Below are positions 1 through 64,000 of a stretch of 64,000 nucleotides of DNA, piece by piece (position 1 is the stretch's first letter; each line of letters opens with the position of its first letter). Source of the stretch: Candidatus Gastranaerophilales bacterium (lineage in GTDB: Bacteria; Cyanobacteriota; Vampirovibrionia; Gastranaerophilales; Gastranaerophilaceae); contig CALUWA010000002.1 in assembly GCA_944324365.1 (NCBI GenBank), positions 62,001 through 126,000 on the forward strand. The letters are read 5' to 3'. The notes under the pieces were generated by a model. That model saw only the letters and a list, made by a program, of their open reading frames with translations, made no database searches and was not told where the DNA came from. The translations under genes and the position numbers were made by a program.

Positions 1-1203
1 AAGCATGTATTTGAACCGGCGGTTAAAAAGGGCAAAGCATATTTTGAAACGTTTTTATCAACAAATACTCCGCCGAGTCAATTTGTAACATCGGGTGCAT
101 TCAGGCTGAAAGAATATGTTCCGGCGCAGCGTGCTGTTTTTGAACGTAATCCTGATTATTACATTATAAATAAGGCTGATCAAAAATTACCTTATCTCGA
201 CAAACTTGTGTACCTTATTGTGGGTGATGTAAATAACGAAGTTTTAAAATTTGAGGGCGGCGAGCTTGATGTTATCGGGTTACAGGGCGCAAATGTTGCA
301 AGATTTAAAGAGCTTGAAAAACATTCCGATTTCAAAGTGTACAACCTCGGGCCAAATACGGGAACGATGTTTGTTTCAATGAATTTAAATACCAGAAAAG
401 ATGATAAGGGAAAATTTTATGTTTCTCCGATGAAGCAAAAATGGTTCCAGGATAAGAATTTCCGCCGGGCTGTTGATTATGCGATAGACAGAAAAAATAT
501 GGTGTTTAATATTGCAAACGGTCTTGGGGCTCCGCTTTTTACGGCAGAGAGTTTAAATTCCATATTCTTAAACAAAAATCTGCCGTCTTATGATCGTGAT
601 GTTAATAAAGCGAAAGAATTATTGAAAAAATCAGGTTTTTACACTGATAAAAAAGGAAAACTCTATGACGAATACGGTAACAGGGTTGAATTTGATCTTT
701 ACACAAATGCCGGAAATACCGAACGCGAAGCCATAGGAGTAATGGTTAAACAGGATTTGGAAGATTTGGGGATGAAGGTTAACTTCAAACCTATAGAATT
801 TAATACTCTTGTAAACAAACTTGTAAACACTTACGATTGGGATATGGTAATTATGGGGCTTACGGGTTCTCCGCTTGAGCCGAACGGCGGTAAAAATGTA
901 TGGATGTCTGACGGGACATTGCATATGTTCAACCAAAGGCCTGCCGGATATAATAAGGATGACAGGTTTGAATGGGAAAAACGTATTGATGAAATGTATA
1001 TAAAAGGGGCGCTTGCAACTGATTTTGACTCAAGAAAAAAATATTACGATGAATATCAAGCAATAGCTTATGAGGAAAAGCCATTTATTTATATTTATTC
1101 ACCGCTGATTATATCAGCAATCAGAACGAAGTTCAAAAATCTTTATCCGTCAATGCTTGGCGGTCTGACGCATAATATTGAAGAAATCTATATTGACAAA
1201 TAA
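1..1203 (+). CDS. Peptide ABC transporter substrate-binding protein, C-terminal part (5' end outside window)
   Basis: The reading frame is open from base 1 to the TAA at 1201-1203, about 400 residues, so the true start lies upstream of the window; a GTG at 208 is internal. The sequence resembles the C-terminal two thirds of family 5 extracellular solute-binding proteins: it includes YLDKLVYLIVGDVN, an FRRAVDYAIDR segment typical of the hinge region, and a C-terminal half in which pseudo-repeated GYNKDDRFEWEKRIDEMY matches the usual surface of this family. The family binds oligopeptides or related solutes outside the inner membrane and hands them to the permease pair that follows directly (1219 and 2186). 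The lipoprotein or signal sequence is not visible because it is cut off. Confidence 0.88.
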   Translation, partial: KHVFEPAVKKGKAYFETFLSTNTPPSQFVTSGAFRLKEYVPAQRAVFERNPDYYIINKADQKLPYLDKLVYLIVGDVNNEVLKFEGGELDVIGLQGANVARFKELEKHSDFKVYNLGPNTGTMFVSMNLNTRKDDKGKFYVSPMKQKWFQDKNFRRAVDYAIDRKNMVFNIANGLGAPLFTAESLNSIFLNKNLPSYDRDVNKAKELLKKSGFYTDKKGKLYDEYGNRVEFDLYTNAGNTEREAIGVMVKQDLEDLGMKVNFKPIEFNTLVNKLVNTYDWDMVIMGLTGSPLEPNGGKNVWMSDGTLHMFNQRPAGYNKDDRFEWEKRIDEMYIKGALATDFDSRKKYYDEYQAIAYEEKPFIYIYSPLIISAIRTKFKNLYPSMLGGLTHNIEEIYIDK

Positions 1204-1218
1204 CGTACGGGTACATAA

Positions 1219-2193
1219 ATGCAGATACTTAAATACATATTGAAAAGAATATTACAAGCAATACCGCTACTAATAATAGTATCGTTAATAAGCTTTTTCA
1301 TAATAAGATTAAGCCCTGTCGACCCGCTTGCCGAATTAAGGCTGAATCCTTCCGTATCTCAGGAAACCCTCGAAAAAGAAACAAAGCGTCTTGGTTTGGA
1401 TAAACCGATAATCGTTCAATACGGAAAGTGGGCAAAATCTTTTCTGAAAGGCGATTTAGGAATTACCTCTAACGGTGAGCAAGTCAGTACAAAGTTAAAA
1501 GAAAGAATTCCGAATACACTTTTGCTTACAACTATTGTAATCTTTTTAACCTGGCTTGTCGGTATCCCTTTAGGTATCGCTGCGGCTTTAAACTGGAAAT
1601 CTCCGTTTGACAGAATTTTAACTGTATTAACAAGTATCGGCATGGCGATACCTTCGTTTTTCTTTGCTGTACTTTTGTTGATTTTTGCGGTAAAAACGGG
1701 CTGGTTTCCGGTCGGCGGACTGACAAGTTCGGATTTTTTGGAAAAAAGTTTGGCCGGTCAGATTGCCGATATAACCCATCATTTGGTTTTACCTGTTACA
1801 GTGCTGTTTACATTATCCCTTGCCGGATTGCAAAGGCAGATGAGAGCAAATTTGCTCGATGTTTTGGACAGCGATTATGTGAAATTTGCGCGGGCTAAAG
1901 GGTTGAGCGAATTTGACGTAATTTTTAAACACGCATTAAGAAACGCAATAAACCCTATGATAACGCTTCTGGGTTTTGAATTTGCCGGATTATTGAGCGG
2001 TGCTGCGCTGACGGAATATGTGTTCCAGTATCCGGGGCTTGGCAGACTTATATTGGAAGCTGTTATGCGTTCTGATATAAACCTTGTTATGGCATCTCTT
2101 ATGATGGGCGCAATTATGCTGATATTGGGAAATTTGATTGCGGATATTCTCCTTATTATCACTGATCCTAGGATAAGGAGGTCAAATGTTTAA
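1219..2193 (+). CDS. Peptide ABC transporter permease, DppB/OppB type
   Basis: 324 residues, the normal length for this family. An N-terminal membrane helix at about residues 10-30 is followed by a periplasmic stretch and five more hydrophobic segments. The binding-protein-dependent permease signature (EAA loop) is visible as FARAKGLSEFDVIFKHALRN near residue 230, which contacts the ATPase. It begins 15 bases after the binding protein and overlaps the next permease by 8 bases, so the three are one transcription unit. The ribosome binding site before ATG 1219 is weak, which fits translational coupling. No ATPase gene (DppD/DppF) is in the window; it may be upstream or elsewhere. Confidence 0.93.
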   Translation: MQILKYILKRILQAIPLLIIVSLISFFIIRLSPVDPLAELRLNPSVSQETLEKETKRLGLDKPIIVQYGKWAKSFLKGDLGITSNGEQVSTKLKERIPNTLLLTTIVIFLTWLVGIPLGIAAALNWKSPFDRILTVLTSIGMAIPSFFFAVLLLIFAVKTGWFPVGGLTSSDFLEKSLAGQIADITHHLVLPVTVLFTLSLAGLQRQMRANLLDVLDSDYVKFARAKGLSEFDVIFKHALRNAINPMITLLGFEFAGLLSGAALTEYVFQYPGLGRLILEAVMRSDINLVMASLMMGAIMLILGNLIADILLIITDPRIRRSNV

Positions 2194-3253
2194 AGAGGTT
2201 ATTCAAAAACTTTGGCAGGACAAATTTGCACGGATTTCTCTGATTGTGCTTGGAATAATATATCTGTGCTTGTTTTTTGCGGATTTTATTGCTCCTTATA
2301 CCAAAGACTTTTCGGACAGAACCATGGCCTATGTTCCGCCTTCAAAAATTTATGTTATTGATGAAAATTTTCATCTTTCAAAACCTTATACATACAACTA
2401 TATAAGAGAATTTGATTCTGAAAATTTGAGAATTACTTATACCGAGGACAAAGGCCAAAAACATTATATTAAATTTTTCTCAAAAGGCGAACCATACAAA
2501 TTTTTGGGTATTATTCCGATGAAACGCCACTTGATTACAACGGACAAAGACGGTCGGTTATTTTTGCTTGGAGCTGACATAAACGGCCGTGACGTATTTT
2601 CAAGAATTCTTTTCGGCGGAAGAATTTCAATGACAATAGGGTTTTTAGCTTTGTTTGTGCTGTTTCCGATAGGTCTTTTATACGGCGGAATTTCCGGATA
2701 TTTCGGCGGGATTACGGATACAATAATGATGAGGTTTGCGGAAGCTGTTATGTCTATTCCGAGTTTTTATCTTTTAATAATTCTGGCTTCAATTCTTCCG
2801 AGCGGAATGACGAGCGCGCAGAGGTTTATGCTTATTGTAATAATTCTTGCACTTATCGGCTGGGCCGGATTTGCAAGAGTTGTGAGAGGAATGGTTTTGT
2901 CTGTAAAAAATCAGGAGTTTGTTCAGGCTGCAAAATCTATCGGAGCCTCAAGGCTTAGGATTATCGTAAAACATATTCTTCCGCAGACAACTAGCTTTGT
3001 AATTGTGGCAATGACATTATCTGTTCCTTCATATATTTTGTCGGAATCCGGTTTGAGCTTTTTGGGGCTCGGTATTCAGCAGCCGGATGCAAGCTGGGGA
3101 AATATGCTCAAAGAAGCGCAGGAATATACAAATATCATATACAGACCTTGGCTTTTAACTCCGGGATTTTTAATTTTTATTGCCGTACTTGCCTTTAACG
3201 TAATAGGTGATACAATTAGAGATGTGCTTGATCCGAAAAGCAGAAATACGTAG
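2186..3253 (+). CDS. Peptide ABC transporter permease, DppC/OppC type
   Basis: 355 residues. One N-terminal membrane helix (about 15-35), then a periplasmic insert of roughly 90 residues, then five helices. The EAA loop is QAAKSIGASRLRIIVKHILP near residue 250, and the end FNVIGDTIRDVLDPK is typical of the DppC group. An AAGGAGG ribosome binding site lies five bases before the ATG, inside the end of the upstream permease gene. It pairs with the product of 1219 to form the membrane channel. The periplasmic insert is longer than in the classic E. coli DppC; this is also seen in other bacterial OppC-like proteins and is not in itself evidence of a new function. Confidence 0.93.
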   Translation: MFKEVIQKLWQDKFARISLIVLGIIYLCLFFADFIAPYTKDFSDRTMAYVPPSKIYVIDENFHLSKPYTYNYIREFDSENLRITYTEDKGQKHYIKFFSKGEPYKFLGIIPMKRHLITTDKDGRLFLLGADINGRDVFSRILFGGRISMTIGFLALFVLFPIGLLYGGISGYFGGITDTIMMRFAEAVMSIPSFYLLIILASILPSGMTSAQRFMLIVIILALIGWAGFARVVRGMVLSVKNQEFVQAAKSIGASRLRIIVKHILPQTTSFVIVAMTLSVPSYILSESGLSFLGLGIQQPDASWGNMLKEAQEYTNIIYRPWLLTPGFLIFIAVLAFNVIGDTIRDVLDPKSRNT

Positions 3254-3274
3254 TAAACCGAAAGGCTGGAATTT

Positions 3275-4000
3275 ATGGAAAACTTAGTCCCGCAATTTGA
3301 CCTCTCAATATGTATAAGGCTTGTGTCGGCAGTTCTCTTGAGTTTTGCTGTCGGTCTTGAAAGAGAGATGACAAATAAGTATGCAGGTTTAAGAACTAAT
3401 ATTCTTGTTTGTTTGGGTGCGTGCGTGTTTACTCTTATTTCTATATACGGTTTCCCGATGGTATCCGTGACCGGGGATGAGTTTGGGACAAGAGATACTG
3501 CACGTGTTGCGGCACAGGTTGTAACCGGTATCGGTTTTATAGGCGGCGGTACGGTGTTAAGACATGGGGCAAATGTTTTTGGGCTTACCACAGCAGCTAC
3601 ACTTTGGGCTGTTGCAAGTATCGGGATGGCTTGCGGTGCCGGCATGTATGGCGTGGCAATTATTACAACAATCTTATCTATAATTGTTTTGGTTTCTGTG
3701 CGATTTTTTGAAAGAAATATTCTTATTTCAAGCACAAAGAACATAATGCGATTAAGAATTACTCTAACCTGTGCACATGAAAAATCAAATGATATTTACG
3801 ACTTTATACTTGAAAAATATCCGCGGCTTCGTGAAATATCAAAAAAACAAAGCAAGCAGGATGAAAATTTGACCAAAATTATTGCGATTATAGATATTAA
3901 TTCAAAAAATCCGATACAGGCAACATATAAGATTTTTAAAACGGTTGATGGTATCGACTCTATTTCAATACAAGAATATAATGAATTGATTGGGAAATAA
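3275..4000 (+). CDS. MgtC/SapB family membrane protein
   Basis: 241 residues. The N-terminal half has four hydrophobic segments with the conserved MgtC pattern: LSFAVGLEREMTNKYAGLRTN, then RVAAQVVTGIGFIGGGTVLR, then LTTAATLWAVASIGMACGAG. The C-terminal third (about 150-241) is soluble and looks like the ACT-type domain of many MgtC proteins. The family is linked to magnesium limitation, membrane potential and survival under stress, but its exact activity is unsettled. It starts 21 bases after the permease gene with an AAAGG site, so it may be cotranscribed, though no functional link with peptide uptake is evident. No magnesium-responsive leader can be recognised in the 21-base gap. Confidence 0.88.
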   Translation: MENLVPQFDLSICIRLVSAVLLSFAVGLEREMTNKYAGLRTNILVCLGACVFTLISIYGFPMVSVTGDEFGTRDTARVAAQVVTGIGFIGGGTVLRHGANVFGLTTAATLWAVASIGMACGAGMYGVAIITTILSIIVLVSVRFFERNILISSTKNIMRLRITLTCAHEKSNDIYDFILEKYPRLREISKKQSKQDENLTKIIAIIDINSKNPIQATYKIFKTVDGIDSISIQEYNELIGK

Positions 4001-4010
4001 CTCATGGGGG

Positions 4011-4730
4011 CTACAGCTTAATGTTCTGGTGGAAAAGATTATATCTTTTCAAATTCCCTATATTATCTAAACTTTCCAGTAAATTTTTTGATATAGTGTT
4101 TTTTTTAGGATTATTAGAACTTAAATATTTGCTGACCAGTGTATCAACATAATGTTTGCAATCTTTATATGGAACCTTTTCTCCGATAGAATAAACAAGT
4201 TTTAACACAAACAGGTCATTTTCTGTAAGTGATGTATTCCAATTTCCTCTTGCGCACATAACATCATCTGGATTAGGACTATGCCCCAGCCCAAAAACAT
4301 GTCCTAACTCGTGCAGTAAAAGATGGTATATTTCATTAGAAGTAAATTCTTCTCCGTTTGTTTGCAGTACCCCTATATTTATGGCAAATGTATTTAGGTA
4401 ATTGTTCACTTGTTCGCTATACTGCAATCCGCTATAGTTAATAGTTCCTTTTTTCCAGTAGATTTTTATGTCTGTGTTTTTTAATGTGTCTATTATGTTG
4501 AATTTAATTTTAAAATCTAGAGCTTTTGACCACTCACTCAATGCTTTTTTTGCTAAAGCTATGTATTTTTCCTCATTATGCTTAAGATTTGGAAATGTCA
4601 GCGGCGTAATGTAGACATTGTATGACTTTTTTGTCAACAAACGTAACGAGCCGTTTTCCGAAAATTGTGCTGCATCACAATCTATCTTGTAGTTAAATGT
4701 GGAAAGGATATACTTATAAAGATTTTTCAT
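4011..4730 (-). CDS. Matrixin-like zinc metalloprotease without signal peptide
   Basis: Recognised from HLLLHELGHVFGLGHS, which fits the metzincin zinc motif HExxHxxGxxH, and from PDDVMCARG about ten residues later, which supplies the Met-turn expected in this fold. The frame extends upstream to a TTG at 4754, inside the neighbouring gene, but the ATG at 4730 is the more likely start (239 residues). No signal peptide or propeptide with a cysteine switch can be seen at the N-terminus, which is unusual for a matrixin-type protease. The zinc motif is near residue 140, and a lysine- and asparagine-rich tail of about 75 residues follows. It lies directly downstream of the 147-residue orphan at 5190. 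Substrate unknown. Confidence 0.75.
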   Translation of the reverse strand: MKNLYKYILSTFNYKIDCDAAQFSENGSLRLLTKKSYNVYITPLTFPNLKHNEEKYIALAKKALSEWSKALDFKIKFNIIDTLKNTDIKIYWKKGTINYSGLQYSEQVNNYLNTFAINIGVLQTNGEEFTSNEIYHLLLHELGHVFGLGHSPNPDDVMCARGNWNTSLTENDLFVLKLVYSIGEKVPYKDCKHYVDTLVSKYLSSNNPKKNTISKNLLESLDNIGNLKRYNLFHQNIKL

Positions 4731-4746
4731 GATAATCTTTCTATGT

Positions 4747-5190
4747 TTAACCAATCAGGTTTAAATTTGCTGCGAGCATTCCACCATTCGTGTAGATTGC
4801 ATCACCATTTAGTGGGAGGTTTACTCCAAGTTCTCCTCGCATAAAAGATAGTGATGAATTTCCGTTTAAGGAAACATTTCCTCCCAAGAAACTTTGCATA
4901 CCTATTGCAGGTTCAAAGTATTGTGATTTTACACTTCCAAGCTTAGAAATTTTTTCTGTATTGTTTACCTGTATAACTTTATCTATATTATTAATGTTAA
5001 AACTTTCGTTTGGGTCAGTCACTCCAAGTTCTCCTGCAATAGCGTGAGTACTCGGACTAGGGACTAATGGGGCATTGCCTTCGCCAGAAACACCTGCAAC
5101 CCCACTCGAAGCCGCAACATGACTTGCTACAGCCTGCTGCATAGCCTGCTGTGATATACTTGTTTGCTGGTAAACCTGACTTATTTCCAT
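4747..5190 (-). CDS. Hypothetical protein upstream of metalloprotease
   Basis: 147 residues; not recognised. The ATG at 5190 is chosen over a TTG at 5202 because GGAG sits six bases before it. The N-terminus is rich in Gln, Ala and Ser (QQTSISQQAMQQAVASHVA). The tetrapeptide-like unit GELGV occurs twice (about residues 53-57 and 120-124), and the C-terminal half is rich in Asn, Gly, Ser and Leu. There is no signal peptide or membrane helix. Its stop is within 17 bases of the protease start and the two are probably cotranscribed, so it could be a substrate, inhibitor or secretion partner of the protease; this is inference only. Confidence 0.55.
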   Translation of the reverse strand: MEISQVYQQTSISQQAMQQAVASHVAASSGVAGVSGEGNAPLVPSPSTHAIAGELGVTDPNESFNINNIDKVIQVNNTEKISKLGSVKSQYFEPAIGMQSFLGGNVSLNGNSSLSFMRGELGVNLPLNGDAIYTNGGMLAANLNLIG

Positions 5191-5254
5191 CTTAATCTCC
5201 AAACTGCATTACTACTATTGTAACACATGTAGATTAAGATTTCAACCTTAAATC

Positions 5255-6511
5255 TTAGTTATAGCTAAAACCGTCTTCCTTAAGTCTGTCAATAACTTCC
5301 TGCAGTTGTTCGTCAGAACATACAAAAGATAACCTGAAATATCCTTCGCCGTGTTCGCCGAAGGCATTACCCGGAACCAGGACTATACCGGACTTTTCAA
5401 GAACAGCTTCGCAAAATTCGTATGCAGAATTAAATCTCTTAGGGATAGGAAGCCACAAATAGAAGGTTGTGTGGGAAATCTTATCATCAGGAATATCCCA
5501 GCCAAGTTCTCTGAAGCCTTTAATCATAATTTCCTGTTTGCGTTTGTAACCGAGATTGCCCTGTTTAATGTATTCATCGCCTTCCGGGTCGTTGAGAATT
5601 TCTGCGCAGGCTTTTTGCAAAACTTTAAATATGCCGTTATCAATTGTTGATTTTCCTTTGCCCAAACGCTGTACAACCGCAGCATTTCCGCAAATCCAGC
5701 CTAATCTCCAGCCTGTTATTGCGTAAGGTTTTGAAAAACTGTGAAATTCTACAGCAATATCTTTTGCGCCCTTGAGCTCAAACACACTGAACGGTTTTTC
5801 ATCTTCTGCAAAGTACAAATCGCAATAAGCCGCGTCAGAAATTAAAAGTATTTGATGTTTTCTGCAAAAATCAACAACAGACTGAACGTATTCTCTTGTT
5901 GTACCTATTCCCATAGGGTTGTTCGGAAAATTGATAATAACCGCTTTGACTTTATCCGGGTTAAAACCTTCTTCCTTGAGCTTATTGAAATATTCTTCCA
6001 TGTCAGGCTTAAAATCGTTTTCAGGAGTTAGCGGCACAGGATATGCGTATCCGCCCGAGCATTTGATTATCTGCAAATAAGATGCATAACAAGGGTCAGG
6101 AACCATGAAAATATCTTTTTCAAACTTATCTTCTTTTTGGGTTGTTAAAAATCTTATTAAGTGAGCAATACCCTCTTTTGAACCGATAAGAGAAAAAATT
6201 TCAGTCACAGGATCCAAATCAACACCGAAACGATTTTTCATCCTTTTTGCAATTGCTTCACGGAAATATAATTCTCCGCGCGGAGTTGCATAAAGATGAA
6301 TATTCGGCTCATCCATAAGCTCTTTTACTCTTTCTATAAGTTTTTTCGGAGGCATCATTGTCGGAGCACCCATAGAAAGCGAAATCGGAGCACGGTTTTT
6401 CTTGGTTAACTCTTCCCGAAGCTCATCGGTTCGTTCTTTAAGCTTAAACATAATATAAGTATCTAAAGACATAACGTCTTTGTTAAACAGCTTTTCTTCA
6501 AAAGTAAACAT
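5255..6511 (-). CDS. PLP-dependent class I/II aminotransferase (LL-diaminopimelate or aspartate type)
   Basis: 418 residues, fold-type I aminotransferase. The PLP lysine is K261 in SFSKPYAITGWRLG; N198 in NFPNNPMG and D226 in LISDAAYCDLY are the cofactor-contacting residues, and the substrate carboxylate arginine lies in YFRLSF near residue 403. The SFSK-x4-GWRLG form and the GAPTMMPP start are closest to the aspartate/LL-diaminopimelate aminotransferase group, so a role in lysine or aspartate metabolism is likely but not decided by sequence reading alone. An AAGGAAA site precedes ATG 6511. It follows mlaF by 17 bases on the same strand, which suggests cotranscription with mlaE-mlaF. Confidence 0.85.
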   Translation of the reverse strand: MFTFEEKLFNKDVMSLDTYIMFKLKERTDELREELTKKNRAPISLSMGAPTMMPPKKLIERVKELMDEPNIHLYATPRGELYFREAIAKRMKNRFGVDLDPVTEIFSLIGSKEGIAHLIRFLTTQKEDKFEKDIFMVPDPCYASYLQIIKCSGGYAYPVPLTPENDFKPDMEEYFNKLKEEGFNPDKVKAVIINFPNNPMGIGTTREYVQSVVDFCRKHQILLISDAAYCDLYFAEDEKPFSVFELKGAKDIAVEFHSFSKPYAITGWRLGWICGNAAVVQRLGKGKSTIDNGIFKVLQKACAEILNDPEGDEYIKQGNLGYKRKQEIMIKGFRELGWDIPDDKISHTTFYLWLPIPKRFNSAYEFCEAVLEKSGIVLVPGNAFGEHGEGYFRLSFVCSDEQLQEVIDRLKEDGFSYN

Positions 6512-6528
6512 AATTTCCTTCTTTCTTT

Positions 6529-7248
6529 TTAAGATAACATGTGCATCGGGCCTTCCAATGATGCGGTTACGAATTGTTTTGTATACGGATTGTCCTGTCT
6601 TAGCATTTCTTCGGGAGTTCCGGCATAAACAATTTTACCGCCGTAAAGCATAATGAGTTTATTTGCAGTTCTTGTAATTGTTGACATCTGGTGTGTTACA
6701 ACAATTGATGCTGCATTAGTTTCCTGCTGCAGTCTTACAATATAATCTTCGATTAATGTGGAAGAAATCGGATCCAGACCGGCTGTAGGTTCGTCGTACA
6801 AAATTGTCCGCGGTTCTGTTACTATTGCACGGGCAAAGCTTACACGCTTCTGCATACCGCCTGACAATTCGGACGGGAATTTTCGCTCGATACCTTTTAA
6901 TCCCACAAGTTCTAATTTTTGCGAAACAATTTTTTTAAGTTCATCTTCGCTGTATTTGTTGCGTAAATCTTTTCTTTCCCGGAGCGCAAACGAAATATTA
7001 TCTGCAACATTCAAAGAATCAAACAACGCCGAATATTGAAATACCATTGCAACATCACCGTTTGAAGTTACGATTTCTCCTCCGTCTTTTTCAATAAGTC
7101 CGCAGATGAGTTTTAGAACAGTACTTTTGCCGGAACCGCTAAACCCCACAACAGCAAGCGTTTCTCCGTCATTTACTTCAAATGATATGTTATCAAGAAC
7201 TTTTTTATCATCAAACGATTTTGTTAAATTTGTAACTTTTATACTCAT
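6529..7248 (-). CDS. mlaF: Phospholipid-transport ABC ATPase, MlaF type
   Basis: 239 residues. Walker A GFSGSGKST at 35-43, ABC signature LSGGMQKR at 128-135, Walker B ILYDEPTAGLDP at 149-160, followed by a His-containing switch segment VVTHQ. The LSGGMQKR variant of the signature is characteristic of the MlaF/TtgA group of lipid-trafficking ATPases rather than of solute importers. It lies 15 bases downstream of the MlaE-like permease. The expected third partner, an MCE-domain MlaD protein, is not in this window. The system moves phospholipids between inner and outer membranes in diderm bacteria and has plastid homologues (TGD proteins), so it also implies an outer membrane. Confidence 0.88.
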   Translation of the reverse strand: MSIKVTNLTKSFDDKKVLDNISFEVNDGETLAVVGFSGSGKSTVLKLICGLIEKDGGEIVTSNGDVAMVFQYSALFDSLNVADNISFALRERKDLRNKYSEDELKKIVSQKLELVGLKGIERKFPSELSGGMQKRVSFARAIVTEPRTILYDEPTAGLDPISSTLIEDYIVRLQQETNAASIVVTHQMSTITRTANKLIMLYGGKIVYAGTPEEMLRQDNPYTKQFVTASLEGPMHMLS

Positions 7249-7263
7249 AACCTTGTCCTTATT

Positions 7264-8073
7264 TTAGAAGAAAAATGCTATTGCAAAAATCATATCCCAT
7301 ATAACAATTGCGACAAATGACCAAACAACAGCTTTTGTTGTAGCAAGCCCGACTCCTTTTGCTCCGCCTGTGGCCTGATATCCGCAGGCACAGCTTATAA
7401 GCGCAATAGTACCGCCAAAACATACCGATTTCAACAGGCATACTCCCAAATCCTTCATATAAATTCCGAGCCATACTGAATCAAAATAGGCACGGTATCC
7501 GAGTTCTGTTGTCATGGCAGTTGTTACGCCGCCTGTTATAACACCAAATGCAGATGCTATAATGACGATTACCGGCATCATTATTATTCCGGATAAAACC
7601 CGCGGCACAAAAAGATACCTAATCGGATCTACTTTTAATACAGAAATAGCGTCAATTTGTTCGGTAACTCTCATTGTTGCGATTTCTGATGCAAGAGAAG
7701 AACCTATCATTGAGATAATGGCAAATCCTGACATAATAACACCGACTTCGCGCACGATAAGAATACTCAAAAGCAGCCCGACATAGTTGCCTCCGCCTTG
7801 TTTTACCATTTCCGATGCAACCTGGGAGGCTACGATGACGGCAGTCATTCCGACAATAGATAACGTTATCGGAAGCGAGCTTATTCCAAATCGTACGCAT
7901 TGGTTCATCAACTCATTAAAATCTATTTGCAAGGTCAAAATATACTTTAATGTTCCGAGTCCGTTGCTTACAATACTGCCAAATGTTGTCAAAAAATCAA
8001 CTATCTGGACAAAAAACATCCTAAAAATTTTATATGTAGTTGATTGCCGCAAGTATTGTTTAAACGTTACCAT
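7264..8073 (-). CDS. mlaE: Phospholipid-transport ABC permease, MlaE type
   Basis: 269 residues with about five hydrophobic segments. Conserved MlaE features include REVGVIMSGFAIISMIGSSL, ATMRVTEQIDAISVLKVDP and the PRVLSGIIMMPV stretch. The family forms the membrane dimer of lipid-transport systems energised by MlaF, which is encoded next. The start ATG at 8073 has only a weak upstream purine stretch. It is the first gene of a three-gene minus-strand unit (mlaE, mlaF, aminotransferase). The DNA immediately upstream is AT-rich and shared with the divergent small gene at 8197, so the promoters are probably back to back. Confidence 0.9.
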   Translation of the reverse strand: MVTFKQYLRQSTTYKIFRMFFVQIVDFLTTFGSIVSNGLGTLKYILTLQIDFNELMNQCVRFGISSLPITLSIVGMTAVIVASQVASEMVKQGGGNYVGLLLSILIVREVGVIMSGFAIISMIGSSLASEIATMRVTEQIDAISVLKVDPIRYLFVPRVLSGIIMMPVIVIIASAFGVITGGVTTAMTTELGYRAYFDSVWLGIYMKDLGVCLLKSVCFGGTIALISCACGYQATGGAKGVGLATTKAVVWSFVAIVIWDMIFAIAFFF

Positions 8074-8196
8074 TTCTTGATTATATCAAAAATTTACTCT
8101 CAAAGTCAAACAGTTTGCCGTATATTTTTATTGTATAATAAATTTATAGTTTTTTAACTATTGAAACCGGAATTATTAAATTAAGGAGAATGAGAA

Positions 8197-8412
8197 ATGA
8201 TTAAAATTACCCCGAATGTTACCACAAAGATTACTGTACCAGCGCAGCAAAAAGTTCAATATGCATACAATCATGTAAGCAGTGTAGTCAAAAAGAATCA
8301 GGTGCAAGCGGATTTTCGTACAGATAGGATTGATATTTCAGCACCTTCTGAAAAACAAGCAAATGCCGTTATGGAAAAATTAAAAGAACTCGGTATTAAT
8401 TTTATAAAGTAA
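8197..8412 (+). CDS. Small hypothetical protein, 71 residues
   Basis: Real gene signals support this short frame: AAGGAG ten to fifteen bases before the ATG and a perfect hairpin terminator right after the stop. The product is hydrophilic, without signal peptide or membrane helix. The last 30 residues (APSEKQANAVMEKLKELGIN) are predicted helical by eye and could form a helix with an acidic and basic face. The N-terminus MIKITPNVTTKI is similar in style to several orphan proteins of this window that begin with a short beta-type segment, but homology cannot be claimed. Function unknown; monocistronic. Confidence 0.6.
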   Translation: MIKITPNVTTKITVPAQQKVQYAYNHVSSVVKKNQVQADFRTDRIDISAPSEKQANAVMEKLKELGINFIK

Positions 8413-8418
8413 GGCAAA

Positions 8419-8444
8419 AAAAGGAGCTTTTTAAAGCTCCTTTT
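8419..8444. terminator. Bidirectional intrinsic terminator
   Basis: Perfect inverted repeat AAAAGGAGCTTT / AAAGCTCCTTTT with a two-base loop. Both flanks give a run of T on the leaving strand, so it can end transcription of the 71-residue gene (plus) and of panD (minus), whose stop codon lies nine bases beyond it. Confidence 0.85.
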
Positions 8445-8452
8445 CTGTACAT

Positions 8453-8809
8453 CTAATGATTTTGTATAATCTTATTTTTTTCATCTACCATAACTACTGT
8501 CGGGGTATGATGTTCAATATCTTCCGGCGTAAAATATGCGTAAGATATAATTATGACCTTATCTCCCGGTTGAACTTTTCTTGCCGCGGCACCGTTCAGG
8601 CATATGCAGCCGGAGCCAGGTTCTCCTTTTATAACATAGGTTTGGAACCTTTCCCCGTTATTAATATCAAGGATATCAACTTTTTGCCATTCTCTTATTT
8701 TAGCCGCTTTCATTAAGTCTTCATCAACTGTGATTGAACCGACGTAATTTAAATTAGCATCGGTAACAGTAGCTCTGTGTATTTTTGAAAATAAAAATTC
8801 CTGTAACAT
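8453..8809 (-). CDS. panD: Aspartate 1-decarboxylase proenzyme
   Basis: 118 residues, normal length. Makes beta-alanine from aspartate for pantothenate and coenzyme A synthesis. The self-cleavage site is G24-S25 in [10 protein letters not shown], which creates the pyruvoyl group on the new N-terminus. K9 in [10 protein letters not shown], and the GAAAR segment containing the conserved Ala-Ala-Arg, are also present. ATG 8809 has only a weak upstream site. The gene stands between the bidirectional terminator at 8419 and the divergently transcribed or same-strand speD upstream (88-base gap), so it could be read through from speD. No other pantothenate genes are in the window. Confidence 0.95.
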
Positions 8810-8897
8810 TTTCTCTTTACCTCATACAATATGTTATCACAAAAAAATACGACGCCCAATAAAGACCATCGTATTTTTAAGTTTTTTAAAATTATAA

Positions 8898-9350
8898 TTA
8901 GTCTATTGATTCTTGCATAATTTCAAAAGGTTTTTCCATAACCTTCATTGTAGCTTCATCAATAATACCGCGTTTCAGCTCCGTGAAAGTTGCCTTTTTA
9001 GAATTGAATTTTCTTTTCAAAAATTCGTAGGAAACTTTCGGATCGCACTTGTCGCCGCAAGTAAACAAATCAACTGCGGCATAGCCGAGCTCCGGCCAAG
9101 TATGGATAGCAAGATGGCTTTCCGATATAATAACTACACCTGAAACTCCATATGGGTTAAACATATGGAAACATTTTTGTACAATTGTAGCGCCGCATTC
9201 CAATGCTGCATCTACCATATATTTTTCTACTTTATCAAGACTATTTAAAGTGTTGGGGTCGCAATCAAAAAATTCAGCTAGTACGTGTTGTCCCAAATGG
9301 ATTTCTTTTTTCCCGTTTTCGAACGCTGTAAATGGTGAAGTTATTGCCAA
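8898..9350 (-). CDS. speD: S-adenosylmethionine decarboxylase proenzyme
   Basis: 150 residues, class 1B bacterial form. The enzyme self-cleaves and supplies decarboxylated SAM as aminopropyl donor for spermidine. The cleavage site is E77-S78 in SESHLAIHTWPE; H83 and C98 (in DLFTCGD) have the same spacing from the serine as in the Thermotoga maritima enzyme (five and fifteen residues). The start is a TTG at 9350: AAAGGAGG lies eight bases before it, whereas the ATG at 9355 is out of frame and runs into a stop within five codons. Compared with the family core, the N-terminus is extended by about fifteen residues. Confidence 0.93.
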   Translation of the reverse strand: MAITSPFTAFENGKKEIHLGQHVLAEFFDCDPNTLNSLDKVEKYMVDAALECGATIVQKCFHMFNPYGVSGVVIISESHLAIHTWPELGYAAVDLFTCGDKCDPKVSYEFLKRKFNSKKATFTELKRGIIDEATMKVMEKPFEIMQESID

Positions 9351-9601
9351 TTCATGTGCCTCCTTTTATACTTATGTATATTTACCTACCAAAAAAATTG
9401 CTTTCGCTATTACATATTACAATAAAAACCGAAAATTTTGTAAAATTTACACTTAAAAATTTTTTTATTATAAAATTTTCTTTTTTAATATGGTTCAAAT
9501 CCAGTGTTCATACATCATTCAACCGTACTATTTTTATTAAGAATTATTAATATTTTTATTGATAAAACTTTTAAAAATTTTTTTTATCATAAAATGAAAC
9601 T
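9351..9601. other. AT-rich intergenic region between speD and response regulator
   Basis: 251 bases, very AT-rich, with long T and A runs. It must hold the divergent promoters of speD and of the regulator at 9602, but no convincing -35/-10 pair stands out. The only recognisable site is the speD ribosome binding site next to 9351. No hairpin with a T tail and no small gene with a good start was found. Confidence 0.5.
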
Positions 9602-10297
9602 ATGAGTAAAATTTTGGTTATAGATGATGATACGGCGATAAACGAATTAATAAAAGTAAACCTTGAACTTGAAGGACATAAAGTTGTTCAGGCATATGAC
9701 GGGATAAAGGGTTTTGCATTATGTAAGCAGGAGCAGCCTTCTCTTGTTATTCTTGATGTTATGATGCCTGAAGTTGACGGGTTTACGGTTGCCCAAAGAA
9801 TCAGAAAAAATGATGAAACAAAAGATATTCCGATATTAATGCTTACGGCTCTTTCGCAGTTAAATGACAAAGTTAACGGTTTCAATATCGGGGTGGATGA
9901 TTATCTTGTAAAGCCGTTTGAGATGGAAGAATTGAAAGTACGCGTAAGGGCGTTGTTGAAAAGGACAAATCAGATACCGAAATCTGCTTCTACCAGAGAG
10001 CTTTTGACACTTGGCGAGGTCACGCTGCTTCCCGAAACTTATAGTGTAAAAATTAACGATAAGACGGCAAAACTTACACCTATTGAATTTGATATTTTGA
10101 ATCTGCTTTTCCAAAATCATGGGAATATGGTATCTTCCGCAAAACTTTTAAAAGATGTCTGGGGTTATGCGCCTGATGATGATATCGAAACAATAAGAGT
10201 CCACATAAGACACTTGAGAACAAAGCTGGATAAAATTTCGGACGGCAAAAAGTATATCGAAACAATTTACGGCGGCGGATATAAGTTTTGTGTGTAA
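9602..10297 (+). CDS. OmpR/PhoB-family response regulator
   Basis: 231 residues. The receiver domain (1-120) has the acidic pocket DDD at 8-10, phosphoacceptor D52 in LVILDVMMPEVDG, T82 and K104. The C-terminal winged helix (about 135-230) ends in TIRVHIRHLRTKLD and TIYGGGYKF, as usual for the OmpR group. It binds DNA after phosphorylation by a histidine kinase, but no kinase gene is near, so it is an orphan in this window. In cyanobacteria such orphans include RpaB-type regulators; resemblance is general and the assignment is open. The ATG lacks a clear Shine-Dalgarno sequence. Its stop is one base from the end of convergent priA. Confidence 0.9.
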   Translation: MSKILVIDDDTAINELIKVNLELEGHKVVQAYDGIKGFALCKQEQPSLVILDVMMPEVDGFTVAQRIRKNDETKDIPILMLTALSQLNDKVNGFNIGVDDYLVKPFEMEELKVRVRALLKRTNQIPKSASTRELLTLGEVTLLPETYSVKINDKTAKLTPIEFDILNLLFQNHGNMVSSAKLLKDVWGYAPDDDIETIRVHIRHLRTKLDKISDGKKYIETIYGGGYKFCV

Positions 10298-10298
10298 T

Positions 10299-12587
10299 TT
10301 ACAAAATATCCAGCGGATCAACATCTACCGCGAGTTTTACATCTTTTGGCATTGTTATTTTGCTTAAAAAACTCGAAATAAACTGATGTCCTTTTACATC
10401 AAGTTTATTTTTAATAATAATTTGAAAGCGGTAATAACTGTTTATCCTTTCAATTACGCAAGGTGTCGGTCCAAGAACCTCAAGACGTTCCGAAACTCCG
10501 TATTTTTCAATAATTGTACACAGACTCAAGGCAATTTCGGCTGCAGCCTTTTCTGCCCGGAAATTGTTCATGGAACTTATTATTAAACGTACGATTTTAC
10601 TATATGGCGGGTAGTCAAATTCTTCGCGAGTTATTATTTCTTTTTCGTAAAACTCTCTGTAATTCTGGGATTTTGCACTTTCCAGCGCATAAAACTCCGG
10701 GTTGTATGTTTGGAAAAACACACGCCCTGTAAATTCACCTCTTCCTGCACGTCCCGCAACCTGCGTTAAAAGCTGAAATCCTCTTTCCGAAGATCTGAAA
10801 TCAGGGAGGTTAAAGCTTGCATCCGCGGAGATTACACCGACAAGTGTAACGTTAGGATTATCAAGCCCTTTTGCTATCATCTGGGTGCCTACCAGAATAT
10901 CTATATCCCCTTTCTGGAATCGCTCCAAAAGTCTTATGTGTTCACCTTTGCGTACAAGAACATCACTGTCTATTCTCTCAACCTTATTTTCAGGGAAAAG
11001 CTCCTGCACGTATTGTTCAATTTTCTGTGTGCCGGTTCCGCTTATCTTGAGAGCGTCAGAGCCGCATTCCGGGCATGTGTCCGGAAAATATTCTATGTGG
11101 TTGCAATAATGACATTTCAAATGCTTATCTTTTGAATGCCAAATCATTGGAATTGCGCAATTCGGGCATTCAATAACGTGTCCGCAGGCTTGGCATTGCG
11201 TGAATGTCGCAAAACCTCTTCTGTTTATCAGCAAAATAACCTGCTGCTTATTGTCTAACGTTTCCTGAATGGCTGTTTGTAATGGTTTTGAAATAACACT
11301 TTTGTATGCAGCGCGGGAGTGTTCCTGCATATTAATAACCGTTACGGGTGCTATCGGTGCATTTTTGTACCGGTGTTTCATCTCAAAAAGATTTCCGGAA
11401 TTTAGTGCCCTGTAGTAAACCGAAATATCCGGAGTTGCAGAGCCGAGAAGAAGCGGGCAGTTATGAAATTCAGAAAGCTTTTGTGCAACAACTTTTGCAT
11501 CATAACGCGGGGCCGGATTTGTCTGTTTGTATGCTCCTTCGTGTTCTTCATCTATGATAATCAAGCCGATATTTTTAAGCGGCGCAAAGACCGCGGAGCG
11601 TGCTCCGGCAAGGATTTTAATATCATCCCTGTATAACCTTTGCCAAACATCATATCTTTCCCCCTCGGATATGCTGCTGTGCCAAATTGCAACATCACGG
11701 GTTCCGAATTTTTTTGCAAGACGTTTGGTAAGCTGGGAAGCAAGGGCGATTTCCGGCACAAGAAACAGAATATTTTTCCCGGACTTTATACAATCGTCGA
11801 TAAGCTTGAAATACACTTCCGTTTTCCCGGAAGCCGTGACCCCATGCAAAAGCATCGTGTGAGGCGGTATAACTTCATCGTCAGAAGCATTTTTTTTGCG
11901 TTCGATGTAATCTGCTATGGATTTTTTTATCCCTTCGTAAGCTGCTTTTTGTTCTGCCTCAAGCTCATAAAGCGGCTCCGTTGTTTCAATGTTTAAAATA
12001 TCAAGCGGATTTCTGTAAATTTCTTCTTCCGTAATTTTTAAGCAGCCGGCTGCTTCAAGTTTTTTAATAGTGGTTCTTGTTGTTTTCGCCAGACGCTCAA
12101 ATGTTATTAGCGGAGTTTTTCCGGTTTTTTGAAGTAATTCAAGTACGGCAAGCTGACGCTTTGTTGCTCCGTCAAATTTTATAAACTCCACGGCCTGTTC
12201 TGTTTTGGAAGCTTTTTCAATAAGTTTCATCGGAATTGCTGTATTTAAAACGGTTACCAAATCACAGCAATAATAATTTGCAACCCATTCAAGCAGTTTT
12301 AAATAATCAATGGAAAATAAAGGCGTTTCGTCAAGAATTTTGTTTATTTTTTTTGCCTTAATTTCTTCCGGCAGATAGTCTGAAAAACCTACGCAGAAAG
12401 CATTAATTAATCCTTGACGTCCGAAAGGAACCAAAATCGCTTGTCCGATTTTAATTTTATCTTTCATCTCATCAGGGATTAAATAACTGAATGTTTTTAC
12501 ACCGAGTCCTTTTATATTAACAAGAGCCAGGGCGTATTTCGGATAGTTTACGGGAGCAGTATCAAATAGCTTATTCTGATTTATCAT
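10299..12587 (-). CDS. priA: Primosomal replication restart helicase
   Basis: 762 residues. Order: N-terminal 3'-binding domain (about 15-110), a winged-helix linker, helicase with Walker A GVTASGKTE at 249-257 and DEEH box in LIIIDEEHEGAYK near 346, then the zinc region with four cysteine pairs (CQACGH, CPNC, CHYCNH, CPECGS at about 470-515), then helicase motif QVAGRAGRGEF, and a C-terminal domain. It reloads the replicative helicase at stalled forks. The PC4-like gene lies 22 bases upstream on the same strand, and the two are probably cotranscribed. All key motifs are intact. Confidence 0.95.
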   Translation of the reverse strand: MINQNKLFDTAPVNYPKYALALVNIKGLGVKTFSYLIPDEMKDKIKIGQAILVPFGRQGLINAFCVGFSDYLPEEIKAKKINKILDETPLFSIDYLKLLEWVANYYCCDLVTVLNTAIPMKLIEKASKTEQAVEFIKFDGATKRQLAVLELLQKTGKTPLITFERLAKTTRTTIKKLEAAGCLKITEEEIYRNPLDILNIETTEPLYELEAEQKAAYEGIKKSIADYIERKKNASDDEVIPPHTMLLHGVTASGKTEVYFKLIDDCIKSGKNILFLVPEIALASQLTKRLAKKFGTRDVAIWHSSISEGERYDVWQRLYRDDIKILAGARSAVFAPLKNIGLIIIDEEHEGAYKQTNPAPRYDAKVVAQKLSEFHNCPLLLGSATPDISVYYRALNSGNLFEMKHRYKNAPIAPVTVINMQEHSRAAYKSVISKPLQTAIQETLDNKQQVILLINRRGFATFTQCQACGHVIECPNCAIPMIWHSKDKHLKCHYCNHIEYFPDTCPECGSDALKISGTGTQKIEQYVQELFPENKVERIDSDVLVRKGEHIRLLERFQKGDIDILVGTQMIAKGLDNPNVTLVGVISADASFNLPDFRSSERGFQLLTQVAGRAGRGEFTGRVFFQTYNPEFYALESAKSQNYREFYEKEIITREEFDYPPYSKIVRLIISSMNNFRAEKAAAEIALSLCTIIEKYGVSERLEVLGPTPCVIERINSYYRFQIIIKNKLDVKGHQFISSFLSKITMPKDVKLAVDVDPLDIL

Positions 12588-12609
12588 CTAACTCCTCCCA
12601 AAATTAAAA

Positions 12610-12840
12610 CTATTCTGCCATAAATTCCTTTTTAGCTTCTTCAATAGCATCAGAGAGCATATCAAGCTGATCAGGAGTAAAAGTTACCCCTTTTTTGGTT
12701 GGAAGCCATGTAGCACCGTCATCAGTTGTATAGTATATTCTCATATTCAAATAGCTTCTGCCTTTATATTCACTGACAGAAATCTGTAACTGTTCTGTAT
12801 CGCTTCTTTCTATGGTCGCTAAAATTTTTGCGTCTGCCAT
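12610..12840 (-). CDS. PC4-like single-stranded DNA-binding protein
   Basis: 76 residues. The stretch from about 22 to 70 (EYKGRSYLNMRIYYT, then ATWLPTKKGVTFTPDQLDML) matches the PC4/p15 transcriptional coactivator fold: a beta sheet containing R-xYxxMR-type residues, a conserved KKG turn and a C-terminal helix. Bacterial members bind single-stranded DNA and often sit with DNA repair or replication genes, which fits cotranscription with priA 22 bases downstream. An AAGGAGAAA site precedes the ATG. Alternative reading: a generic transcription cofactor not linked to PriA. Confidence 0.72.
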   Translation of the reverse strand: MADAKILATIERSDTEQLQISVSEYKGRSYLNMRIYYTTDDGATWLPTKKGVTFTPDQLDMLSDAIEEAKKEFMAE

Positions 12841-12971
12841 TCTTTTTCTCCTTAATTAAACATGTGACAGATAAATGATAACACAAAAAATATACTCCGG
12901 CTATTTTATCTGTTTTGCGTTTCGTAATGTAGTTTTATGTTACAATGGATCTAGAAATGAGGGTTGAAATT

Positions 12972-14147
12972 ATGAAAAGAGCTATAGTTGTTGTAATTGA
13001 TTCTATGGGTATCGGGGCAATGGATGATTGCAGAGATTTTGGCGATGTTCCGGAATGTAATACCCTGAAACATGTTTGCGAGTATAATAACGGCTTGAAT
13101 GTTCCGAACTTATCAAAAATGGGCCTCGGAAATATTCAGGATTTTGCGGGTATTGATAAAACTTCTGCCCCTGTTGCAAGATACGGGACAATGACAGAAA
13201 AATCAAAAGGTAAAGATACCACAACCGGACATTGGGAATTTATGGGACTTATTAACGAAAAGCCGTTTGCGACTTTTCCGCATGGGTTCCCGGAAGAGTT
13301 GATAAATAAATTTATAGAAGAAACAGGCTGCGGGGGAGTGCTTGCAAATATTCCCGCAAGCGGCACTGCTATTATAGAAAAACTTAATGAAGAGCATCAT
13401 GCCACAAAATTCCCGATTGTTTACACGAGCGCCGACAGCGTTTTCCAAATTGCGCTGGACACTGATTTAATACCTTTGGAAACCTTGTATAAGTGGTGCG
13501 AAATTGCAAGAAAAATCCTCGATGAAGGCGATTATAACGTATCAAGAGTTATTGCAAGACCGTACAAAATTATAGACGGAAAACCTGTCAGAATTTCAAA
13601 AGACAGACGTGATTATTCTATGGTTCCGAAACATACGCTGCTTAACGATATAAAAAATAAGGGTGGAAAAGTTATCGGTATAGGTAAAATCGAAGACATT
13701 TTTTCAAAAGCGGGAATTACCCATGCCGTGCATACCGGTTCAAATAAAGAAGGGCTTGAATTAACTTTAAAGGCAGTAAAAAATGAGCTGGATTTAGATA
13801 AAATTGCATACTCTGATTATACTGAGCAGAATGTTGATTTTGAGTTGATTTTTACAAACCTTGTTGATACCGATATGCTTTACGGTCACAGAAATGACCC
13901 TGCAGGCTACGGCAGGGCAATAGAAGAAATTGACACCTATTTGCCGGCAATTACGGAAGCAATGAGTAATGAAGATTTGTTGATTATAACAGCTGATCAT
14001 GGCTGTGACCCGTGTGTTGAGGGTACAGACCACACAAGGGAAAAAGTTCCGGTAATTTTGTACGATAAGAGTAATACCGGCGGGGATTTGGGCACTCTGA
14101 CCGGGTTTGATAACGTGGCTAATTTTATAAAAGACTGGATATTTTAA
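12972..14147 (+). CDS. deoB: Phosphopentomutase
   Basis: 391 residues from ATG 12972. The frame is open from an ATG at 12945, but GAGG nine bases before 12972 and the family-typical beginning MKRAIVVVIDSMGIGAM favour the inner start. The enzyme interconverts ribose or deoxyribose 1- and 5-phosphates in nucleoside salvage. Metal-site motifs of the alkaline phosphatase superfamily are present: VIDSMG at the start, GKDTTTGHWEFMG near residue 80, and ITADHGCDP with GTDHTREKVP towards the end. It is not next to other nucleoside genes; the ferredoxin 70 bases downstream is probably a separate unit. Confidence 0.95.
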   Translation: MKRAIVVVIDSMGIGAMDDCRDFGDVPECNTLKHVCEYNNGLNVPNLSKMGLGNIQDFAGIDKTSAPVARYGTMTEKSKGKDTTTGHWEFMGLINEKPFATFPHGFPEELINKFIEETGCGGVLANIPASGTAIIEKLNEEHHATKFPIVYTSADSVFQIALDTDLIPLETLYKWCEIARKILDEGDYNVSRVIARPYKIIDGKPVRISKDRRDYSMVPKHTLLNDIKNKGGKVIGIGKIEDIFSKAGITHAVHTGSNKEGLELTLKAVKNELDLDKIAYSDYTEQNVDFELIFTNLVDTDMLYGHRNDPAGYGRAIEEIDTYLPAITEAMSNEDLLIITADHGCDPCVEGTDHTREKVPVILYDKSNTGGDLGTLTGFDNVANFIKDWIF

Positions 14148-14217
14148 ATTGTTTGTTGTATAATTTTTCACGTGAAGAAATTCATGTAATGTAACAAAGT
14201 ATATAAGGAGAAGTAAA

Positions 14218-14394
14218 ATGAGTGTAAAAGTTACTGAAGATTGTATTTCTTGCGGCGCATGCGAATCAATTTGCGATGCAGTATTTTCAATTGAAGATAA
14301 AGCAGTAGTTAACGAAGCTAACGTAGCTGACAACATGGATTGTGTAAAAGAAGCTGCTGATGCTTGCCCTGTTGGCGCTATTGTTGTTGAATAA
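14218..14394 (+). CDS. Small 4Fe-4S ferredoxin
   Basis: 58 residues, with AAGGAG before the ATG and a terminator after the stop. The N-terminal half has C9, C12, C15 and C19 (ISCGACESICDA), and the C-terminal half only C42 and C50 (ADACPVGAIVVE). That layout matches single-cluster ferredoxins such as that of Desulfovibrio gigas: C9, C12, C15 and C50 would hold one [4Fe-4S] cluster, and C19 with C42 could form a disulfide. It is highly acidic, as expected for a soluble electron carrier in an anaerobe. The gene is too short for usual length cut-offs and could be missed. Its redox partner is not visible here. Confidence 0.92.
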   Translation: MSVKVTEDCISCGACESICDAVFSIEDKAVVNEANVADNMDCVKEAADACPVGAIVVE

Positions 14395-14413
14395 TTATTT
14401 TTAACATAGAAAT

Positions 14414-14450
14414 GAAAAGTACCTGAGCATATTTGTTCAGGTACTTTTTT
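14414..14450 (+). terminator. Intrinsic terminator of ferredoxin gene
   Basis: Twelve-base stem AAAAGTACCTGA / TCAGGTACTTTT with a ten-base loop, ending in a run of T. It follows the ferredoxin stop codon by 19 bases and separates the gene from the repeat island. Confidence 0.88.
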
Positions 14451-15129
14451 ATGTTAAAAAGTAATTGAGTTATTACAAGCTCCCTCCCCTACTTTGAGAG
14501 AGTACTTATAATAAGACATTTTTTGTCATTGTTGTGCATATCAAAATAATTAGTTACATAATTCATGTTAGTGCCTGAGGCACAACACTATAACGCGTCT
14601 TGGATTATTGGCGGCTCGACCGGCTCAACGCAGCTCTCGCCCGGACGAGTTTCGCTGCGCTCACTCTTGCCAAAATCCGCTTCGCTGTGTAAAACGCACA
14701 ATTAGTAGTATTTATTGTTCATTTTCTCTTTTTTGTTGCGAAGCAAAGCGGATTGTGAGCGTAGAGTGAAGAGCGTTGCCGAAGGGCAATGCTCTGGAAC
14801 TCGTAATACGCGAACAACCAAGCAGAGAAAGAAGTGAACCTTTCACGACCAAATGAAAGAGTGAAGCCATTTTGCACGTTTCGAGCAGAGCTCTCAACTG
14901 CAAAAGAAGGCAAGAAAGAGAAAACGCGCAAACGTTCCCTGCATTTCGCTGACGCTCAATGCCTAAATATTATTTGAGCTTTCAGCTCAAATTCTTTCAA
15001 GGCTCACTATCGCACTTCGTGCACGTTCGCCTGACTCAATTCCATCAGGCGACAACCCGAATAATCCGATAGTAGCGAAGCAATCCAGGAAATAAGATCG
15101 CGGACAAACCTTAGGTTTTCCGCGATGAC
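14451..15129. repeat. Repeat island 1, upstream part
   Basis: About 680 bases without a convincing gene. It holds a GTGCCTGAGGCAC palindrome near 14572 (also near 21808 and 35519), the hairpin element at 14717-14839, and a stretch GGCGACAACCCGAATAATCC near 15049 that returns in reverse near 60107. The short open frames on both strands have no ribosome binding sites, and the repeats account for them. Composition is richer in GC than in the flanking genes. No transposase is present. Confidence 0.7.
14717..14839 (+). repeat. GTTCA/TGAAC hairpin element, long form, copy 1
   Basis: Starts GTTCATTTTCTCTTTTTT and ends AGAGAAAGAAGTGAAC, so the ends are imperfect inverted repeats. The middle holds an insert of about 76 bases that begins GCGGATTGTGAGCG and ends ACGCGAACAACC. 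The same long form is at 35113-35238; short forms without the insert are at 21913-21960 and 59788-59832. Confidence 0.85.
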
Positions 15130-15195
15130 ATGTGGCTGGTGGAAGGTTCCAAAATATGTCATCGCGCACTTGTTGCGCGATCTATGGATTGCTTC
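15077..15195 (+). repeat. 118-base module bounded by GAAGCAATCCA, copy 1
   Basis: Begins GAAGCAATCCA and ends with its complement TGGATTGCTTC. Inside lie two smaller palindromic parts, CGCGGA...TCCGCG and GTCATCGCGC...GCGCGATC. Near-identical copies are at 35566-35682 and 59979-60096. The copy overlaps the start of the long open frame at 15130. Confidence 0.88.
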
Positions 15196-16044
15196 ACTAA
15201 CGCTCGCAATGACGAGAAATATTTGCTTAGTACCCATCTACCAAAAATCCGAGCTCGCAATGACGGGAATCGTCATTCTGAGGGCGGAGCCCGAAGAATC
15301 TTCTTTAATAAGAGATCCTTCGCTATCGCTCAGCTCTGCATACAGGCTCACACGTCCTCACTTCGTTGCGGCGGTTCGCTTTGTAAGAATGACAAAAAGA
15401 AAGCAGCATTCACGCTTGCGGAAGTGCTTATTACTTTAGGCGTTATCGGTATAGTTGCAGCCATGACACTTCCGACATTAATCGCTAACTACCAGAAAAA
15501 AGTTGTAGAAACAAAGGTAAAAACATTTTATTCAAAGTTGAACCAGGCATATTGGATGTCATATGCTTTTAACGGAGATACAGTTGATTGGGTCGAAGAA
15601 TATAAATATTACAGCTATGAAGAGATGGTTGACTGGCTTGAAAAATACATTTTCCCTTATATGAAACATATTGATGTAAGAGAATTTACAGATAGTAACG
15701 GACAAGTATTTGCTTTAGTAAGAATTCCGGACGGCGGATTATATGCGTTTTCGATAAATAAAGACGGGCAGGATGTTATTTATTTTGCAAATGGTAAATT
15801 AGAAGTAAATCCAAGGAATAAATTTCAGTTTCAGTTTTCCAAAAGGATTGAGGTTGCACTTGGGGCAGATAAAAAGCAAAGTATGAATTTTATAGACCCA
15901 TATATAGTGAACTGGGATGAGGAACGTGAATCTTTATTTACAAACGGGACCTGGGGCTGCAGGAAAGGCTGCACAAACTGTGCTTACTGTACAAAATTAA
16001 TCCAGCTCAACGGCTGGGAAATACCTGACGATTTCCCTTGGTAA
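15130..16044 (+). CDS. Prepilin-like protein fused in frame to repeat DNA (prepilin copy 1)
   Basis: The convincing protein begins at about base 15400: KKKAAFTLAEVLITLG is a class III (prepilin peptidase) leader junction followed by the hydrophobic pilin helix. After it come about 210 residues, with a C-terminal segment holding GCRKGCTNCAYCTKLIQ. The frame is open back to ATG 15130 with no stop, but residues 1-89 of that frame are translated repeat DNA and no ATG, GTG or TTG lies close to the leader. An ATG at 15389 is one frame off (five A follow; six would put it in frame). The product is probably a pseudopilin or minor pilin exported by a type II or type IV pilus machine. It is a clear paralogue of the gene ending at 60854. 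The true start is uncertain. Confidence 0.68.
   Translation: MWLVEGSKICHRALVARSMDCFTNARNDEKYLLSTHLPKIRARNDGNRHSEGGARRIFFNKRSFAIAQLCIQAHTSSLRCGGSLCKNDKKKAAFTLAEVLITLGVIGIVAAMTLPTLIANYQKKVVETKVKTFYSKLNQAYWMSYAFNGDTVDWVEEYKYYSYEEMVDWLEKYIFPYMKHIDVREFTDSNGQVFALVRIPDGGLYAFSINKDGQDVIYFANGKLEVNPRNKFQFQFSKRIEVALGADKKQSMNFIDPYIVNWDEERESLFTNGTWGCRKGCTNCAYCTKLIQLNGWEIPDDFPW
15271..15393 (+). repeat. CGTCATTCTGAG module, copy 1
   Basis: Starts CGTCATTCTGAGGGC and runs to AAGAATGAC immediately before the prepilin leader codons. A near-identical copy (few substitutions over 123 bases) is at 35711-35833. The two are read in the same frame into the prepilin, unlike the 118-base module. Confidence 0.85.
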
Positions 16045-16075
16045 AAAAAGCGCACTATTAATAAGTGCGCTTTTT
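16044..16075. terminator. Bidirectional terminator between prepilin 1 and ahcY
   Basis: Inverted repeat AAAAAAAGCGCACT / AGTGCGCTTTTT with a short loop. It starts at the prepilin stop codon and lies 22 bases from the end of convergent ahcY, so it can serve both strands. Confidence 0.85.
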
Positions 16076-16097
16076 AAATTCTATATATTGCCGAATA

Positions 16098-17393
<1,296 letters not shown>

Positions 17394-17564
17394 TTAATTG
17401 TATTTTTAACAATCAATATTATAAAATTAAAAAACAAAATAGCAATGTTTTGTAATATTTATGTAAACAGACTTATATTTATGTAAAAATTTCTTAATAT
17501 AGGATGGTGTTTTAGCAAAAATTCATCTTCACAATGTTTATAAGTTTAGAAGTAAGGAGTAATT

Positions 17565-20500
17565 GTGAAAGTAAATAGTGTAAATAACAGGTTGAGTGTA
17601 CAAAAAGCCCCGTCATTTAAAGGTTTTGACGTTATAAAAGATGATTATGGCGACAGAGTTTATAACTTTAGTTATCCGTATGACTCAAAGAGATACGAAT
17701 GTTATCTTCAATTGGTATCTCTTGTGCCTGACGGCAACAAAGATTATAAAATCGGGAAAACTTTACACAATTACGAAGAAGATTCTGATCTTATAAAACT
17801 GAACCCGGGCGATAACATAATTGACATTGGTTATGCATACAGACTTGCAGAAAAGCAGCCGTTCGGTTATCAATTCCAGTTAAAACCAATCGGCTATCCT
17901 GATGCGGTACCGATGTATAAGGTTGATTCCGGCGATATTCTTGATAAACGAACTCAAAACGAAGGACATAATATTTATAATATAGTTGTGCCAAGCGGTG
18001 CTTCCTCAAGTGATGCCGGTGCTGCAATATTGATTGGCACGGATAATTATGATGTCAGATGGGTATATGATAAAAATCATAATATTGTCCCTAACCCTAA
18101 GGCTCAGTTAGGTTTGGATACAACAAAAGATTTTGCAAACGAAATAGGAGGTACTGCTGCAGGTTTGGAGAGAGCTTTGGACAGCGGCGAATTAGACAGA
18201 TATTCTAAAATCTTTATTCTCCCGTTTGCAACCGGTGACAGAACAAGCAGACATTTTTACTGGCTTGAAAGCGGGTTCCAGCTTTCTAATGCGATAGATA
18301 ATATGCAGACATATACAAGATTACAGCAGAAATTATTTTCTAAAGGGAAAAATCTTGTATCAGATGCCGCAATATCATCAGAAGGTTTGACCGGTATTCA
18401 CTTCCAGAGTATTTTGCATTATGGTTTGGCCGATAATGTATTTGCTGATTGGTTTAAAGCTGACAGCCTTAAAGATATGACAGCAAAACTCGGTGTTTTT
18501 GGCAAGAAAGATGTATTTATCCGTCATAAACTTATAAATGCACCGTTTATTCCTGTTCAGGACGAACATGGAAAAGTTCATCTGAAACCTTGTAAATATA
18601 ATTCGAAAATGCCGACTTATATACAGGTTTATAATGTAAAAAGTGTTTCGGATGAACAGATGAAAGACGGCTCGCCGATGATTGAAGCTTACGGAAAACC
18701 GGCGACCGGGGATGATGTTTTGTTTGACGGAACCCATAATGATACGGTTGTAACTTATGCATTTCCAATAGATCCGGATGAATACAGAAGAAATGTAAAA
18801 TTATTCAATGAATATAATCGTAAGCGTCCTATTGATCAATATGTTTCTATTAATTCCTACGAAGCTACGAGAATGCTTACTAAATTCAAAAACTTTGAAT
18901 ATGATAACAAGTTTGAAGGCGGTTTCTATACTTGGGATGCTAACGTGGATATGGTTAAATACCACTACACACTTTCAAATTCCGATGTAGAAGATGTTAT
19001 GAATCTTCCGATAGAAGAAAGAAAAGCAAGGTTCGCACAACTTGAGCAGAAAAACTGCGAGGTTCAGGATTACGCAATATCTTCTGTAAGATACTGGACG
19101 CGCAAAACTAATCAGATTTTAAATCTTTACACTGCACAGGCTCTTAAAAATATTGACGAAAAAAATCCTGACAGTGCGCTGAAAATGATAAAAAATAGAA
19201 TTTCCGATAAAACTCTGCCGGATAAATTGTCTTATGATTTAAACAAAGATATAGTAGAAAATGTTCAAAAGGGTTTATACACTTTGCACGGTATGGATTC
19301 CGTTGAAAACATGCACGATACGGTTTTGGAAGGTTTGATGGACTTCCCTCTTGAAAGTGCAGAGTTGGGTAAAGATATTTTATCATTATTCAGTACCCCT
19401 TATATTACCAAAAGGGCCACAAAACCGGATCAAATCGGTGCTACCAGAATGGAAATGCTCGTTCAGGGCAATCCTCATTTGACAAAGGATTACGAACATA
19501 TTTATAACAGAATGACCCATTTGTATTGCGATACTATGTATGATTTCGCAAAAGAAGTTCTTACCGATGTAAACAGAAAACTTCCGAAGAATTTGAAGAT
19601 GAATTATTATGATGATACATCTGCTTACGGAAAATATGTACTGCCTATTTTAACCCAGGAAATAGCAAAATTTGCGGTTATGAAAGGGCTTGTACCTGAT
19701 TTGAAATATAAAATAGACCCGCAAAACGGCGGAATTATTTACGATTATGATACTTCAAGAAAATCTTCGCTTAAGAGTCTGGGGATAATAAGCATTTCCC
19801 AGAAACAAGATGCGGATGCTCTGGTATCAAAATTAAATGCCGGTATCAAAAAAATCAGCGATGAAGATAAAGCAAAACTTGTTGATGCTTTGTATAAGAT
19901 GATTGAGGGGACGAACCTTACAAGTTTTAAAATGGCGGAAATGATTGTAGACAGAGCAAAAGGCGGAATTGATTTCAGATTTGATGCTGCAAAAGATGTA
20001 TCTGATATGGATTCATTAAGAAATCATCATGATACCTTTGAAGATAATTGGGAACAGGTTATCGATTTCTGGAGAAGAGCTGCTGATGCTATATATAAAG
20101 AAAACCCGAATTCTTACACTGTTGCTGAAATTACCGACGAAATCGATTTGCATAGGCTTGGCGATGGGCAAAATTCGGATAGATTTGTTTATAAAAAAAT
20201 AGAACATAATGCACCTTATTATTATCAAAGTGATATAAACAGAAAATTCCTGCGTGAAACCGGAATTACGTCTGTTGCTAATTATAATTATTTCTTTACT
20301 GATATTGCGGGGGTTTTCGGAAAACTCGGAGAAAACGGTATGGACAGAGGTACAGATCAGGGATACCGTGTCCACAATATTTTGAAAAAAGGCCAGGGCG
20401 GTGAAGAATTTTTATATTCCGGACCTTATGAATCAGTTGTAAAATCTTACACCTTCGTAGATAACCATGATAAACCGAGAATTTTACATGTTTTATCAAT

Positions 20501-21779
20501 GGATATGGGATTGTTCTATGCTGATTTGAATGATATTTCAAACTTTGATTACAGACGTCGTGCATATGCGGTTTTGCATCCTGACGTAGTAAGTCCTGAG
20601 GATGTAAGTGCTGATACAGTTAACGGAACAGATTTTTCATATATAAGCGCTAAAGCTATAGCTCGCGGTGAATCTATTCGTTCAGCATTTTACAGAGCGA
20701 TGGATGAAATGCTTAAAATGAAAGATAATGAAGGAAAAGCCTATATTACAACTAAACAACGAGATGCTATTTTCGATAATGTTAAAGATGTTGTTGCAAG
20801 GTTTGCAGCAGGCAGATTGGGCGGCAGTGCTTTTGAAGCCGATAATTTCGGGGTGGAGGAATTCCAAAAAACTATTGATATTGTTATGAGAAGAGTTGCT
20901 CCGGTAAGCGGCTTGTCAGATGAAGCTGTTGATATTTTGAAAGCAACTGTTTTTGAAAAAGCTTTGGATCCTGCACTTTCAAATGCTTTGGCTTTGGATA
21001 AATTCCTTATAAATTTGCCTGGTATTCCAACTACTTATGCCGGTGATGATTATGGGGCAACAGGTTACGAAACAAAAACCAAAAATATTTATCTGAAAAA
21101 CCGTGCGGCTGTTCATCATGATTGGGTAGACAAATACCCATTCATTAAACGTCATAAAGAAAATGCGGATGCTGTAAAACTTATGCGTTCGCGTCCGGTT
21201 TTACATGCATTGAATAACGGTGCGCCGTTCCTTCTTCCGCTGCAATACGGAAACGGAAAGCAAGTATCAGCTATTTTGCGTTACGCTCCGGATGGCAACA
21301 CTGTAATTTCATTATTCAATGTTGCAGGAACAACCCACACTTATGACCAGTATTCGGATGCAAGTAAATCCCCTGTATATCTTGATAACAGCCGGATAAA
21401 TTTGAGCAGTGAAGGTGATTTTATAGGATTGGCCGGCGGTTTGACTCCGGGAATGGAATTTATAAATGCAAACGATGAAAATGATAAATATTATGTTTAC
21501 CAAGATGGCGGTCAGGATAATTATTACCTTGCACACAAGGATAAATCAGATCCGATTTTACTAAAAGATAATACCTTAACTTTATATCATGCTTCTGATG
21601 AGCTGAAAAAGAAAGATAAGGAATTCTTAAACAAGGTTAAAAAGGCCAAGAAAGAGAATGTTTCATTCTGCGGAAACAGACGCGTACTATACAATCCTCA
21701 GTATAATATTTCAACTTCAGTATATACACAAAAAGCTGATACAAAAGTTGGTACAAAATTAGCTTTAATTAGTAAATAG
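17565..21779 (+). CDS. Very large GH13-like glycoside hydrolase
   Basis: 1404 residues from GTG 17565 (AAGGAG six bases before). It is identified as alpha-amylase family by the middle: GGIDFRFDAAKD (candidate nucleophile D807), YTVAEITDEI (acid/base E855), FVDNHDKPR (D969), and further on LPGIPTTYAGDDYG followed by YLKNRAAVHHDW, all in the usual GH13 order. Region I (DxxxNH) is not obvious. About 800 residues precede the catalytic core, much longer than in typical amylases, and there is no Sec signal peptide. N-terminal APSFKGF and C-terminal NVSFCGNRR resemble short motifs of other orphans here. Likely acts on alpha-glucans, possibly intracellular; exact substrate unknown. Monocistronic. Confidence 0.72.
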   Translation: MKVNSVNNRLSVQKAPSFKGFDVIKDDYGDRVYNFSYPYDSKRYECYLQLVSLVPDGNKDYKIGKTLHNYEEDSDLIKLNPGDNIIDIGYAYRLAEKQPFGYQFQLKPIGYPDAVPMYKVDSGDILDKRTQNEGHNIYNIVVPSGASSSDAGAAILIGTDNYDVRWVYDKNHNIVPNPKAQLGLDTTKDFANEIGGTAAGLERALDSGELDRYSKIFILPFATGDRTSRHFYWLESGFQLSNAIDNMQTYTRLQQKLFSKGKNLVSDAAISSEGLTGIHFQSILHYGLADNVFADWFKADSLKDMTAKLGVFGKKDVFIRHKLINAPFIPVQDEHGKVHLKPCKYNSKMPTYIQVYNVKSVSDEQMKDGSPMIEAYGKPATGDDVLFDGTHNDTVVTYAFPIDPDEYRRNVKLFNEYNRKRPIDQYVSINSYEATRMLTKFKNFEYDNKFEGGFYTWDANVDMVKYHYTLSNSDVEDVMNLPIEERKARFAQLEQKNCEVQDYAISSVRYWTRKTNQILNLYTAQALKNIDEKNPDSALKMIKNRISDKTLPDKLSYDLNKDIVENVQKGLYTLHGMDSVENMHDTVLEGLMDFPLESAELGKDILSLFSTPYITKRATKPDQIGATRMEMLVQGNPHLTKDYEHIYNRMTHLYCDTMYDFAKEVLTDVNRKLPKNLKMNYYDDTSAYGKYVLPILTQEIAKFAVMKGLVPDLKYKIDPQNGGIIYDYDTSRKSSLKSLGIISISQKQDADALVSKLNAGIKKISDEDKAKLVDALYKMIEGTNLTSFKMAEMIVDRAKGGIDFRFDAAKDVSDMDSLRNHHDTFEDNWEQVIDFWRRAADAIYKENPNSYTVAEITDEIDLHRLGDGQNSDRFVYKKIEHNAPYYYQSDINRKFLRETGITSVANYNYFFTDIAGVFGKLGENGMDRGTDQGYRVHNILKKGQGGEEFLYSGPYESVVKSYTFVDNHDKPRILHVLSMDMGLFYADLNDISNFDYRRRAYAVLHPDVVSPEDVSADTVNGTDFSYISAKAIARGESIRSAFYRAMDEMLKMKDNEGKAYITTKQRDAIFDNVKDVVARFAAGRLGGSAFEADNFGVEEFQKTIDIVMRRVAPVSGLSDEAVDILKATVFEKALDPALSNALALDKFLINLPGIPTTYAGDDYGATGYETKTKNIYLKNRAAVHHDWVDKYPFIKRHKENADAVKLMRSRPVLHALNNGAPFLLPLQYGNGKQVSAILRYAPDGNTVISLFNVAGTTHTYDQYSDASKSPVYLDNSRINLSSEGDFIGLAGGLTPGMEFINANDENDKYYVYQDGGQDNYYLAHKDKSDPILLKDNTLTLYHASDELKKKDKEFLNKVKKAKKENVSFCGNRRVLYNPQYNISTSVYTQKADTKVGTKLALISK

Positions 21780-22093
21780 GATTGCGCAATAGAGTGCGCG
21801 CAGGCAGTGTCTGAGGCACGGCATTATAACGCGTTATTGCTGTACATGTTAAGTAATTAGTTACATAATTCATATTATCGGAACCTTTTTGATATACAAA
21901 AGTTCAGTTTATGTTCACTTCTTTCTCTTTTTACTTCGCAAATAAAAAGAGAAAATGAACAATAAATTACATAACTTATGTATGTGGTCGATAGATGCAC
22001 ATAACATTGGGAGTTCTCGGGATTGCGGTGGCAATGACGCTTGTGACTGTGTTAAGCAATATTCGGGACAAGGTATTGGAAAGAACGCAAAAC
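21780..22093. repeat. Repeat island 2 (no attached gene)
   Basis: About 310 bases without a gene. It contains a TGTCTGAGGCACGGCATTATA segment akin to those at 14572 and 35519, the short hairpin element at 21913-21960 (reverse orientation), and a stretch from about 21962 to 22008 (ATAACTTATGTATGTGGTCG and beyond) that recurs in reverse complement at about 59735-59787. Unlike the other islands it does not lead into a prepilin. Confidence 0.72.
21913..21960 (-). repeat. GTTCA/TGAAC hairpin element, short form, copy 2
   Basis: 48 bases: GTTCACTTCTTTCTCTTTTT, an 11-base loop, then AAAAAGAGAAAATGAAC. It is the reverse complement of the outer parts of the copies at 14717 and 35113, without their 76-base insert. 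Confidence 0.85.
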
Positions 22094-22127
22094 AAAAGGA
22101 ATGGCTTATTTAAACCATTCCTTTTTT
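22094..22127. terminator. Terminator downstream of tsf
   Basis: Inverted repeat AAAAGGAATGG / CCATTCCTTTTTT with a ten-base AT-rich loop, 25 bases beyond the tsf stop codon. It has T runs on both strands, so it can act for tsf (minus) and for anything coming from the repeat island. Confidence 0.8.
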
Positions 22128-22151
22128 ACTTTTTTTAATTCAAGGTTTTGA

Positions 22152-23015
22152 TTAACCTTTAATTTGGCTCATAACTTCTTCTGCAAAGTTATCTTGTTTC
22201 TTTTCAATACCTTCACCAAGCATATATCTTGTGAAAGCTTTGATTGTCAATTTTCCTTCAATTAATTGTCCAACAGTCATGTCAGGATTTTTGATAAATG
22301 GTTGTTCCAACAGACATCTGTGAGCCATTAATTTATTAACACGGCCTTCAACGATTTTAGCTCTGATAGCTTCAGGTTTCTTTTGAAGATCTTCTTTACC
22401 CATTTCGATTTCAGTTTCGTGGTCGATAACTGATTGAGGAATTTCTTCTCTTGAAATGAATTCAGGAGCGCTTGATGCGATATGTAAGCAAATATCGTTC
22501 ATTAATTCATCATCTTTTTTATCGGTTTGAATTAATACACCGATTTTTCCGTTGTGAATATAAGTCGCAGTGTTGCCTTCATAACGTACAAATCTTCTGA
22601 ATGTAATTTTTTCTCCGATAGAAGCTATTTTTTCTTTAATAACTTCAGAGATTACTTTTCCGCATTTCGGGCATGTTGAAGCCAAGAAAGAATCAACATC
22701 AGCCGGATTTTCGTTAGCAACAGCTTCAGCTAAGCCGCTTGCCAATTCTTTAAATTCTTCATTTTTTGCAACGAAGTCAGTTTCACAGTTAACTTCAACC
22801 ATAGCACCGCAATTATCTGAAACAGCAGAAGCAATTAAGCCTTCAGCAGCAATTCTGCCCATTTTCTTATCTGCAGAAGCCATACCTTTTTGACGAAGAA
22901 CTTCCATTGCTTTTTCCATATCGCCGTCAGTTTCAACTAATGCTTTTTTAGCATCCATCATTCCGGCGCCTGTTTTATCGCGGAGTTCTTTTACCATTTG
23001 AGCTGTAATATTCAT
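22152..23015 (-). CDS. tsf: Elongation factor Ts
   Basis: 287 residues. It is the nucleotide exchange factor of EF-Tu. The N-terminal UBA-like domain MVKELRDKTGAGMMDAKKAL and the core motif VNCETDFVAKNEEF are clear. A single CPKC pair near residue 115 lies in the middle domain; there is no second pair, so a zinc site is unlikely. A ribosome binding site AAAGGAG precedes ATG 23015. It lies 105 bases downstream of rpsB on the same strand, the standard rpsB-tsf order; the gap holds an inverted repeat (23051-23097). Confidence 0.97.
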   Translation of the reverse strand: MNITAQMVKELRDKTGAGMMDAKKALVETDGDMEKAMEVLRQKGMASADKKMGRIAAEGLIASAVSDNCGAMVEVNCETDFVAKNEEFKELASGLAEAVANENPADVDSFLASTCPKCGKVISEVIKEKIASIGEKITFRRFVRYEGNTATYIHNGKIGVLIQTDKKDDELMNDICLHIASSAPEFISREEIPQSVIDHETEIEMGKEDLQKKPEAIRAKIVEGRVNKLMAHRCLLEQPFIKNPDMTVGQLIEGKLTIKAFTRYMLGEGIEKKQDNFAEEVMSQIKG

Positions 23016-23050
23016 TTATTCTCTCCTTTTTTATTATCTTTATATAAGTA

Positions 23051-23097
23051 GGACGCTAAAGTCTGATATGTATTAAATTTTCAGCGCATTAACGTCC
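23051..23097 (-). promoter_or_regulatory. Inverted repeat between rpsB and tsf
   Basis: GGACGCTAAA and TTAACGTCC pair with one mismatch across a loop of about 28 bases, in the transcribed spacer between the two genes. There is no T tail on the leaving strand, so it is not a simple terminator; it could be an RNA processing or attenuation site. Weak evidence. Confidence 0.3.
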
Positions 23098-23120
23098 CAG
23101 CTTATTAAAAGATTTGACAA

Positions 23121-23903
23121 TTATTCTTCAGTTTTTTCTTCTTCAGTAGATTCAGCTTTAACACCGGCATCTTCAGCTTTAATTTCTTCAATTTTAGCTT
23201 TTTGTGCGGCGTTGTTTTCTCTCAACTGTTTACCTTCCAAAACGGCATCAGCCAATTTTGAAGTAATCAGCTTGATTGAACGGATTGCATCATCATTACC
23301 AGGAATGATGTAGTTAATACCGTCAGGATCAGCATTGGTATCAGCTAAACAAACAACAGGAATACCAAGTTTATTAGCTTCCTGAATTGCAATGAGCTCT
23401 TTACCCTGGTCAATAATAAAGATTAAATCAGGAAGTCCTCTCATATCTTTGATACCGCCTAATGTTTTGCTCAGTTTGCCTAACTGTCTGTTTAACTGTG
23501 CAATTTCTTTTTTAGGCAATTTTTCAGCATGACCTGAGTTCATAAATTCTTCCAGTTCTTTTAATTTATTAACACGGGAACGGATTGTGTCAAAGTTAGT
23601 TAACATTCCGCCGAGCCATCTTCTGTTGATATAGTAAGCTCCTGAACGTGCAGCTTCTTCTGCTACAACTTCAGCTGCCTGTTTTTTTGTACCTACAAAT
23701 AAGATGTTCTTATTACGAGCAGCGAATTCTCTTACAACTGCATAAGCTTCATCCAATAAATCGGAAGTTTTGCGCAAATCAATTACGTAAATTCCGTTTC
23801 TTGCACCGTAGATATACGGTTTCATTTTAGGGTTCCATCTTTGTGTTTGGTGTCCGAAGTGAACGCCTGCTTCTAAAAGTTCAATCATTGATGCTGTTGG
23901 CAT
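23121..23903 (-). CDS. rpsB: 30S ribosomal protein S2
   Basis: 260 residues. Family landmarks: [12 protein letters not shown]-type start (here [20 protein letters not shown]), [41 protein letters not shown], and [25 protein letters not shown]. The C-terminal 30 residues form an acidic tail rich in Glu, Ala and Lys. AAGGAG lies upstream of ATG 23903. It is followed by tsf on the same strand. Confidence 0.97.
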
Positions 23904-24140
23904 CGGTTTTCTCCTTATATTTATGTATTGTACTACGGGTTAAAAAGTTCCATCCGTTTATTCTCACGTTAAAAAAGCCAGTGTATTCTCCGGTTTTTGT
24001 CTGTCAGATTCCCGGACTAGGGCAAACCTATCAAACATATTTAACCACATACAAATTAGCACAAAAGTAACTTATATGCAAATTCTATGTTGCTTTTTGT
24101 TACAATGCAGCAAAAAATAATGTTTACGGCTTTTTATCAC
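23904..24140. other. rpsB leader and intergenic region
   Basis: About 240 bases between divergently transcribed rpsB and the small gene at 24198. It must hold the rpsB-tsf promoter and 5' leader. A GC-richer stretch around 23995-24015 (TTCCCGGACTAGGGCAAACC) could be part of a structured leader, since ribosomal protein S2 leaders are often autoregulatory, but no named leader fold can be assigned by eye. Confidence 0.35.
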
Positions 24141-24169
24141 TTGAAAAGCTGGGATTAATCTGCTATAAT
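24141..24169 (+). promoter_or_regulatory. Sigma-70-type promoter
   Basis: TTGAAA at 24141-24146 and TATAAT at 24164-24169 with a 17-base spacer, which is close to consensus. It lies 29 bases before the ATG of the small gene at 24198 and supports that gene as real. Confidence 0.8.
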
Positions 24170-24197
24170 GGTAATACTATTAATAAGGAGTTTCGTT

Positions 24198-24341
24198 ATG
24201 GTTGATCTGAAAATAAAGGAAATATCAACTTTCACAGAAAACAATGTCAATAAAACCAAAATGATTATTTCCGAAGATAATATTGATAAAGAAATAATTC
24301 TGGAAGGCGACGGTTCTATTAAAACTGCTGTTGAGGTATAG
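24198..24341 (+). CDS. Small acidic hypothetical protein, 47 residues
   Basis: Frame of 47 codons with GGAG seven bases before the ATG and a near-consensus promoter at 24141-24169. The product has no membrane helix or signal peptide and no recognised motif. It is rich in Ile, Glu, Asp and Lys. Its last 23 bases overlap the 3' end of the convergent exported-protein gene at 24319, so their transcripts are complementary at the ends. Function unknown; a regulatory or toxin-antitoxin role is only a possibility. Confidence 0.6.
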   Translation: MVDLKIKEISTFTENNVNKTKMIISEDNIDKEIILEGDGSIKTAVEV

Positions 24342-24969
24342 AAACAGGTGTTTCTGCCGGTTCTGTGTATTCGTAGTTCGGAGCATTTTCGCTGTCTTCT
24401 TCATCGTTAGGTGTTTTGAATTTGAGCCAGAATATGTCACCTTCAAGGATATTTAACTCGTTTCCGGTTTCAACATAAGAAAACGGAGTATTTTCATATA
24501 CATTTACGACAGAAGATTTGAATCTGTTGCCCTCTTCGTTTTTAATGGCGCCCTCTACAGCATTAACTCCCAGGCTTAAGCCCTTCACAAAATAACTGCC
24601 GACTGTAAGTGAAGCAGATTTCGCCAGCTCTTTTTTGTCCATGTGCATTGAGTATTTGCCTTTCAAATTCTCATTAAATGTATGCATTGCACCGTCTTTG
24701 CTGACATAAGATTCCGGGATAACTGAAAACGATGCATTTCTTTTTAATCTTTTTGGAGAAATTACATCAGACGTTTTTCCGTAAATAATATCACCTTTGT
24801 AGAGAGTTAAAGTATCAGACAATTCACAATCTTCCAGTAATTCTACACTTATTGTGTCTGCGGGATTTTCTGTTGAAAACGGGGTTAAAGCTTTAACTTT
24901 TACTGAAACCGCCAAAACCGGAGATGCTATTAACGTTAACAAGCATCCAAACAATATTTTTTTCAGCAT
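24319..24969 (-). CDS. Exported protein, paralogue of the gene at 24986
   Basis: 216 residues. Signal peptide: MLKKI, a hydrophobic stretch, and a cleavage site after SPVLA near residue 20. The mature part starts VKVKALTPFSTENPADTISV and continues ELSDTLTLYKGDIIYGK; the same pattern is in the upstream gene, so both belong to one family. A short hydrophobic patch lies around residues 130-145, and the C-terminus is acidic and Pro-rich. By shape this resembles a periplasmic or surface beta-rich domain, perhaps of the TrbI or SLBB-like adaptor kind, but no family was recognised. Overlaps the small gene at 24198 tail to tail. Confidence 0.65.
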   Translation of the reverse strand: MLKKILFGCLLTLIASPVLAVSVKVKALTPFSTENPADTISVELLEDCELSDTLTLYKGDIIYGKTSDVISPKRLKRNASFSVIPESYVSKDGAMHTFNENLKGKYSMHMDKKELAKSASLTVGSYFVKGLSLGVNAVEGAIKNEEGNRFKSSVVNVYENTPFSYVETGNELNILEGDIFWLKFKTPNDEEDSENAPNYEYTEPAETPVSIPQQQF

Positions 24970-24985
24970 AAACTCTCTCCAAAAT

Positions 24986-25609
24986 TTATCTCAAAAACTC
25001 GCCGTTACGATTTCTTAGAATATTAACAAGCGGCATTGCAGGATTATATCTGTTTGTTGCATCCATTGTGCCTAAATCGGTTACCGGAAGTCCAGGCAAC
25101 CCTTTAGAGAATGGTTTCTGAGATTCAACTGTTGCCGGCTCCATTGTATTTATAACAATTGTGGAGGCAGAATCTGTCACATTTTGCGGCATTTCTGTTT
25201 GTTTAGGAATTACATCTTTAAAATTCAAAACAAACATCTGGCCGGGGTTAATATTTACAGCTGTTCCGGCAGCTACCGGGATAACCTGGCTGTTATTTAC
25301 GTAACCTGCAAAAGTTCCGTATGTCTGCGGCTCAAATTGGCCTTCTTCATTGTGAATATTTATGAAACTATACGGAACGAAAGCCAAAATGCCGTTTTGC
25401 AGAACGAGTTTTCCTTTTACGGTAAAGCCCTCAAATAAAACAATATCATCTGTAACTTGTATGTTACTGCCGATTTTTACGGCTATTTCAGCCGGCGGAT
25501 TTGTGTTATTAAACGGTGTCAGTGCCGTAACCGGAACTGTTTTAGCCATTACATTTTGTCCAAATCCTAATGCAAAAATCGCTGCCAAACTTATTACAAA
25601 CTTTTTCAT
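24986..25609 (-). CDS. Exported protein, paralogue of the gene at 24319
   Basis: 207 residues. Signal peptide: MKKFVISLAAIFALGFGQ, probable cleavage after NVMA. The mature part starts VPVTALTPFNNTNPPAEIAV and goes on to DDIVLFEGFTVKGKLVL, aligning with the next gene over about 45 residues (V-x-V-x-ALTPF, then D-x2-x-L-x2-G-x4-GK). The C-terminal third is rich in Pro, Asn and Thr and looks like a flexible tail. It is 16 bases upstream of its paralogue, so the two are cotranscribed. Function unknown; cell-envelope location is the only inference supported. Confidence 0.65.
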   Translation of the reverse strand: MKKFVISLAAIFALGFGQNVMAKTVPVTALTPFNNTNPPAEIAVKIGSNIQVTDDIVLFEGFTVKGKLVLQNGILAFVPYSFINIHNEEGQFEPQTYGTFAGYVNNSQVIPVAAGTAVNINPGQMFVLNFKDVIPKQTEMPQNVTDSASTIVINTMEPATVESQKPFSKGLPGLPVTDLGTMDATNRYNPAMPLVNILRNRNGEFLR

Positions 25610-25695
25610 TCTGTGCTCCTAATATATAGTATCTTACTATTCATAATAACATATTTAGGAGTTTCCGTCAACATGTGAAGCTGCCGGCAGCTGAT

Positions 25696-26745
25696 TTATT
25701 TTGCGTTTGCTGCAAATTGAATCTCTTCTGTGTGGATGTTATCTATAAATTTATTTAATCTGCCCATAACTTCTTTGAACATTGGTAAAGGCAAGCTTTG
25801 TTTCCCGTCTGAGAGCGCGTTTTCAGGGTCGTTATGAATTTCTATCATAACACCGTTTGCTCCGACGACCAGTCCTGCTTTTGCCATAGGTTCTATTAAA
25901 TACCTTTGTCCAGTACCGTGGCTTGGATCAACTATTATAGGAAGATGCGAAAATTTCTTTATAACCGGAATTGAGGCTATATCCATAACATTTCTTGTAA
26001 ATGCACTGTCAAAACTTCTAATCCCGCGCTCGCAAAGAATTACCTGCATATTCCCGTTATACATAATGTGTTCCGCTGCAAGCAAAAATTCTCTTATAGT
26101 GCTTGCAAGTCCTCTTTTTAAGATTACCGGCTTGTTGCATTTTCCGACAGCATGCAAAAGTTTAAAGTTTTGCACATTTCTTGCTCCGATTTGCAAAACG
26201 TCAATGTAATCAAGCATCATAGGCAAATCGCTTGCGTCCATAACCTCACTCACGGTCAAAAGTCCCGTAGCTTCGCTTGCGCGTTTCATAAATTGCAGTG
26301 CTTTTTCTCCGTATCCCTGGAAATCATAAGGGGATGTGCGCGGTTTGAAGGCCCCTCCTCTTAAAAATTGGCAGCCCATTTCTTTTGCTGCTGTTGCAAT
26401 TTCCAAAAGTCCTTCGTAATCAGCTTCAACGGAACATGGGCCAACCATAAATACAGGTTTGTTGTTACCGCCGATTTTTACTCCGTTACTAAATTCTATA
26501 ATGGTATCTTCCGGCTTTCTGTCACGTGATGCCAGTCTAAACGGTTCTCTTATAATTTTAATTTCTTTAACTCCATCAAAAGCCGCAAGTCTGCCCGGAG
26601 TGATTGTTGTTTTATCTCCTATAGCATCAATAACTGTATGAATTTCTCCGACATTACGCCGAACCTGAAAATCATTATCCTTTAGAAAGTCGACTACACG
26701 CTGAATTTGAACCTTTGTCGCGTTCCGTTCCATTATAATAATCAT
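25696..26745 (-). CDS. aroF: 3-Deoxy-7-phosphoheptulonate synthase (DAHP synthase, type I-beta)
   Basis: 349 residues. It makes the first intermediate of the shikimate pathway from phosphoenolpyruvate and erythrose 4-phosphate. Residues 1-70 form the ferredoxin-like regulatory domain of this subtype. The catalytic barrel follows, with FMVGPCSVEADYE near 97, FLRGGAFKPRTSPYDFQG, QIGARNVQNFKLL, PVILKRGLASTIREFL and IVDPSHGTGQR. ATG 26745 begins MIIIMERN, so an inner ATG at 26733 is possible. It is not next to other aromatic genes. Feedback control through the N-terminal domain is known for the subtype; the effector cannot be read from the sequence. Confidence 0.94.
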   Translation of the reverse strand: MIIIMERNATKVQIQRVVDFLKDNDFQVRRNVGEIHTVIDAIGDKTTITPGRLAAFDGVKEIKIIREPFRLASRDRKPEDTIIEFSNGVKIGGNNKPVFMVGPCSVEADYEGLLEIATAAKEMGCQFLRGGAFKPRTSPYDFQGYGEKALQFMKRASEATGLLTVSEVMDASDLPMMLDYIDVLQIGARNVQNFKLLHAVGKCNKPVILKRGLASTIREFLLAAEHIMYNGNMQVILCERGIRSFDSAFTRNVMDIASIPVIKKFSHLPIIVDPSHGTGQRYLIEPMAKAGLVVGANGVMIEIHNDPENALSDGKQSLPLPMFKEVMGRLNKFIDNIHTEEIQFAANAK

Positions 26746-26798
26746 CTTAATTCTCCTTAGCGGGGTTATAAAAAGTAATACAAGTGTAGCATAAACAT

Positions 26799-27410
26799 TT
26801 ATTTTTTACAATTTAATTTTAACTTTCTTTGCAAAGTCAAAGCCGGAAAATATGCAGGTAATATGTTTAAGCAGTTTAATAGGGCTTCCTGCGCAGATTT
26901 AATGTCATTTTCCTTTGTGTAATATTCGGCAAGCAGGTAATGTAATTCCGGGTCATTAAAAAAGTATTCTTTGGCTCGCAATAAAAACATAAGTCCGTAT
27001 TTTTCATAACCATTTACCAAAAAAGTCCGACCCGTAAATTTTAATATTTCCGGGTTTATCGTAAACAGCCAGTCGATATAACGGATTATGTTTTCTATGT
27101 AGTTTCCTAGGTAATACGTGAAAAATAAGTTTAAATCTATTTCAAAAAAATTCCTCAGCTCAAAATATGTAGGGTATCCCTTTGCTTCTCCCTGAACTAA
27201 ATTTGAAATAAATACTCCCCAATGTGCTCTTATGTCGAAGTCACTTATTGCTGCAAATAATTCCGAGGCTTTTTGTGTGTTTTTATGCAGTAATTCCCAA
27301 TATGCAAGTTCTAATGTGCAGTTATTTTCAACAAAAAAATGTTGACAGTCATCCGAAGAGGCTGTCAACATTTCTTCTAAGGCTTTTTGATACAAATTAC
27401 TTGTTATCAT
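26799..27410 (-). CDS. TPR-type hypothetical protein
   Basis: 203 residues; no named function recognised. It is helical, rich in aromatic residues, with repeated Ala/Leu/Tyr-spaced helices: ELAYWELLHKNTQKASELF near residue 35 and PELHYLLAEYYTKENDIKS near 155, which look like degenerate tetratricopeptide repeats. No signal peptide. Its start overlaps the end of the exported TPR protein by 14 bases, so translation may be coupled and the two products may work together. A 52-base gap separates it from aroF. Confidence 0.5.
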   Translation of the reverse strand: MITSNLYQKALEEMLTASSDDCQHFFVENNCTLELAYWELLHKNTQKASELFAAISDFDIRAHWGVFISNLVQGEAKGYPTYFELRNFFEIDLNLFFTYYLGNYIENIIRYIDWLFTINPEILKFTGRTFLVNGYEKYGLMFLLRAKEYFFNDPELHYLLAEYYTKENDIKSAQEALLNCLNILPAYFPALTLQRKLKLNCKK

Positions 27411-28512
27411 TCGTGTCCATATTGTTCAGGCTGTTCATCATCGAATTCATCATCATTGATTGGATTACCTGCGGGTCAACTTTTTGTCCGTTGTTGTTTG
27501 CGTTCATCAAAAACGGAACCATATTCATCATACTATCATTGTTGTTTGAGTTTCCGCCAAGCAGCATATTCAGCTGCTGCATTTCCTGACTTGGCATTAA
27601 ATCTGATGGATTGATTGTGTTTGCAGTGTTTGATGAAGTGTTTGAAGTTCCGGTTGAAATGTTTAACCCGGCACGTTTCAAGACATCAATAGCTTCTAAA
27701 ACCTCTGCATCTGACGGTTCTGAGCTTACAGAAGCTGCCATTGCAAGTTTTTCTCCAATAAACCCTTCTGATTTATTTTGAAATTCCTGTATTTTTTCGA
27801 TATCTTTTTCATCTAATTCATCTTTTCTGTTCATTTGTTTTTGGATTGAACGCAATTTATCCTGCTGGAATTGTTTTTCAAGCTCAGGCGAGAAACCGTT
27901 TCCTGTATATGGTGCGTTGATGAATGCATCAAGAGAATTTACGCCGTCGCCTGTCGGATATGCATCAAATGCATGGCAATATGCTCCGCCAAGAATACAA
28001 TCTCTTCCTTTAAGAGCCTGTTCAAGTAACTGCCCTTTTGCATCACAATTGATGGATTTTTGGTAACATTTTGCTGCAAGCTGATTTTGCCCGAGTTTTG
28101 TATAGGCCATTCCCATGTAATAGTATGCATACGCATCATTAGGGTGTTTCTTTATAAAAGAGTATAATTCCTGCAAGCTTCCGGTGTAATTCCCTTTTTT
28201 GTATTTTGCAATAGCACTGTTAATAGAGGCATTCTGGTAATATACATTGGTATCAATATTTGTGTTATACAAATCTTTGATAGGAATAAATGAATAAAAC
28301 TGTTTTGCTGATGTTGGTCTTGTAGGAACAGCAGTAGTCTGGATATTATTTTGATCTTCCTCTTTTTTAGGTTCTTCCTTTTTTTGTGTATCGCGATGCA
28401 TATCCTTTTGCAGGTCGTACCCGAACGGGCCTGTTGGAACTGCATTTGCTGCGCCATAAGTCATACCTAACATAATCATCATTGCCAAAGTAACGGCTTT
28501 GTTTTTACTCAT
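27397..28512 (-). CDS. Exported TPR-domain protein
   Basis: 371 residues. Signal peptide MSKNKAVTLAMMIMLGMTYG with cleavage after NAV or ANA. A Lys/Glu-rich linker (about 38-55) precedes two tetratricopeptide-like repeats at about 105-170 (GNYTGSLQELYSFIKKHPND, then AYYYMGMAYTKLGQNQLAAK). CDAKGQLL and GRDCILGGAYCHAF hold several cysteines. The C-terminal third is rich in Asn, Ser and Met (repeated NSNNN and MMNSMM). TPR proteins in the periplasm usually organise complexes, but the partner is unknown. Promoter elements are not clear in the AT-rich upstream region. Confidence 0.62.
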   Translation of the reverse strand: MSKNKAVTLAMMIMLGMTYGAANAVPTGPFGYDLQKDMHRDTQKKEEPKKEEDQNNIQTTAVPTRPTSAKQFYSFIPIKDLYNTNIDTNVYYQNASINSAIAKYKKGNYTGSLQELYSFIKKHPNDAYAYYYMGMAYTKLGQNQLAAKCYQKSINCDAKGQLLEQALKGRDCILGGAYCHAFDAYPTGDGVNSLDAFINAPYTGNGFSPELEKQFQQDKLRSIQKQMNRKDELDEKDIEKIQEFQNKSEGFIGEKLAMAASVSSEPSDAEVLEAIDVLKRAGLNISTGTSNTSSNTANTINPSDLMPSQEMQQLNMLLGGNSNNNDSMMNMVPFLMNANNNGQKVDPQVIQSMMMNSMMNSLNNMDTNDNK

Positions 28513-28736
28513 TTTAACACCCTTCTATTCTTATTTATAATTATAATCAGTACAATATCTTACTATATTATATAACATTTTATTTATAAAAGGCTAGTAT
28601 AAATATATGAAATTTATGATTTAATTTAAGAAATGTAAATTACATTGAAGCAAATTTATACCACCTTTTGAAGATTTTATAACACTATATATTATATTCG
28701 TGATTGACTATTTCCTTAAAAACGTGTCATAGTAAC

Positions 28737-28785
28737 ACTTTTGCAGTATCTCAAAAGTAAAGTTTTGTAAAATTTGCTACTTTTG
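28737..28785. promoter_or_regulatory. Candidate operator: inverted and direct ACTTTTG repeats
   Basis: ACTTTTG-N8-CAAAAGT (28737-28758) followed 20 bases later by a third ACTTTTG at 28779. Such half-site groups upstream of a -10 element are typical of regulator binding, but no cognate regulator can be named from the sequence. Chance occurrence in AT-rich DNA cannot be excluded. Confidence 0.4.
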
Positions 28786-28820
28786 TAGTACTATGGATGG
28801 AGTTATTTTTATAAAAAAGT

Positions 28821-28828
28821 GGTATAAT
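28821..28828 (+). promoter_or_regulatory. Extended -10 promoter element
   Basis: TGGTATAAT (TGn plus TATAAT) at 28820-28828 with no good -35 box 17 bases before it, the usual pattern of an extended -10 promoter. It lies 91 bases before the ATG of the Ycf45-like gene. Confidence 0.45.
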
Positions 28829-28919
28829 ATAAGTGGAGATAGTTGAAAATTCCAGAATAAATCAGCCAATAATTATTTTGTATATATAGATATAGCAAAA
28901 TATAGAAAGGCGCAAGAAA

Positions 28920-30542
28920 ATGAGTAGTCTACAATTTCAAAATGATTTAGACCGGTTAGTCGCGGTTTTACCCGATAAAGTCAGGAAGTATGTGTCCTAT
29001 GCGCAAATGGAGGATGTGATTGAAATTGTCTTGGACATAGGGAGAACCCCCGAGGTCCGACATTCGGGCGGGCGAATAGAATACTTGGGTGAAGAAGTCG
29101 TAACGGAAGAGGATATTTCGTATATTACCCAAAGGATTCAAGATTTCACTTCGGATAATCGTTCAGGGATCCCCGGAACACTCCACAGAATAAGTGCAAT
29201 AAGAAACAGACAAGGGAAAGTTATCGGTCTTACTTGCAGAATTGGTAGAGTTGTTACGGGGACAATTGCTTGTATAAAGGATATTTGCATGATGGGGAAA
29301 AGTATTCTTTTCCTCGGACGTCCGGGAGTGGGAAAAACTACAAAATTGAGAGAAATTTCCCGTCTTGTAGCGGATGAGCTTGGCAAACGTGTTGTAGTTG
29401 TTGATACTTCAAATGAAATTGCCGGCGACGGTGATACTCCGCATCCCGCAATCGGGCATGCCAGAAGAATGCAGGTTTCGCAGCCGCAGTATCAAAAAGA
29501 TATCATGATAGAAGCTGTTGAAAACCATACTCCGGAAGTTATTGTAGTTGATGAAATCGGAACGGAAGAAGAAGCCCAGGCTGCGCGTACGATTGCTGAA
29601 CGAGGGGTTATGCTTATTGCAACGGCTCACGGTAATTCATTGGAAAGTTTAATCAAAAACCCGACATTGTCTGATTTAGTCGGCGGGGTTCAGTCCGTAA
29701 CTTTGGGCGATGATGAGGCAAGGCGCAGATCTTCCCAAAAAACTGTTTTGGAAAGAGAAAAACAGCCTACTTTTGATATCGTAATAGAAATTTTGGACAG
29801 AAACACTTTGGCAGTATATAAAGATACAGCAGAAGCCGTTGATTATATATTAAGAGGATGGCCTATAAGACCTGAAATTAGAAAAGTTGACAAAACTTAT
29901 GTTGAAGAAGCAAAACCAAAACAAGAGGCTAAGCCGGAACCTTCTATCACTGAACAAATCAATGCACTGGAGCAAAAGATAAATCCTTCTGACAGCTTAA
30001 AATATTCATTCTCCAGACAAAAGTATGTTGAAGATGTCAAAAACTTTAAAAAGATATATTTATATGCCGTGTCAAGGACTATAGTAGAAAAAGTTATAGA
30101 GCGGCTTGATTTGAATGCTGAAATTACGAGAAATTTGGATGAGGCAGATATTGTAATTGCGCATAAAAACTTTGCAAAAGGCGGAGCTAAAATTTTAAGT
30201 ACTGCAAACGATTACAGACTACAAATATTCTTTGTAAAAACAAATTCGATGGCGCAAATTCAGAAAGTTCTAAAAGATGCCCTTCAAATCACAGAAGCTT
30301 CAGAAACTCTGCAAGGTTATTACGATGATGCAGAAAGAGCTCTGGACGAGGCAAAAGCGGCAATAAATAAAATACTTGCGGGAGCGGAACATATAGAACT
30401 TCAGCCGCAAAATCAGCATATAAGAAAATTGCAGCATGAACTTGTTGAACAGCATAACCTGACCAGTAAAAGCGTTGGGGAAGGCGAGAACAGGCACTTA
30501 AAGATTGTTGGCGGGCAGGATTTTAATAAAAAAATAAGCTAA
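28920..30542 (+). CDS. Ycf45-like AAA ATPase with C-terminal R3H domain
   Basis: 540 residues. The ATPase domain has Walker A GRPGVGKT at 133-140 with TKLREISR next to it, then VVVVDTSNEIAGDGD, Walker B VIVVDEIGTEEEAQAARTIA near 203-222 and IATAHGN. This is the SpoIIIAA/Ycf45 family. The C-terminal end QHIRKLQHELVEQHNLTSKS, about residues 500-535, fits an R3H nucleic-acid binding domain. The combination is a hallmark of cyanobacteria and plastids and supports a cyanobacteria-related host. RNA or single-strand DNA binding is likely; the cellular role is not established. A GAAAGG site precedes the ATG. Confidence 0.88.
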   Translation: MSSLQFQNDLDRLVAVLPDKVRKYVSYAQMEDVIEIVLDIGRTPEVRHSGGRIEYLGEEVVTEEDISYITQRIQDFTSDNRSGIPGTLHRISAIRNRQGKVIGLTCRIGRVVTGTIACIKDICMMGKSILFLGRPGVGKTTKLREISRLVADELGKRVVVVDTSNEIAGDGDTPHPAIGHARRMQVSQPQYQKDIMIEAVENHTPEVIVVDEIGTEEEAQAARTIAERGVMLIATAHGNSLESLIKNPTLSDLVGGVQSVTLGDDEARRRSSQKTVLEREKQPTFDIVIEILDRNTLAVYKDTAEAVDYILRGWPIRPEIRKVDKTYVEEAKPKQEAKPEPSITEQINALEQKINPSDSLKYSFSRQKYVEDVKNFKKIYLYAVSRTIVEKVIERLDLNAEITRNLDEADIVIAHKNFAKGGAKILSTANDYRLQIFFVKTNSMAQIQKVLKDALQITEASETLQGYYDDAERALDEAKAAINKILAGAEHIELQPQNQHIRKLQHELVEQHNLTSKSVGEGENRHLKIVGGQDFNKKIS

Positions 30543-30732
30543 TAGTAAAATTATTTTATTGTCATGTTATATACTACCCCGTTTTTCAGTCAAGCAATAA
30601 ATGCTATAAAATCCTCTGTGCAATTGAGTTTTAATCAATTGTAAACAAATGTAAAGAGTATATATCAAAAAAGGCAATTATTTAAAACGTATATACTTTA
30701 TATATACAAGAGAGTATAAAAGAGGTCGATAT

Positions 30733-31596
30733 ATGACGAATAACAGGATAACAAACCAACCAAGACAATTAAGCCGCCCAATGTCACGGCAGGCATTTCG
30801 CCCGGGACAATGGAACGGTTTTTCGTCAGGTGGTATACATAAGACATATATCCAAAACAATTTTTACGGTGCACAGACCTCTTACAGAGGGTGGGGAGAT
30901 GCATGGGCATCTTTTCCTCCGCCGCAAATGGAACAGCCTAAAATGAGCTGGCTTGGCTGGCTGGGATTAGGTACCGGCTTATTAGGCGGAATTTTGAATC
31001 TGTTTGGAGTCGGTAATAAGAAAACAGAACAAGGTGCAGAAGCTCAACCACAACCGCAGCCGCAGCCGCAGAATAATTCACAATTGAGTCAGGCACTTGA
31101 GCAGATAAATGACTTAAAGGATGAAATTGCCGGTCTTAAACAGCAGCTGTCAGCAGCACAGGCAAAACCGGCAGAAACGCCAGCTGTTGCAGCAGCTCCA
31201 ACTCCGACAGAAACAGAAGAACCTAAAGAGGCAACACCTGATACCTTTGATTGGAGCACAGGCTTTGATTCAAATTGCCGGGATGTTGATGCTAATGGTA
31301 ACGACAAAACAAAACCTATTAGCGGCAAAGTCACAGTTACCCAAGGGGAAGCTAATAAGGCTCCGAAAGAATTTACGATTAAAACTGCAGCTGGTAATAC
31401 ATATACATTCCAAAAGATACAATCAAGCAATTCTGACGATGTCAAATATAAATGTATCAGTTGTAAAACCAAAAGCGGTGCAACAACAGAGTTTACTAAA
31501 GGTAATATATACAAGTGCGAAATGGAAAACGGCAAGCCGGTACTTAGACAACACGAAGGTGATGCCGGAAGCGGTAAGAGAGTCGGTGAAGAATAA
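30733..31596 (+). CDS. Hypothetical protein with membrane helix and coiled coil
   Basis: 287 residues, not recognised. Order: a Gln/Arg/Gly-rich N-terminus with aromatic residues (about 1-70); a Gly-rich hydrophobic stretch WLGWLGLGTGLLGGILNLFG at about 77-96; a PQPQPQPQ spacer; a heptad-like helix around 120-145 (LEQINDLKDEIAGLKQQLSA); an Ala/Pro/Thr-rich linker; and a C-terminal domain of about 110 residues holding KCISCKTK. GAGGT lies six bases before the ATG. It is followed by a terminator. No signal peptide; perhaps anchored to a membrane with the C-terminal domain as the functional part. Confidence 0.55.
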   Translation: MTNNRITNQPRQLSRPMSRQAFRPGQWNGFSSGGIHKTYIQNNFYGAQTSYRGWGDAWASFPPPQMEQPKMSWLGWLGLGTGLLGGILNLFGVGNKKTEQGAEAQPQPQPQPQNNSQLSQALEQINDLKDEIAGLKQQLSAAQAKPAETPAVAAAPTPTETEEPKEATPDTFDWSTGFDSNCRDVDANGNDKTKPISGKVTVTQGEANKAPKEFTIKTAAGNTYTFQKIQSSNSDDVKYKCISCKTKSGATTEFTKGNIYKCEMENGKPVLRQHEGDAGSGKRVGEE

Positions 31597-31602
31597 TAAC
31601 TT

Positions 31603-31633
31603 AAAAAGCAAACCTTTAAAGGTTTGCTTTTTA
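31603..31633. terminator. Bidirectional terminator after 30733 gene
   Basis: Inverted repeat AAAAAGCAAACC TTT AAA GGTTTGCTTTTT with a short loop. It covers the stop region of the convergent gene at 31631, so both genes end within it. Confidence 0.85.
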
Positions 31634-32617
31634 GTTTGCGGTAATTCCGTTTTCTCCGAAAATAAAAACATTCAAAATGTTTTCTTTTTGCCTGATAGGT
31701 TTGTATAAATCTTTTACTAAAATATTCTGGGTTTGGATACAGTTAAAATTTTTACTTTTTAAATATTCGCCGAATTTATCCGAATTTTTGGAGTATTTTT
31801 TTTGTTTAACAAATGCGTAAAATAATGTTTTCCGTGAAGCTATTTCATTCATTGCAAACGAAAGAATTTCGTCATATGAGATATCATAGCCGTTATTTGT
31901 TGTTAAATCCAGAATGAAGTTTCTATTGTCGCTAGTCATTATTGAAAGGTATGCAATAATTCTTTTATGCAGCGGCTCTTCCATAACATATCGGTTTTTG
32001 TAGAAATTAGTTATCCCTTCAAAGAACGGTTCTTTAAATTCGGTTTTTATTCTGGTCAAAGAAGGTTTATACAGGGAATTTAGTTCGCCGTTATACAGGT
32101 CGCTGACTTTTTTGGCATCTGTATTTTGACAGACTCTGAAATGTGCCGGCGGAATATCCTCATATCGGAAGTTCTCTATTTTCCATAAATTCTCGGAAGA
32201 ACAGTGTCTGAAACCGCATTGGTTTAAGAATAATCCGAATAATTCTTCGTGAGATTCGTCAATTGTCACCGAGAAAGATGTAGCACCTTTGGCGCCGTAT
32301 CTTGCGACGACAAAATCTACTAACTGTTTTCCGACATCGTATAGATTATTCTTGAATATAAGGCGGGTAATATTGATTTTATAAGGGTTTCCCATTGTCG
32401 GCAGAATAGTAATCATCCCCAGAATTTCGTCTTTTTCAAGCAAAATATAAGATTCCGGTAAGAATTTGTATTTTAAAGGAAAAAGCGTATGAACAGTCCT
32501 TACAGCTTCATTTCTCAACTCTTTGGAAAATCTGTCGCTGTCATCGCTGCCTAAGTATTCTGCCATCTTTCTGATTTTCGGAATATCAAAACAATTAAGC
32601 TGCTTAATCCTTATCAT
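31631..32617 (-). CDS. GNAT-like acetyltransferase-fold protein
   Basis: 328 residues, no signal peptide. The first half has the look of a GNAT fold: a start MIRIKQLNCFDIPKIRKMA, a central strand YILLEKDEILGMITILPT with a beta-bulge, and a helix before LFLNQCGFRHCS, the usual final strand. The second half (about 170-328) repeats a similar pattern (VCQNTDAKKVSDLYNGELNS, and RIIAYLSIM) and may be a second, degenerate GNAT domain. The acetyl-CoA binding loop (R/Q-x-x-G-x-G/A) is not clear in either half, so activity is uncertain. Substrate unknown. Confidence 0.5.
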   Translation of the reverse strand: MIRIKQLNCFDIPKIRKMAEYLGSDDSDRFSKELRNEAVRTVHTLFPLKYKFLPESYILLEKDEILGMITILPTMGNPYKINITRLIFKNNLYDVGKQLVDFVVARYGAKGATSFSVTIDESHEELFGLFLNQCGFRHCSSENLWKIENFRYEDIPPAHFRVCQNTDAKKVSDLYNGELNSLYKPSLTRIKTEFKEPFFEGITNFYKNRYVMEEPLHKRIIAYLSIMTSDNRNFILDLTTNNGYDISYDEILSFAMNEIASRKTLFYAFVKQKKYSKNSDKFGEYLKSKNFNCIQTQNILVKDLYKPIRQKENILNVFIFGENGITAN

Positions 32618-32734
32618 ATTTATATTATAAAAGTATTTTTATTAATCCGCAAGGGGAATTTTACATTTTGCAAAAGATAAAGTTTGGTATATTAACTTAA
32701 CAAGAATAAAACTTTATGCTAAAATCTATATGTT

Positions 32735-33715
32735 ATGAGAACGGCTTTTATTGAAAAAGGGAAAATTGTTGTAAAAAATGTCCCGGATATTACACTTGAA
32801 GATAGAGAAGGTGCTGTTGTAAAGGTTTTAGGCTGCGGTCTGTGCGGCTCAGATATTGTTAAGCTCAGAGAGCATATTTCACCTGACGGAACAGTTTTAG
32901 GGCATGAAATTGTAGCCGAAATTGTCGATATAAAATCCGGCACAAATTTTAAAGTTGGCGACAGAATAATAACTTCGCATCATATTCCTTGCGGCAAGTG
33001 CAAATACTGTTTAAACGGCAATGTTTCCATGTGTCCTCATTTTAAGGGTACAAATATTCGTCCCGGCGGTTTTAGCGAATTGGTTTATGTTTCGGAAGAG
33101 CATTTGCAAAACGTCGCATATCTTATTCCGGAAAACTTAACGGAAATAGAAGCTTCTTTTTATGAACCTTTGGGGTGTTGTGTACGGGCCGTAAAAAGGG
33201 CGAATTTAAGAAAAGATTCTACAGTTTTGGTTATAGGGCTTGGCTCAATCGGAATTCTTATGGCACAGGCTCTGAATGCTTTTGGGATGGATGTAATAGG
33301 ATGTGACTTAATTCCCGAAAGAATAAGTTTTCTTAAAAATCTCGGTATTGATGCTTTTCATGTTAAGGATTTGCCAGAAAGGCTTGAAGCTGATGCAATA
33401 TTTATGACATCCGGCTCCGATAAAGCGATTGATACTGCGCTAAAATCAGTCAGAAACGGCGGAACAATTCTTGTTTTTGCAAGTACTCCGCAAAATTTCG
33501 GGTACCCGAATAACGAAATATATTACAGAGAACTTACGGTTCTGGGCAGTTATTCACCTTCTCCGACGGATTTAAAAGACTCGTTGGAGCTTCTAAAAGA
33601 AGGCAAAGTTAACGTAAAAGGAATTTCAACCCAGTATAGATTTGATGATATTCAAAAAGCTTTTGATGATACTGTGGCCAACAGAATTATGAAAGCTTAC
33701 ATAACAATAAATTAA
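32735..33715 (+). CDS. Zinc-binding alcohol dehydrogenase-like oxidoreductase
   Basis: 326 residues, medium-chain dehydrogenase family. Catalytic zinc ligands: C38 in GCGLCGSD, the GHE pair in VLGHEIVAEI, and a later Glu. Structural zinc lobe: PCGKCKYCLNGNVSMC (about 88-103). The nucleotide-binding GxGxxG is LVIGLGSIGILMAQAL near 168-183. The sequence is like sorbitol, threonine or related dehydrogenases, but slightly short. The start ATG 32735 has only weak upstream purines. It is 14 bases upstream of a second dehydrogenase, so the pair is probably cotranscribed, perhaps acting on sequential polyol steps. Confidence 0.85.
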   Translation: MRTAFIEKGKIVVKNVPDITLEDREGAVVKVLGCGLCGSDIVKLREHISPDGTVLGHEIVAEIVDIKSGTNFKVGDRIITSHHIPCGKCKYCLNGNVSMCPHFKGTNIRPGGFSELVYVSEEHLQNVAYLIPENLTEIEASFYEPLGCCVRAVKRANLRKDSTVLVIGLGSIGILMAQALNAFGMDVIGCDLIPERISFLKNLGIDAFHVKDLPERLEADAIFMTSGSDKAIDTALKSVRNGGTILVFASTPQNFGYPNNEIYYRELTVLGSYSPSPTDLKDSLELLKEGKVNVKGISTQYRFDDIQKAFDDTVANRIMKAYITIN

Positions 33716-33729
33716 AAGGGATAGGTTTT

Positions 33730-34767
33730 ATGCGTGCAATTCAATATTACGGTCCACAGAATATAAAGCTTGAAAATGTGATGGTCAAGCCGCCTCAAGA
33801 CGGCGAGATTGTTGTAAAAGTGATGTCAGCTTTGACATGCGGAACTGATGTAAAAACCTTTCGCCGCGGGCATCCGGTATTGATTAAGAATATCCCGTCA
33901 GGTTTCGGGCATGAGTTTGCGGGTATTGTGGATAAAGTCGGCCGCGGCGTCACTAATGTAAAGGTTGGTGACAGAGTTGTTGCGGCAAATTCGGCACCGT
34001 GCGGAAAATGTTTCTATTGCAGACGTGAAGAATATAACCTGTGCGAAAACCTTGATTTGCTTAACGGAGCTTACGCGGAATATATTACAGTTCCTGCAAG
34101 AATTGTCGAAAAGAACACAATTATTATTCCAAATTCTTTGAGTTTTGATAAGGCTGCGTTTTGTGAACCGCTTGCGAATGTTGTTCACGGAGTTGAGAGA
34201 ACCGGAATAAAAGAAGGCGATACTGTTGGAATTATAGGTATCGGGCCTATAGGGCTTATGTTTGCGCGGCTTGCGAAGTTGAAAGGCGCAAGAGTAATTG
34301 TCGGCGGCAGAAATCCTTTAAAGCTTAAAATGGCGGATGAATTTGCGCACGCTGATGAGATTGTGGATTTAACAAAATACCCAAATCCGGAAAAAATATT
34401 CAAATCGTTTACGGAAGAGGGTAAAGGGCTTGATGTTGCAGTTGAATGTGTCGGGCTTCCTGAAATTTGGGAAAGAATATTTTCCTGCGTCAGACCCGGC
34501 GGCACTGTGCACTTCTTTGGAGGCTGCAAGTCGGGTTCAACAGTAACTTTTGATACCACAAAAATGCATTACGGCGATATTCGTCTTATGAGTGTGTTCC
34601 ATCATACTCCAAAGTACTTTAGAATGGCGCTTGATTATATCGCTTCGGGAAATGTTGAGGTTGAAAAGCTGATTACTGACACAATCGGCCTGGAAGATAT
34701 TGAATATGCGATGACTCAGCATATTGAAGGCAAAGCTATTAAATTCCTCGTAAAGCCGTGGAAATAG
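33730..34767 (+). CDS. Zinc-dependent alcohol dehydrogenase (sorbitol/threonine dehydrogenase-like)
   Basis: 345 residues. Catalytic zinc: C38 in [23 protein letters not shown]; structural zinc: [17 protein letters not shown] near 92-108; Rossmann motif [18 protein letters not shown] near 168-185. The order and length are normal for the family. The TCGTDVK start of the zinc loop is close to L-iditol/sorbitol and threonine dehydrogenases; which substrate is used cannot be decided. AAAGGGATAGG lies upstream of the ATG. Its product shares about a third of its residues with the upstream gene by eye, so the pair may have arisen by duplication. Confidence 0.88.
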
Positions 34768-34868
34768 TTTTTTAACATTTGTAACAAAGTTGTTTTTAAA
34801 ATTAAAGATTTCCGTTGCGAATTCCGATTATAAATTTGTAATCAGAAGTTTGCAAGGAGATTTCATAT
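34768..34868. other. Leader of the 51-residue gene with AT-rich inverted repeat
   Basis: GATTATAAATTTGTAATC at 34828-34845 is a perfect or near-perfect palindrome before the AAGGAG of the small gene at 34869. It could be an operator or part of the 5' leader. Nothing else notable. Confidence 0.35.
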
Positions 34869-35024
34869 ATGCTTAAAAAGATTTCATCCCCATCGTCAAA
34901 TAAATGTGACAGTGTGGAATTTATATTAAGAGGAGCGAGAAAACGCCGTTCTATGGCGATTATGGCTGCAAGGAATATTTCTTCCGATGCAGGAATTCAA
35001 ACCAGATTCGCAGTGGTTAAATAA
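34869..35024 (+). CDS. Small basic hypothetical protein, 51 residues
   Basis: AAGGAG lies nine bases before the ATG, and a good terminator follows 30 bases after the stop, so the small gene looks real. The product is basic in the middle (RGARKRRSMAIMAARN) with a short hydrophobic-basic segment, and has one cysteine. No signal peptide. Not recognised. The basic centre could bind nucleic acid or a membrane surface; both are guesses. It is not part of the repeat island that begins after the terminator. Confidence 0.5.
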   Translation: MLKKISSPSSNKCDSVEFILRGARKRRSMAIMAARNISSDAGIQTRFAVVK

Positions 35025-35054
35025 ATTCTGCGAAATGTTTAAGAAAAGAGAGCT

Positions 35055-35085
35055 TAAAAAACAGACCCGATAAGGGTCTGTTTTT
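35055..35085 (+). terminator. Terminator T1 before repeat island 3
   Basis: AACAGACCC GATAA GGGTCTGTTTTT: seven to nine-base stem and T run. The 30-base core is identical to the terminator at 36642-36673, which lies after the prepilin. Confidence 0.88.
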
Positions 35086-35112
35086 ATTTACGCATCATTA
35101 GTTGTATTTATT

Positions 35113-35238
35113 GTTCATTTTCTCTTTTTGATTGCGAAGTAAAAAGCGGATTGTGAGCGTAGAGTGAAGAGCGTTGCCGTAGGGCAATGCTCTGAAACTC
35201 GTAATACGCGAACAACCAAGCAGAGAAAAGAAGTGAAC
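35113..35238 (+). repeat. GTTCA/TGAAC hairpin element, long form, copy 3
   Basis: Same ends and same internal 76-base insert as the copy at 14717-14839; about a dozen differences over 120 bases. The outer parts match the short form at 21913-21960 in reverse complement. Confidence 0.85.
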
Positions 35239-35307
35239 ATAAATGGAACCTTTGTGTATCAAAAAAGGTACCGATAACATGGGTTATGTAAGGGGGCTTT
35301 GCCCCCC

Positions 35308-35336
35308 TTGCAAAATTTGTGAACATCGTTTATACT
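35308..35336 (+). promoter_or_regulatory. Sigma-70-type promoter before G10 frame
   Basis: TTGCAA at 35308-35313 and TATACT at 35331-35336, spacer exactly 17 bases. It is followed by AAAGGAGG at 35343-35350 and an ATG at 35359, giving a compact complete start signal. Confidence 0.7.
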
Positions 35337-35358
35337 AAGGAAAAAGGAGGATATAAAC

Positions 35359-35412
35359 ATGCAAAAGTCAAGTATAGCGCGGAAATACCGGGGGGGGGGT
35401 ATCTACATCTAA
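35359..35412 (+). other. 17-codon open frame ending after the G10 tract
   Basis: ATG with AAAGGAGG eight bases before it. Reads MQKSSIARKYRGGGIYI then stop. The first eleven codons (ending IARKYR) are reminiscent of the start of clamp-loader DnaX proteins, so the segment might be a captured 5' end of such a gene. If the tract were nine G the frame would continue to 36640 through the prepilin. As it stands it encodes only 17 residues. Confidence 0.5.
35390..35399 (+). repeat. G10 homopolymer tract
   Basis: Ten G in a row, the longest such run seen here and out of keeping with the AT-rich surroundings. It lies ten codons inside a frame with promoter and ribosome binding site. Such tracts are the classical substrate for slipped-strand phase variation but are also common sites of sequencing error. 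Confidence 0.75.
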
Positions 35413-35428
35413 GTCAGGACAAGGGTTT

Positions 35429-36640
35429 TTGCCCATTTGTCATTGCGGCGGTTCTGGTGTTTTAAGGGATTTAGTCCGAAATATTTATAAAGCAGTCATT
35501 CAGAGGTGCGAAGCCCGAGTGCCTGAGGCACATCAACATGACGCTGCGCTGTGTGTAATGCGACAATCAATCCAGGGAATAAGATCGCGGACAAACCTTT
35601 GGTTTTCCGCGATGACATGTGGCTGGTGGAATGTGTCAAAATATGTCATCGCGCACTTGTTGCGCGATCTATGGATTGCTTCGTCGCAAGCTCCTCGCAA
35701 TGACGGAAAACGTCATTCTGAGGGCATAGCCCGAAGAATCTCTTTAAATAAGAGATCCTTCGCTGTCGCTCAGCTCTGCATACAGGCTCACTCGTCCTCA
35801 CTTCGTTGCGGCGGTTCGCTTTGTAAGGATGACAAAGTATATGGCAATGACGGGAAAAAGAGATTCTTCGGATTTCATCCTCAGAATGACATAGAAAAGA
35901 AAGCAGCATTCACGCTTGCGGAAGTGCTTATAACTTTAGGCATAATTGGTGTTGTTGCGGCAATGACGCTTCCGACACTGATTGAAAATAATCGCAAAGT
36001 CGAATTGACATCAAGGGCAAAGAAAGCTTATTCAGAGATTTTACAGGCAGTTAAGATGTATGAGGCGCAGAATGAAACTCCGGGAAATATTCAGGCATTG
36101 TTTGAGGCAAAAAACGGTACTGCTGATAACAGGCAGTTAGCGGAAGATTTTTCAAAATATTTTAACAATCCGAAGGTATGCAAAAATAGGACTGATAATG
36201 GCTGTGGTTCATATTTTTATTCGATAAAATATTCTAAACCGAAAGCTAATTCGGAAGGTACTCTTATTGATAATTCAAATAACAGTCCAAAAATAATCTT
36301 GCCGGATGAAACTGTTCTGGGTGTCAGCCAAAATGCAAAATGTAATGAATATAAGACCGGGCAGTCCACAGATGAATACGGGCGCCCGAAATATGATGCA
36401 GATGGTAATCCTGTTATGACAAGTTGGTATACGGCTTGTGCGTATATTGTTTTTGATACAAACGGTCCGAAAAGACCAAATACATTCGGACTTGATGCTT
36501 TTCGTTTAAAAGTATCTCCGGAAAAAGTTTGGATAGATGCCAGTGATACTTTTATGGGTGCAGCAAGTTTGTCAAGCCTGTTGACCAACGGGGAGTTGAT
36601 ATTCACCGACTATACTGTTGGCGGAAGTTTAGATTTCTAA
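35429..36640 (+). CDS. Prepilin-like protein fused in frame to repeat DNA (prepilin copy 2)
   Basis: The believable protein starts with EKKAAFTLAEVLITLG (F161 of the open frame, base 35909), a class III leader junction and pilin helix, followed by about 230 residues rich in Asn, Lys and Asp with cysteines in KVCKNRTDNGCGSYF. The frame upstream is open for 160 residues but is translated repeat DNA; the TTG at 35429 has no good site. No ATG lies near the leader, and the ATG in the junction AATGACATAG meets a stop two codons later. The frame is open back to 35378, just before the G10 tract. The body is not closely alike prepilin copies 1 and 3 outside the leader. Ends in front of terminator T2. 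Confidence 0.65.
   Translation: MPICHCGGSGVLRDLVRNIYKAVIQRCEARVPEAHQHDAALCVMRQSIQGIRSRTNLWFSAMTCGWWNVSKYVIAHLLRDLWIASSQAPRNDGKRHSEGIARRISLNKRSFAVAQLCIQAHSSSLRCGGSLCKDDKVYGNDGKKRFFGFHPQNDIEKKAAFTLAEVLITLGIIGVVAAMTLPTLIENNRKVELTSRAKKAYSEILQAVKMYEAQNETPGNIQALFEAKNGTADNRQLAEDFSKYFNNPKVCKNRTDNGCGSYFYSIKYSKPKANSEGTLIDNSNNSPKIILPDETVLGVSQNAKCNEYKTGQSTDEYGRPKYDADGNPVMTSWYTACAYIVFDTNGPKRPNTFGLDAFRLKVSPEKVWIDASDTFMGAASLSSLLTNGELIFTDYTVGGSLDF
35566..35682 (+). repeat. 118-base module bounded by GAAGCAATCCA, copy 2
   Basis: Matches 15077-15195 and 59979-60096 nearly throughout; the left end is slightly degenerate (CAATCAATCCA). It is read in a different frame from copies 1 and 3. Confidence 0.88.
35711..35833 (+). 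repeat. CGTCATTCTGAG module, copy 2
   Basis: Near-identical to 15271-15393. It is followed by about 55 more bases that end CCTCAGAATGACA, an inverted copy of the module start, before the prepilin leader. Confidence 0.85.
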
Positions 36641-36641
36641 T

Positions 36642-36673
36642 AAAAAACAGACCCGATAAGGGTCTGTTTTTTT
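36642..36673 (+). terminator. Terminator T2 after prepilin copy 2
   Basis: AACAGACCC GATAA GGGTCTGTTTTTTT, with the same core as T1 at 35055. It starts just behind the prepilin stop and also precedes the end of convergent rpmA. Confidence 0.88.
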
Positions 36674-36699
36674 GTGTATTTAGTCTTTAACTAAAATTG

Positions 36700-36954
36700 T
36701 TATACCGCGTAAACGCTGACTTGTTTACGATCACGTCTGTGAGGTTCAAATTTAACCTGTCCGTCGATAATAGCATATAATGTATCATCAGAACCGATAC
36801 CTACGTTATTTCCCGGATGGATTTTAGTTCCTCTCTGGCGAACAAGAATATTGCCGGCTTTAACGATTTCGCCGCTGAATCTTTTTACGCCTAAACGTTT
36901 AGCTTCGGAGTCACGACCGTTACGGGTAGATCCCATACCTTTCTTATGTGCCAT
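36700..36954 (-). CDS. rpmA: 50S ribosomal protein L27
   Basis: 84 residues. [20 protein letters not shown] and [20 protein letters not shown] are the standard N-terminus and core; the protein begins directly with AHKKG, so there is no N-terminal processing extension as in Firmicutes. AAGGAG precedes the ATG. It lies 33 bases downstream of rplU, the normal order. Confidence 0.97.
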
Positions 36955-36987
36955 TTTTATTTCTCCTTGTTAATTAGTTTCTGTAAC

Positions 36988-37341
36988 CTATGCTTCTGTT
37001 GTTTCTTCAGTTGAAGCTGATTTTTTAGCTGAAGTTCTGATTTTGTTAATCATTACTCTTGTAAAGCATTGTCTGTGACCCTGTTTTTTTCTGTAACCTT
37101 TTTTAGGTCTTTGTTTGAAAACAATAACTTTTTTAGCTTTATCGTGAGCCATAACGGTTCCTTCTACAGAAGCACCTGAAACGTATGGCTGGCCTACTTT
37201 TGACTTTTTGCCGTTAACCAGCATAACGATTTTGTCAAAAGTTACTTTTGCATCTTTTTCAGCATCCAACAATTCGATATCAACGTAACGTCCTTCTTCT
37301 ACAGGATATTGTTTTCCGCCTGTTTCAACTATTGCGTACAT
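36988..37341 (-). CDS. rplU: 50S ribosomal protein L21
   Basis: 117 residues. [17 protein letters not shown] at the start and [20 protein letters not shown] near residue 75 are family hallmarks. The last 15 residues are a Ser/Thr/Glu-rich tail beyond the usual end (about 103 residues). Expressed from the promoter at 37470-37498 with rpmA. Confidence 0.97.
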
Positions 37342-37469
37342 TTGTCTTTTCCTTTCATTTTAGGTTTCGTAACCCTTTTTCTAATTGCTATTTATATTCA
37401 ATATAGAAGGGGATTTTCCCCTGTCAGGGTTTTATAAAACGAGTTACCTATAGTAATACACGTATCATG

Positions 37470-37498
37470 ATTATGCCCTGCTCAAGCCTGACTGTCAA
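37470..37498 (-). promoter_or_regulatory. Sigma-70-type promoter of rplU-rpmA
   Basis: On the minus strand TTGACA (37493-37498) and CATAAT (37470-37475) with a 17-base spacer, matching consensus almost fully. It leaves a leader of about 120 bases before rplU, which includes GAAGGGGATTTTCCCCTG-like inverted sequence near 37407-37424 that may form a leader hairpin. Confidence 0.85.
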
Positions 37499-37593
37499 GT
37501 AGTATTAATATTTATTAAGATTTATCTGAAATTCTTATGGTTAAAATTTGTTAAGTTGTGTATTCCCTTTTTTGTTTGAAATATAATTAAGGT

Positions 37594-38934
37594 ATGATGT
37601 TTAAATTGGAAGAACTTATACAGGCGACGGGTGCGGAAATTCTAAAAAACAAGACTGATATTACGGATTTTGAGATTTCCACGGATACCAGAAAAATTGA
37701 AGGCGGAGAGATTTATCTGCCTTTAAAGGGTGAAAATTTTGACGGTGAAAATTTTCTGGACAAGGCAGTTTTAGCCGGTGCGGAAGGGTGTTTTATTTCA
37801 AGAACGCAGTATCCTGATGAAGCGGATGTCGTGTTGAAGGTTGACGATACAAGAAAGGCATATTTGGAGCTTGCAAATTTTCGCCGCCGCAAGGTTAACC
37901 CAAAAGTCATAGCAGTAACCGGAAGTTCCGGTAAAACCACAACAAAAGAGATTATCTATTCCGTGATAAGTCAAAAATTTAAAACTCATAAAACATTTTC
38001 AAACCATAATAATGAAATCGGGTTTTGTGAAACGTTGATGACAATGCCTGAGAATACTGAAGTTTTGATAGTTGAGATGGGTATGCGAGGGTTTGGCGAA
38101 ATTGAACTTTTGTCTAAATATGCTGAACCTGATTTTGCGGTAATAACAAATGCTGGTTCTGCGCACATCGGCCGGTTGGGCAGCCTTGATAATATCGCAA
38201 AAGCAAAAGCCGAAATTGTAAAATATTTAAAGCCTGACGGGGTATTTATTTCCCAAGACAATGACAGAATTAAAAAGTTCATTTCATTTGGCGGAAAGCA
38301 AATATACTATAAACTTTCTGATGCCGAAATTAAGGAAAGAAAGCCGTCTTATTCACGTTTTATCTATAAGGGTAAGGAATACGAGCTGAATGTTGAGGGG
38401 GATTATAATATAGAAAACTCTCTTGCGGCAATTGAGCTTGGCAATCTTTTAAATATGGATTATGAAGATATAAAAGAAGGGCTTAGGGCTTATAAACCTA
38501 TAGAAAAACGCTGGGAAGTCGAAAATATCTCAGGGTTTTCCGTTATAAATGACAGCTACAATGCAAACCCGGAATCTATGAAAGCTTCGGTTTCCACTTT
38601 TATAAACTTATATAAAAATCCTATCATAGTTCTCGGGAATATGGGTGAACTCGGTGAGCATTCGGTAGAACTTCACAGAAGCGTCGGAGAATATTTGGAA
38701 CATATTCCGGCATGCAAAGATACGGTTGTGCTTACTGTCGGGGATTTGGCAAAAGAAATTTCGGATGTTCTTGACGGAACGGCTAAGTTTGTAAAGAATT
38801 TTGAAAATAATAAGGAAGTTTCGAAATATCTTCTTGATAATGCGAATGCAGTGGATACAATATTTTTAAAGGCTTCGCGTTCAATGAAGTTTGAAGAAAT
38901 AATTGAACAATTAAAGGGAGAAAATAAATTATGA
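37594..38934 (+). CDS. murF: UDP-N-acetylmuramoyl-tripeptide--D-alanyl-D-alanine ligase
   Basis: 446 residues. It adds D-Ala-D-Ala to the UDP-muramyl tripeptide in the cytoplasm. The Mur ligase ATP loop is VTGSSGKTTTKE near 108-119; FSNHNNEIGFCETLM and VINDSYNANPESMKASV are murF-specific signatures. Two ATGs stand in tandem at 37594 and 37597; AAGG is too close for the first, so the second may be used. It starts the murF-mraY-murD-ftsW-murG-folC cluster, whose members overlap or nearly overlap. No murE gene precedes it here. Confidence 0.95.
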   Translation: MMFKLEELIQATGAEILKNKTDITDFEISTDTRKIEGGEIYLPLKGENFDGENFLDKAVLAGAEGCFISRTQYPDEADVVLKVDDTRKAYLELANFRRRKVNPKVIAVTGSSGKTTTKEIIYSVISQKFKTHKTFSNHNNEIGFCETLMTMPENTEVLIVEMGMRGFGEIELLSKYAEPDFAVITNAGSAHIGRLGSLDNIAKAKAEIVKYLKPDGVFISQDNDRIKKFISFGGKQIYYKLSDAEIKERKPSYSRFIYKGKEYELNVEGDYNIENSLAAIELGNLLNMDYEDIKEGLRAYKPIEKRWEVENISGFSVINDSYNANPESMKASVSTFINLYKNPIIVLGNMGELGEHSVELHRSVGEYLEHIPACKDTVVLTVGDLAKEISDVLDGTAKFVKNFENNKEVSKYLLDNANAVDTIFLKASRSMKFEEIIEQLKGENKL

Positions 38935-39911
38935 TTATGGTGGCGGTGGCATTTTTGCTTGCAATGATTTTGTGCTTGCTGTTTGGTGTGCCGTATATAG
39001 ATTTTTTGAGGAAGAAGATGATTGGGCAATATGTAAAAGATTGTGCGCCGGAAGCCCATATGAAAAAAGAAGGAACCCCGACAACAGGAGGTGTATTTAT
39101 TGTATTGGCGATACTTATCGGCTCAATTATTACACTTTTTTTGGCGCAGAGGTTTGATAATGCGGCTTTGATAATTTTGATTACATTATTATTTTATACA
39201 TTTGCCGGATTTCAGGATGATTATTTGAAGCTTAAAGGACATGCAAATGACGGGCTTTCCGCAAAAGGAAAACTGTTAAGACAAATTGCGATTGCACTTT
39301 TGCCTACTATATATGTTATGATGTCAAATCCTGACGGAACTTTGTTTTCTGTCGGCCATTGGGTGATAGATTTGAAATGGTTATATCCGTTTTTTGCTGT
39401 TTTTGTTATTACGGGGGCTTCTAATGCGTATAATCTTACAGACGGCTTGGACGGGCTTGCTGCTTCGACCGGGGTTTTTGCTTTTGCAGGAGCTTCTGTA
39501 ATTTCGCTTTACAGCGGGTATGAAGAAGTTGCGATTATTGCGGCTGCTGTTGCGGGTGCGTTGTTCGGATTTTTGAAATATAACAAGCCGAAGGCGGAAG
39601 TTTTTATGGGTGATACCGGCTCGCTTGCAATCGGCGGATTGCTTGGGACATTAGCCGTTATGGGAAAATTTGAATTTTTACTTATTTTTCTTGGCGGAAT
39701 TTTTGTTTGTGAAACTTTATCGGTTATAATTCAGGTTACAAGTTTTAAGACAACCGGCAAAAGAGTGTTTAAGATGTCGCCTATTCATCATCACTTTGAG
39801 CTTTGCGGGTGGAGTGAAAAGAAAGTTGTTGCGGCATTTGCAATTACTTCCGCAGCATTGGCGGCAGTTGCTTTAGTTTTATTTTATTTGACTTTGAGAG
39901 GTGTAATATAA
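38931..39911 (+). CDS. mraY: Phospho-N-acetylmuramoyl-pentapeptide transferase
   Basis: 326 residues, polytopic inner-membrane enzyme that makes lipid I. Landmarks: HMKKEGTPTTGGVFIVLAI near 43, the FQDDYLKL Asp pair near 96, YNLTDGLDGLA near 168, VFMGDTGSLAIGG, and SPIHHHFELCGWSE near 283. It overlaps murF by four bases (ATGA). Confidence 0.95.
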   Translation: MIMVAVAFLLAMILCLLFGVPYIDFLRKKMIGQYVKDCAPEAHMKKEGTPTTGGVFIVLAILIGSIITLFLAQRFDNAALIILITLLFYTFAGFQDDYLKLKGHANDGLSAKGKLLRQIAIALLPTIYVMMSNPDGTLFSVGHWVIDLKWLYPFFAVFVITGASNAYNLTDGLDGLAASTGVFAFAGASVISLYSGYEEVAIIAAAVAGALFGFLKYNKPKAEVFMGDTGSLAIGGLLGTLAVMGKFEFLLIFLGGIFVCETLSVIIQVTSFKTTGKRVFKMSPIHHHFELCGWSEKKVVAAFAITSAALAAVALVLFYLTLRGVI

Positions 39912-41266
39912 TGTTGTCACAGTGGTATGATAAAAAAGTTCTGGTTATAGGGCTGTCAAAAAGCGGGATTGCTGCTGCAAAATTTTTAAACCGCCACGGG
40001 GCTGATGTTTACATAACAGAATTAGGAGAAGGGAAAGCTTCTTATGCCGAAGAAATAGCAAACCTTCAAAAAGACGGTATTAAAATTGAAACAGGCGGAC
40101 ATTCGGATGAATTTATAAATGACTGCTACATAGCTGTTACAAGTCCCAGTGTTCCTATGGATTCAGAGATTATGCAAAAACTGAAAGAGCGCAAAACTCA
40201 TGTGATATCAGAAGTTGAATTGGCGTATTCCCAGACGGCAAAACCTTTTATTGCAATTACCGGTACTAACGGAAAAACTACGACAACTGCACTTACTGCG
40301 CATATTTTGAGCAGTGAATACAGAGCCGAGCCTTGCGGAAATTACGGAAACCCTCCTTGTGATTTGGTTGATGATGAAGGTATAGATTATTTTGTCTGTG
40401 AATGTTCTTCATTCCAGCTTGCTTATTCGCCGTCTTTTCAGCCTCAAATTTCCGTGTTTACAAATTTTACGCCTGATCATATTACTTGGCATAAAACATT
40501 GGAAAATTATTTTGAAGCAAAGGCGCGAATATTCAAATCTCCTCAAAATCCGGCGTTTTCAGTTTTGAACGCAAAAGATGAAAAGCTTCTTGAATTTTCA
40601 AAACACGCGGCCGGAGAAGTTTTCTTATTTGGGGATGAAATCGGGGAAAACTGTTCTTACGTAAAAGACGGTTCTATTTGGTTTAAGCGTAACGGCAATG
40701 CGGAAGAAATTATTCGGGTTGAGGAATGTCCTTTTATCGGGGAGCACAATATGCAAAATGCCGAATGTGCAATAATTTGTGCAAAAATAGAAGGAATTTC
40801 AAATGAAGATATTAAAAAATCTATAATATCGTTTAATGTTCCGGAACACAGGCTTGAAAAATTTGCAGAGAGTAACGGTACGATATTTTACAACGATTCA
40901 AAAGCGACAAATCCGGAAGCTTCTCTTGTTGCAATAAATTCTTTCAACAACTGCAATGTGGCATTAATTGCCGGAGGGCGCGACAAGCTTACGGATTTGG
41001 GAGAGTTTTGCGACGCTGTAAAAAAACATATTACAACTGTTATTTTGATTGGGGAGGCTTCTGACAGGTTTGAAGAAAATCTCAGAAAAAGCGGTTTTGA
41101 GAATATAATAAGAGAAAGTTCAATGCAAAGTGCGGTTGATAAATCTATAGAACTTCATCCGGATGTTGTGCTTTTATCTCCGGCTTGCGCAAGTTTTGAT
41201 ATGTTTAGCGGATATGAAGAAAGAGGAAGGGTTTTCAAGGAAGATGTCTTATCGAAGATCGGATAG
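39911..41266 (+). CDS. murD: UDP-N-acetylmuramoyl-L-alanine--D-glutamate ligase
   Basis: 451 residues. Rossmann-like start VLVIGLSKSGIAAAKFL, ATP loop ITGTNGKTTTTALTAH near 114-130, NDSKATNPEA near 320, and LLSPACASFDMFSGYEERG near 428. It shares one base with mraY and overlaps ftsW by 23 bases, so the cluster is translated as a block. Confidence 0.96.
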   Translation: MLSQWYDKKVLVIGLSKSGIAAAKFLNRHGADVYITELGEGKASYAEEIANLQKDGIKIETGGHSDEFINDCYIAVTSPSVPMDSEIMQKLKERKTHVISEVELAYSQTAKPFIAITGTNGKTTTTALTAHILSSEYRAEPCGNYGNPPCDLVDDEGIDYFVCECSSFQLAYSPSFQPQISVFTNFTPDHITWHKTLENYFEAKARIFKSPQNPAFSVLNAKDEKLLEFSKHAAGEVFLFGDEIGENCSYVKDGSIWFKRNGNAEEIIRVEECPFIGEHNMQNAECAIICAKIEGISNEDIKKSIISFNVPEHRLEKFAESNGTIFYNDSKATNPEASLVAINSFNNCNVALIAGGRDKLTDLGEFCDAVKKHITTVILIGEASDRFEENLRKSGFENIIRESSMQSAVDKSIELHPDVVLLSPACASFDMFSGYEERGRVFKEDVLSKIG

Positions 41267-42431
41267 ATTAAGAGATACAAATGAAGAAGGTAATAAACGT
41301 CATATTCACAGCGTAATTATGTCTGCTCCGGATAAGGCGCTTTTGATTACCGTAATCTTTCTTGTAATTATCGGTTTTCTTGCGATATTTTCGGCTTCTG
41401 CGCCGAAGTGTCTGGAAGAAGGCGGAAATCCTGCACAGTTTTTGTTTAAGCAGTTGATTTGTTTTGTTGTGGGATTTATCGGGCTGAAATTTTTTACAAA
41501 CTATGATTATAAAAAACTTGCCGACTGGAGTGTGATTTTTGGCTGCATAATCATTGTTTTGTTAATTCTCGTTGATTTTACTCCGCTTGGGGTTACCGTT
41601 AACGGCGCAAAAAGATGGATAAACCTTTTTGGATTTCAATTACAGCCTTCCGAATTTGCAAAACCTGCAGTCATCTTAATGCTGGCTGCCGCAATGAAAA
41701 AAAATGCGGATTTGCTTGATCAGGCAAAGTGGACAAGTGCTTTTATCCCGATTATTATAATGCTTGGTTTGATTTTTAATCAGCCGAATTTATCAATGGT
41801 AATTTTGCTTATGGCAACTTCTGTTGTAATGTTCCTGAGTGCGGGCGGGTCGTTGAAATTGTTTTTCAGCTGCCTTGGTGCCGGAATTTTTTCGATAATA
41901 GTTGCGGCAACGACAATCATTAAACCGTATCAGATGCAGCGTATTACAACATGGCAGCACCCGGAACTTGATCCGCAGGGGGCAGGATACAATATCATCC
42001 AATCGTTAATCGCTTTTGCGTCAGGCGGTTTGACCGGTGTCGGATATGGAGGGTCTATTCAAAAGTTGTCTTACCTTCCGGAATGTCATACGGACTTTAT
42101 TTTCGCCATTATTGCGGAAGAACTCGGATGGGTCGGATGTGTTTTGATAATCGGGCTTTTCTGGACGCTGATACACAGAGGTTTTATTATTGCAACGCGC
42201 TGTCCTGATATGTTCGGAAAGCTGCTTGCCGTCGGGATAACTTTTTCCATAGGTTTTCAGGCATTTTTGAATATAAGTGTTGCAAGTTCATTCTTCCCGA
42301 CAACCGGAGTGCCGCTTCCTTTCATAAGTTACGGCGGATCTTCTCTGATTGTTTCTTTATGTATGATAGGGATATTATTAAACATCTCTAAAAAAAGAAT
42401 TAAAAGAATAAGGAATGCCGAAGATGTCTAA
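41244..42431 (+). CDS. ftsW: Lipid II polymerase FtsW
   Basis: 395 residues from ATG 41244 (MSYRRSDRLRD), which lies inside the end of murD; an ATG at 41163 in the same frame has no site and would add residues not typical of the family. SEDS family membrane protein of the division septum with about ten helices. Landmarks: GAKRWINLFGFQLQPSEFAK near 105-125, GGLTGVGYGGSIQKLSYLPE, HTDFIFAIIAEELGW, and TTGVPLPFISYGGSSL near the end. Position between murD and murG is standard for ftsW. Confidence 0.92.
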   Translation: MSYRRSDRLRDTNEEGNKRHIHSVIMSAPDKALLITVIFLVIIGFLAIFSASAPKCLEEGGNPAQFLFKQLICFVVGFIGLKFFTNYDYKKLADWSVIFGCIIIVLLILVDFTPLGVTVNGAKRWINLFGFQLQPSEFAKPAVILMLAAAMKKNADLLDQAKWTSAFIPIIIMLGLIFNQPNLSMVILLMATSVVMFLSAGGSLKLFFSCLGAGIFSIIVAATTIIKPYQMQRITTWQHPELDPQGAGYNIIQSLIAFASGGLTGVGYGGSIQKLSYLPECHTDFIFAIIAEELGWVGCVLIIGLFWTLIHRGFIIATRCPDMFGKLLAVGITFSIGFQAFLNISVASSFFPTTGVPLPFISYGGSSLIVSLCMIGILLNISKKRIKRIRNAEDV

Positions 42432-43530
42432 AAACACTTATTTTATAACCGGCGGAGGCACCGGAGGCCATATTTATCCAGCAGTTGCGGTTGCGGATGA
42501 GCTTGTTAAAGAAGGGCAGGAGATTTATTATATAGGTAATCCTTCCAATCTCGAATACGATATAGTTTCGGCTAAGGGATATAAATTTTTGCCTGTCTAT
42601 GTTCACGGAATGCCGCGCAGTTTTAATTTTAATTTTATCAAGTGGGGATTCAGGCTTGTTTTTGAAGTTGTAAGAGCAGGATTTTATATTTTGAAGTATA
42701 AACCGGACGGGATATTCGGGACCGGTGGATATGTTTCGGCACCTGTTATGATTGCGGCAAGATTTTTGGAAAAACCTTATATGATGCATGATTGTGATGT
42801 GCAGCCTGGGCTTGTAACAAGAAAGCTTGCGCCGTATGCTAAGGTTGTTTCGCTTGCTTTTGAAAAAGCGCATGAATTTATTAACAATAAGAATTATTAT
42901 ATAAACGGCAATCCTATCCGTCCGCAATTTAAGAGTTTGTCAAAAGAGCAGGCCAGGAAAACTCTTGAGCTTGAAAATAAACTGACCCTGTGCGTGATGG
43001 GCGGTTCCCAGGGGGCAAGGACTATAAATGATGCGTTTGTCGGGCTTATTGAAAATTTGAGTAAAAAATATAATTTGCAAATTATTTTCCAGACAGGAAA
43101 GAAAAACTTTGAAAGAGTTATAGAGCAGTTGATGAGAATTTATCCCGGCTATGAATCTGATAAAAACCTGCTGATAAAACCGTATTTTGAAGATATGGTA
43201 ACAGTTTTGAAGGCTTCCGATATTGCTGTATCCCGTGCGGGATCGTTGAGTTTGTCCGAGATTCAAGCGGCTGGGCTTGCGTCAATTTTGATACCTTATC
43301 CTCATGCTGCAGCTGATCACCAGAGAAAAAATGCAAAATTTATGGTTGAAATGGATGCTTCTTTATATCTTGAGGACAGTGAAACTGATGAGAACCGTTT
43401 GGGTGAGAAAATAACTGCATTACTGGATAATCCGGAAAAACTTCTTGAGCTTCAAACAAATGCTCTTAAACTGGCAAAGTATGACGGTGTTCAAAAAATT
43501 GTTGAGCAGCTCAGAACGATTTCTGCTTGA
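42424..43530 (+). CDS. murG: UDP-GlcNAc:lipid I N-acetylglucosaminyltransferase
   Basis: 368 residues from ATG 42424, nine bases after AGGA; the ATG at 42415 lies directly on that site and is less likely. Makes lipid II on the inner face of the membrane. Landmarks: YFITGGGTGGHIYPA at the start, GTGGYVSAPVMIAA near 100, MGGSQGARTINDAFV near 195, and SRAGSLSLSEIQAAGLASIL near 275. It overlaps ftsW by eight bases. Confidence 0.94.
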   Translation: MSKNTYFITGGGTGGHIYPAVAVADELVKEGQEIYYIGNPSNLEYDIVSAKGYKFLPVYVHGMPRSFNFNFIKWGFRLVFEVVRAGFYILKYKPDGIFGTGGYVSAPVMIAARFLEKPYMMHDCDVQPGLVTRKLAPYAKVVSLAFEKAHEFINNKNYYINGNPIRPQFKSLSKEQARKTLELENKLTLCVMGGSQGARTINDAFVGLIENLSKKYNLQIIFQTGKKNFERVIEQLMRIYPGYESDKNLLIKPYFEDMVTVLKASDIAVSRAGSLSLSEIQAAGLASILIPYPHAAADHQRKNAKFMVEMDASLYLEDSETDENRLGEKITALLDNPEKLLELQTNALKLAKYDGVQKIVEQLRTISA

Positions 43531-43562
43531 TAATAAATTCTGCTTGCAATAAACTTGTGGGT

Positions 43563-44729
43563 ATGGAAAAAGGTTATACAGATGCAGTAAACCTGCTATC
43601 TTCGCAGGGAAAGTTTTATATAGAGTTAGGTTTGGAGAGGATTGCCGCAGTTTTAGAATTGTTGGGAAATCCTCAGGATAAAATGAAATATTTTCATGTT
43701 GCGGGTACGAACGGCAAGGGTTCGGTTTGCGCAATCCTTGCTTCTGTGTTGAAGGAAGCCGGCATGAAAACCGGGTTATACACAAGTCCGCATATCTTTA
43801 AATATACCGAGCGTATTAAAATAAACGGTAAAGATATATCAGATGACGATTTTGGAAAATATGTCTTTGACATTTCGGATCTTGCTGATATTCATAATAT
43901 TCACCTTACCGAATTTGAAATTTTGACTGCGGTTATGTTCAAATATTTTGCGGATAACAATGTTGATGTTGTTGTTCTGGAAACGGGACTTGGCGGAAGG
44001 TTTGACGCTACAAATGTTATAAAATCCAACTTATGTGCGATAATTACCCATATTGATTTGGATCATACCGAACGCCTCGGCAATACTAAAGACAAAATTG
44101 CATTTGAAAAAGCAGGAATTATAAAGCCCGGCTGTCCTGTTGTAACCTGTGAAGGTTATGAGGCGATAAAAGACAAAGCCGATGAGAGCAATTCTCTTTT
44201 TGTGATGGTTGCGCCGTTTGAAGATACTTCGGAACTTGCGCTTAAAGGAACTTATCAACAGGAAAATCTCTCTCTGGCAATCGCTGCAATAAAGCTTGTT
44301 TATCCAAAATTGCCGCAGGAAACTATTTTAAAAGGATTGCATAACGTAAAACACCCTTGCAGATTTGAATATATTGAAAATAAAAATATCTTAATTGATG
44401 CGGCGCATAATCCAAATGGTGCCTTGGCGTTAAGAGAAAGTTTGGATATGTATTTTCCAAACCGGGAGCGCAGATTTATATTCGGCTGCCTGAAAACTAA
44501 AAATTATGAAAAAATGATGGATATATTATTTTCCGAAGGCGACGAAATATATCTGAACCATTTTGACTATCCGGGTTCTGCGGATTTTGGAACACTTAAA
44601 GCGGCTTGCAAATATCCTGTAAAACAATTCAAGTCCTTAGGTGAAATTGACCTGAACGACGGGAAATTAACCATTATTTGCGGTTCGTTTTATATGCTTA
44701 AAAGCGTGCTTGCCGGAATTACGGTATAA
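43563..44729 (+). CDS. folC: Bifunctional folylpolyglutamate/dihydrofolate synthase
   Basis: 388 residues from ATG 43563; the frame is open from a TTG at 43527 but no site supports it, and the 43563 start (MEKGYTDA) fits the family. Adds glutamate to folates. The Mur-like ATP loop HVAGTNGKGSVCA lies near 44-56; LYTSPHIFKYTERIKINGK and ETGLGGRFDATNV follow, and LIDAAHNPNGALALRE is near the C-terminal domain. The protein is shorter than the E. coli one. 32 bases follow murG, so it is the last gene of the cell-wall cluster. Confidence 0.92.
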   Translation: MEKGYTDAVNLLSSQGKFYIELGLERIAAVLELLGNPQDKMKYFHVAGTNGKGSVCAILASVLKEAGMKTGLYTSPHIFKYTERIKINGKDISDDDFGKYVFDISDLADIHNIHLTEFEILTAVMFKYFADNNVDVVVLETGLGGRFDATNVIKSNLCAIITHIDLDHTERLGNTKDKIAFEKAGIIKPGCPVVTCEGYEAIKDKADESNSLFVMVAPFEDTSELALKGTYQQENLSLAIAAIKLVYPKLPQETILKGLHNVKHPCRFEYIENKNILIDAAHNPNGALALRESLDMYFPNRERRFIFGCLKTKNYEKMMDILFSEGDEIYLNHFDYPGSADFGTLKAACKYPVKQFKSLGEIDLNDGKLTIICGSFYMLKSVLAGITV

Positions 44730-44732
44730 TAT

Positions 44733-46304
44733 TTATTTTGCTTCTGTTTGTTTTTCGCTTTCACTAACCATTTCTGCAATGATATTATTTAACTTAGCAG
44801 GGGAGAAAGCAGAACAAGTGTTCCATACAAGCGTAGGTTTTTGTTCACCCAAAGAAGGACTAGGGTATTCGCTGTCGCAATAGCCCCTTAGCATATTTGT
44901 TGTTCCGTCAACGCAAGGTTTGTAATGTGAGCAGCAATTGCAGATTCTCAAAATAAAACCGTAATCATCGAGTTTTAACTTCAATTCCTGAAGTGCATCA
45001 ATCATCCTCAAATGAGATGAAGTTGTGTAAGTTTTATTTTTATAAATAAATTTTATTTTAGAAAGCCCGCCCTGTGCAATAAATTCCAGCTTACAGTTCA
45101 GGTTGTTTTTGCCCACGGTTACAATAACATCTACTACGAATTTTTCCGAATCTTTATTTTCATCTTCCCTGTTAAAGATTTTGTTTACAACAAATCTTAT
45201 AGGAGGGAAGTTTGCAACGATATGGCAAATGGAATATACAGGGTACAAGCATAAATATCCGATTTCTTTAATTGTCATTTTGGCATTTATCAGGCTGAGG
45301 CCGAATGCTGCTGCAAGAACCACAAAGCTTAGCAAGACAATCTTACAATCTACCATAAAATGATAGCTGAATGAATATTTTATTAATCCGAAGTAAATAA
45401 TCAACAAAAGCCATATATTCGGATATAAAAGAGAAAGCGCGTGTTCCGTAAATACAAGATTTTTTGTGAACAGCTGCGGAATACAGTTCTTAAACAAATC
45501 CAATCTGTAAGAAATTCTCGGTTTTCTGAAAACGTAATTTGCAGGATGGACAATTGTTTGGATATTCGGATTATAAGTACATCTGCATTTTATTCTTGAA
45601 AGAAGCAGGCTGTATTTTAGTTCTGAATTAATATTCTTGAAATCCACATCTCCGATTTCTTTAACAATGGAACTTTTGATAATAAATACCCCTGAATCTG
45701 CCTGCGCGGCAAGCCCAAACAGAGAGCGCGCGCGTCTTAAGAAATTCATATGATATTTCTGATAAGAAGCTTTTATTCTGTCAACAAGTCCGAGGCAGTC
45801 TATTTCAATAACAGTTTCGCCGCTTATAACATTTTGTTTTTTCAATGCAGCATTAACAATTGAAAGGAAGTTTGCGGCAATGCTTCTGTCTGCATCCAAA
45901 AATACGTATGAATCTATGTAATCGTTATCTGTAAGTTTTTCCAAAAGAGTAGCTATAGCCTGGTCTTTCCCGATAGTTCCGACGCCTTTTATATCAATAA
46001 CGTGAATAAAATTTTCTTCAACAAACAAATCCTGGGAACCGTCCGTACAGTTGTCCAAAAGAACAAAAACTCTGAATTTATTAATCGGGTAATCCTGAGA
46101 TTTTAACTCATGAATCAGATTAGCAAGAGTTTTCTTATTATTATGCGCATATACAACAACCGCGAGGTTTTCTTTATCCTCATAAGAGGAATATCGCAGT
46201 TCTCTTCTGAACGGTGTATCGTTGAGGTTTCTTAAGGCCAGTGCCAGGAAATAAACCGTGTAAAGTGCTACAAAAATATATAAGACATCCAATAAAAATT
46301 CCAT
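44733..46304 (-). CDS. Family 2 glycosyltransferase with Cys-rich C-terminal domain
   Basis: 523 residues. N-terminal membrane anchor (3-22), GT-A domain with AVVVYAHNNKKTLANLI, LLDNCTDGSQD and the DxD motif YVFLDADRSIA near 150, then Q-x-x-RW-like region and two to four membrane helices (about 300-380). It resembles processive or membrane glycosyltransferases of exopolysaccharide pathways. The final 130 residues are unusual: a beta-rich segment and then RICNCCSHYKPCVDGTTN, GYCDSEYPSPSLG and VWNTCSAFSP, with about six cysteines. That domain was not recognised. AGGAG precedes the ATG. Convergent with folC, three bases away. Confidence 0.75.
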   Translation of the reverse strand: MEFLLDVLYIFVALYTVYFLALALRNLNDTPFRRELRYSSYEDKENLAVVVYAHNNKKTLANLIHELKSQDYPINKFRVFVLLDNCTDGSQDLFVEENFIHVIDIKGVGTIGKDQAIATLLEKLTDNDYIDSYVFLDADRSIAANFLSIVNAALKKQNVISGETVIEIDCLGLVDRIKASYQKYHMNFLRRARSLFGLAAQADSGVFIIKSSIVKEIGDVDFKNINSELKYSLLLSRIKCRCTYNPNIQTIVHPANYVFRKPRISYRLDLFKNCIPQLFTKNLVFTEHALSLLYPNIWLLLIIYFGLIKYSFSYHFMVDCKIVLLSFVVLAAAFGLSLINAKMTIKEIGYLCLYPVYSICHIVANFPPIRFVVNKIFNREDENKDSEKFVVDVIVTVGKNNLNCKLEFIAQGGLSKIKFIYKNKTYTTSSHLRMIDALQELKLKLDDYGFILRICNCCSHYKPCVDGTTNMLRGYCDSEYPSPSLGEQKPTLVWNTCSAFSPAKLNNIIAEMVSESEKQTEAK

Positions 46305-46425
46305 AGCTATTCTCCTATGGTAACATTTTAGTTAAAATATGTTAAAATTTCCATCAATGTTAATAAATGTGTAGTATTAAGCGGTTATTTTTGAAGTGCT
46401 GAGGGTTTTATTTCCGTATAAAGAA

Positions 46426-47079
46426 CTAATTTTTCTGTTCTATTTTTTCTTTTAAATCCTGTAATTCGTATTTAAGTCTGTTTAGTTCGCATTTAATAGG
46501 ATCCGGTATTCTGTTGTGCATTAGAACACCGTTTTTATCTTTAATTTTTCTGCGCACAATCCTTCCCGGTATGCCTACAACGGTTGAATATTCCGGAACA
46601 TCTTCCACGACAACCGAGCCCGCCCCGACTCTCACATAATCCCCGAGAGTGATATTGCCTAAAACTTTGGCTCCGGCTCCGACTATTACGCCGTTTCCTA
46701 GTGTCGGGTGGCGCTTGCCTTGTTCTTTCCCGGTTCCGCCAAGAGTTACCTGTTGGTAAATTAAAACATCATCCCCGATGATTGTCGTTGCTCCTATAAC
46801 AACACCTTCCCCGTGGTCTATAAAAAATCTTCTGCCTATTCTTGCGGCCGGATGAATTTCAATTCCGGTAATAATCCGTGTTATATAAGAAATTATCCGC
46901 GGAATTAAAGGAATATGCCATTTGTACAATCTATGCGCGAACCTGTATGCAATAAGTGCATGCAAGCCAGGATAACAAAGAATTACTTCTAACAGATTTG
47001 TTGCGGCAGGATCTTTGTCGTAGATTACCTGTATATCTTCTTTGACTTTTGTAATTCCGCGTTTTATTACGTCAAACAT
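46426..47079 (-). CDS. cysE: Serine O-acetyltransferase
   Basis: 217 residues, the short EpsC/CysE form. It makes O-acetylserine for cysteine synthesis. The helical N-terminal domain (AATNLLEVILCYPGLHALIA) is followed by left-handed beta-helix hexapeptide repeats with GRRFFIDHGEGVVIGATTII (catalytic His in DHGEG), QVTLGGTGKEQGKRHPTLG, and GAGAKVLGNITLGDYVRVGA. It lies ten bases after tyrS on the same strand. Confidence 0.93.
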   Translation of the reverse strand: MFDVIKRGITKVKEDIQVIYDKDPAATNLLEVILCYPGLHALIAYRFAHRLYKWHIPLIPRIISYITRIITGIEIHPAARIGRRFFIDHGEGVVIGATTIIGDDVLIYQQVTLGGTGKEQGKRHPTLGNGVIVGAGAKVLGNITLGDYVRVGAGSVVVEDVPEYSTVVGIPGRIVRRKIKDKNGVLMHNRIPDPIKCELNRLKYELQDLKEKIEQKN

Positions 47080-47089
47080 TATTTATGCC

Positions 47090-48313
47090 TTATTTTGTAA
47101 GTTTTGCAAATTTTCTCTTGCCTGCCTGTAATATTACAGGCTCGGAGATTTCTACGGTATAAGCCATATCGGCAATCTTTTCACCGTTAATTTTTATCCC
47201 GCCGCCTTGGATAAGTCTTTTGCCTTCGCCGCGGCTTTGAACAAATTTTAAATCAACAAGAATGTCAATTATATTTTTGCCGTTTTCAATTTTGACTTCT
47301 TCAATATCTTCCGGAATACCTTTGTTTGAAACGACATTTATAAATTCTTCCTGGGCTTTGTCTGCACCTTCCCTGCCGTGATATTCTTCAGTAATTGTAT
47401 GCGCAAGTCTGAGTTTGATATCACGCGGATTTACGGCATTTGTTTTTATTTGCTCATCTATTGTTTTTAGTTCTTCATCGGATACGTCTGTCAGAAGTTC
47501 GTAATATCTTGTAATCAATGTATCCGGAATACTCATCAATTTGCCGAACATATCTTTTGCACTGTCTGTCAGAGAAATACAGTGTTCAGGATATGTTTTT
47601 GACATTTTAACAACTCCGTCGGTACCTTCTAAAAGCGGCAATAACATAACCATCTGCGGATATTTTTTGCCGTACGCAGCCTGGATATCACGACCAAGGA
47701 GTGTGTTAAATCTTTGATCAGTTCCGCCAAGTTCAATATCGGCATCAATTACGACAGAATCATATGCCTGCATAAGCGGGTAGAAAAATTCGTGTACCGA
47801 TATCGGTCTGCCTTCTGCGTAACGTTTGGCAAAATCATCTCTTGTCATCATTTGCGCAACGGTAATTTGTGCGGATAATTTCAACAATTCAATAAAGCTC
47901 ATTTTATGAAGCCAGTCTGCATTGTTTGTTACTTCGGCTTTGTCAACGTCTACAACCTTTGACATTTGTTCAAAATAAGACTTTGCGTTTTCTTCAACCT
48001 GTTCTTTTGTAAGCGAAGGTCTTGTTTCTGATTTCCCGGAAGGGTCGCCTACCATCGCTGTAGCTCCGCCTACAATAAGCACGATTTTATGACCGAGTTT
48101 TTGGAATTCTCTTAATTTTCTCATAACAACGGTATGCCCGAGGTGCAAATCAGGACGGGTAGGATCCATTCCGAGCTTTACTCTGAGCGGGGTGCTTGTG
48201 TCGTGCGAATGCTGCAATTTTATTGCAAGTTCTTCAATTCCTCCCGGTAAAACTTCCGTACTTCTGGCAAGTCTTTTTGCCTGCTCTATAAACTCTTGTC
48301 TTATTTCAACCAT
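47090..48313 (-). CDS. tyrS: Tyrosyl-tRNA synthetase
   Basis: 407 residues from ATG 48313, which has AAGGAG nine bases upstream; an ATG at 48367 in frame adds 18 residues with no site. HIGH-type motif HLGH at 57-60 within MDPTRPDLHLGHTVV; KMSKT motif in GVVKMSKTYPEH near 237; C-terminal S4 RNA-binding domain (FVQSRGEGKRLIQGGGIKIN). Forms a unit with cysE. No T-box leader was recognised in the 220-base upstream region. Confidence 0.95.
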   Translation of the reverse strand: MVEIRQEFIEQAKRLARSTEVLPGGIEELAIKLQHSHDTSTPLRVKLGMDPTRPDLHLGHTVVMRKLREFQKLGHKIVLIVGGATAMVGDPSGKSETRPSLTKEQVEENAKSYFEQMSKVVDVDKAEVTNNADWLHKMSFIELLKLSAQITVAQMMTRDDFAKRYAEGRPISVHEFFYPLMQAYDSVVIDADIELGGTDQRFNTLLGRDIQAAYGKKYPQMVMLLPLLEGTDGVVKMSKTYPEHCISLTDSAKDMFGKLMSIPDTLITRYYELLTDVSDEELKTIDEQIKTNAVNPRDIKLRLAHTITEEYHGREGADKAQEEFINVVSNKGIPEDIEEVKIENGKNIIDILVDLKFVQSRGEGKRLIQGGGIKINGEKIADMAYTVEISEPVILQAGKRKFAKLTK

Positions 48314-48537
48314 AATATTTTTCTCCTTATTTAATTTTGATTCTATCAAAAACAAAAATCTTTTCAAATAACAGGATGAATTTTTTGGGGGTATGGAATA
48401 AAAAACTCATTTAATTGATACAATTTTTAACTTGATTTTTGAAAAAAATACATTAAAAGGTTGATGTTATACACATGTAAATAATTTATTGTATTTATGG
48501 GGATTACTCACAGACTTGATTACAAAGGGATAATAAG
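48314..48537. other. Divergent promoter region between tyrS and flagellar cluster
   Basis: 224 AT-rich bases holding the promoters of tyrS (minus) and the flagellar switch gene (plus). No consensus sigma-70 or sigma-28 promoter was unambiguous. The plus-strand gene starts with TTG 48538 preceded by AAAGGG. Confidence 0.4.
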
Positions 48538-49758
48538 TTGGGAAAACTGAAAGAAAAACTAGAAACAGCAGATGTATTGTTTGAGGAATATGACTGGTTC
48601 AAAAAGCTATTCCCGCTTGCCCTGCAAAAATCAAGCGACGGATTTTTCCAGCCGGGCTTGAAATGCGAACTTGTCGGAGTAAGCCGTAATATTAACCTTA
48701 TGCAGGGAAAAGAAGCCTACTACGTTACAAAGGTTAAAATAGACAAGTTTTACGATATGTTTTTGAGAATGTCTGATACTGCCGTATCGTTGCTTTTGAA
48801 TAAAGGAATGGGCAGGGCCGGCCGTCCTTTTGATATTAATAAGCTTACTGATTTGGAATCCAGAGTTTTAACTGGCTTTAACGATTATGTTTCTAAAATT
48901 GTCACATCATTTTTAGATCCGCCGCCGGTTGTGAATTTTGTAAGAACAAATTTTGATATTACGCATCTGACTTTTGTTATAATAGATGAAGAAGCACAGG
49001 CGGCAGGGAGGTTTATAATTTCTGTTCCAAACGGCAGAATAAGCCCGCAAAAAGTTCAGTTTACAGGTGATAAGTTTGAATTCAGCGATTTTTATAAATG
49101 CCATACGGATGCATGTATCGTTATCGGCAGAACCAGATTTACGGTAAAAGAACTTAAAGGACTTGAGCCCGGTGATTTTGTGGTTTTGGAGGATAGTAAT
49201 CTTCAAAACTTAACGCTATACATAAGAGATGAAACTAAAACGATATTAATCAATCCGAATATGGATTTGGAAGTACCATTTGATGAAATTAACGGAGGAA
49301 ACGAGATGGCAAGCGATGCGGAAGCTAAAAATTTATGGGACAGCATAGAGGTTGATATGTATGCTGAACTTAATCCCGTAAAAATTTCTCTCGGTGATTT
49401 AAAGAAAATAGAAGAAGGCTTGGTGGTTGATGTTGCCGCTTTGTACGACAACAAAGTAACCTTAAGAGTTGAAAATAAAGTAATCGGATACGGTGAACTT
49501 GTCATTGTAAATGACAGATACGGTGTTAAAGTTCAGGGTATAAACCAGGAAAAAGATGAAGATACCGCAGCAGGTATTCAGGATCCGGGACAGATAACCG
49601 GGGCTCAAAATGCAGCTCCTGCAAATCAGGATGAACTCCCTGCCGCAGAACCGGCAGCTCCGCAGGCTCAGGCGGAAGCTCCTGCACCGGCACCGGGCGG
49701 CGCAGAAGATGAAGAATTTGATTACAGTGATTTTGAACTGGAAGATGAAGATATTTAA
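48538..49758 (+). CDS. Flagellar switch protein, FliM/FliN-like with two SPOA domains
   Basis: 406 residues from TTG. Residues 1-180 are FliM-like in character (LTDLESRVLTGFNDYVSKIV, WFKKLFPLAL) but no EIDALF CheY-binding motif is seen at the start. Two SPOA domains follow: about 188-240 (RTRFTVKELKGLEPGDFVVL) and about 270-335 (VKISLGDLKKIEEGLVVDV). A flexible Ala/Pro/Gln-rich acidic tail ends the protein (340-406). Two SPOA domains in one chain are typical of SctQ-like or FliM-FliN fusion proteins. Its place directly before fliO-fliP-fliQ-fliR indicates a role in the C-ring of a flagellum or type III export apparatus. Confidence 0.8.
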   Translation: MGKLKEKLETADVLFEEYDWFKKLFPLALQKSSDGFFQPGLKCELVGVSRNINLMQGKEAYYVTKVKIDKFYDMFLRMSDTAVSLLLNKGMGRAGRPFDINKLTDLESRVLTGFNDYVSKIVTSFLDPPPVVNFVRTNFDITHLTFVIIDEEAQAAGRFIISVPNGRISPQKVQFTGDKFEFSDFYKCHTDACIVIGRTRFTVKELKGLEPGDFVVLEDSNLQNLTLYIRDETKTILINPNMDLEVPFDEINGGNEMASDAEAKNLWDSIEVDMYAELNPVKISLGDLKKIEEGLVVDVAALYDNKVTLRVENKVIGYGELVIVNDRYGVKVQGINQEKDEDTAAGIQDPGQITGAQNAAPANQDELPAAEPAAPQAQAEAPAPAPGGAEDEEFDYSDFELEDEDI

Positions 49759-49782
49759 CAGTAATAAGGAAGTGAGGATATT

Positions 49783-50259
49783 ATGGGCGGATATGTATTA
49801 AATTTTGCAGTGTATACACTGGCTATGTTAGGGCTTATATTTTTTGCCCTGATGATTTACCAAAAAGTTTCCCAAAATGGCGGTTTAGGGTTGAAGAAAA
49901 GCAATTTTCTTGAAATTGAAGAAACTATGCCGATAGGCGCGAGAAAATCATTGTATGTTGTTCGTGCCGGGAATGAGAGATTTCTTATAGCTTCTGATAT
50001 TGATAAAACTTCCTGTATTGCAAAATTAGACGGCTATCAAAATGAAGAACCGGAAAATAACGAACAGAATGAAGTTTCACGCAGTCTTGATGAACTTTAC
50101 GGAATAGAAAGAGCTGTTCCAAGAAAATTAGCGCAGCATAAAAAACCGGCACAAAGTATTGACGAATTACCTGTTATTGTAGATTTTCAGGAAAAGAAAA
50201 CTAATAACAATAATAACAAAAAAGTTATACGCAACATGCTTAATAAAATGAACGGATAG
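49783..50259 (+). CDS. fliO: Flagellar biosynthesis protein FliO
   Basis: 158 residues. One membrane helix at about 5-27 (FAVYTLAMLGLIFFALMIYQ) and a small cytoplasmic domain with the FliO pattern IEETMPIGARKSLYVVRAGN followed by FLIASDIDKT. The Asn/Lys-rich C-terminus is variable in the family. It stands between the switch protein and fliP, the standard place for fliO. FliO assists FliP assembly. Confidence 0.82.
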   Translation: MGGYVLNFAVYTLAMLGLIFFALMIYQKVSQNGGLGLKKSNFLEIEETMPIGARKSLYVVRAGNERFLIASDIDKTSCIAKLDGYQNEEPENNEQNEVSRSLDELYGIERAVPRKLAQHKKPAQSIDELPVIVDFQEKKTNNNNNKKVIRNMLNKMNG

Positions 50260-50268
50260 AGGATATAA

Positions 50269-50910
50269 ATGGATAGTGTATTAAAGGACATAAACCCTGT
50301 ATTACAGCTTTTAATAGTAATGACGGTATTTTCACTGATACCGCTTGTATTTTGCTGTATGACGAGTTTTCTAAGGTTTGTAATAGTTTTTTCAATGCTG
50401 AAAACCGCATTGGGTACCCAATCTGTTCCGCCTTCTCTTGTAATAGTAGGATTATCAATGATATTAACCTTTTTTACTATGGGGCCGACCTTTCAGAGAA
50501 TGTATGATATGGGAAGTGTACCGTATCAACAGAACCAGAATATTGTTGCGGCAATAACCGAAGGTTCCAAACCTTTAAAAGAGTTTATGATGAAGCAGAC
50601 GCGTGAATCTGATTTGGCATTTTTTATACAGCTTACAAAGAAGAAAGCCCCGGCAAATCCCGATGAAATTTCTATTTGGGAAGTTGCTCCGGCTTATATA
50701 ATGAGCGAATTGAAAACGGCTTTTGAAATCGGATTTGTTATATTTGTTCCGTTTATTGTACTTGACCTTGTTATCGCAAATATCCTGCTGGCACTTGGTA
50801 TGTTTATGCTGTCGCCTACGATTATTTCACTGCCGTTTAAACTATTGATATTTATTGCTGTTGACGGCTGGGCTTTGATTGTACAAGGGCTTGTGACAAG
50901 TTACAACTGA
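50269..50910 (+). CDS. fliP: Flagellar export gate protein FliP
   Basis: 213 residues, four hydrophobic segments. Landmarks: MTSFLRFVIVFSMLKTALGT, LSMILTFFTMGPTF, and YIMSELKTAFEIGFVIFVPF. FliP normally carries a cleavable signal peptide and is about 245 residues long; here none is seen and the protein starts at the first membrane helix. Core subunit of the type III export gate. Confidence 0.93.
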   Translation: MDSVLKDINPVLQLLIVMTVFSLIPLVFCCMTSFLRFVIVFSMLKTALGTQSVPPSLVIVGLSMILTFFTMGPTFQRMYDMGSVPYQQNQNIVAAITEGSKPLKEFMMKQTRESDLAFFIQLTKKKAPANPDEISIWEVAPAYIMSELKTAFEIGFVIFVPFIVLDLVIANILLALGMFMLSPTIISLPFKLLIFIAVDGWALIVQGLVTSYN

Positions 50911-50923
50911 TGAGGGTAAAATT

Positions 50924-51418
50924 ATGGTAGAAATATTAGCTGAATATCTGGCAAGAGGGTTTTTAGTGATGCTTGCAATATCAATGCCGTGTGTATTGGT
51001 TGCGGCAGGTATAGGTTTGGTTGTCGGTATTTTGCAGGCTGTTACCCAGGTTCAGGAACAAACAATTGCCGCTGCACCGAAAATTTTGGGTGTATTTCTT
51101 GTTATAATTATCGGAGGGTTTGGGTTTATACGTATGCTTACAAATCTTTTTACCGACGGGATGGCGCTTGCATTTAATGTTGTTCCGAAAAATGACGCGT
51201 ACGTTTTGGCTGCGGATTACAACAGATATACATCTACTTATGGTGAACTGGCACCGCAAAAGTTTAAGACCCAGTCTGATATTGACTACATTATGAAAAA
51301 TCCGGGGAAAGTTCCTTATATTGATAAAACAGAAAGAATCAGAAATGTAAGATCTAACAGAATGGCAAATCCTCAGCCTGATCTTTTGGAAGCAAGAACT
51401 ATAAACAGGCAGCAATAG
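50924..51418 (+). CDS. fliQ: Flagellar export gate protein FliQ with C-terminal extension
   Basis: 164 residues; normal FliQ is about 90. The first 88 residues are a standard FliQ: two helices, with GLVVGILQAVTQVQEQTI, then LTNLFTDGM. The extra 75 residues are hydrophilic, with Tyr, Arg and Asn (RYTSTYGELAPQKFK, SDIDYIMKN) and look disordered. There is no frameshift or internal start that would separate the extension. It may contact other export or C-ring proteins. Confidence 0.88.
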   Translation: MVEILAEYLARGFLVMLAISMPCVLVAAGIGLVVGILQAVTQVQEQTIAAAPKILGVFLVIIIGGFGFIRMLTNLFTDGMALAFNVVPKNDAYVLAADYNRYTSTYGELAPQKFKTQSDIDYIMKNPGKVPYIDKTERIRNVRSNRMANPQPDLLEARTINRQQ

Positions 51419-51426
51419 GAGTGTGA

Positions 51427-52215
51427 ATGGACGCTTTTTATGTTGAACTTGCAAAACTTTTTCCGCAATTAAATGCTTCCCTGCTATCGGGGATTTATAT
51501 TTTTTCGCGTATAATAGGTTTTTTCCGTTTTGCACCGGTTTTCAACAGAAAAGAAATTCCCGGATTGGTAAAAATTGCACTTGCATTGATGTTCACTGTG
51601 ATTATTGCCTGTCTTGTACAGCCTCCTGTGCCTGCCGTTCAAAGTGCCAAGGATTCTATGTTGTTATCAATTATACTTAATTTTGCGGTGGGTGCAATGA
51701 TTGGGTATTTGGCGCAGTTAATTTTAATTGCGATTGATGCCGGGGCGGATATGATTAATATGCAGATGGGGTTGTCTTCTGCTATGGTGCTTGACCCTAC
51801 TACATCTTCGCAGGTATCTATTTTGACAAAATTATTTTCTTTGCTCGGGCTTTTGATTTTTATTGAGCTCGGAGGGGTTTATTGGCTTATAAAAGCTTTG
51901 TTGAGAAGTTTTGAGATATTCCCGCTTTTTGCAACGTCATTACCGCTTGCAAAAATAGTTAATTTCGATTATCTGATAAAAATGACGTCCAATGTATTGT
52001 ATATGGGGCTTCAAATTGCATCTCCGGTATTGTTGGCTACGCTAGGTCAGGATATTATCCTCGGGGTAATTTCAAAAACGGCGCCTCAGGTAAACGTATT
52101 CCAGCTAAGCTTCCTGTTTAAGCCTGTATTTGGAGCCGCGATTCTTGTTTGGATTATGCCTATGCTTTTAAATATAATCAGCGATTATTTTCTTGGGTAT
52201 TCTCATATTTTTTAA
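51427..52215 (+). CDS. fliR: Flagellar export gate protein FliR
   Basis: 262 residues with about six hydrophobic segments. Landmarks: FSRIIGFFRFAPVFNRKEIP, AQLILIAIDAGADMINMQMG, AMVLDPTTSSQVSILTKL, and IASPVLLATLGQDIILGVIS. It completes the fliOPQR set; flhB and flhA do not follow in this window. Confidence 0.94.
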   Translation: MDAFYVELAKLFPQLNASLLSGIYIFSRIIGFFRFAPVFNRKEIPGLVKIALALMFTVIIACLVQPPVPAVQSAKDSMLLSIILNFAVGAMIGYLAQLILIAIDAGADMINMQMGLSSAMVLDPTTSSQVSILTKLFSLLGLLIFIELGGVYWLIKALLRSFEIFPLFATSLPLAKIVNFDYLIKMTSNVLYMGLQIASPVLLATLGQDIILGVISKTAPQVNVFQLSFLFKPVFGAAILVWIMPMLLNIISDYFLGYSHIF

Positions 52216-52338
52216 TTGTGAAGAAATGTAATAAAATATGAAATATTACTTATAAAAAGTCAAATTAAGAATAAGAATTTTTTTTATAATTTTATAAGAG
52301 AAATAGTAGTGGCTTAAACACGAGAAAGGAGATTATTT

Positions 52339-53130
52339 ATGCCAATGTATATAAACGGCAAGCTCGCCGGAATGGGAGATGCAGTCAGGGATAAAGAATA
52401 TCAGCAGAAATTATCAGAGCAAACTACCAGGATTCTTGGAGATAATACAAGTATTTCAGCAAAAGAGTTAAAAAAGACATCTTTGTTTATGGATGCTTAC
52501 AAAAAACTGGATGCCGAAGGAAAGAAAAGATTTGATGCAATTTTAAATCTTGACGGTGATGCAAAAAATGTCAGTGAAAAAGAATTAAAGACCTTGCTTA
52601 CACTTTTAGATGCTGATTTATCAACTGATAATATAACAAACAGAGAAGTTTTTCTTATGGATAATGAGATTACAACGGACAAATCAAGTGGTATTTATCA
52701 GGCAACAGAAAAAGAAATTCAAAATGTTTATCAAAACACAAAAACCAGAGCGGAACAGCAGGCAGAAGAAGTTGCAAAATTAAAAGAAAAAGCCGAAACT
52801 TTAAACAATCTTAAGCAGGGAATAGCACAATTTGATATTACTACCGGAGCTGGGCTGACAAAAGCCTTAACATATATTAGTAACAATATCAGGACAGGAA
52901 ATTCTGAAGGTATGGAAATTTATGAAACAGTAACTAGAGGCCTTTTTAATGGACAATTAGAACAGGTTGACACATACCGTGATGGAGGCTCAAGAGTATA
53001 TAGATTGAAAGATGGAACAGAAATATATCATAATCACAAAATAGGTTCTGATGAATATGGTTTTGTAAGTATCATAAAACAAGATGAAATCGTTGAAAAA
53101 TATAATCCGGACGGAGAGAAAGTCCAATAA
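52339..53130 (+). CDS. Hypothetical protein downstream of fliR, EF-hand-like segment
   Basis: 263 residues, not recognised. AAAGGAG lies nine bases before the ATG, and a terminator follows. The segment around 66-88, LNLDGDAKNVSEKELKTLL, has the spacing of part of an EF-hand loop (D-x-D-G-D), as does DNEITTDKSSGIYQATEKEI near 110. A long helix follows at about 130-160 (Glu/Lys/Ala-rich). The C-terminal end TYRDGGSRVYRLKDGTEIYH is beta-like. It is 120 bases downstream of fliR, so it could be flagellar, but it has its own start signals and may be independent. Confidence 0.5.
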   Translation: MPMYINGKLAGMGDAVRDKEYQQKLSEQTTRILGDNTSISAKELKKTSLFMDAYKKLDAEGKKRFDAILNLDGDAKNVSEKELKTLLTLLDADLSTDNITNREVFLMDNEITTDKSSGIYQATEKEIQNVYQNTKTRAEQQAEEVAKLKEKAETLNNLKQGIAQFDITTGAGLTKALTYISNNIRTGNSEGMEIYETVTRGLFNGQLEQVDTYRDGGSRVYRLKDGTEIYHNHKIGSDEYGFVSIIKQDEIVEKYNPDGEKVQ

Positions 53131-53134
53131 ATTT

Positions 53135-53168
53135 AAAAATCCGGAATTTTTAAAAATTCCGGATTTTT
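53135..53168. terminator. Bidirectional terminator
   Basis: AAAAATCCGGAATTTTTAAAAATTCCGGATTTTT: 15-base stem, with T runs on both strands. It separates the 52339 gene from the convergent LapA-like gene. Confidence 0.9.
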
Positions 53169-53169
53169 G

Positions 53170-53550
53170 CTAATATCTGTTATTTAATGCATCTTTTAGG
53201 GCTTTTTCCAAAACTTCGACTTTTGCCTGCAAAACTTTTACCTGAGATGTGCTGCTGTCTGTTTTAACGGAACTTTTTTCAAGCTCTCTTTTGTATGCAA
53301 AGAGTTTTTCCGTCTGTGCAAGGTAGAAAGGCACAACCGCACAAACCCCTACAAATAAACCTACCCCAAGAACTCCAAGAGTATAGAAGGCCAGATTAAA
53401 GGTTTTTGTTGTGTGATAAACCGTCTGTGCAACTTCATCATATCTCGGTGCCCATAATTGTAATGTCAAAGTGTCGCTTCCGTTAAGGATTACAACATAA
53501 ATTACCGCAAAAAGCGCGATAAATGATATTATTTGTAAAATTAATCTCAT
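53170..53550 (-). CDS. LapA-like small membrane protein
   Basis: 126 residues with two membrane helices (about 3-22 and 55-82) and a C-terminal coiled coil (about 95-125, Glu/Lys/Val/Leu heptads). This topology matches lipopolysaccharide assembly protein A-domain (LapA/DUF1049) proteins, but the match is by shape, not by a clear motif. Its start overlaps the end of rluD by four bases, so it is the last gene of the lspA-rluD unit. Confidence 0.5.
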   Translation of the reverse strand: MRLILQIISFIALFAVIYVVILNGSDTLTLQLWAPRYDEVAQTVYHTTKTFNLAFYTLGVLGVGLFVGVCAVVPFYLAQTEKLFAYKRELEKSSVKTDSSTSQVKVLQAKVEVLEKALKDALNNRY

Positions 53551-54458
53551 TGTTCTTTCCCTTCAAAATATTTTAGTACTTTGTTGTATTTTTCATCAGC
53601 AGGAATTTCAAGAGTTATTATCTCATCAGAAAAAGGTTTTGTAAACCTTAAATAGTAGGATTGCAAAACTTGTTCCTGTGTCTGAACTTTTCCTTTTCCG
53701 GCGCCATAAAGCGTGTCGTTATATACGGGATGTTTTATATAGCTCATATGAACTCTAATCTGGTGGGTTCTGCCCGTAATAAGAGTTAATTCAACCGCTG
53801 TCACTTCTTTAAACCGCTTAATGACTTTTAAAATTGTTTTGCTGTCTTTACCGTCAGGTGTCACCATCATCTTGTGAGGCTGTTTGGGGTTTCTGCCTAT
53901 AGGAAGCTCAATAGTTTCTTCATCTTTTTCAATTACCCCTTTTACGATAGCCCTATATTTTTTGGTAATTGTATGCTCTTTAATTTGGTTTGCTAGAAAT
54001 TCATGAGCTGCATTGTTTTTTGCAATCATCAAAAGTCCTGATGTATTTCTGTCGAGCCTGTGCAGTATTCCGCGCCTGAATTCTCCGTTTATGTCTGATA
54101 AATTATTTTTAAATTTATATAAAAGCGCGTTGACAAGGGTTCCGGATTTTTCAATATTTGTCGGATGCGTAAGCATTCCGGAAGGCTTGTTTATAACGCA
54201 CATATTGTCGTCTTCATAGATAATATCAAGCGGAATATTTTCGGGTTCTATTTTGACTTCTTCCGTAACTGAAGGAATTACTTCTATCTTGTCATCTTCT
54301 TTCAGCTGATAAGAAGCTTTTTTAATTTCGCCGTTAACTTTTATATTCCCTTCTTTTATTTGTGCCTGGATTTTTGAGCGCGAAATATTATTTAATACTT
54401 CTGTTAAACAGGTATCAAGCCTTTTTCCTTCATCATCACAATCTGCAATATAAATCAT
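53547..54458 (-). CDS. rluD: RluD-type 23S rRNA pseudouridine synthase
   Basis: 303 residues. N-terminal S4 RNA-binding domain (LDTCLTEVLNNISRSKIQAQ), then the catalytic domain with GILHRLDRNTSGLLMIAKN (active-site Asp in HRLD) near 128-145 and TLITGRTHQIRVHMSYI. Converts uridines of helix 69 in 23S rRNA in the RluD group; RluC/RluA relatives are similar, so exact target is not fixed. It is directly adjacent to lspA. Confidence 0.92.
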   Translation of the reverse strand: MIYIADCDDEGKRLDTCLTEVLNNISRSKIQAQIKEGNIKVNGEIKKASYQLKEDDKIEVIPSVTEEVKIEPENIPLDIIYEDDNMCVINKPSGMLTHPTNIEKSGTLVNALLYKFKNNLSDINGEFRRGILHRLDRNTSGLLMIAKNNAAHEFLANQIKEHTITKKYRAIVKGVIEKDEETIELPIGRNPKQPHKMMVTPDGKDSKTILKVIKRFKEVTAVELTLITGRTHQIRVHMSYIKHPVYNDTLYGAGKGKVQTQEQVLQSYYLRFTKPFSDEIITLEIPADEKYNKVLKYFEGKEQ

Positions 54459-54923
54459 TTATTTAGTCTTCTTTACAAGAATTATTATAACCAGCGCAAT
54501 TACTGCGATAGTTATAAATATATCCGAAATATTAAATACAGGGAAGTTTATAAATTTTAATTCAAAAAAATCTCTAACATAACCGAGTACGATACGTTCA
54601 TGGAGGTTGCCCGCAATCCCTGCGCATAAAAGCGAAATCAGAAAAATTTCTTTCATCCAGATTGATTTTAGATGTCTTATCACGTATAAAACCAAAAGAG
54701 TGATAACTACAACCGATAAAACAATCAGAAATTCTCTTGCATTCGGAAGAATATTAAATGCCGCACCGGTATTTTTTACATATGTAAGTGCCAAAACCTT
54801 ACTTGAAAAGGCAAAACCGCGGGTAATATTTTGATAAAGAAGTTTTGACAAATATAAATCCGAAATCAGAAAAAATACAAAACAAACTATAAAGTAGATT
54901 ATTTTGCTGAGTTTATTGTTCAT
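54459..54923 (-). CDS. lspA: Lipoprotein signal peptidase
   Basis: 154 residues from ATG 54923 (MNNKLSKIIYFIV), which overlaps the end of the upstream gene; a start at 54947 would add eight hydrophilic residues. Four membrane helices. Catalytic Asp positions are in VKNTGAAFNIL and FNISDIFITIAV. It removes signal peptides of lipoproteins, so the host makes lipoproteins. Cotranscribed with rluD. Confidence 0.93.
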   Translation of the reverse strand: MNNKLSKIIYFIVCFVFFLISDLYLSKLLYQNITRGFAFSSKVLALTYVKNTGAAFNILPNAREFLIVLSVVVITLLVLYVIRHLKSIWMKEIFLISLLCAGIAGNLHERIVLGYVRDFFELKFINFPVFNISDIFITIAVIALVIIILVKKTK

Positions 54924-55818
54924 TATCTTTTTCCCCGACTTTTGCAAAGTTGTTCTTAGGAACTACGTTAATTCTTGTCATAATAAACGCAAGCCCGTTC
55001 ATATAAACCCGTACATTTTCTTCTGAGACAGGTTCTGCTTTTGTAATTCCAACTGATGCGACGTTATATTCGTTCAGATTATCGGAGTTTGCAGTGAACA
55101 TTCTCTCCAGAATTTGTTCTTCCGGGAGCCGTCTGAATTTTTCTTCCGGTCTTGGCGCCGGATTAACAATTTTTTCCTGGTTGATTGATGCAATGACTAT
55201 TTCTTCTGCCGGCAGGTCAATTTTTAGAGTTGCTGTGTACGGAGCTCCGGCACTAACCATAGACGGGGCAACAAAATCCATTTTTACAAACCTTGCATCG
55301 CCGTATTTTAGGGTTGAATATTCATCCAGAACTTCTTCACCCGTGATAACCCAGTGGTCTGAGAGTTTCTCAAGATGATATCTGCAGTTTGAGGCAGAAT
55401 TCAGTTCTCCTACCGCGTCTATAAGATCAACGTCGTCGCTTGTTGTTGCAACTGCTGTTTCGTAAGTGTCAACAGTTGCGTATTGTCCGTTAACATTGAT
55501 ATTTTTGATGTACGTTTTGTAGGTTATATCAGGGTATGTTTCCCAGGTCTCCTTCACAAGACTGAAATAAACCTCTTTGTTGTATCCGTCATTATTGATG
55601 AAATTATCTCCGTATAAGGTTTTTAATCCTTCTACATCATACTTTGCAACATATTCATCCTGTTTTTTGAATACGTTTTCAACTTCTTTATAATAATTTT
55701 TTTCAATTTTTATTTGTTTAATTTTAGCTCTGCTATCGGAAATAAAGCCTGCCTGTGCCGGCATGGCAAAACTTGAAATAACAGCTAAACCCAATAATGT
55801 TAATATTACTCTCTTCAT
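54913..55818 (-). CDS. Exported protein with NTF2-like domain
   Basis: 301 residues from ATG 55818 (MKRVILTLLGLAVISSF); the frame opens at 55854 but the shorter start gives a standard signal peptide with cleavage after AQA. Residues about 30-140 have the NTF2/SnoaL-like pattern: KQDEYVAKYDVEGLKTLYGD, then VKETWETYPDITYKTYIK and GQYATVDTYETAVATTS. A second part of about 140 residues is beta-rich (VSAGAPYTATLKIDLP). No enzyme motif. It overlaps lspA by 11 bases, so the three are one unit. Function unknown. Confidence 0.65.
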   Translation of the reverse strand: MKRVILTLLGLAVISSFAMPAQAGFISDSRAKIKQIKIEKNYYKEVENVFKKQDEYVAKYDVEGLKTLYGDNFINNDGYNKEVYFSLVKETWETYPDITYKTYIKNINVNGQYATVDTYETAVATTSDDVDLIDAVGELNSASNCRYHLEKLSDHWVITGEEVLDEYSTLKYGDARFVKMDFVAPSMVSAGAPYTATLKIDLPAEEIVIASINQEKIVNPAPRPEEKFRRLPEEQILERMFTANSDNLNEYNVASVGITKAEPVSEENVRVYMNGLAFIMTRINVVPKNNFAKVGEKDNEQ

Positions 55819-55862
55819 ACTCAATATTATAATGGAAATGTTATTATATATCAAGTATAGTT

Positions 55863-56441
55863 TTAGTACTCAATTCCTTTTCTTGCCTCAACGCCCGTAT
55901 CCCAATAGTGTTTGCGCGGCTGAATTTCTGATACAAGGTGAGCTATATTTATTATTTCCTCTTTCGCATTGCGGCCGGTTAAGACGATTTCCATATCTTC
56001 CGGTTTATTTTTTAGGACTTCGACCATTTCGTTTAAGTCAATAAATCCCAAATCTATTGCGATATTAGCTTCATCGAGGATTATTAAATTATATTCATCA
56101 TTTTTTATTGCTTTTTTCGCAAATTCCCATCCTTTTTGTATAGCTTTTGCATCTTCTTCCGACTTGTTGTCAGCATATACTATTCTGTCAAGTCCGGCTT
56201 GAATTATTGTGAGATTTTCCGCTATTTCCGGCGACAGGTTTCTGAATGAATATAATTCTCCGTAATTATCTCCGCCCTTAGTAAACATTATAATAAGGAC
56301 TTTCCAGCAGCGTCCGAGCGCGCGCATTGCAAGCCCCAAAGAAGCGGTGGTTTTACCTTTGCCGTTTCCTGTGTAAACTTGTATATATCCGTGTTTCCCC
56401 CAGTTCGGGTTTATAAGATTGTTATCACATTTATTTTCCAT
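55863..56441 (-). CDS. cobO: Cob(I)yrinic acid a,c-diamide adenosyltransferase
   Basis: 192 residues, CobO/BtuR family. Walker A-like GNGKGKTTAS at 25-34, the family pattern MRALGRCWKVLIIMFTKGG, NLIILDEANIAIDLG, and VLTGRNAKEEIINIAHLVSE. It attaches the adenosyl group to cobalamin. The ATG 56441 is divergent from the 5-formyl-THF cyclo-ligase start with only 23 bases between, and no AGGAG-type site is visible. No other cobalamin genes are in the window, so it may only salvage the cofactor. Confidence 0.9.
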   Translation of the reverse strand: MENKCDNNLINPNWGKHGYIQVYTGNGKGKTTASLGLAMRALGRCWKVLIIMFTKGGDNYGELYSFRNLSPEIAENLTIIQAGLDRIVYADNKSEEDAKAIQKGWEFAKKAIKNDEYNLIILDEANIAIDLGFIDLNEMVEVLKNKPEDMEIVLTGRNAKEEIINIAHLVSEIQPRKHYWDTGVEARKGIEY

Positions 56442-56446
56442 TGAGG

Positions 56447-56460
56447 TTATTATATAATAA
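56447..56460. promoter_or_regulatory. Palindrome in the divergent cobO/cyclo-ligase gap
   Basis: TTATTATATAATAA, a perfect 14-base palindrome containing TATAAT on both strands, in a 23-base gap between divergent starts. It could act as overlapping -10 elements of two nearly leaderless promoters; this is inference. Confidence 0.5.
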
Positions 56461-56464
56461 ATTT

Positions 56465-56971
56465 ATGGAAAATAAAATCGCCTTAAGGACTGAAATTAAG
56501 AGTTTAAGAAAAAATCTTAATATTACGGGTATTAGTAAAATACTTGTTGAAAAAGTTAAAATGCATCAGGCGTTCAAAAGTGCCGATAATGTTATGCTTT
56601 ATTATCCGCTTAAGTATGAAATTAATCTTCTTGAGCTTTTGAAGGAAGATAAGAACTTTTATTTTCCTAAAGTTGATGGTGAAAATCTGCTTGTATGCCC
56701 GTATAATGATAACTTTCAAAAATCGGAATTAAATATTTTAGAACCTTGTTCAGAGCCTGTTTCTGCTGAGATTTTGGATTTAATTATAGTTCCGGCGCTT
56801 GCCATAGACAAGAGTAATTACCGGCTCGGCTACGGCGGCGGATTTTATGACAAATTCCTTTCAAAAAATCCGGGTATTAAAACTTTGGTTCCTATCTGCA
56901 GCAAATTTGTATATGAAAAATTGCCGCACGAGGACTTTGATGTTCCGGTGGATTATGCGGTTACAAATTAA
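56465..56971 (+). CDS. 5-Formyltetrahydrofolate cyclo-ligase
   Basis: 168 residues from ATG 56465 (MENKIALRTEI); an open frame back to 56441 overlaps cobO and has no site. It returns 5-formyl-THF to the folate pool. Recognised by LRTEIKSLRKNLN at the start, PKVDGENLLV, LIIVPALAIDKSNYRLGYGG and FYDKFLSKNP, the usual C-terminal signature GxGxGYYDRxL in a variant form. Function in the window links to folC and the folate pool, but the genes are not adjacent. Confidence 0.88.
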   Translation: MENKIALRTEIKSLRKNLNITGISKILVEKVKMHQAFKSADNVMLYYPLKYEINLLELLKEDKNFYFPKVDGENLLVCPYNDNFQKSELNILEPCSEPVSAEILDLIIVPALAIDKSNYRLGYGGGFYDKFLSKNPGIKTLVPICSKFVYEKLPHEDFDVPVDYAVTN

Positions 56972-57306
56972 GCCTGTTTTGTGTGTTCAACCCCGGGAGC
57001 GTCTTTTAATATGAATGGTCTTACAAATGCCCAGGTTCCGTAAAGTGAGGTCAATAAGCCCGCCGTCAATATTGTTCCCTTTGTTTTTGGGTGCTTATTA
57101 AACATACTGCCCAATGTAACAAGCGTCGTCCCGGTCATAATTCCGAGGTACCCCTTGAAAATAGTTCGCGGAACAACTATTGTGTCTGTCATATCGGATG
57201 AGTTTTTTGTCCGCTCATGAATTTGGTCCAAAATAGAATGCTTTTGAGAAGCAGCTTGCGGATTTGCTCCAAAATACGGGTTGACTGTGATTTTTGATAT
57301 TTTCAT
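56968..57306 (-). CDS. Small membrane protein, N-terminal FGAN motif
   Basis: 112 residues from ATG 57306 (AAAGGG upstream); the frame is open from 57342 but that start lacks a site. N-terminus MKISKITVNPYFGANPQA resembles the starts of other orphans here. Two membrane segments at about 62-80 (GYLGIMTGTTLVTLGSMF) and 86-105. A hydrophilic segment QKHSILDQIHERTKNSSD lies between. Function unknown. Its last four bases overlap the stop of the convergent cyclo-ligase gene. Confidence 0.5.
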   Translation of the reverse strand: MKISKITVNPYFGANPQAASQKHSILDQIHERTKNSSDMTDTIVVPRTIFKGYLGIMTGTTLVTLGSMFNKHPKTKGTILTAGLLTSLYGTWAFVRPFILKDAPGVEHTKQA

Positions 57307-57475
57307 TGTTTTTATCCCTTTATATCGTTTAGCATTGCACAATAGATTGAAAGTTTCAAGAGTTCATAAGAATTAACTTTTTCTTAATATTTGACATGGG
57401 TTTGCCCACTTGATTAGTTTTTTTTTTGGTGATATAAAGGTCATGTTATAAGATTTACAGAATAAGAAGGAGTAA

Positions 57476-58486
<1,011 letters not shown>

Positions 58487-58508
58487 TTTTTAGAATAACA
58501 AATCATTT

Positions 58509-58542
58509 AAAAAAGCCGGTTAGTTTTCTAGCCGGCTTTTTT
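58509..58542. terminator. Terminator after gap
   Basis: AAAAAGCCGG TTAGTTTTCTA GCCGGCTTTTTT. The stem covers the end of the convergent HNH gene (stop at 58528-58530), so the sequence serves both. Confidence 0.88.
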
Positions 58543-59625
58543 GTATCTTGAGCGGTATTTATTCATTGCATTTACTGCTTCTTCGTATGTGTGTTTGTAT
58601 TTTGATAAATCCAGATTTATTCTGCCGTCAGATTCTTTTTCAAGAGTTTTCTTAACATCATACGGATATGTTTCAAAGCCTTTTAGTTTGCCGCGATGGA
58701 TTGAATAAATAATTTTATCTATATATATCTGGCAGTTTTTAGGTATATCCGGAAATCTTTCGATAAACTTTGTAAGCGGCATGTTTGAACGGTAGCTGTT
58801 TGCGTTTGTTGAGGCTAAGATAAAGTTGCTCAACTCATTTCCGCCGCCGAGAGAATCCGGTTTTATGTGTTCAATAGATGCAACAGATGCTCGGACTATC
58901 CTTTTTGCAATTTCTTCGTGGGAACGGTTTGCATATTTTATAACAAATGCGTTTTCGCTTGTGCCGGATGTCGGCAGGTATATTGCTCTGTCCTTTAGAC
59001 GTTCAAAAACCTCTTTTTCATCTTCTTTAGGATGTATTTCATCAAGAGAATTGAGCAGAATACGTCTTTTAAACGTATCTCTTTGGTCGTTTGCAAGAAT
59101 AACTTCCCGGCATCTGGTTGTTTTGTGCCTAAGCGCAAGAGCTGTCTTTGCCGACAGCTCTCTTGAAATCATATCTACATCATCCAATACGGTAAATTCT
59201 TCCAGTTTCAATTTTATAAGACTTTCATCATATACTTCTTTCAAATAATCCGGCAGTGTTTTATTCGGGTTCGTTTTTGCGTATTCTTTAAACCTATCAT
59301 ACATCTTTCTTTCCGTATGCTGCATATAATCGGTGTATTTTGAAAGTACTTTTACGACCTTTCCAACTGTATTGCACTGCTCCAGCCTTTGTTCTATTTT
59401 ATGAATCTGGGAACCCGCTATCATCAAGCCGCCGTAATACGGGCATGGAATATTGCGTAATTTCCTGAGCGGAGCTCCGGCAGAAGTGTTTGCGCAAAAT
59501 GCGACACCGGAAGTTTTAATAAAAATATCATTTTGTGTATTTTGTTTTTGGTTTAAAAAATGTGTGCTGTTTTGCTGACTGTGTCTAATATATGGTGAAT
59601 AATAACTGATAGCTGTGATACGCAT
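58528..59625 (-). CDS. HNH endonuclease-domain protein
   Basis: 365 residues. The motif is IEHIKPDSLGGGNELSNF at about 247-265 with ILASTNANSYRSNMPL after it; the HNH pattern (E-H-I-x-P then G-G-x-N then N-x3-R) is complete. N-terminus MRITAISYYSPYIRHSQQNS without signal peptide, then GVAFCANTSAG near 40-50, similar to starts of other orphans here, and IPCPYYGG near 58, a degenerate CPxxG that lacks the paired cysteines of zinc ribbons. The middle is helical. HNH proteins cut DNA, as colicin-like toxins, restriction enzymes or phage enzymes; no immunity gene is adjacent. Begins upstream of a repeat island. Confidence 0.72.
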   Translation of the reverse strand: MRITAISYYSPYIRHSQQNSTHFLNQKQNTQNDIFIKTSGVAFCANTSAGAPLRKLRNIPCPYYGGLMIAGSQIHKIEQRLEQCNTVGKVVKVLSKYTDYMQHTERKMYDRFKEYAKTNPNKTLPDYLKEVYDESLIKLKLEEFTVLDDVDMISRELSAKTALALRHKTTRCREVILANDQRDTFKRRILLNSLDEIHPKEDEKEVFERLKDRAIYLPTSGTSENAFVIKYANRSHEEIAKRIVRASVASIEHIKPDSLGGGNELSNFILASTNANSYRSNMPLTKFIERFPDIPKNCQIYIDKIIYSIHRGKLKGFETYPYDVKKTLEKESDGRINLDLSKYKHTYEEAVNAMNKYRSRYKKAG

Positions 59626-60056
59626 AATATTCCTAACATATTCATCATATCAGATATAAATAATATCGGGCTATTGTTTATTAAGTTTTTGTAATATTCT
59701 TGGAAAACTTTTTATAATCAGCCATAACTTACATAACCCATGTTATGTGCATCTATCGACCACATACATAAGTTATGTAATTTATTTGTTCACTTTTTCT
59801 TTTTTGTTGCGAGGAAAAAAGAAAAAGTGAACCGAAAAAGAAAAACACGCAAAAGATTGTTGCGCTGCCTATGGCATCGCTTCGGCCGAATGGACGTACG
59901 TTCCGTTTGCTTCGCAAACGAAATCGTTAAGCGCTGCTAAGGACAACGCAGCGCATTTCCCGTCATTGCGAGTGAAGCGAAGCAATCCAGGAAAAAGATC
60001 GCGGACAAACCTTAGGTTTTCCGCGATGACATGCGGCTGGTGGAAGGTTCCAAAAT
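59626..60056. repeat. Repeat island 4, upstream part
   Basis: About 430 bases. From about 59735 to 59787 it repeats 21962-22008 in reverse complement; the short hairpin element is at 59788-59832; and the 118-base module begins at 59979. No gene with a good start. Confidence 0.7.
59788..59832 (+). repeat. GTTCA/TGAAC hairpin element, short form, copy 4
   Basis: GTTCACTTTTTCTTTTTT, loop GTTGCGAG, GAAAAAAGAAAAAGTGAAC: nearly perfect 18-base stem. The most regular of the four copies. Confidence 0.9.
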
Positions 60057-60096
60057 ATGTCATCGCGCACTTGTTGCGCGATCTATGGATTGCTTC
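59979..60096 (+). repeat. 118-base module bounded by GAAGCAATCCA, copy 3
   Basis: Same ends and interior as 15077-15195. Followed by CATCGGATTATTCGGGTTGT near 60107, which is the reverse complement of a stretch near 15049. Confidence 0.88.
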
Positions 60097-60854
60097 GTCG
60101 TGTTGCATCGGATTATTCGGGTTGTCGCCGGAGTAACGTCCGGCTCCAACTTACGGGCTGGGGCACTTCGTGCCATGGCGCCCTACCGAAAATCCGAGCT
60201 CGCAATGACAAAAAGAAAGCGGCGTTTACGCTTGCGGAAGTGCTGATTACCCTTGGCATAATTGGCATAGTTGCAGCAATGACAATGCCGATGCTGATTG
60301 CCAAGTACCAAAAGCTTGTTCTAGAAACGAAATTGCAGGTATTTTATGCACAGATAAACGATGCATTCAGGCGGGCGCATGCGGATTATGACGGTACCTT
60401 TGACGACTGGGTTATAAAAGATAAAAACTACAGCTACAATGAAATAAAGGCATTCCTGGAAACCTATTTACTTCCTTATGTAAAATATACAAAGATAGAA
60501 CGGTGTAATTATGATAATGGACAGGTATTTGCCTGTGTATATTTGGTAAACGGAACTCTGATGCGTATGGCTATAGATGGTAATGGCGGAGATATAGTTT
60601 TCCATCCAAATACCAAAAATGAATGTAATCCACGGGAAAAATTTGCATTTCAGATGGTAAAAAAGAAAACACAAGGCAGCAAAGCATATAATAGTGTTGA
60701 ATTTATAGAGCCTTATGTTTTGGATTGGAATGGTAACCGAGAATCCTTAAAGACAGGGCAATTTGGATGTTACAAAGGTTGTGATTTTTGTGGCTATTGC
60801 ACGAAATTAATTCAAATAAATGGCTGGAAAATACCTGACGATTATCCTTGGTAA
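60057..60854 (+). CDS. Prepilin-like protein fused in frame to repeat DNA (prepilin copy 3)
   Basis: The leader DKKKAAFTLAEVLITLG is at residue 51-66 of the open frame from ATG 60057 (F57 at base 60225). Residues 1-50 are translated repeat sequence. The ATG at 60206 (TCGCAATGACA) is one frame off, as in copy 1. The body aligns with prepilin 1 along its full length (ETKLQVFYAQINDAF, NYSYNEIKAFLETYLLPYVK, then GCYKGCDFCGYCTKLIQ and GWKIPDDYPW at the end), with four cysteines in the same places. Probably a pseudopilin-type surface protein. The true start codon is uncertain. Ends nine bases from the convergent acetyltransferase gene. Confidence 0.68.
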   Translation: MSSRTCCAIYGLLRRVASDYSGCRRSNVRLQLTGWGTSCHGALPKIRARNDKKKAAFTLAEVLITLGIIGIVAAMTMPMLIAKYQKLVLETKLQVFYAQINDAFRRAHADYDGTFDDWVIKDKNYSYNEIKAFLETYLLPYVKYTKIERCNYDNGQVFACVYLVNGTLMRMAIDGNGGDIVFHPNTKNECNPREKFAFQMVKKKTQGSKAYNSVEFIEPYVLDWNGNRESLKTGQFGCYKGCDFCGYCTKLIQINGWKIPDDYPW

Positions 60855-60863
60855 TCAATTATT

Positions 60864-61355
60864 TTATAGTTCAAAGCTCATTATGTAATCATCCATCACA
60901 AACCCGGAGCCGATATCGGTTACAACAGAATCAATAATTTTAAATCCCCATTTTAGGTAGGCTTTAATGGTATTCTCGTTATGCTTATTTACGGTCAGTT
61001 GGATTTTTTTATAATTTTGGTTTTGGGCAATTTCTTTTATTTTTTCAAAGGCCATAGTTCCAAGCCCTTTTGCTCTGTAATCTTTCGAGATATAAAGTTT
61101 TGAAAGAAACAGGTAATCCTGCTTTGCGGAAACTCCGAAATATCCGATATTTTTATCATTTTCCCGGATAAAGTAATATGTGTAATTTTCGTTATCGTAT
61201 TGATTATTTATTGCGTTTTCGGATTGAAAATTTTCTACCATATAATCAATTTGCTCAGGTGTCAAAAGTACCGGCCAATACTCATGCCAGATAGCTGATG
61301 CAAGTGATGCAAGTTCTTTTATGTCTTCTTTTTTTACTTTAATGAATTTTGTCAT
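60864..61355 (-). CDS. GNAT family N-acetyltransferase
   Basis: 163 residues. GNAT pattern: KKEDIKELASLASAIWHEYW at the start, YYFIRENDKNIGYFGVS in the central strand, the acetyl-CoA loop DYRAKGLGTMAFEKIKEIA near 92-112 (R-x-x-G-x-G/A), and WGFKIIDSVVTD as final strand. Substrate unknown; related proteins act on small amines, antibiotics or protein N-termini. A good ribosome binding site is not visible before ATG 61355. Confidence 0.82.
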   Translation of the reverse strand: MTKFIKVKKEDIKELASLASAIWHEYWPVLLTPEQIDYMVENFQSENAINNQYDNENYTYYFIRENDKNIGYFGVSAKQDYLFLSKLYISKDYRAKGLGTMAFEKIKEIAQNQNYKKIQLTVNKHNENTIKAYLKWGFKIIDSVVTDIGSGFVMDDYIMSFEL

Positions 61356-61445
61356 ATTTTTATTTTACACCAAGTGTTTATAAAAAATTCGGCTTTAAGA
61401 AGTATTTTTAATTTGTTTTTGTTAAAATTAAACTGAGGGAAATTT

Positions 61446-63407
61446 ATGAATAAGAAGATTTACGAACTGGCGGAATTAATAGACAAGGACTTGGAAAACT
61501 CTTTAATGTCCGAAGCTGAAAAAGATGATTTGGCAAAAGAAATGAAAAAATATTTGCCTGAAAATGCAATTGTGCTTGCGCAGGCAAATCCAATATCGGG
61601 TAATGTAAAATACAATGCACAAAAAGCCCTAAAATGGATAAAGTGGGCAAACAGATTAGGTGTTAAGGTAATAGTTTTTCCGGAACTGTTTTTAATTGGT
61701 TATCCTATAGGAGATTTTATAGACAGATTTCCGGTTGTAGTTGAAGAAAATATTGAGTGGCTTCAGGCACTTGCAAAATTTACAACTGATACAAAAGTAA
61801 TAATAGGCTTTGCAGATTTTAACAAAAACAAAGTCGGGAAAAATTATTATAACTCTGTTGCCGTTCTTGCAAACGGCAAAATTGAAAGAGTTGTACACAA
61901 AACTCTTTTGCCGAATTATGCCGAATTTAACGACTACAGGCATTTTGAGAGTGCTCTTGTCGAGAGCGAAAACAGGATTACCGCAATTGGGGATAAAAGG
62001 GCCGGGATTATTATCTGTGAGGACGGATGGAATGATTTTGACTTCTTCGACAAAAATCTTTATGCCGTTGATCCTGTTGAAGAGGTTGTCAAAAAACAGC
62101 ATCCGGATTATTTGATAAATTGCTCCGCTTCTATTACAAGGGCGAAAAAAGAGCAGCTTAAGCACAATATGCTGTCCTTTGCAGCCAAAAAGCACAAAAC
62201 CCCGATTGTTTATGTCAATCAGGTAGGTTCCGGCGAATGTCTTTCATTTGAAGGAGCAAGCAGGGTTTATGATGCTGACGGAAACCTGACTGCGATGGCA
62301 AAATCTTATTCTGAACAATTTTTTATAGTTGATGTTGATGACAAAAACGGGCAGATTAATCCGCTTCCGAAAGGATTGGAAAAAACTTTAAATTCCCAAA
62401 AAGCTTTCAGTCTTGATCATGAGCCGGATTTGGAACGAACTTATTTGACGATAGTTCAATCTATAAAAGATTATTTTAAAAAGACAGGATTTAAACGTGC
62501 CGTGCTCGGGCTTTCCGGAGGTTTAGATTCTACGGTTTGCGCAGTTCTTTTAGCAGATGCTCTGGGTGAAGAGAATGTTTTTGGAATCAGCATGCCGTCG
62601 CGTATTACAAGCAGCGAGAGTAAAAATGATGCACGCGATTTGGCGCATAATCTCGGCATAAATTTCCTTGAAATTCCGATTGGCGATATGTTTGACGTAA
62701 CAAGAACAAAGTTTGACGAACTTTTCGGAAAAATGGAAGAAAGATGGAATTGCCGTTATAAAAATTCGTATACAAATGATAATATTCAAGCAAGAGCTAG
62801 AGCAACTATCCTTTGGGGTGTGGCGAACGAGTTCGAAAAATGTCTGTCGATTGCAACTTCCGATAAATCGGAAGCTTATATGGGTTATGCAACAATTAAC
62901 GGCGATATGTCTGGCGGGTTTGCACCTATTGCAGATGTAACAAAAACAAAATTATTTGCGCTTGCAAAATGGATGAATGAAAACCGTAAGGTGAAAAACG
63001 TAATTCCTCAATCAGTGATAGAAAAACGTCCGGGAGCCGAGCTTGCAATTAATCCTAAGACCGGGAAACCCCTTCTTGCGGAAGAAGCACTTATGCCTTA
63101 CGAGTTTTTGGATGAAGTTATCTGGAGAGTTGAAAACCTTCATCAGACAATCGGTGATATGATTGATGTAGAATTTTTATACGAAAAGAAAACACCGGTT
63201 TCAAAAGAACAAAAGAAAGAATGGCTTGAAAAATTCTTTAGAAGAATGTCTTTTGCAGTGTACAAGTGGTCAATTTTGCCGCCGGCGCCTGTTGTCGATG
63301 CACGTTCAATTAATAAAACGGAGTATCGTCATCCGATTATTGCTTCCGGAATAAATTTCAATAAAACATCTGCAGAAGAGAAATATGCCTTCCTTCTTAA
63401 TAATTGA
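61446..63407 (+). CDS. nadE: Glutamine-hydrolysing NAD+ synthetase
   Basis: 653 residues. The N-terminal nitrilase domain releases ammonia: triad E80 (VFPELFLIGYP), K152 (VHKTLLPNYAEF), C191 (IIICEDGWND). The C-terminal synthetase domain has the P-loop LGLSGGLDSTVCAVLLAD at about 353-370 and the NAD-site ATSDKSEAYMGYATI. GAGGGAAATTT precedes the ATG. Full-length, all catalytic residues present. This enzyme makes NAD from its deamido precursor with glutamine as nitrogen donor, so a dedicated ammonia-dependent enzyme is not needed. Confidence 0.96.
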   Translation: MNKKIYELAELIDKDLENSLMSEAEKDDLAKEMKKYLPENAIVLAQANPISGNVKYNAQKALKWIKWANRLGVKVIVFPELFLIGYPIGDFIDRFPVVVEENIEWLQALAKFTTDTKVIIGFADFNKNKVGKNYYNSVAVLANGKIERVVHKTLLPNYAEFNDYRHFESALVESENRITAIGDKRAGIIICEDGWNDFDFFDKNLYAVDPVEEVVKKQHPDYLINCSASITRAKKEQLKHNMLSFAAKKHKTPIVYVNQVGSGECLSFEGASRVYDADGNLTAMAKSYSEQFFIVDVDDKNGQINPLPKGLEKTLNSQKAFSLDHEPDLERTYLTIVQSIKDYFKKTGFKRAVLGLSGGLDSTVCAVLLADALGEENVFGISMPSRITSSESKNDARDLAHNLGINFLEIPIGDMFDVTRTKFDELFGKMEERWNCRYKNSYTNDNIQARARATILWGVANEFEKCLSIATSDKSEAYMGYATINGDMSGGFAPIADVTKTKLFALAKWMNENRKVKNVIPQSVIEKRPGAELAINPKTGKPLLAEEALMPYEFLDEVIWRVENLHQTIGDMIDVEFLYEKKTPVSKEQKKEWLEKFFRRMSFAVYKWSILPPAPVVDARSINKTEYRHPIIASGINFNKTSAEEKYAFLLNN

Positions 63408-63492
63408 GCCTTATTTTCGTAGAGTATGGTTTAATAGGCTTCATTAATAAATTTATTTGTCTTATAAAAAAAAATGAAGTTAAACTTTTAGT

Positions 63493-63702
63493 ATGTTGGA
63501 TATTAAAGAAGAAATACAAATTATACTTTTAAGAAAGGGGCTTTCTATGCGCAAATTGGCACGCAAAATGCGCGAAGAAGGAATAGATGTCCCGGCAGAA
63601 AGCGGTCTGTCGTATGCATTTAATCAAAAACGCATACGTTTCCAAACCGTTCAGGAAATTCTCGATTACCTTGGTTTTAGATTAGAAATCAGAAAAAAAT
63701 AA
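63493..63702 (+). CDS. Small XRE-like helix-turn-helix protein
   Basis: 69 residues. Five helices of the XRE/Cro kind: LDIKEEIQIILLRKGLSMRK, then KLARKMREEGIDVP and a recognition-helix part SGLSYAFNQKRIRF, then VQEILDYLGFRLEI. DNA-binding fold likely. A short AAGAAATT stretch precedes; AAGTTAAACT is the nearest purine site. It is 85 bases after nadE. It may be a solitary regulator or an antitoxin-type protein; no toxin is adjacent except the edge-truncated convergent gene. Confidence 0.6.
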   Translation: MLDIKEEIQIILLRKGLSMRKLARKMREEGIDVPAESGLSYAFNQKRIRFQTVQEILDYLGFRLEIRKK

Positions 63703-63703
63703 A

Positions 63704-64000
63704 TTATTTTATTATAATTGTGTAAACATCTTTACCAAAGTGTGAGAATGTGAACTGCCCTTCTCTATCGGCTCTGAAAGAACCTTTAATGAATGGTCTG
63801 TCCGTATTTTGCGGATTGAAAAAATATTTATGGAAATTTTTGTTCGTATTGTTCCATAAGATATATTGCTGTGGAAATTTATCAGACTTGATAGTTATTT
63901 TCTGGTTTCTAAATGATGATATTTTGATTATTTTTGTATCAGGGAATAATTTTTGAATAGCTCTTTTGCTTAACTCTTTTTCTTGTACTTTGCCGTTTTT
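63704..64000 (-). CDS. Unrecognised protein, C-terminal part (5' end outside window)
   Basis: The minus-strand frame is open from the window end to TAA at 63704-63706, 98 residues; the start lies beyond 64000. It is rich in Lys, Asn, Phe and Ile: KNGKVQEKELSKRAIQKLF at the beginning and a C-terminus GSFRADREGQFTFSHFGKDV. No family recognised. The stop is one base from the end of the convergent HTH gene. Confidence 0.55.
   Translation of the reverse strand, partial: KNGKVQEKELSKRAIQKLFPDTKIIKISSFRNQKITIKSDKFPQQYILWNNTNKNFHKYFFNPQNTDRPFIKGSFRADREGQFTFSHFGKDVYTIIIK

Follow-up and report, generated by a model that had tools for sequence, protein, structure and literature searches.

A giant GH13-type protein with large insertions inside its predicted catalytic barrel in Gastranaerophilaceae and their relatives

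Alpha-glucans are the usual substrates of GH13 enzymes, whose conserved regions I and II typically carry histidines. Enzymes of the neopullulanase-type group possess an N-terminal CBM34-type domain, and the glucanotransferase domain of the eukaryotic glycogen debranching enzyme (hDGE_amylase) contains a large stretch between strands β3 and β4. According to PMC11239784, GH13 enzymes are recognized by a catalytic triad of Asp (β4), Glu (β5) and Asp (β7), together with 4-7 conserved sequence regions, a (β/α)8 barrel and retaining cleavage of α-glycosidic bonds; the same paper puts the length of domain B at about 80-90 residues in GH13_38 and about 30-40 residues in GH13_48. The neopullulanase-type group is presented in PMC9781549 as consisting of GH13_20 and GH13_21, with MPKLN as the signature of region V.

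Here we describe a giant GH13-type protein encoded in a 64,000-nucleotide stretch of a Candidatus Gastranaerophilales genome (hereafter, the window), from a lineage whose physiology is known almost only through genomes. The protein is near-universal in a whole bacterial lineage, where its triad is intact, and escapes the standard family models despite its GH13 type. No such protein or locus is named in the portion of the open-licence full-text literature that was consulted.

A giant reading frame with conserved GH13 regions

The giant is encoded by a single uninterrupted frame (Table 1). That an assembly or frame artefact could have fused two genes, for which no evidence emerged, is, judging from the homologous sequences, already refuted, as the full-length frame recurs in independent genomes of two orders and the spacing between regions I and II amounts to 467-624 residues in 66/66 sequences. 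A mobile or plasmid origin of the gene was likewise rejected (no plasmid match, no relative on viral contigs); the window contains no Rfam matches and the gene no tandem repeats. As had been claimed from the sequence alone, the protein lacks a recognizable signal peptide: a Kyte-Doolittle mean of 1.6 within the first 80 residues, indicative of a hydrophobic N-terminal segment, is reached by none of the 56 homologues.

Table 1. Features of the gene and its product, with positions in the window
Feature	Position	Strand	Basis or remark
Shine-Dalgarno-like AAGGAG	17554..17559	+	5 bases upstream of the GTG start; sequence reading
Gene of the giant GH13-type protein	17565..21779	+	1404 aa (1404 codons), GTG start, stop included
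N-terminal motif PSFKGF, residues 16-21	17610..17627	+	F18 in 65/66, G20 in 62/66 class-wide
Predicted N-terminal β-sandwich domain, about residues 20-185	17622..18119	+	AlphaFold2 model
First GH13 barrel part, β1-β3, about residues 187-303	18123..18473	+	Profile search; hhalign 155-303, E 3.4e-18
GH13 region I, VSDAAISSEG, D267	18357..18386	+	Profile search, hhalign, alignments
β3-β4 insert, about residues 304-799	18474..19961	+	~455 residues beyond ordinary GH13; hhalign, spacing counts
Candidate region V, WDANVDMVKYH, residues 457-467	18933..18965	+	MPKLN-type likeness by eye
Stretch CEVQDYAISSVRYWTRKTN, residues 498-516	19056..19112	+	Resembles helix α3 of neopullulanase-type enzymes
GH13 region II, GIDFRFDAAKD; R805, putative nucleophile D807	19965..19997	+	Alignments, hhalign
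GH13 region III, putative acid/base E855	20115..20138	+	Alignments, profile search, hhalign
GH13 region IV, FVDNHD, D969	20454..20471	+	Alignments, hhalign
Second extra stretch, regions IV-VII, about residues 982-1137	20508..20975	+	hhalign
GH13 region VII, GIPTTYAGDDY	21021..21053	+	Profile search, hhalign
C-terminal domain, about residues 1215-1345	21207..21599	+	Start aligns with GH13 C-terminal part to residue 1250; remainder predicted
Second F-x-G motif, VSFCG, residues 1366-1370, near C terminus	21660..21674	+	Family consensus FxGxxxxYNPQYN

The sequence-only reading had singled out D807, E855 and D969 as triad candidates, along with the stretch GIPTTYAGDDYG, and all of these are found at the positions it gave. 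In the profile-profile alignment (hhalign) the three residues align with GH13 regions and would lie on strands β4, β5 and β7, where D807 would serve as the nucleophile, E855 as the acid/base and D969 as the transition-state stabiliser. The triad and R805 are invariant in the 56 homologues aligned first (56/56), as is the region I Asp, D267 in the window protein. Region I, which had been considered not obvious, was located around D267 by profile search (2z1k, whole-sequence E 3.3e-22; residues 194-301 against 1sma, i-Evalue 1.6e-14), by profile-profile alignment (Table 1) and, as independent support, by searching with the single sequence of a class-level relative, which matches 1ea9 (E 3.7e-8). 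The profile and profile-profile matches fall in the correct order along the protein. Overall, the giant carries five, and perhaps six, conserved GH13 regions: I, II, III, IV and VII were recovered by profile methods and V was recognized by eye. At the last of these, the window protein reads MVKYH in place of the MPKLN signature; the family consensus is WDANxDIAKLN, in which W457 is invariant in 66/66 class-wide sequences.

A non-enzymatic GH13-like scaffold or sensor, akin to the rBAT/4F2hc heavy chains, would fit the replacement of the histidines that typical GH13 enzymes carry in regions I and II, as well as a second giant copy (G456, L172) that has lost all three triad residues. Such a role is nevertheless very improbable, considering that the triad, R805 and D267 are kept in 65/66 class-wide sequences.

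None of the Pfam and NCBIfam models claims the window protein. Its score against PF00128 (Alpha-amylase) is 11.7 bits in the genome search, below the cut-off of 22 bits, which the f5 relative from G409 exceeds (22.9 bits). The (β/α)8 barrel is predicted from sequence profiles; the AlphaFold2 model of residues 20-1219, built on an alignment of three sequences (mean pLDDT 41.8, pTM 0.29), was too poor for a fold search.

The sequence-only reading further noted that the triad is preceded by about 800 residues. Given the position of region I at D267, these do not form an N-terminal extension, an arrangement rejected by both profile search and profile-profile alignment, and instead comprise about 185 N-terminal residues, the first barrel part and an intra-barrel stretch of about 500 residues. 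The extra mass is thus predicted to sit within the barrel, where about 455 additional residues lie in the gap from region I to region II, on the domain B/β4 side, and about 155 between regions IV and VII, before β8 (about 157 in the giant versus none in the hhalign template). These inserts probably make up a large roof above the active site, together with a surface on which partners or a polymer could dock. By sequence, the insert of about 500 residues has no relative in Pfam or PDB, profiles of the insert and of the N-terminal domain yielding chance-level matches only, with no consistent Pfam match for the latter; the hhalign piece covering the α3-like stretch (residues 492-529) has an E of 0.0014 and a probability of only 17%. 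The AlphaFold2 model of residues 16-190 reaches a pLDDT of about 65-89 across its first ~100 residues. Foldseek retrieved nothing with this model at E <= 0.001, and VIA-align ranked pullulanase 3fax best (Z 6.1), tied with cytokine-receptor domains and unrelated Ig-type folds; because of this tie, no family is claimed for the domain. Taken with the triad and the conserved regions, the lack of a matching family model and of any Pfam or PDB relative for the insert supports the suggestion of a GH13-like protein that may belong to a new subfamily and carry an inserted domain, and no full-length match to a known subfamily of the same architecture turned up.

F-x-G motifs at residues 10-29 occur in four of 273 ORFs from DNA of the window's genome, versus about 0.66 expected. 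As one of these ORFs is the giant itself and another a kinase-like chance match, a genome-wide N-terminal F-x-G tag is still a lead.

Distribution and the linked locus

The giant was matched in 176/191 genomes of the same taxonomic family, and in 12/18 genomes of a second order. Its neighbours in f3, in deep f1 and in four f5 genomes are genes for two probable membrane proteins (MemA and MemB) and for a second GH13 protein (GH13b). The order MemA-MemB-GH13b-giant is colinear in both f3 genomes and deep f1, and divergent in the four f5 genomes. MemB and GH13b are fused in three genomes (G409, G457 and G456), and MemB is present in 5/5 tested genomes with the giant and in 2/12 without it. Weak matches of 1005-1071 aa were rejected as further fusions, since these frames match neither MemB nor GH13b; presumably they are malto-oligosyltrehalose synthases. 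The window's genome carries the partner genes on another contig than the giant (GH13b at G000:C15, L096 5729-7480); GH13b neighbours the giant in only 4/57 own-family loci, and MemA-MemB-GH13b are found without the giant in G045 and G052. The hydrophobic stretches of MemA and MemB are modest, with none above the cut-off in the MemB of this genome. In the G409 fusion, a basic SKTSRRRK follows the hydrophobic stretch directly before the GH13 part, which by the positive-inside rule would place the latter in the cytosol.

The occurrence of the four-gene locus in several lineages, together with the fusions, makes a role in α-glucan handling at the membrane face the most likely one. We therefore favour, with moderate confidence, an active, cytosolic and retaining GH13-type enzyme that acts on α-glucan alongside a membrane-linked GH13 partner. 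The giant would work, possibly within a physical complex, with the divergent GH13b and the probable membrane proteins MemA and MemB, and would cleave or rearrange α-glucan, by hydrolysis or transglycosylation, on the cytosolic side of the cytoplasmic membrane.

Substrate and alternative roles

The window's genome also has glycogen synthase-type (GT5), phosphorylase-type, GH57 and GH77 genes, which speak for the favoured reading as well, and members of Gastranaerophilus are credited with the potential to store glycogen (PMC5877343). Furthermore, the giant adjoins ahcY, not sugar genes, in 38/57 f1 loci. All this would suit an ordinary, if large, enzyme of storage-glycogen or starch breakdown (of the amylase, debranching or branching type), whose linkage to membrane genes would be incidental. 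We assign a low probability to this explanation: this linkage is seen again across two orders, fusions included; the linked-locus genomes G406, G409, G457 and G461 yield no GT5 match at E <= 1e-20; and, conversely, G011 and G015 have strong GT5 matches and lack the giant. The GT5 distribution suggests something other than plain GlgA-made glycogen as the substrate; α-glucan as such is plausible.

The independence of the giant from GT5 could also reflect the assembly of an envelope glycan or glycolipid, the two GH13 proteins transferring or trimming α-glucosyl units on a membrane-bound carrier held by MemA/MemB. The tethering of GH13b to MemB through fusion and the absence of any polymer-binding module recognized by Pfam fit this possibility as well. 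However, no glycosyltransferase or flippase gene recurs beside the locus in the regions read, and GH13 enzymes mostly act on α-glucans, so that we hold an envelope role to be distinctly unlikely.

Returning to α-glucan handling at the membrane, the linked locus of distant relatives suggests an undescribed membrane-linked system for α-glucan-like sugars, and the giant draws attention to three partner genes with poor annotation, through which such a carbohydrate system becomes testable. A bolder proposal, which we regard as unlikely, is that the four genes specify an inner-membrane-tethered machine with two GH13 proteins that builds or remodels an α-linked glucan or glucolipid without the need of a classical glycogen synthase, the insert of ~450 residues being a new substrate- or partner-holding domain. 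If true, this machine would constitute an undescribed, class-wide system of these non-photosynthetic relatives of cyanobacteria.

Comparison with known GH13 enzymes

The best profile matches of the giant are neopullulanase, cyclomaltodextrinase and maltogenic amylase (2z1k, 1sma, 1ea9 and 1j0h), which we take to be of the GH13_20 type. The likeness extends over β1-β3 with region I, followed in order by regions III, IV and VII; a β-sandwich is predicted to precede the barrel in the giant too, and the family consensus IAKLN resembles, by eye, the region V signature MPKLN. The giant differs in its length (1404 aa versus about 475-590) and in its region I-to-II spacing, which is 85-88 residues in 12 ordinary relatives from the phylum, a short stretch here being common in the group but no published criterion for it. 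In addition, its region I is devoid of the N/H pair, and D811 stands where TAKA-amylase has His.

As for GH13_38 and GH13_48, the main insertion of the giant occupies the place of domain B, after β3, but is about 500 residues long, with the α3-like stretch mid-way and more residues following. The eukaryotic glycogen debranching enzyme is another large GH13 protein in which regions I and II lie far apart, and it is cytosolic, as the giant is predicted to be; the window protein, however, has no Pfam hDGE_amylase match, and weak ones are confined to GH13b and a secreted paralogue. GH13b itself shares with the giant its divergence within GH13, the lack of a signal peptide, an N-terminal F-x-G motif and, in several lineages, the locus, whereas the two have no similarity detectable by BLASTP and GH13b is of normal size and above the Pfam Alpha-amylase cut-off. 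With its extra residues between β3 and β4, the giant would thus widen the range of GH13 architectures.

A probable GH13 barrel with long insertions

The giant GH13-type protein is read from an open frame of 1404 codons, with AAGGAG preceding its GTG start (Table). Searched alone, its sequence yielded only a chance match in Pfam (E 0.079) and none up to E 1 in NCBIfam or among PDB sequences. A profile built from 56 sequences (alignment A1; the other 55 share 25-76% identity with the window protein) retrieved 190 PDB matches up to E 1, headed by neopullulanase, maltogenic amylase and cyclomaltodextrinase (2z1k, E 3.3e-22; 1sma, 5e-22; 1ea9, 2.5e-21). Profile positions 194-301 gave the best-matching stretch; weaker ones fall at regions III and VII. 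As an independent check, a relative from a second order (genome G409) found the same enzymes by itself (E 3.7e-8, over its residues 147-275).

When compared by hhalign with 13 ordinary GH13 proteins from the phylum, the giant aligned in three blocks lying in template order: residues 155-303 with template 102-241 (E 3.4e-18), 803-981 with 287-400 (E 3e-9) and 1138-1250 with 400-499 (E 3.3e-6). Approximately 500 residues therefore occupy a stretch that takes about 46 in the template, and about 157 elsewhere have no template counterpart. The distance between regions I and II is 467-624 in 66 family sequences, versus 85-88 in 12 of the 13 references, the search pattern having missed the remaining one. 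A fourth piece, at residues 492-529, resembles helix alpha3 and continues into region II of the template (E 0.0014, probability 17%); it hints at an insert made up of a domain B portion, up to ~490, followed by another portion, ~530-795, ahead of beta4. For the 300-800 stretch of the 56 sequences, no PDB sequence matched at an E below 0.8, and Pfam gave nothing consistent; for the 20-190 stretch the best PDB match had E 1.4, again with no consistent Pfam match. AlphaFold2, supplied with three sequences only, gave no usable model of residues 20-1219; residues 16-190 were modelled as a beta-sandwich (mean pLDDT 63), with which a fold search returned no firm match.

Catalytic residues and likely substrate

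Invariant positions in A1 include F18, D267, W457, D462, R805, D807, A808, K810, D811, E855, N967 and D969. After addition of one sequence from family f3 (same order) and nine from the second order, D267, R805, D807, E855 and D969 are retained in 65 of 66 rows. The sole exception is a second giant copy in the f5 genome G456 (L172), in which S, Q, N, N and L replace these residues, the whole catalytic triad being lost; given these replacements, this copy is probably inactive. In region I, position 272 is occupied by N in 48 and by S in 17 of the 66 sequences, and position 811 is D in 65. Typical amylases possess His at both places, and judging from the alignment the -1 and +1 subsites of the giant should differ from theirs. 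Following the GH13 rules as outlined in a passage of PMC11239784 (catalytic Asp/Glu/Asp triad, retaining double displacement), D807, E855 and D969 would perform a retaining double displacement. The lack of a signal peptide in the giant and the basic residues before fused GH13b (a second divergent GH13) suggest a cytosolic system situated at the membrane.

The substrate is likely an alpha-glucan. The window's own genome holds glycogen synthase-type, phosphorylase-type, GH57 (3) and GH77 (2) genes. A search for glycogen synthase (GT5; E <= 1e-20) found none in four genomes with a linked locus (G406, G409, G457 and G461; loci L144, L131, L166 and L171), and a GT5 match occurs without the giant in G011, G015 and 7 of 8 f4 genomes; GlgA-made glycogen therefore cannot be the giant's only purpose. 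Two more GH13 proteins with signal-peptide-like starts are encoded in the own genome (G000:C33, L059; G000:C5, L062); one resembles trehalose synthase TreS (TIGR02456, E 6e-104, below the model's cut-off) and the other is a secreted relative of GH13b.

Distribution and genomic neighbourhood

The giant is matched in 176 of 191 genomes of the window's family (f1), and its profile in 313 of 386 genomes drawn phylum-wide. Strong matches, at E of roughly 1e-88 or below, occur in f1, f2 and f3 of the window's order; no f4 (0/8) or f6 (0/1) genome matched. Thirteen of the weaker phylum-wide matches were inspected. Twelve genomes showed ordinary GH13 enzymes, aligned chiefly with profile positions ~137-301, and the last, G409 (f5), has a 1379-residue frame matching at three places with the giant's wide spacing. 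Twelve of 18 genomes in G409's order match (f5, 9/10; f43, 3/4; f44, 0/4), and the frame is long (1310-1512 aa) in every one of the 12.

A divergent ahcY adjoins the giant at 38 of the 57 loci. The giant lies downstream of GH13b and the long, probable membrane protein MemB at four deep f1 loci (L052, L054, L057, L058). The two f3 genomes (L143, L144) carry the colinear order MemA-MemB-GH13b-giant, MemA being another probable membrane protein, as do L147 and L148, which extend the views of L058 and L054, respectively. In the window's genome MemA-MemB-GH13b form an apparent operon on another contig (L096), and the f2 genome carries them too, the 19 kb read there containing no giant. Among f5 genomes, G409, G457 and G456 have the giant in divergent orientation to MemA and a MemB::GH13b fusion; in G461 its divergent neighbours are unfused MemA-MemB-GH13b genes. 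No such adjacency is seen in G455, at the second G456 copy or in three f43 genomes. MemB is present in 5/5 tested giant-bearing genomes versus 2/12 without the giant. Recent duplication as the source of the GH13b-giant linkage is ruled out, since BLASTP detects no similarity between the two.

Unrelated proteins of the lineage repeatedly carry a short motif, approximately [VIPR][SNT]F-x-G, close to the N terminus: it is present in GH13b, a helicase-like protein, small uncharacterised proteins and the giant, which has it again near the C terminus. Two adjacent ~210-aa genes with signal-peptide-like starts share the motif ALTPF[SN]xxNP, and have relatives near other giant-family members (L002, L003). 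Pieces of an interspersed DNA repeat family, in both orientations, also occur in 12/12 further own-genome stretches (L084-L095). Two of the window copies lie upstream of prepilin-like genes and are read in frame with them, so the ORF starts given for these genes are probably too early.

Table. Coordinates of features in the window and in other genomic stretches (L)
Feature	Window	Elsewhere
Giant gene	17565-21779 (+)	
AAGGAG	17554-17559	
Second giant copy, G456		L172:2655-6665
MemB-GH13 natural fusions, second order		L131:9820-12912; L166:9000-12248; L167:9229-12189
F-x-G motif (window) and motif-bearing stretches (elsewhere)	17610-17627; 21660-21674	L096:5729-7480; L096:8231-10579; L142:10582-12321; L143:1-437; L171:9880-10710
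~210-aa gene pair	24319-24969; 24986-25609	
DNA repeat pieces	15050-15480; 35300-35836; 59950-60291	
Prepilin-like ORFs	15130-16044; 60057-60854	

Relation to known systems

Gene content suggests that the window comes from Gastranaerophilales (class Vampirovibrionia). Gastranaerophilales have been described as able to convert starch or glycogen via glycolysis (PMC4040986; PMC3787301), and glycogen storage as possible (PMC5877343); the passages on starch and glycogen use in these three papers do not treat the giant. CAZy comprised 47 GH13 subfamilies according to a passage of a 2024 paper (PMC11239784), which itself adds two. An unpublished CAZy assignment may exist; the giant is a new GH13 variant, its function inferred, and a probable member of a new gene module.
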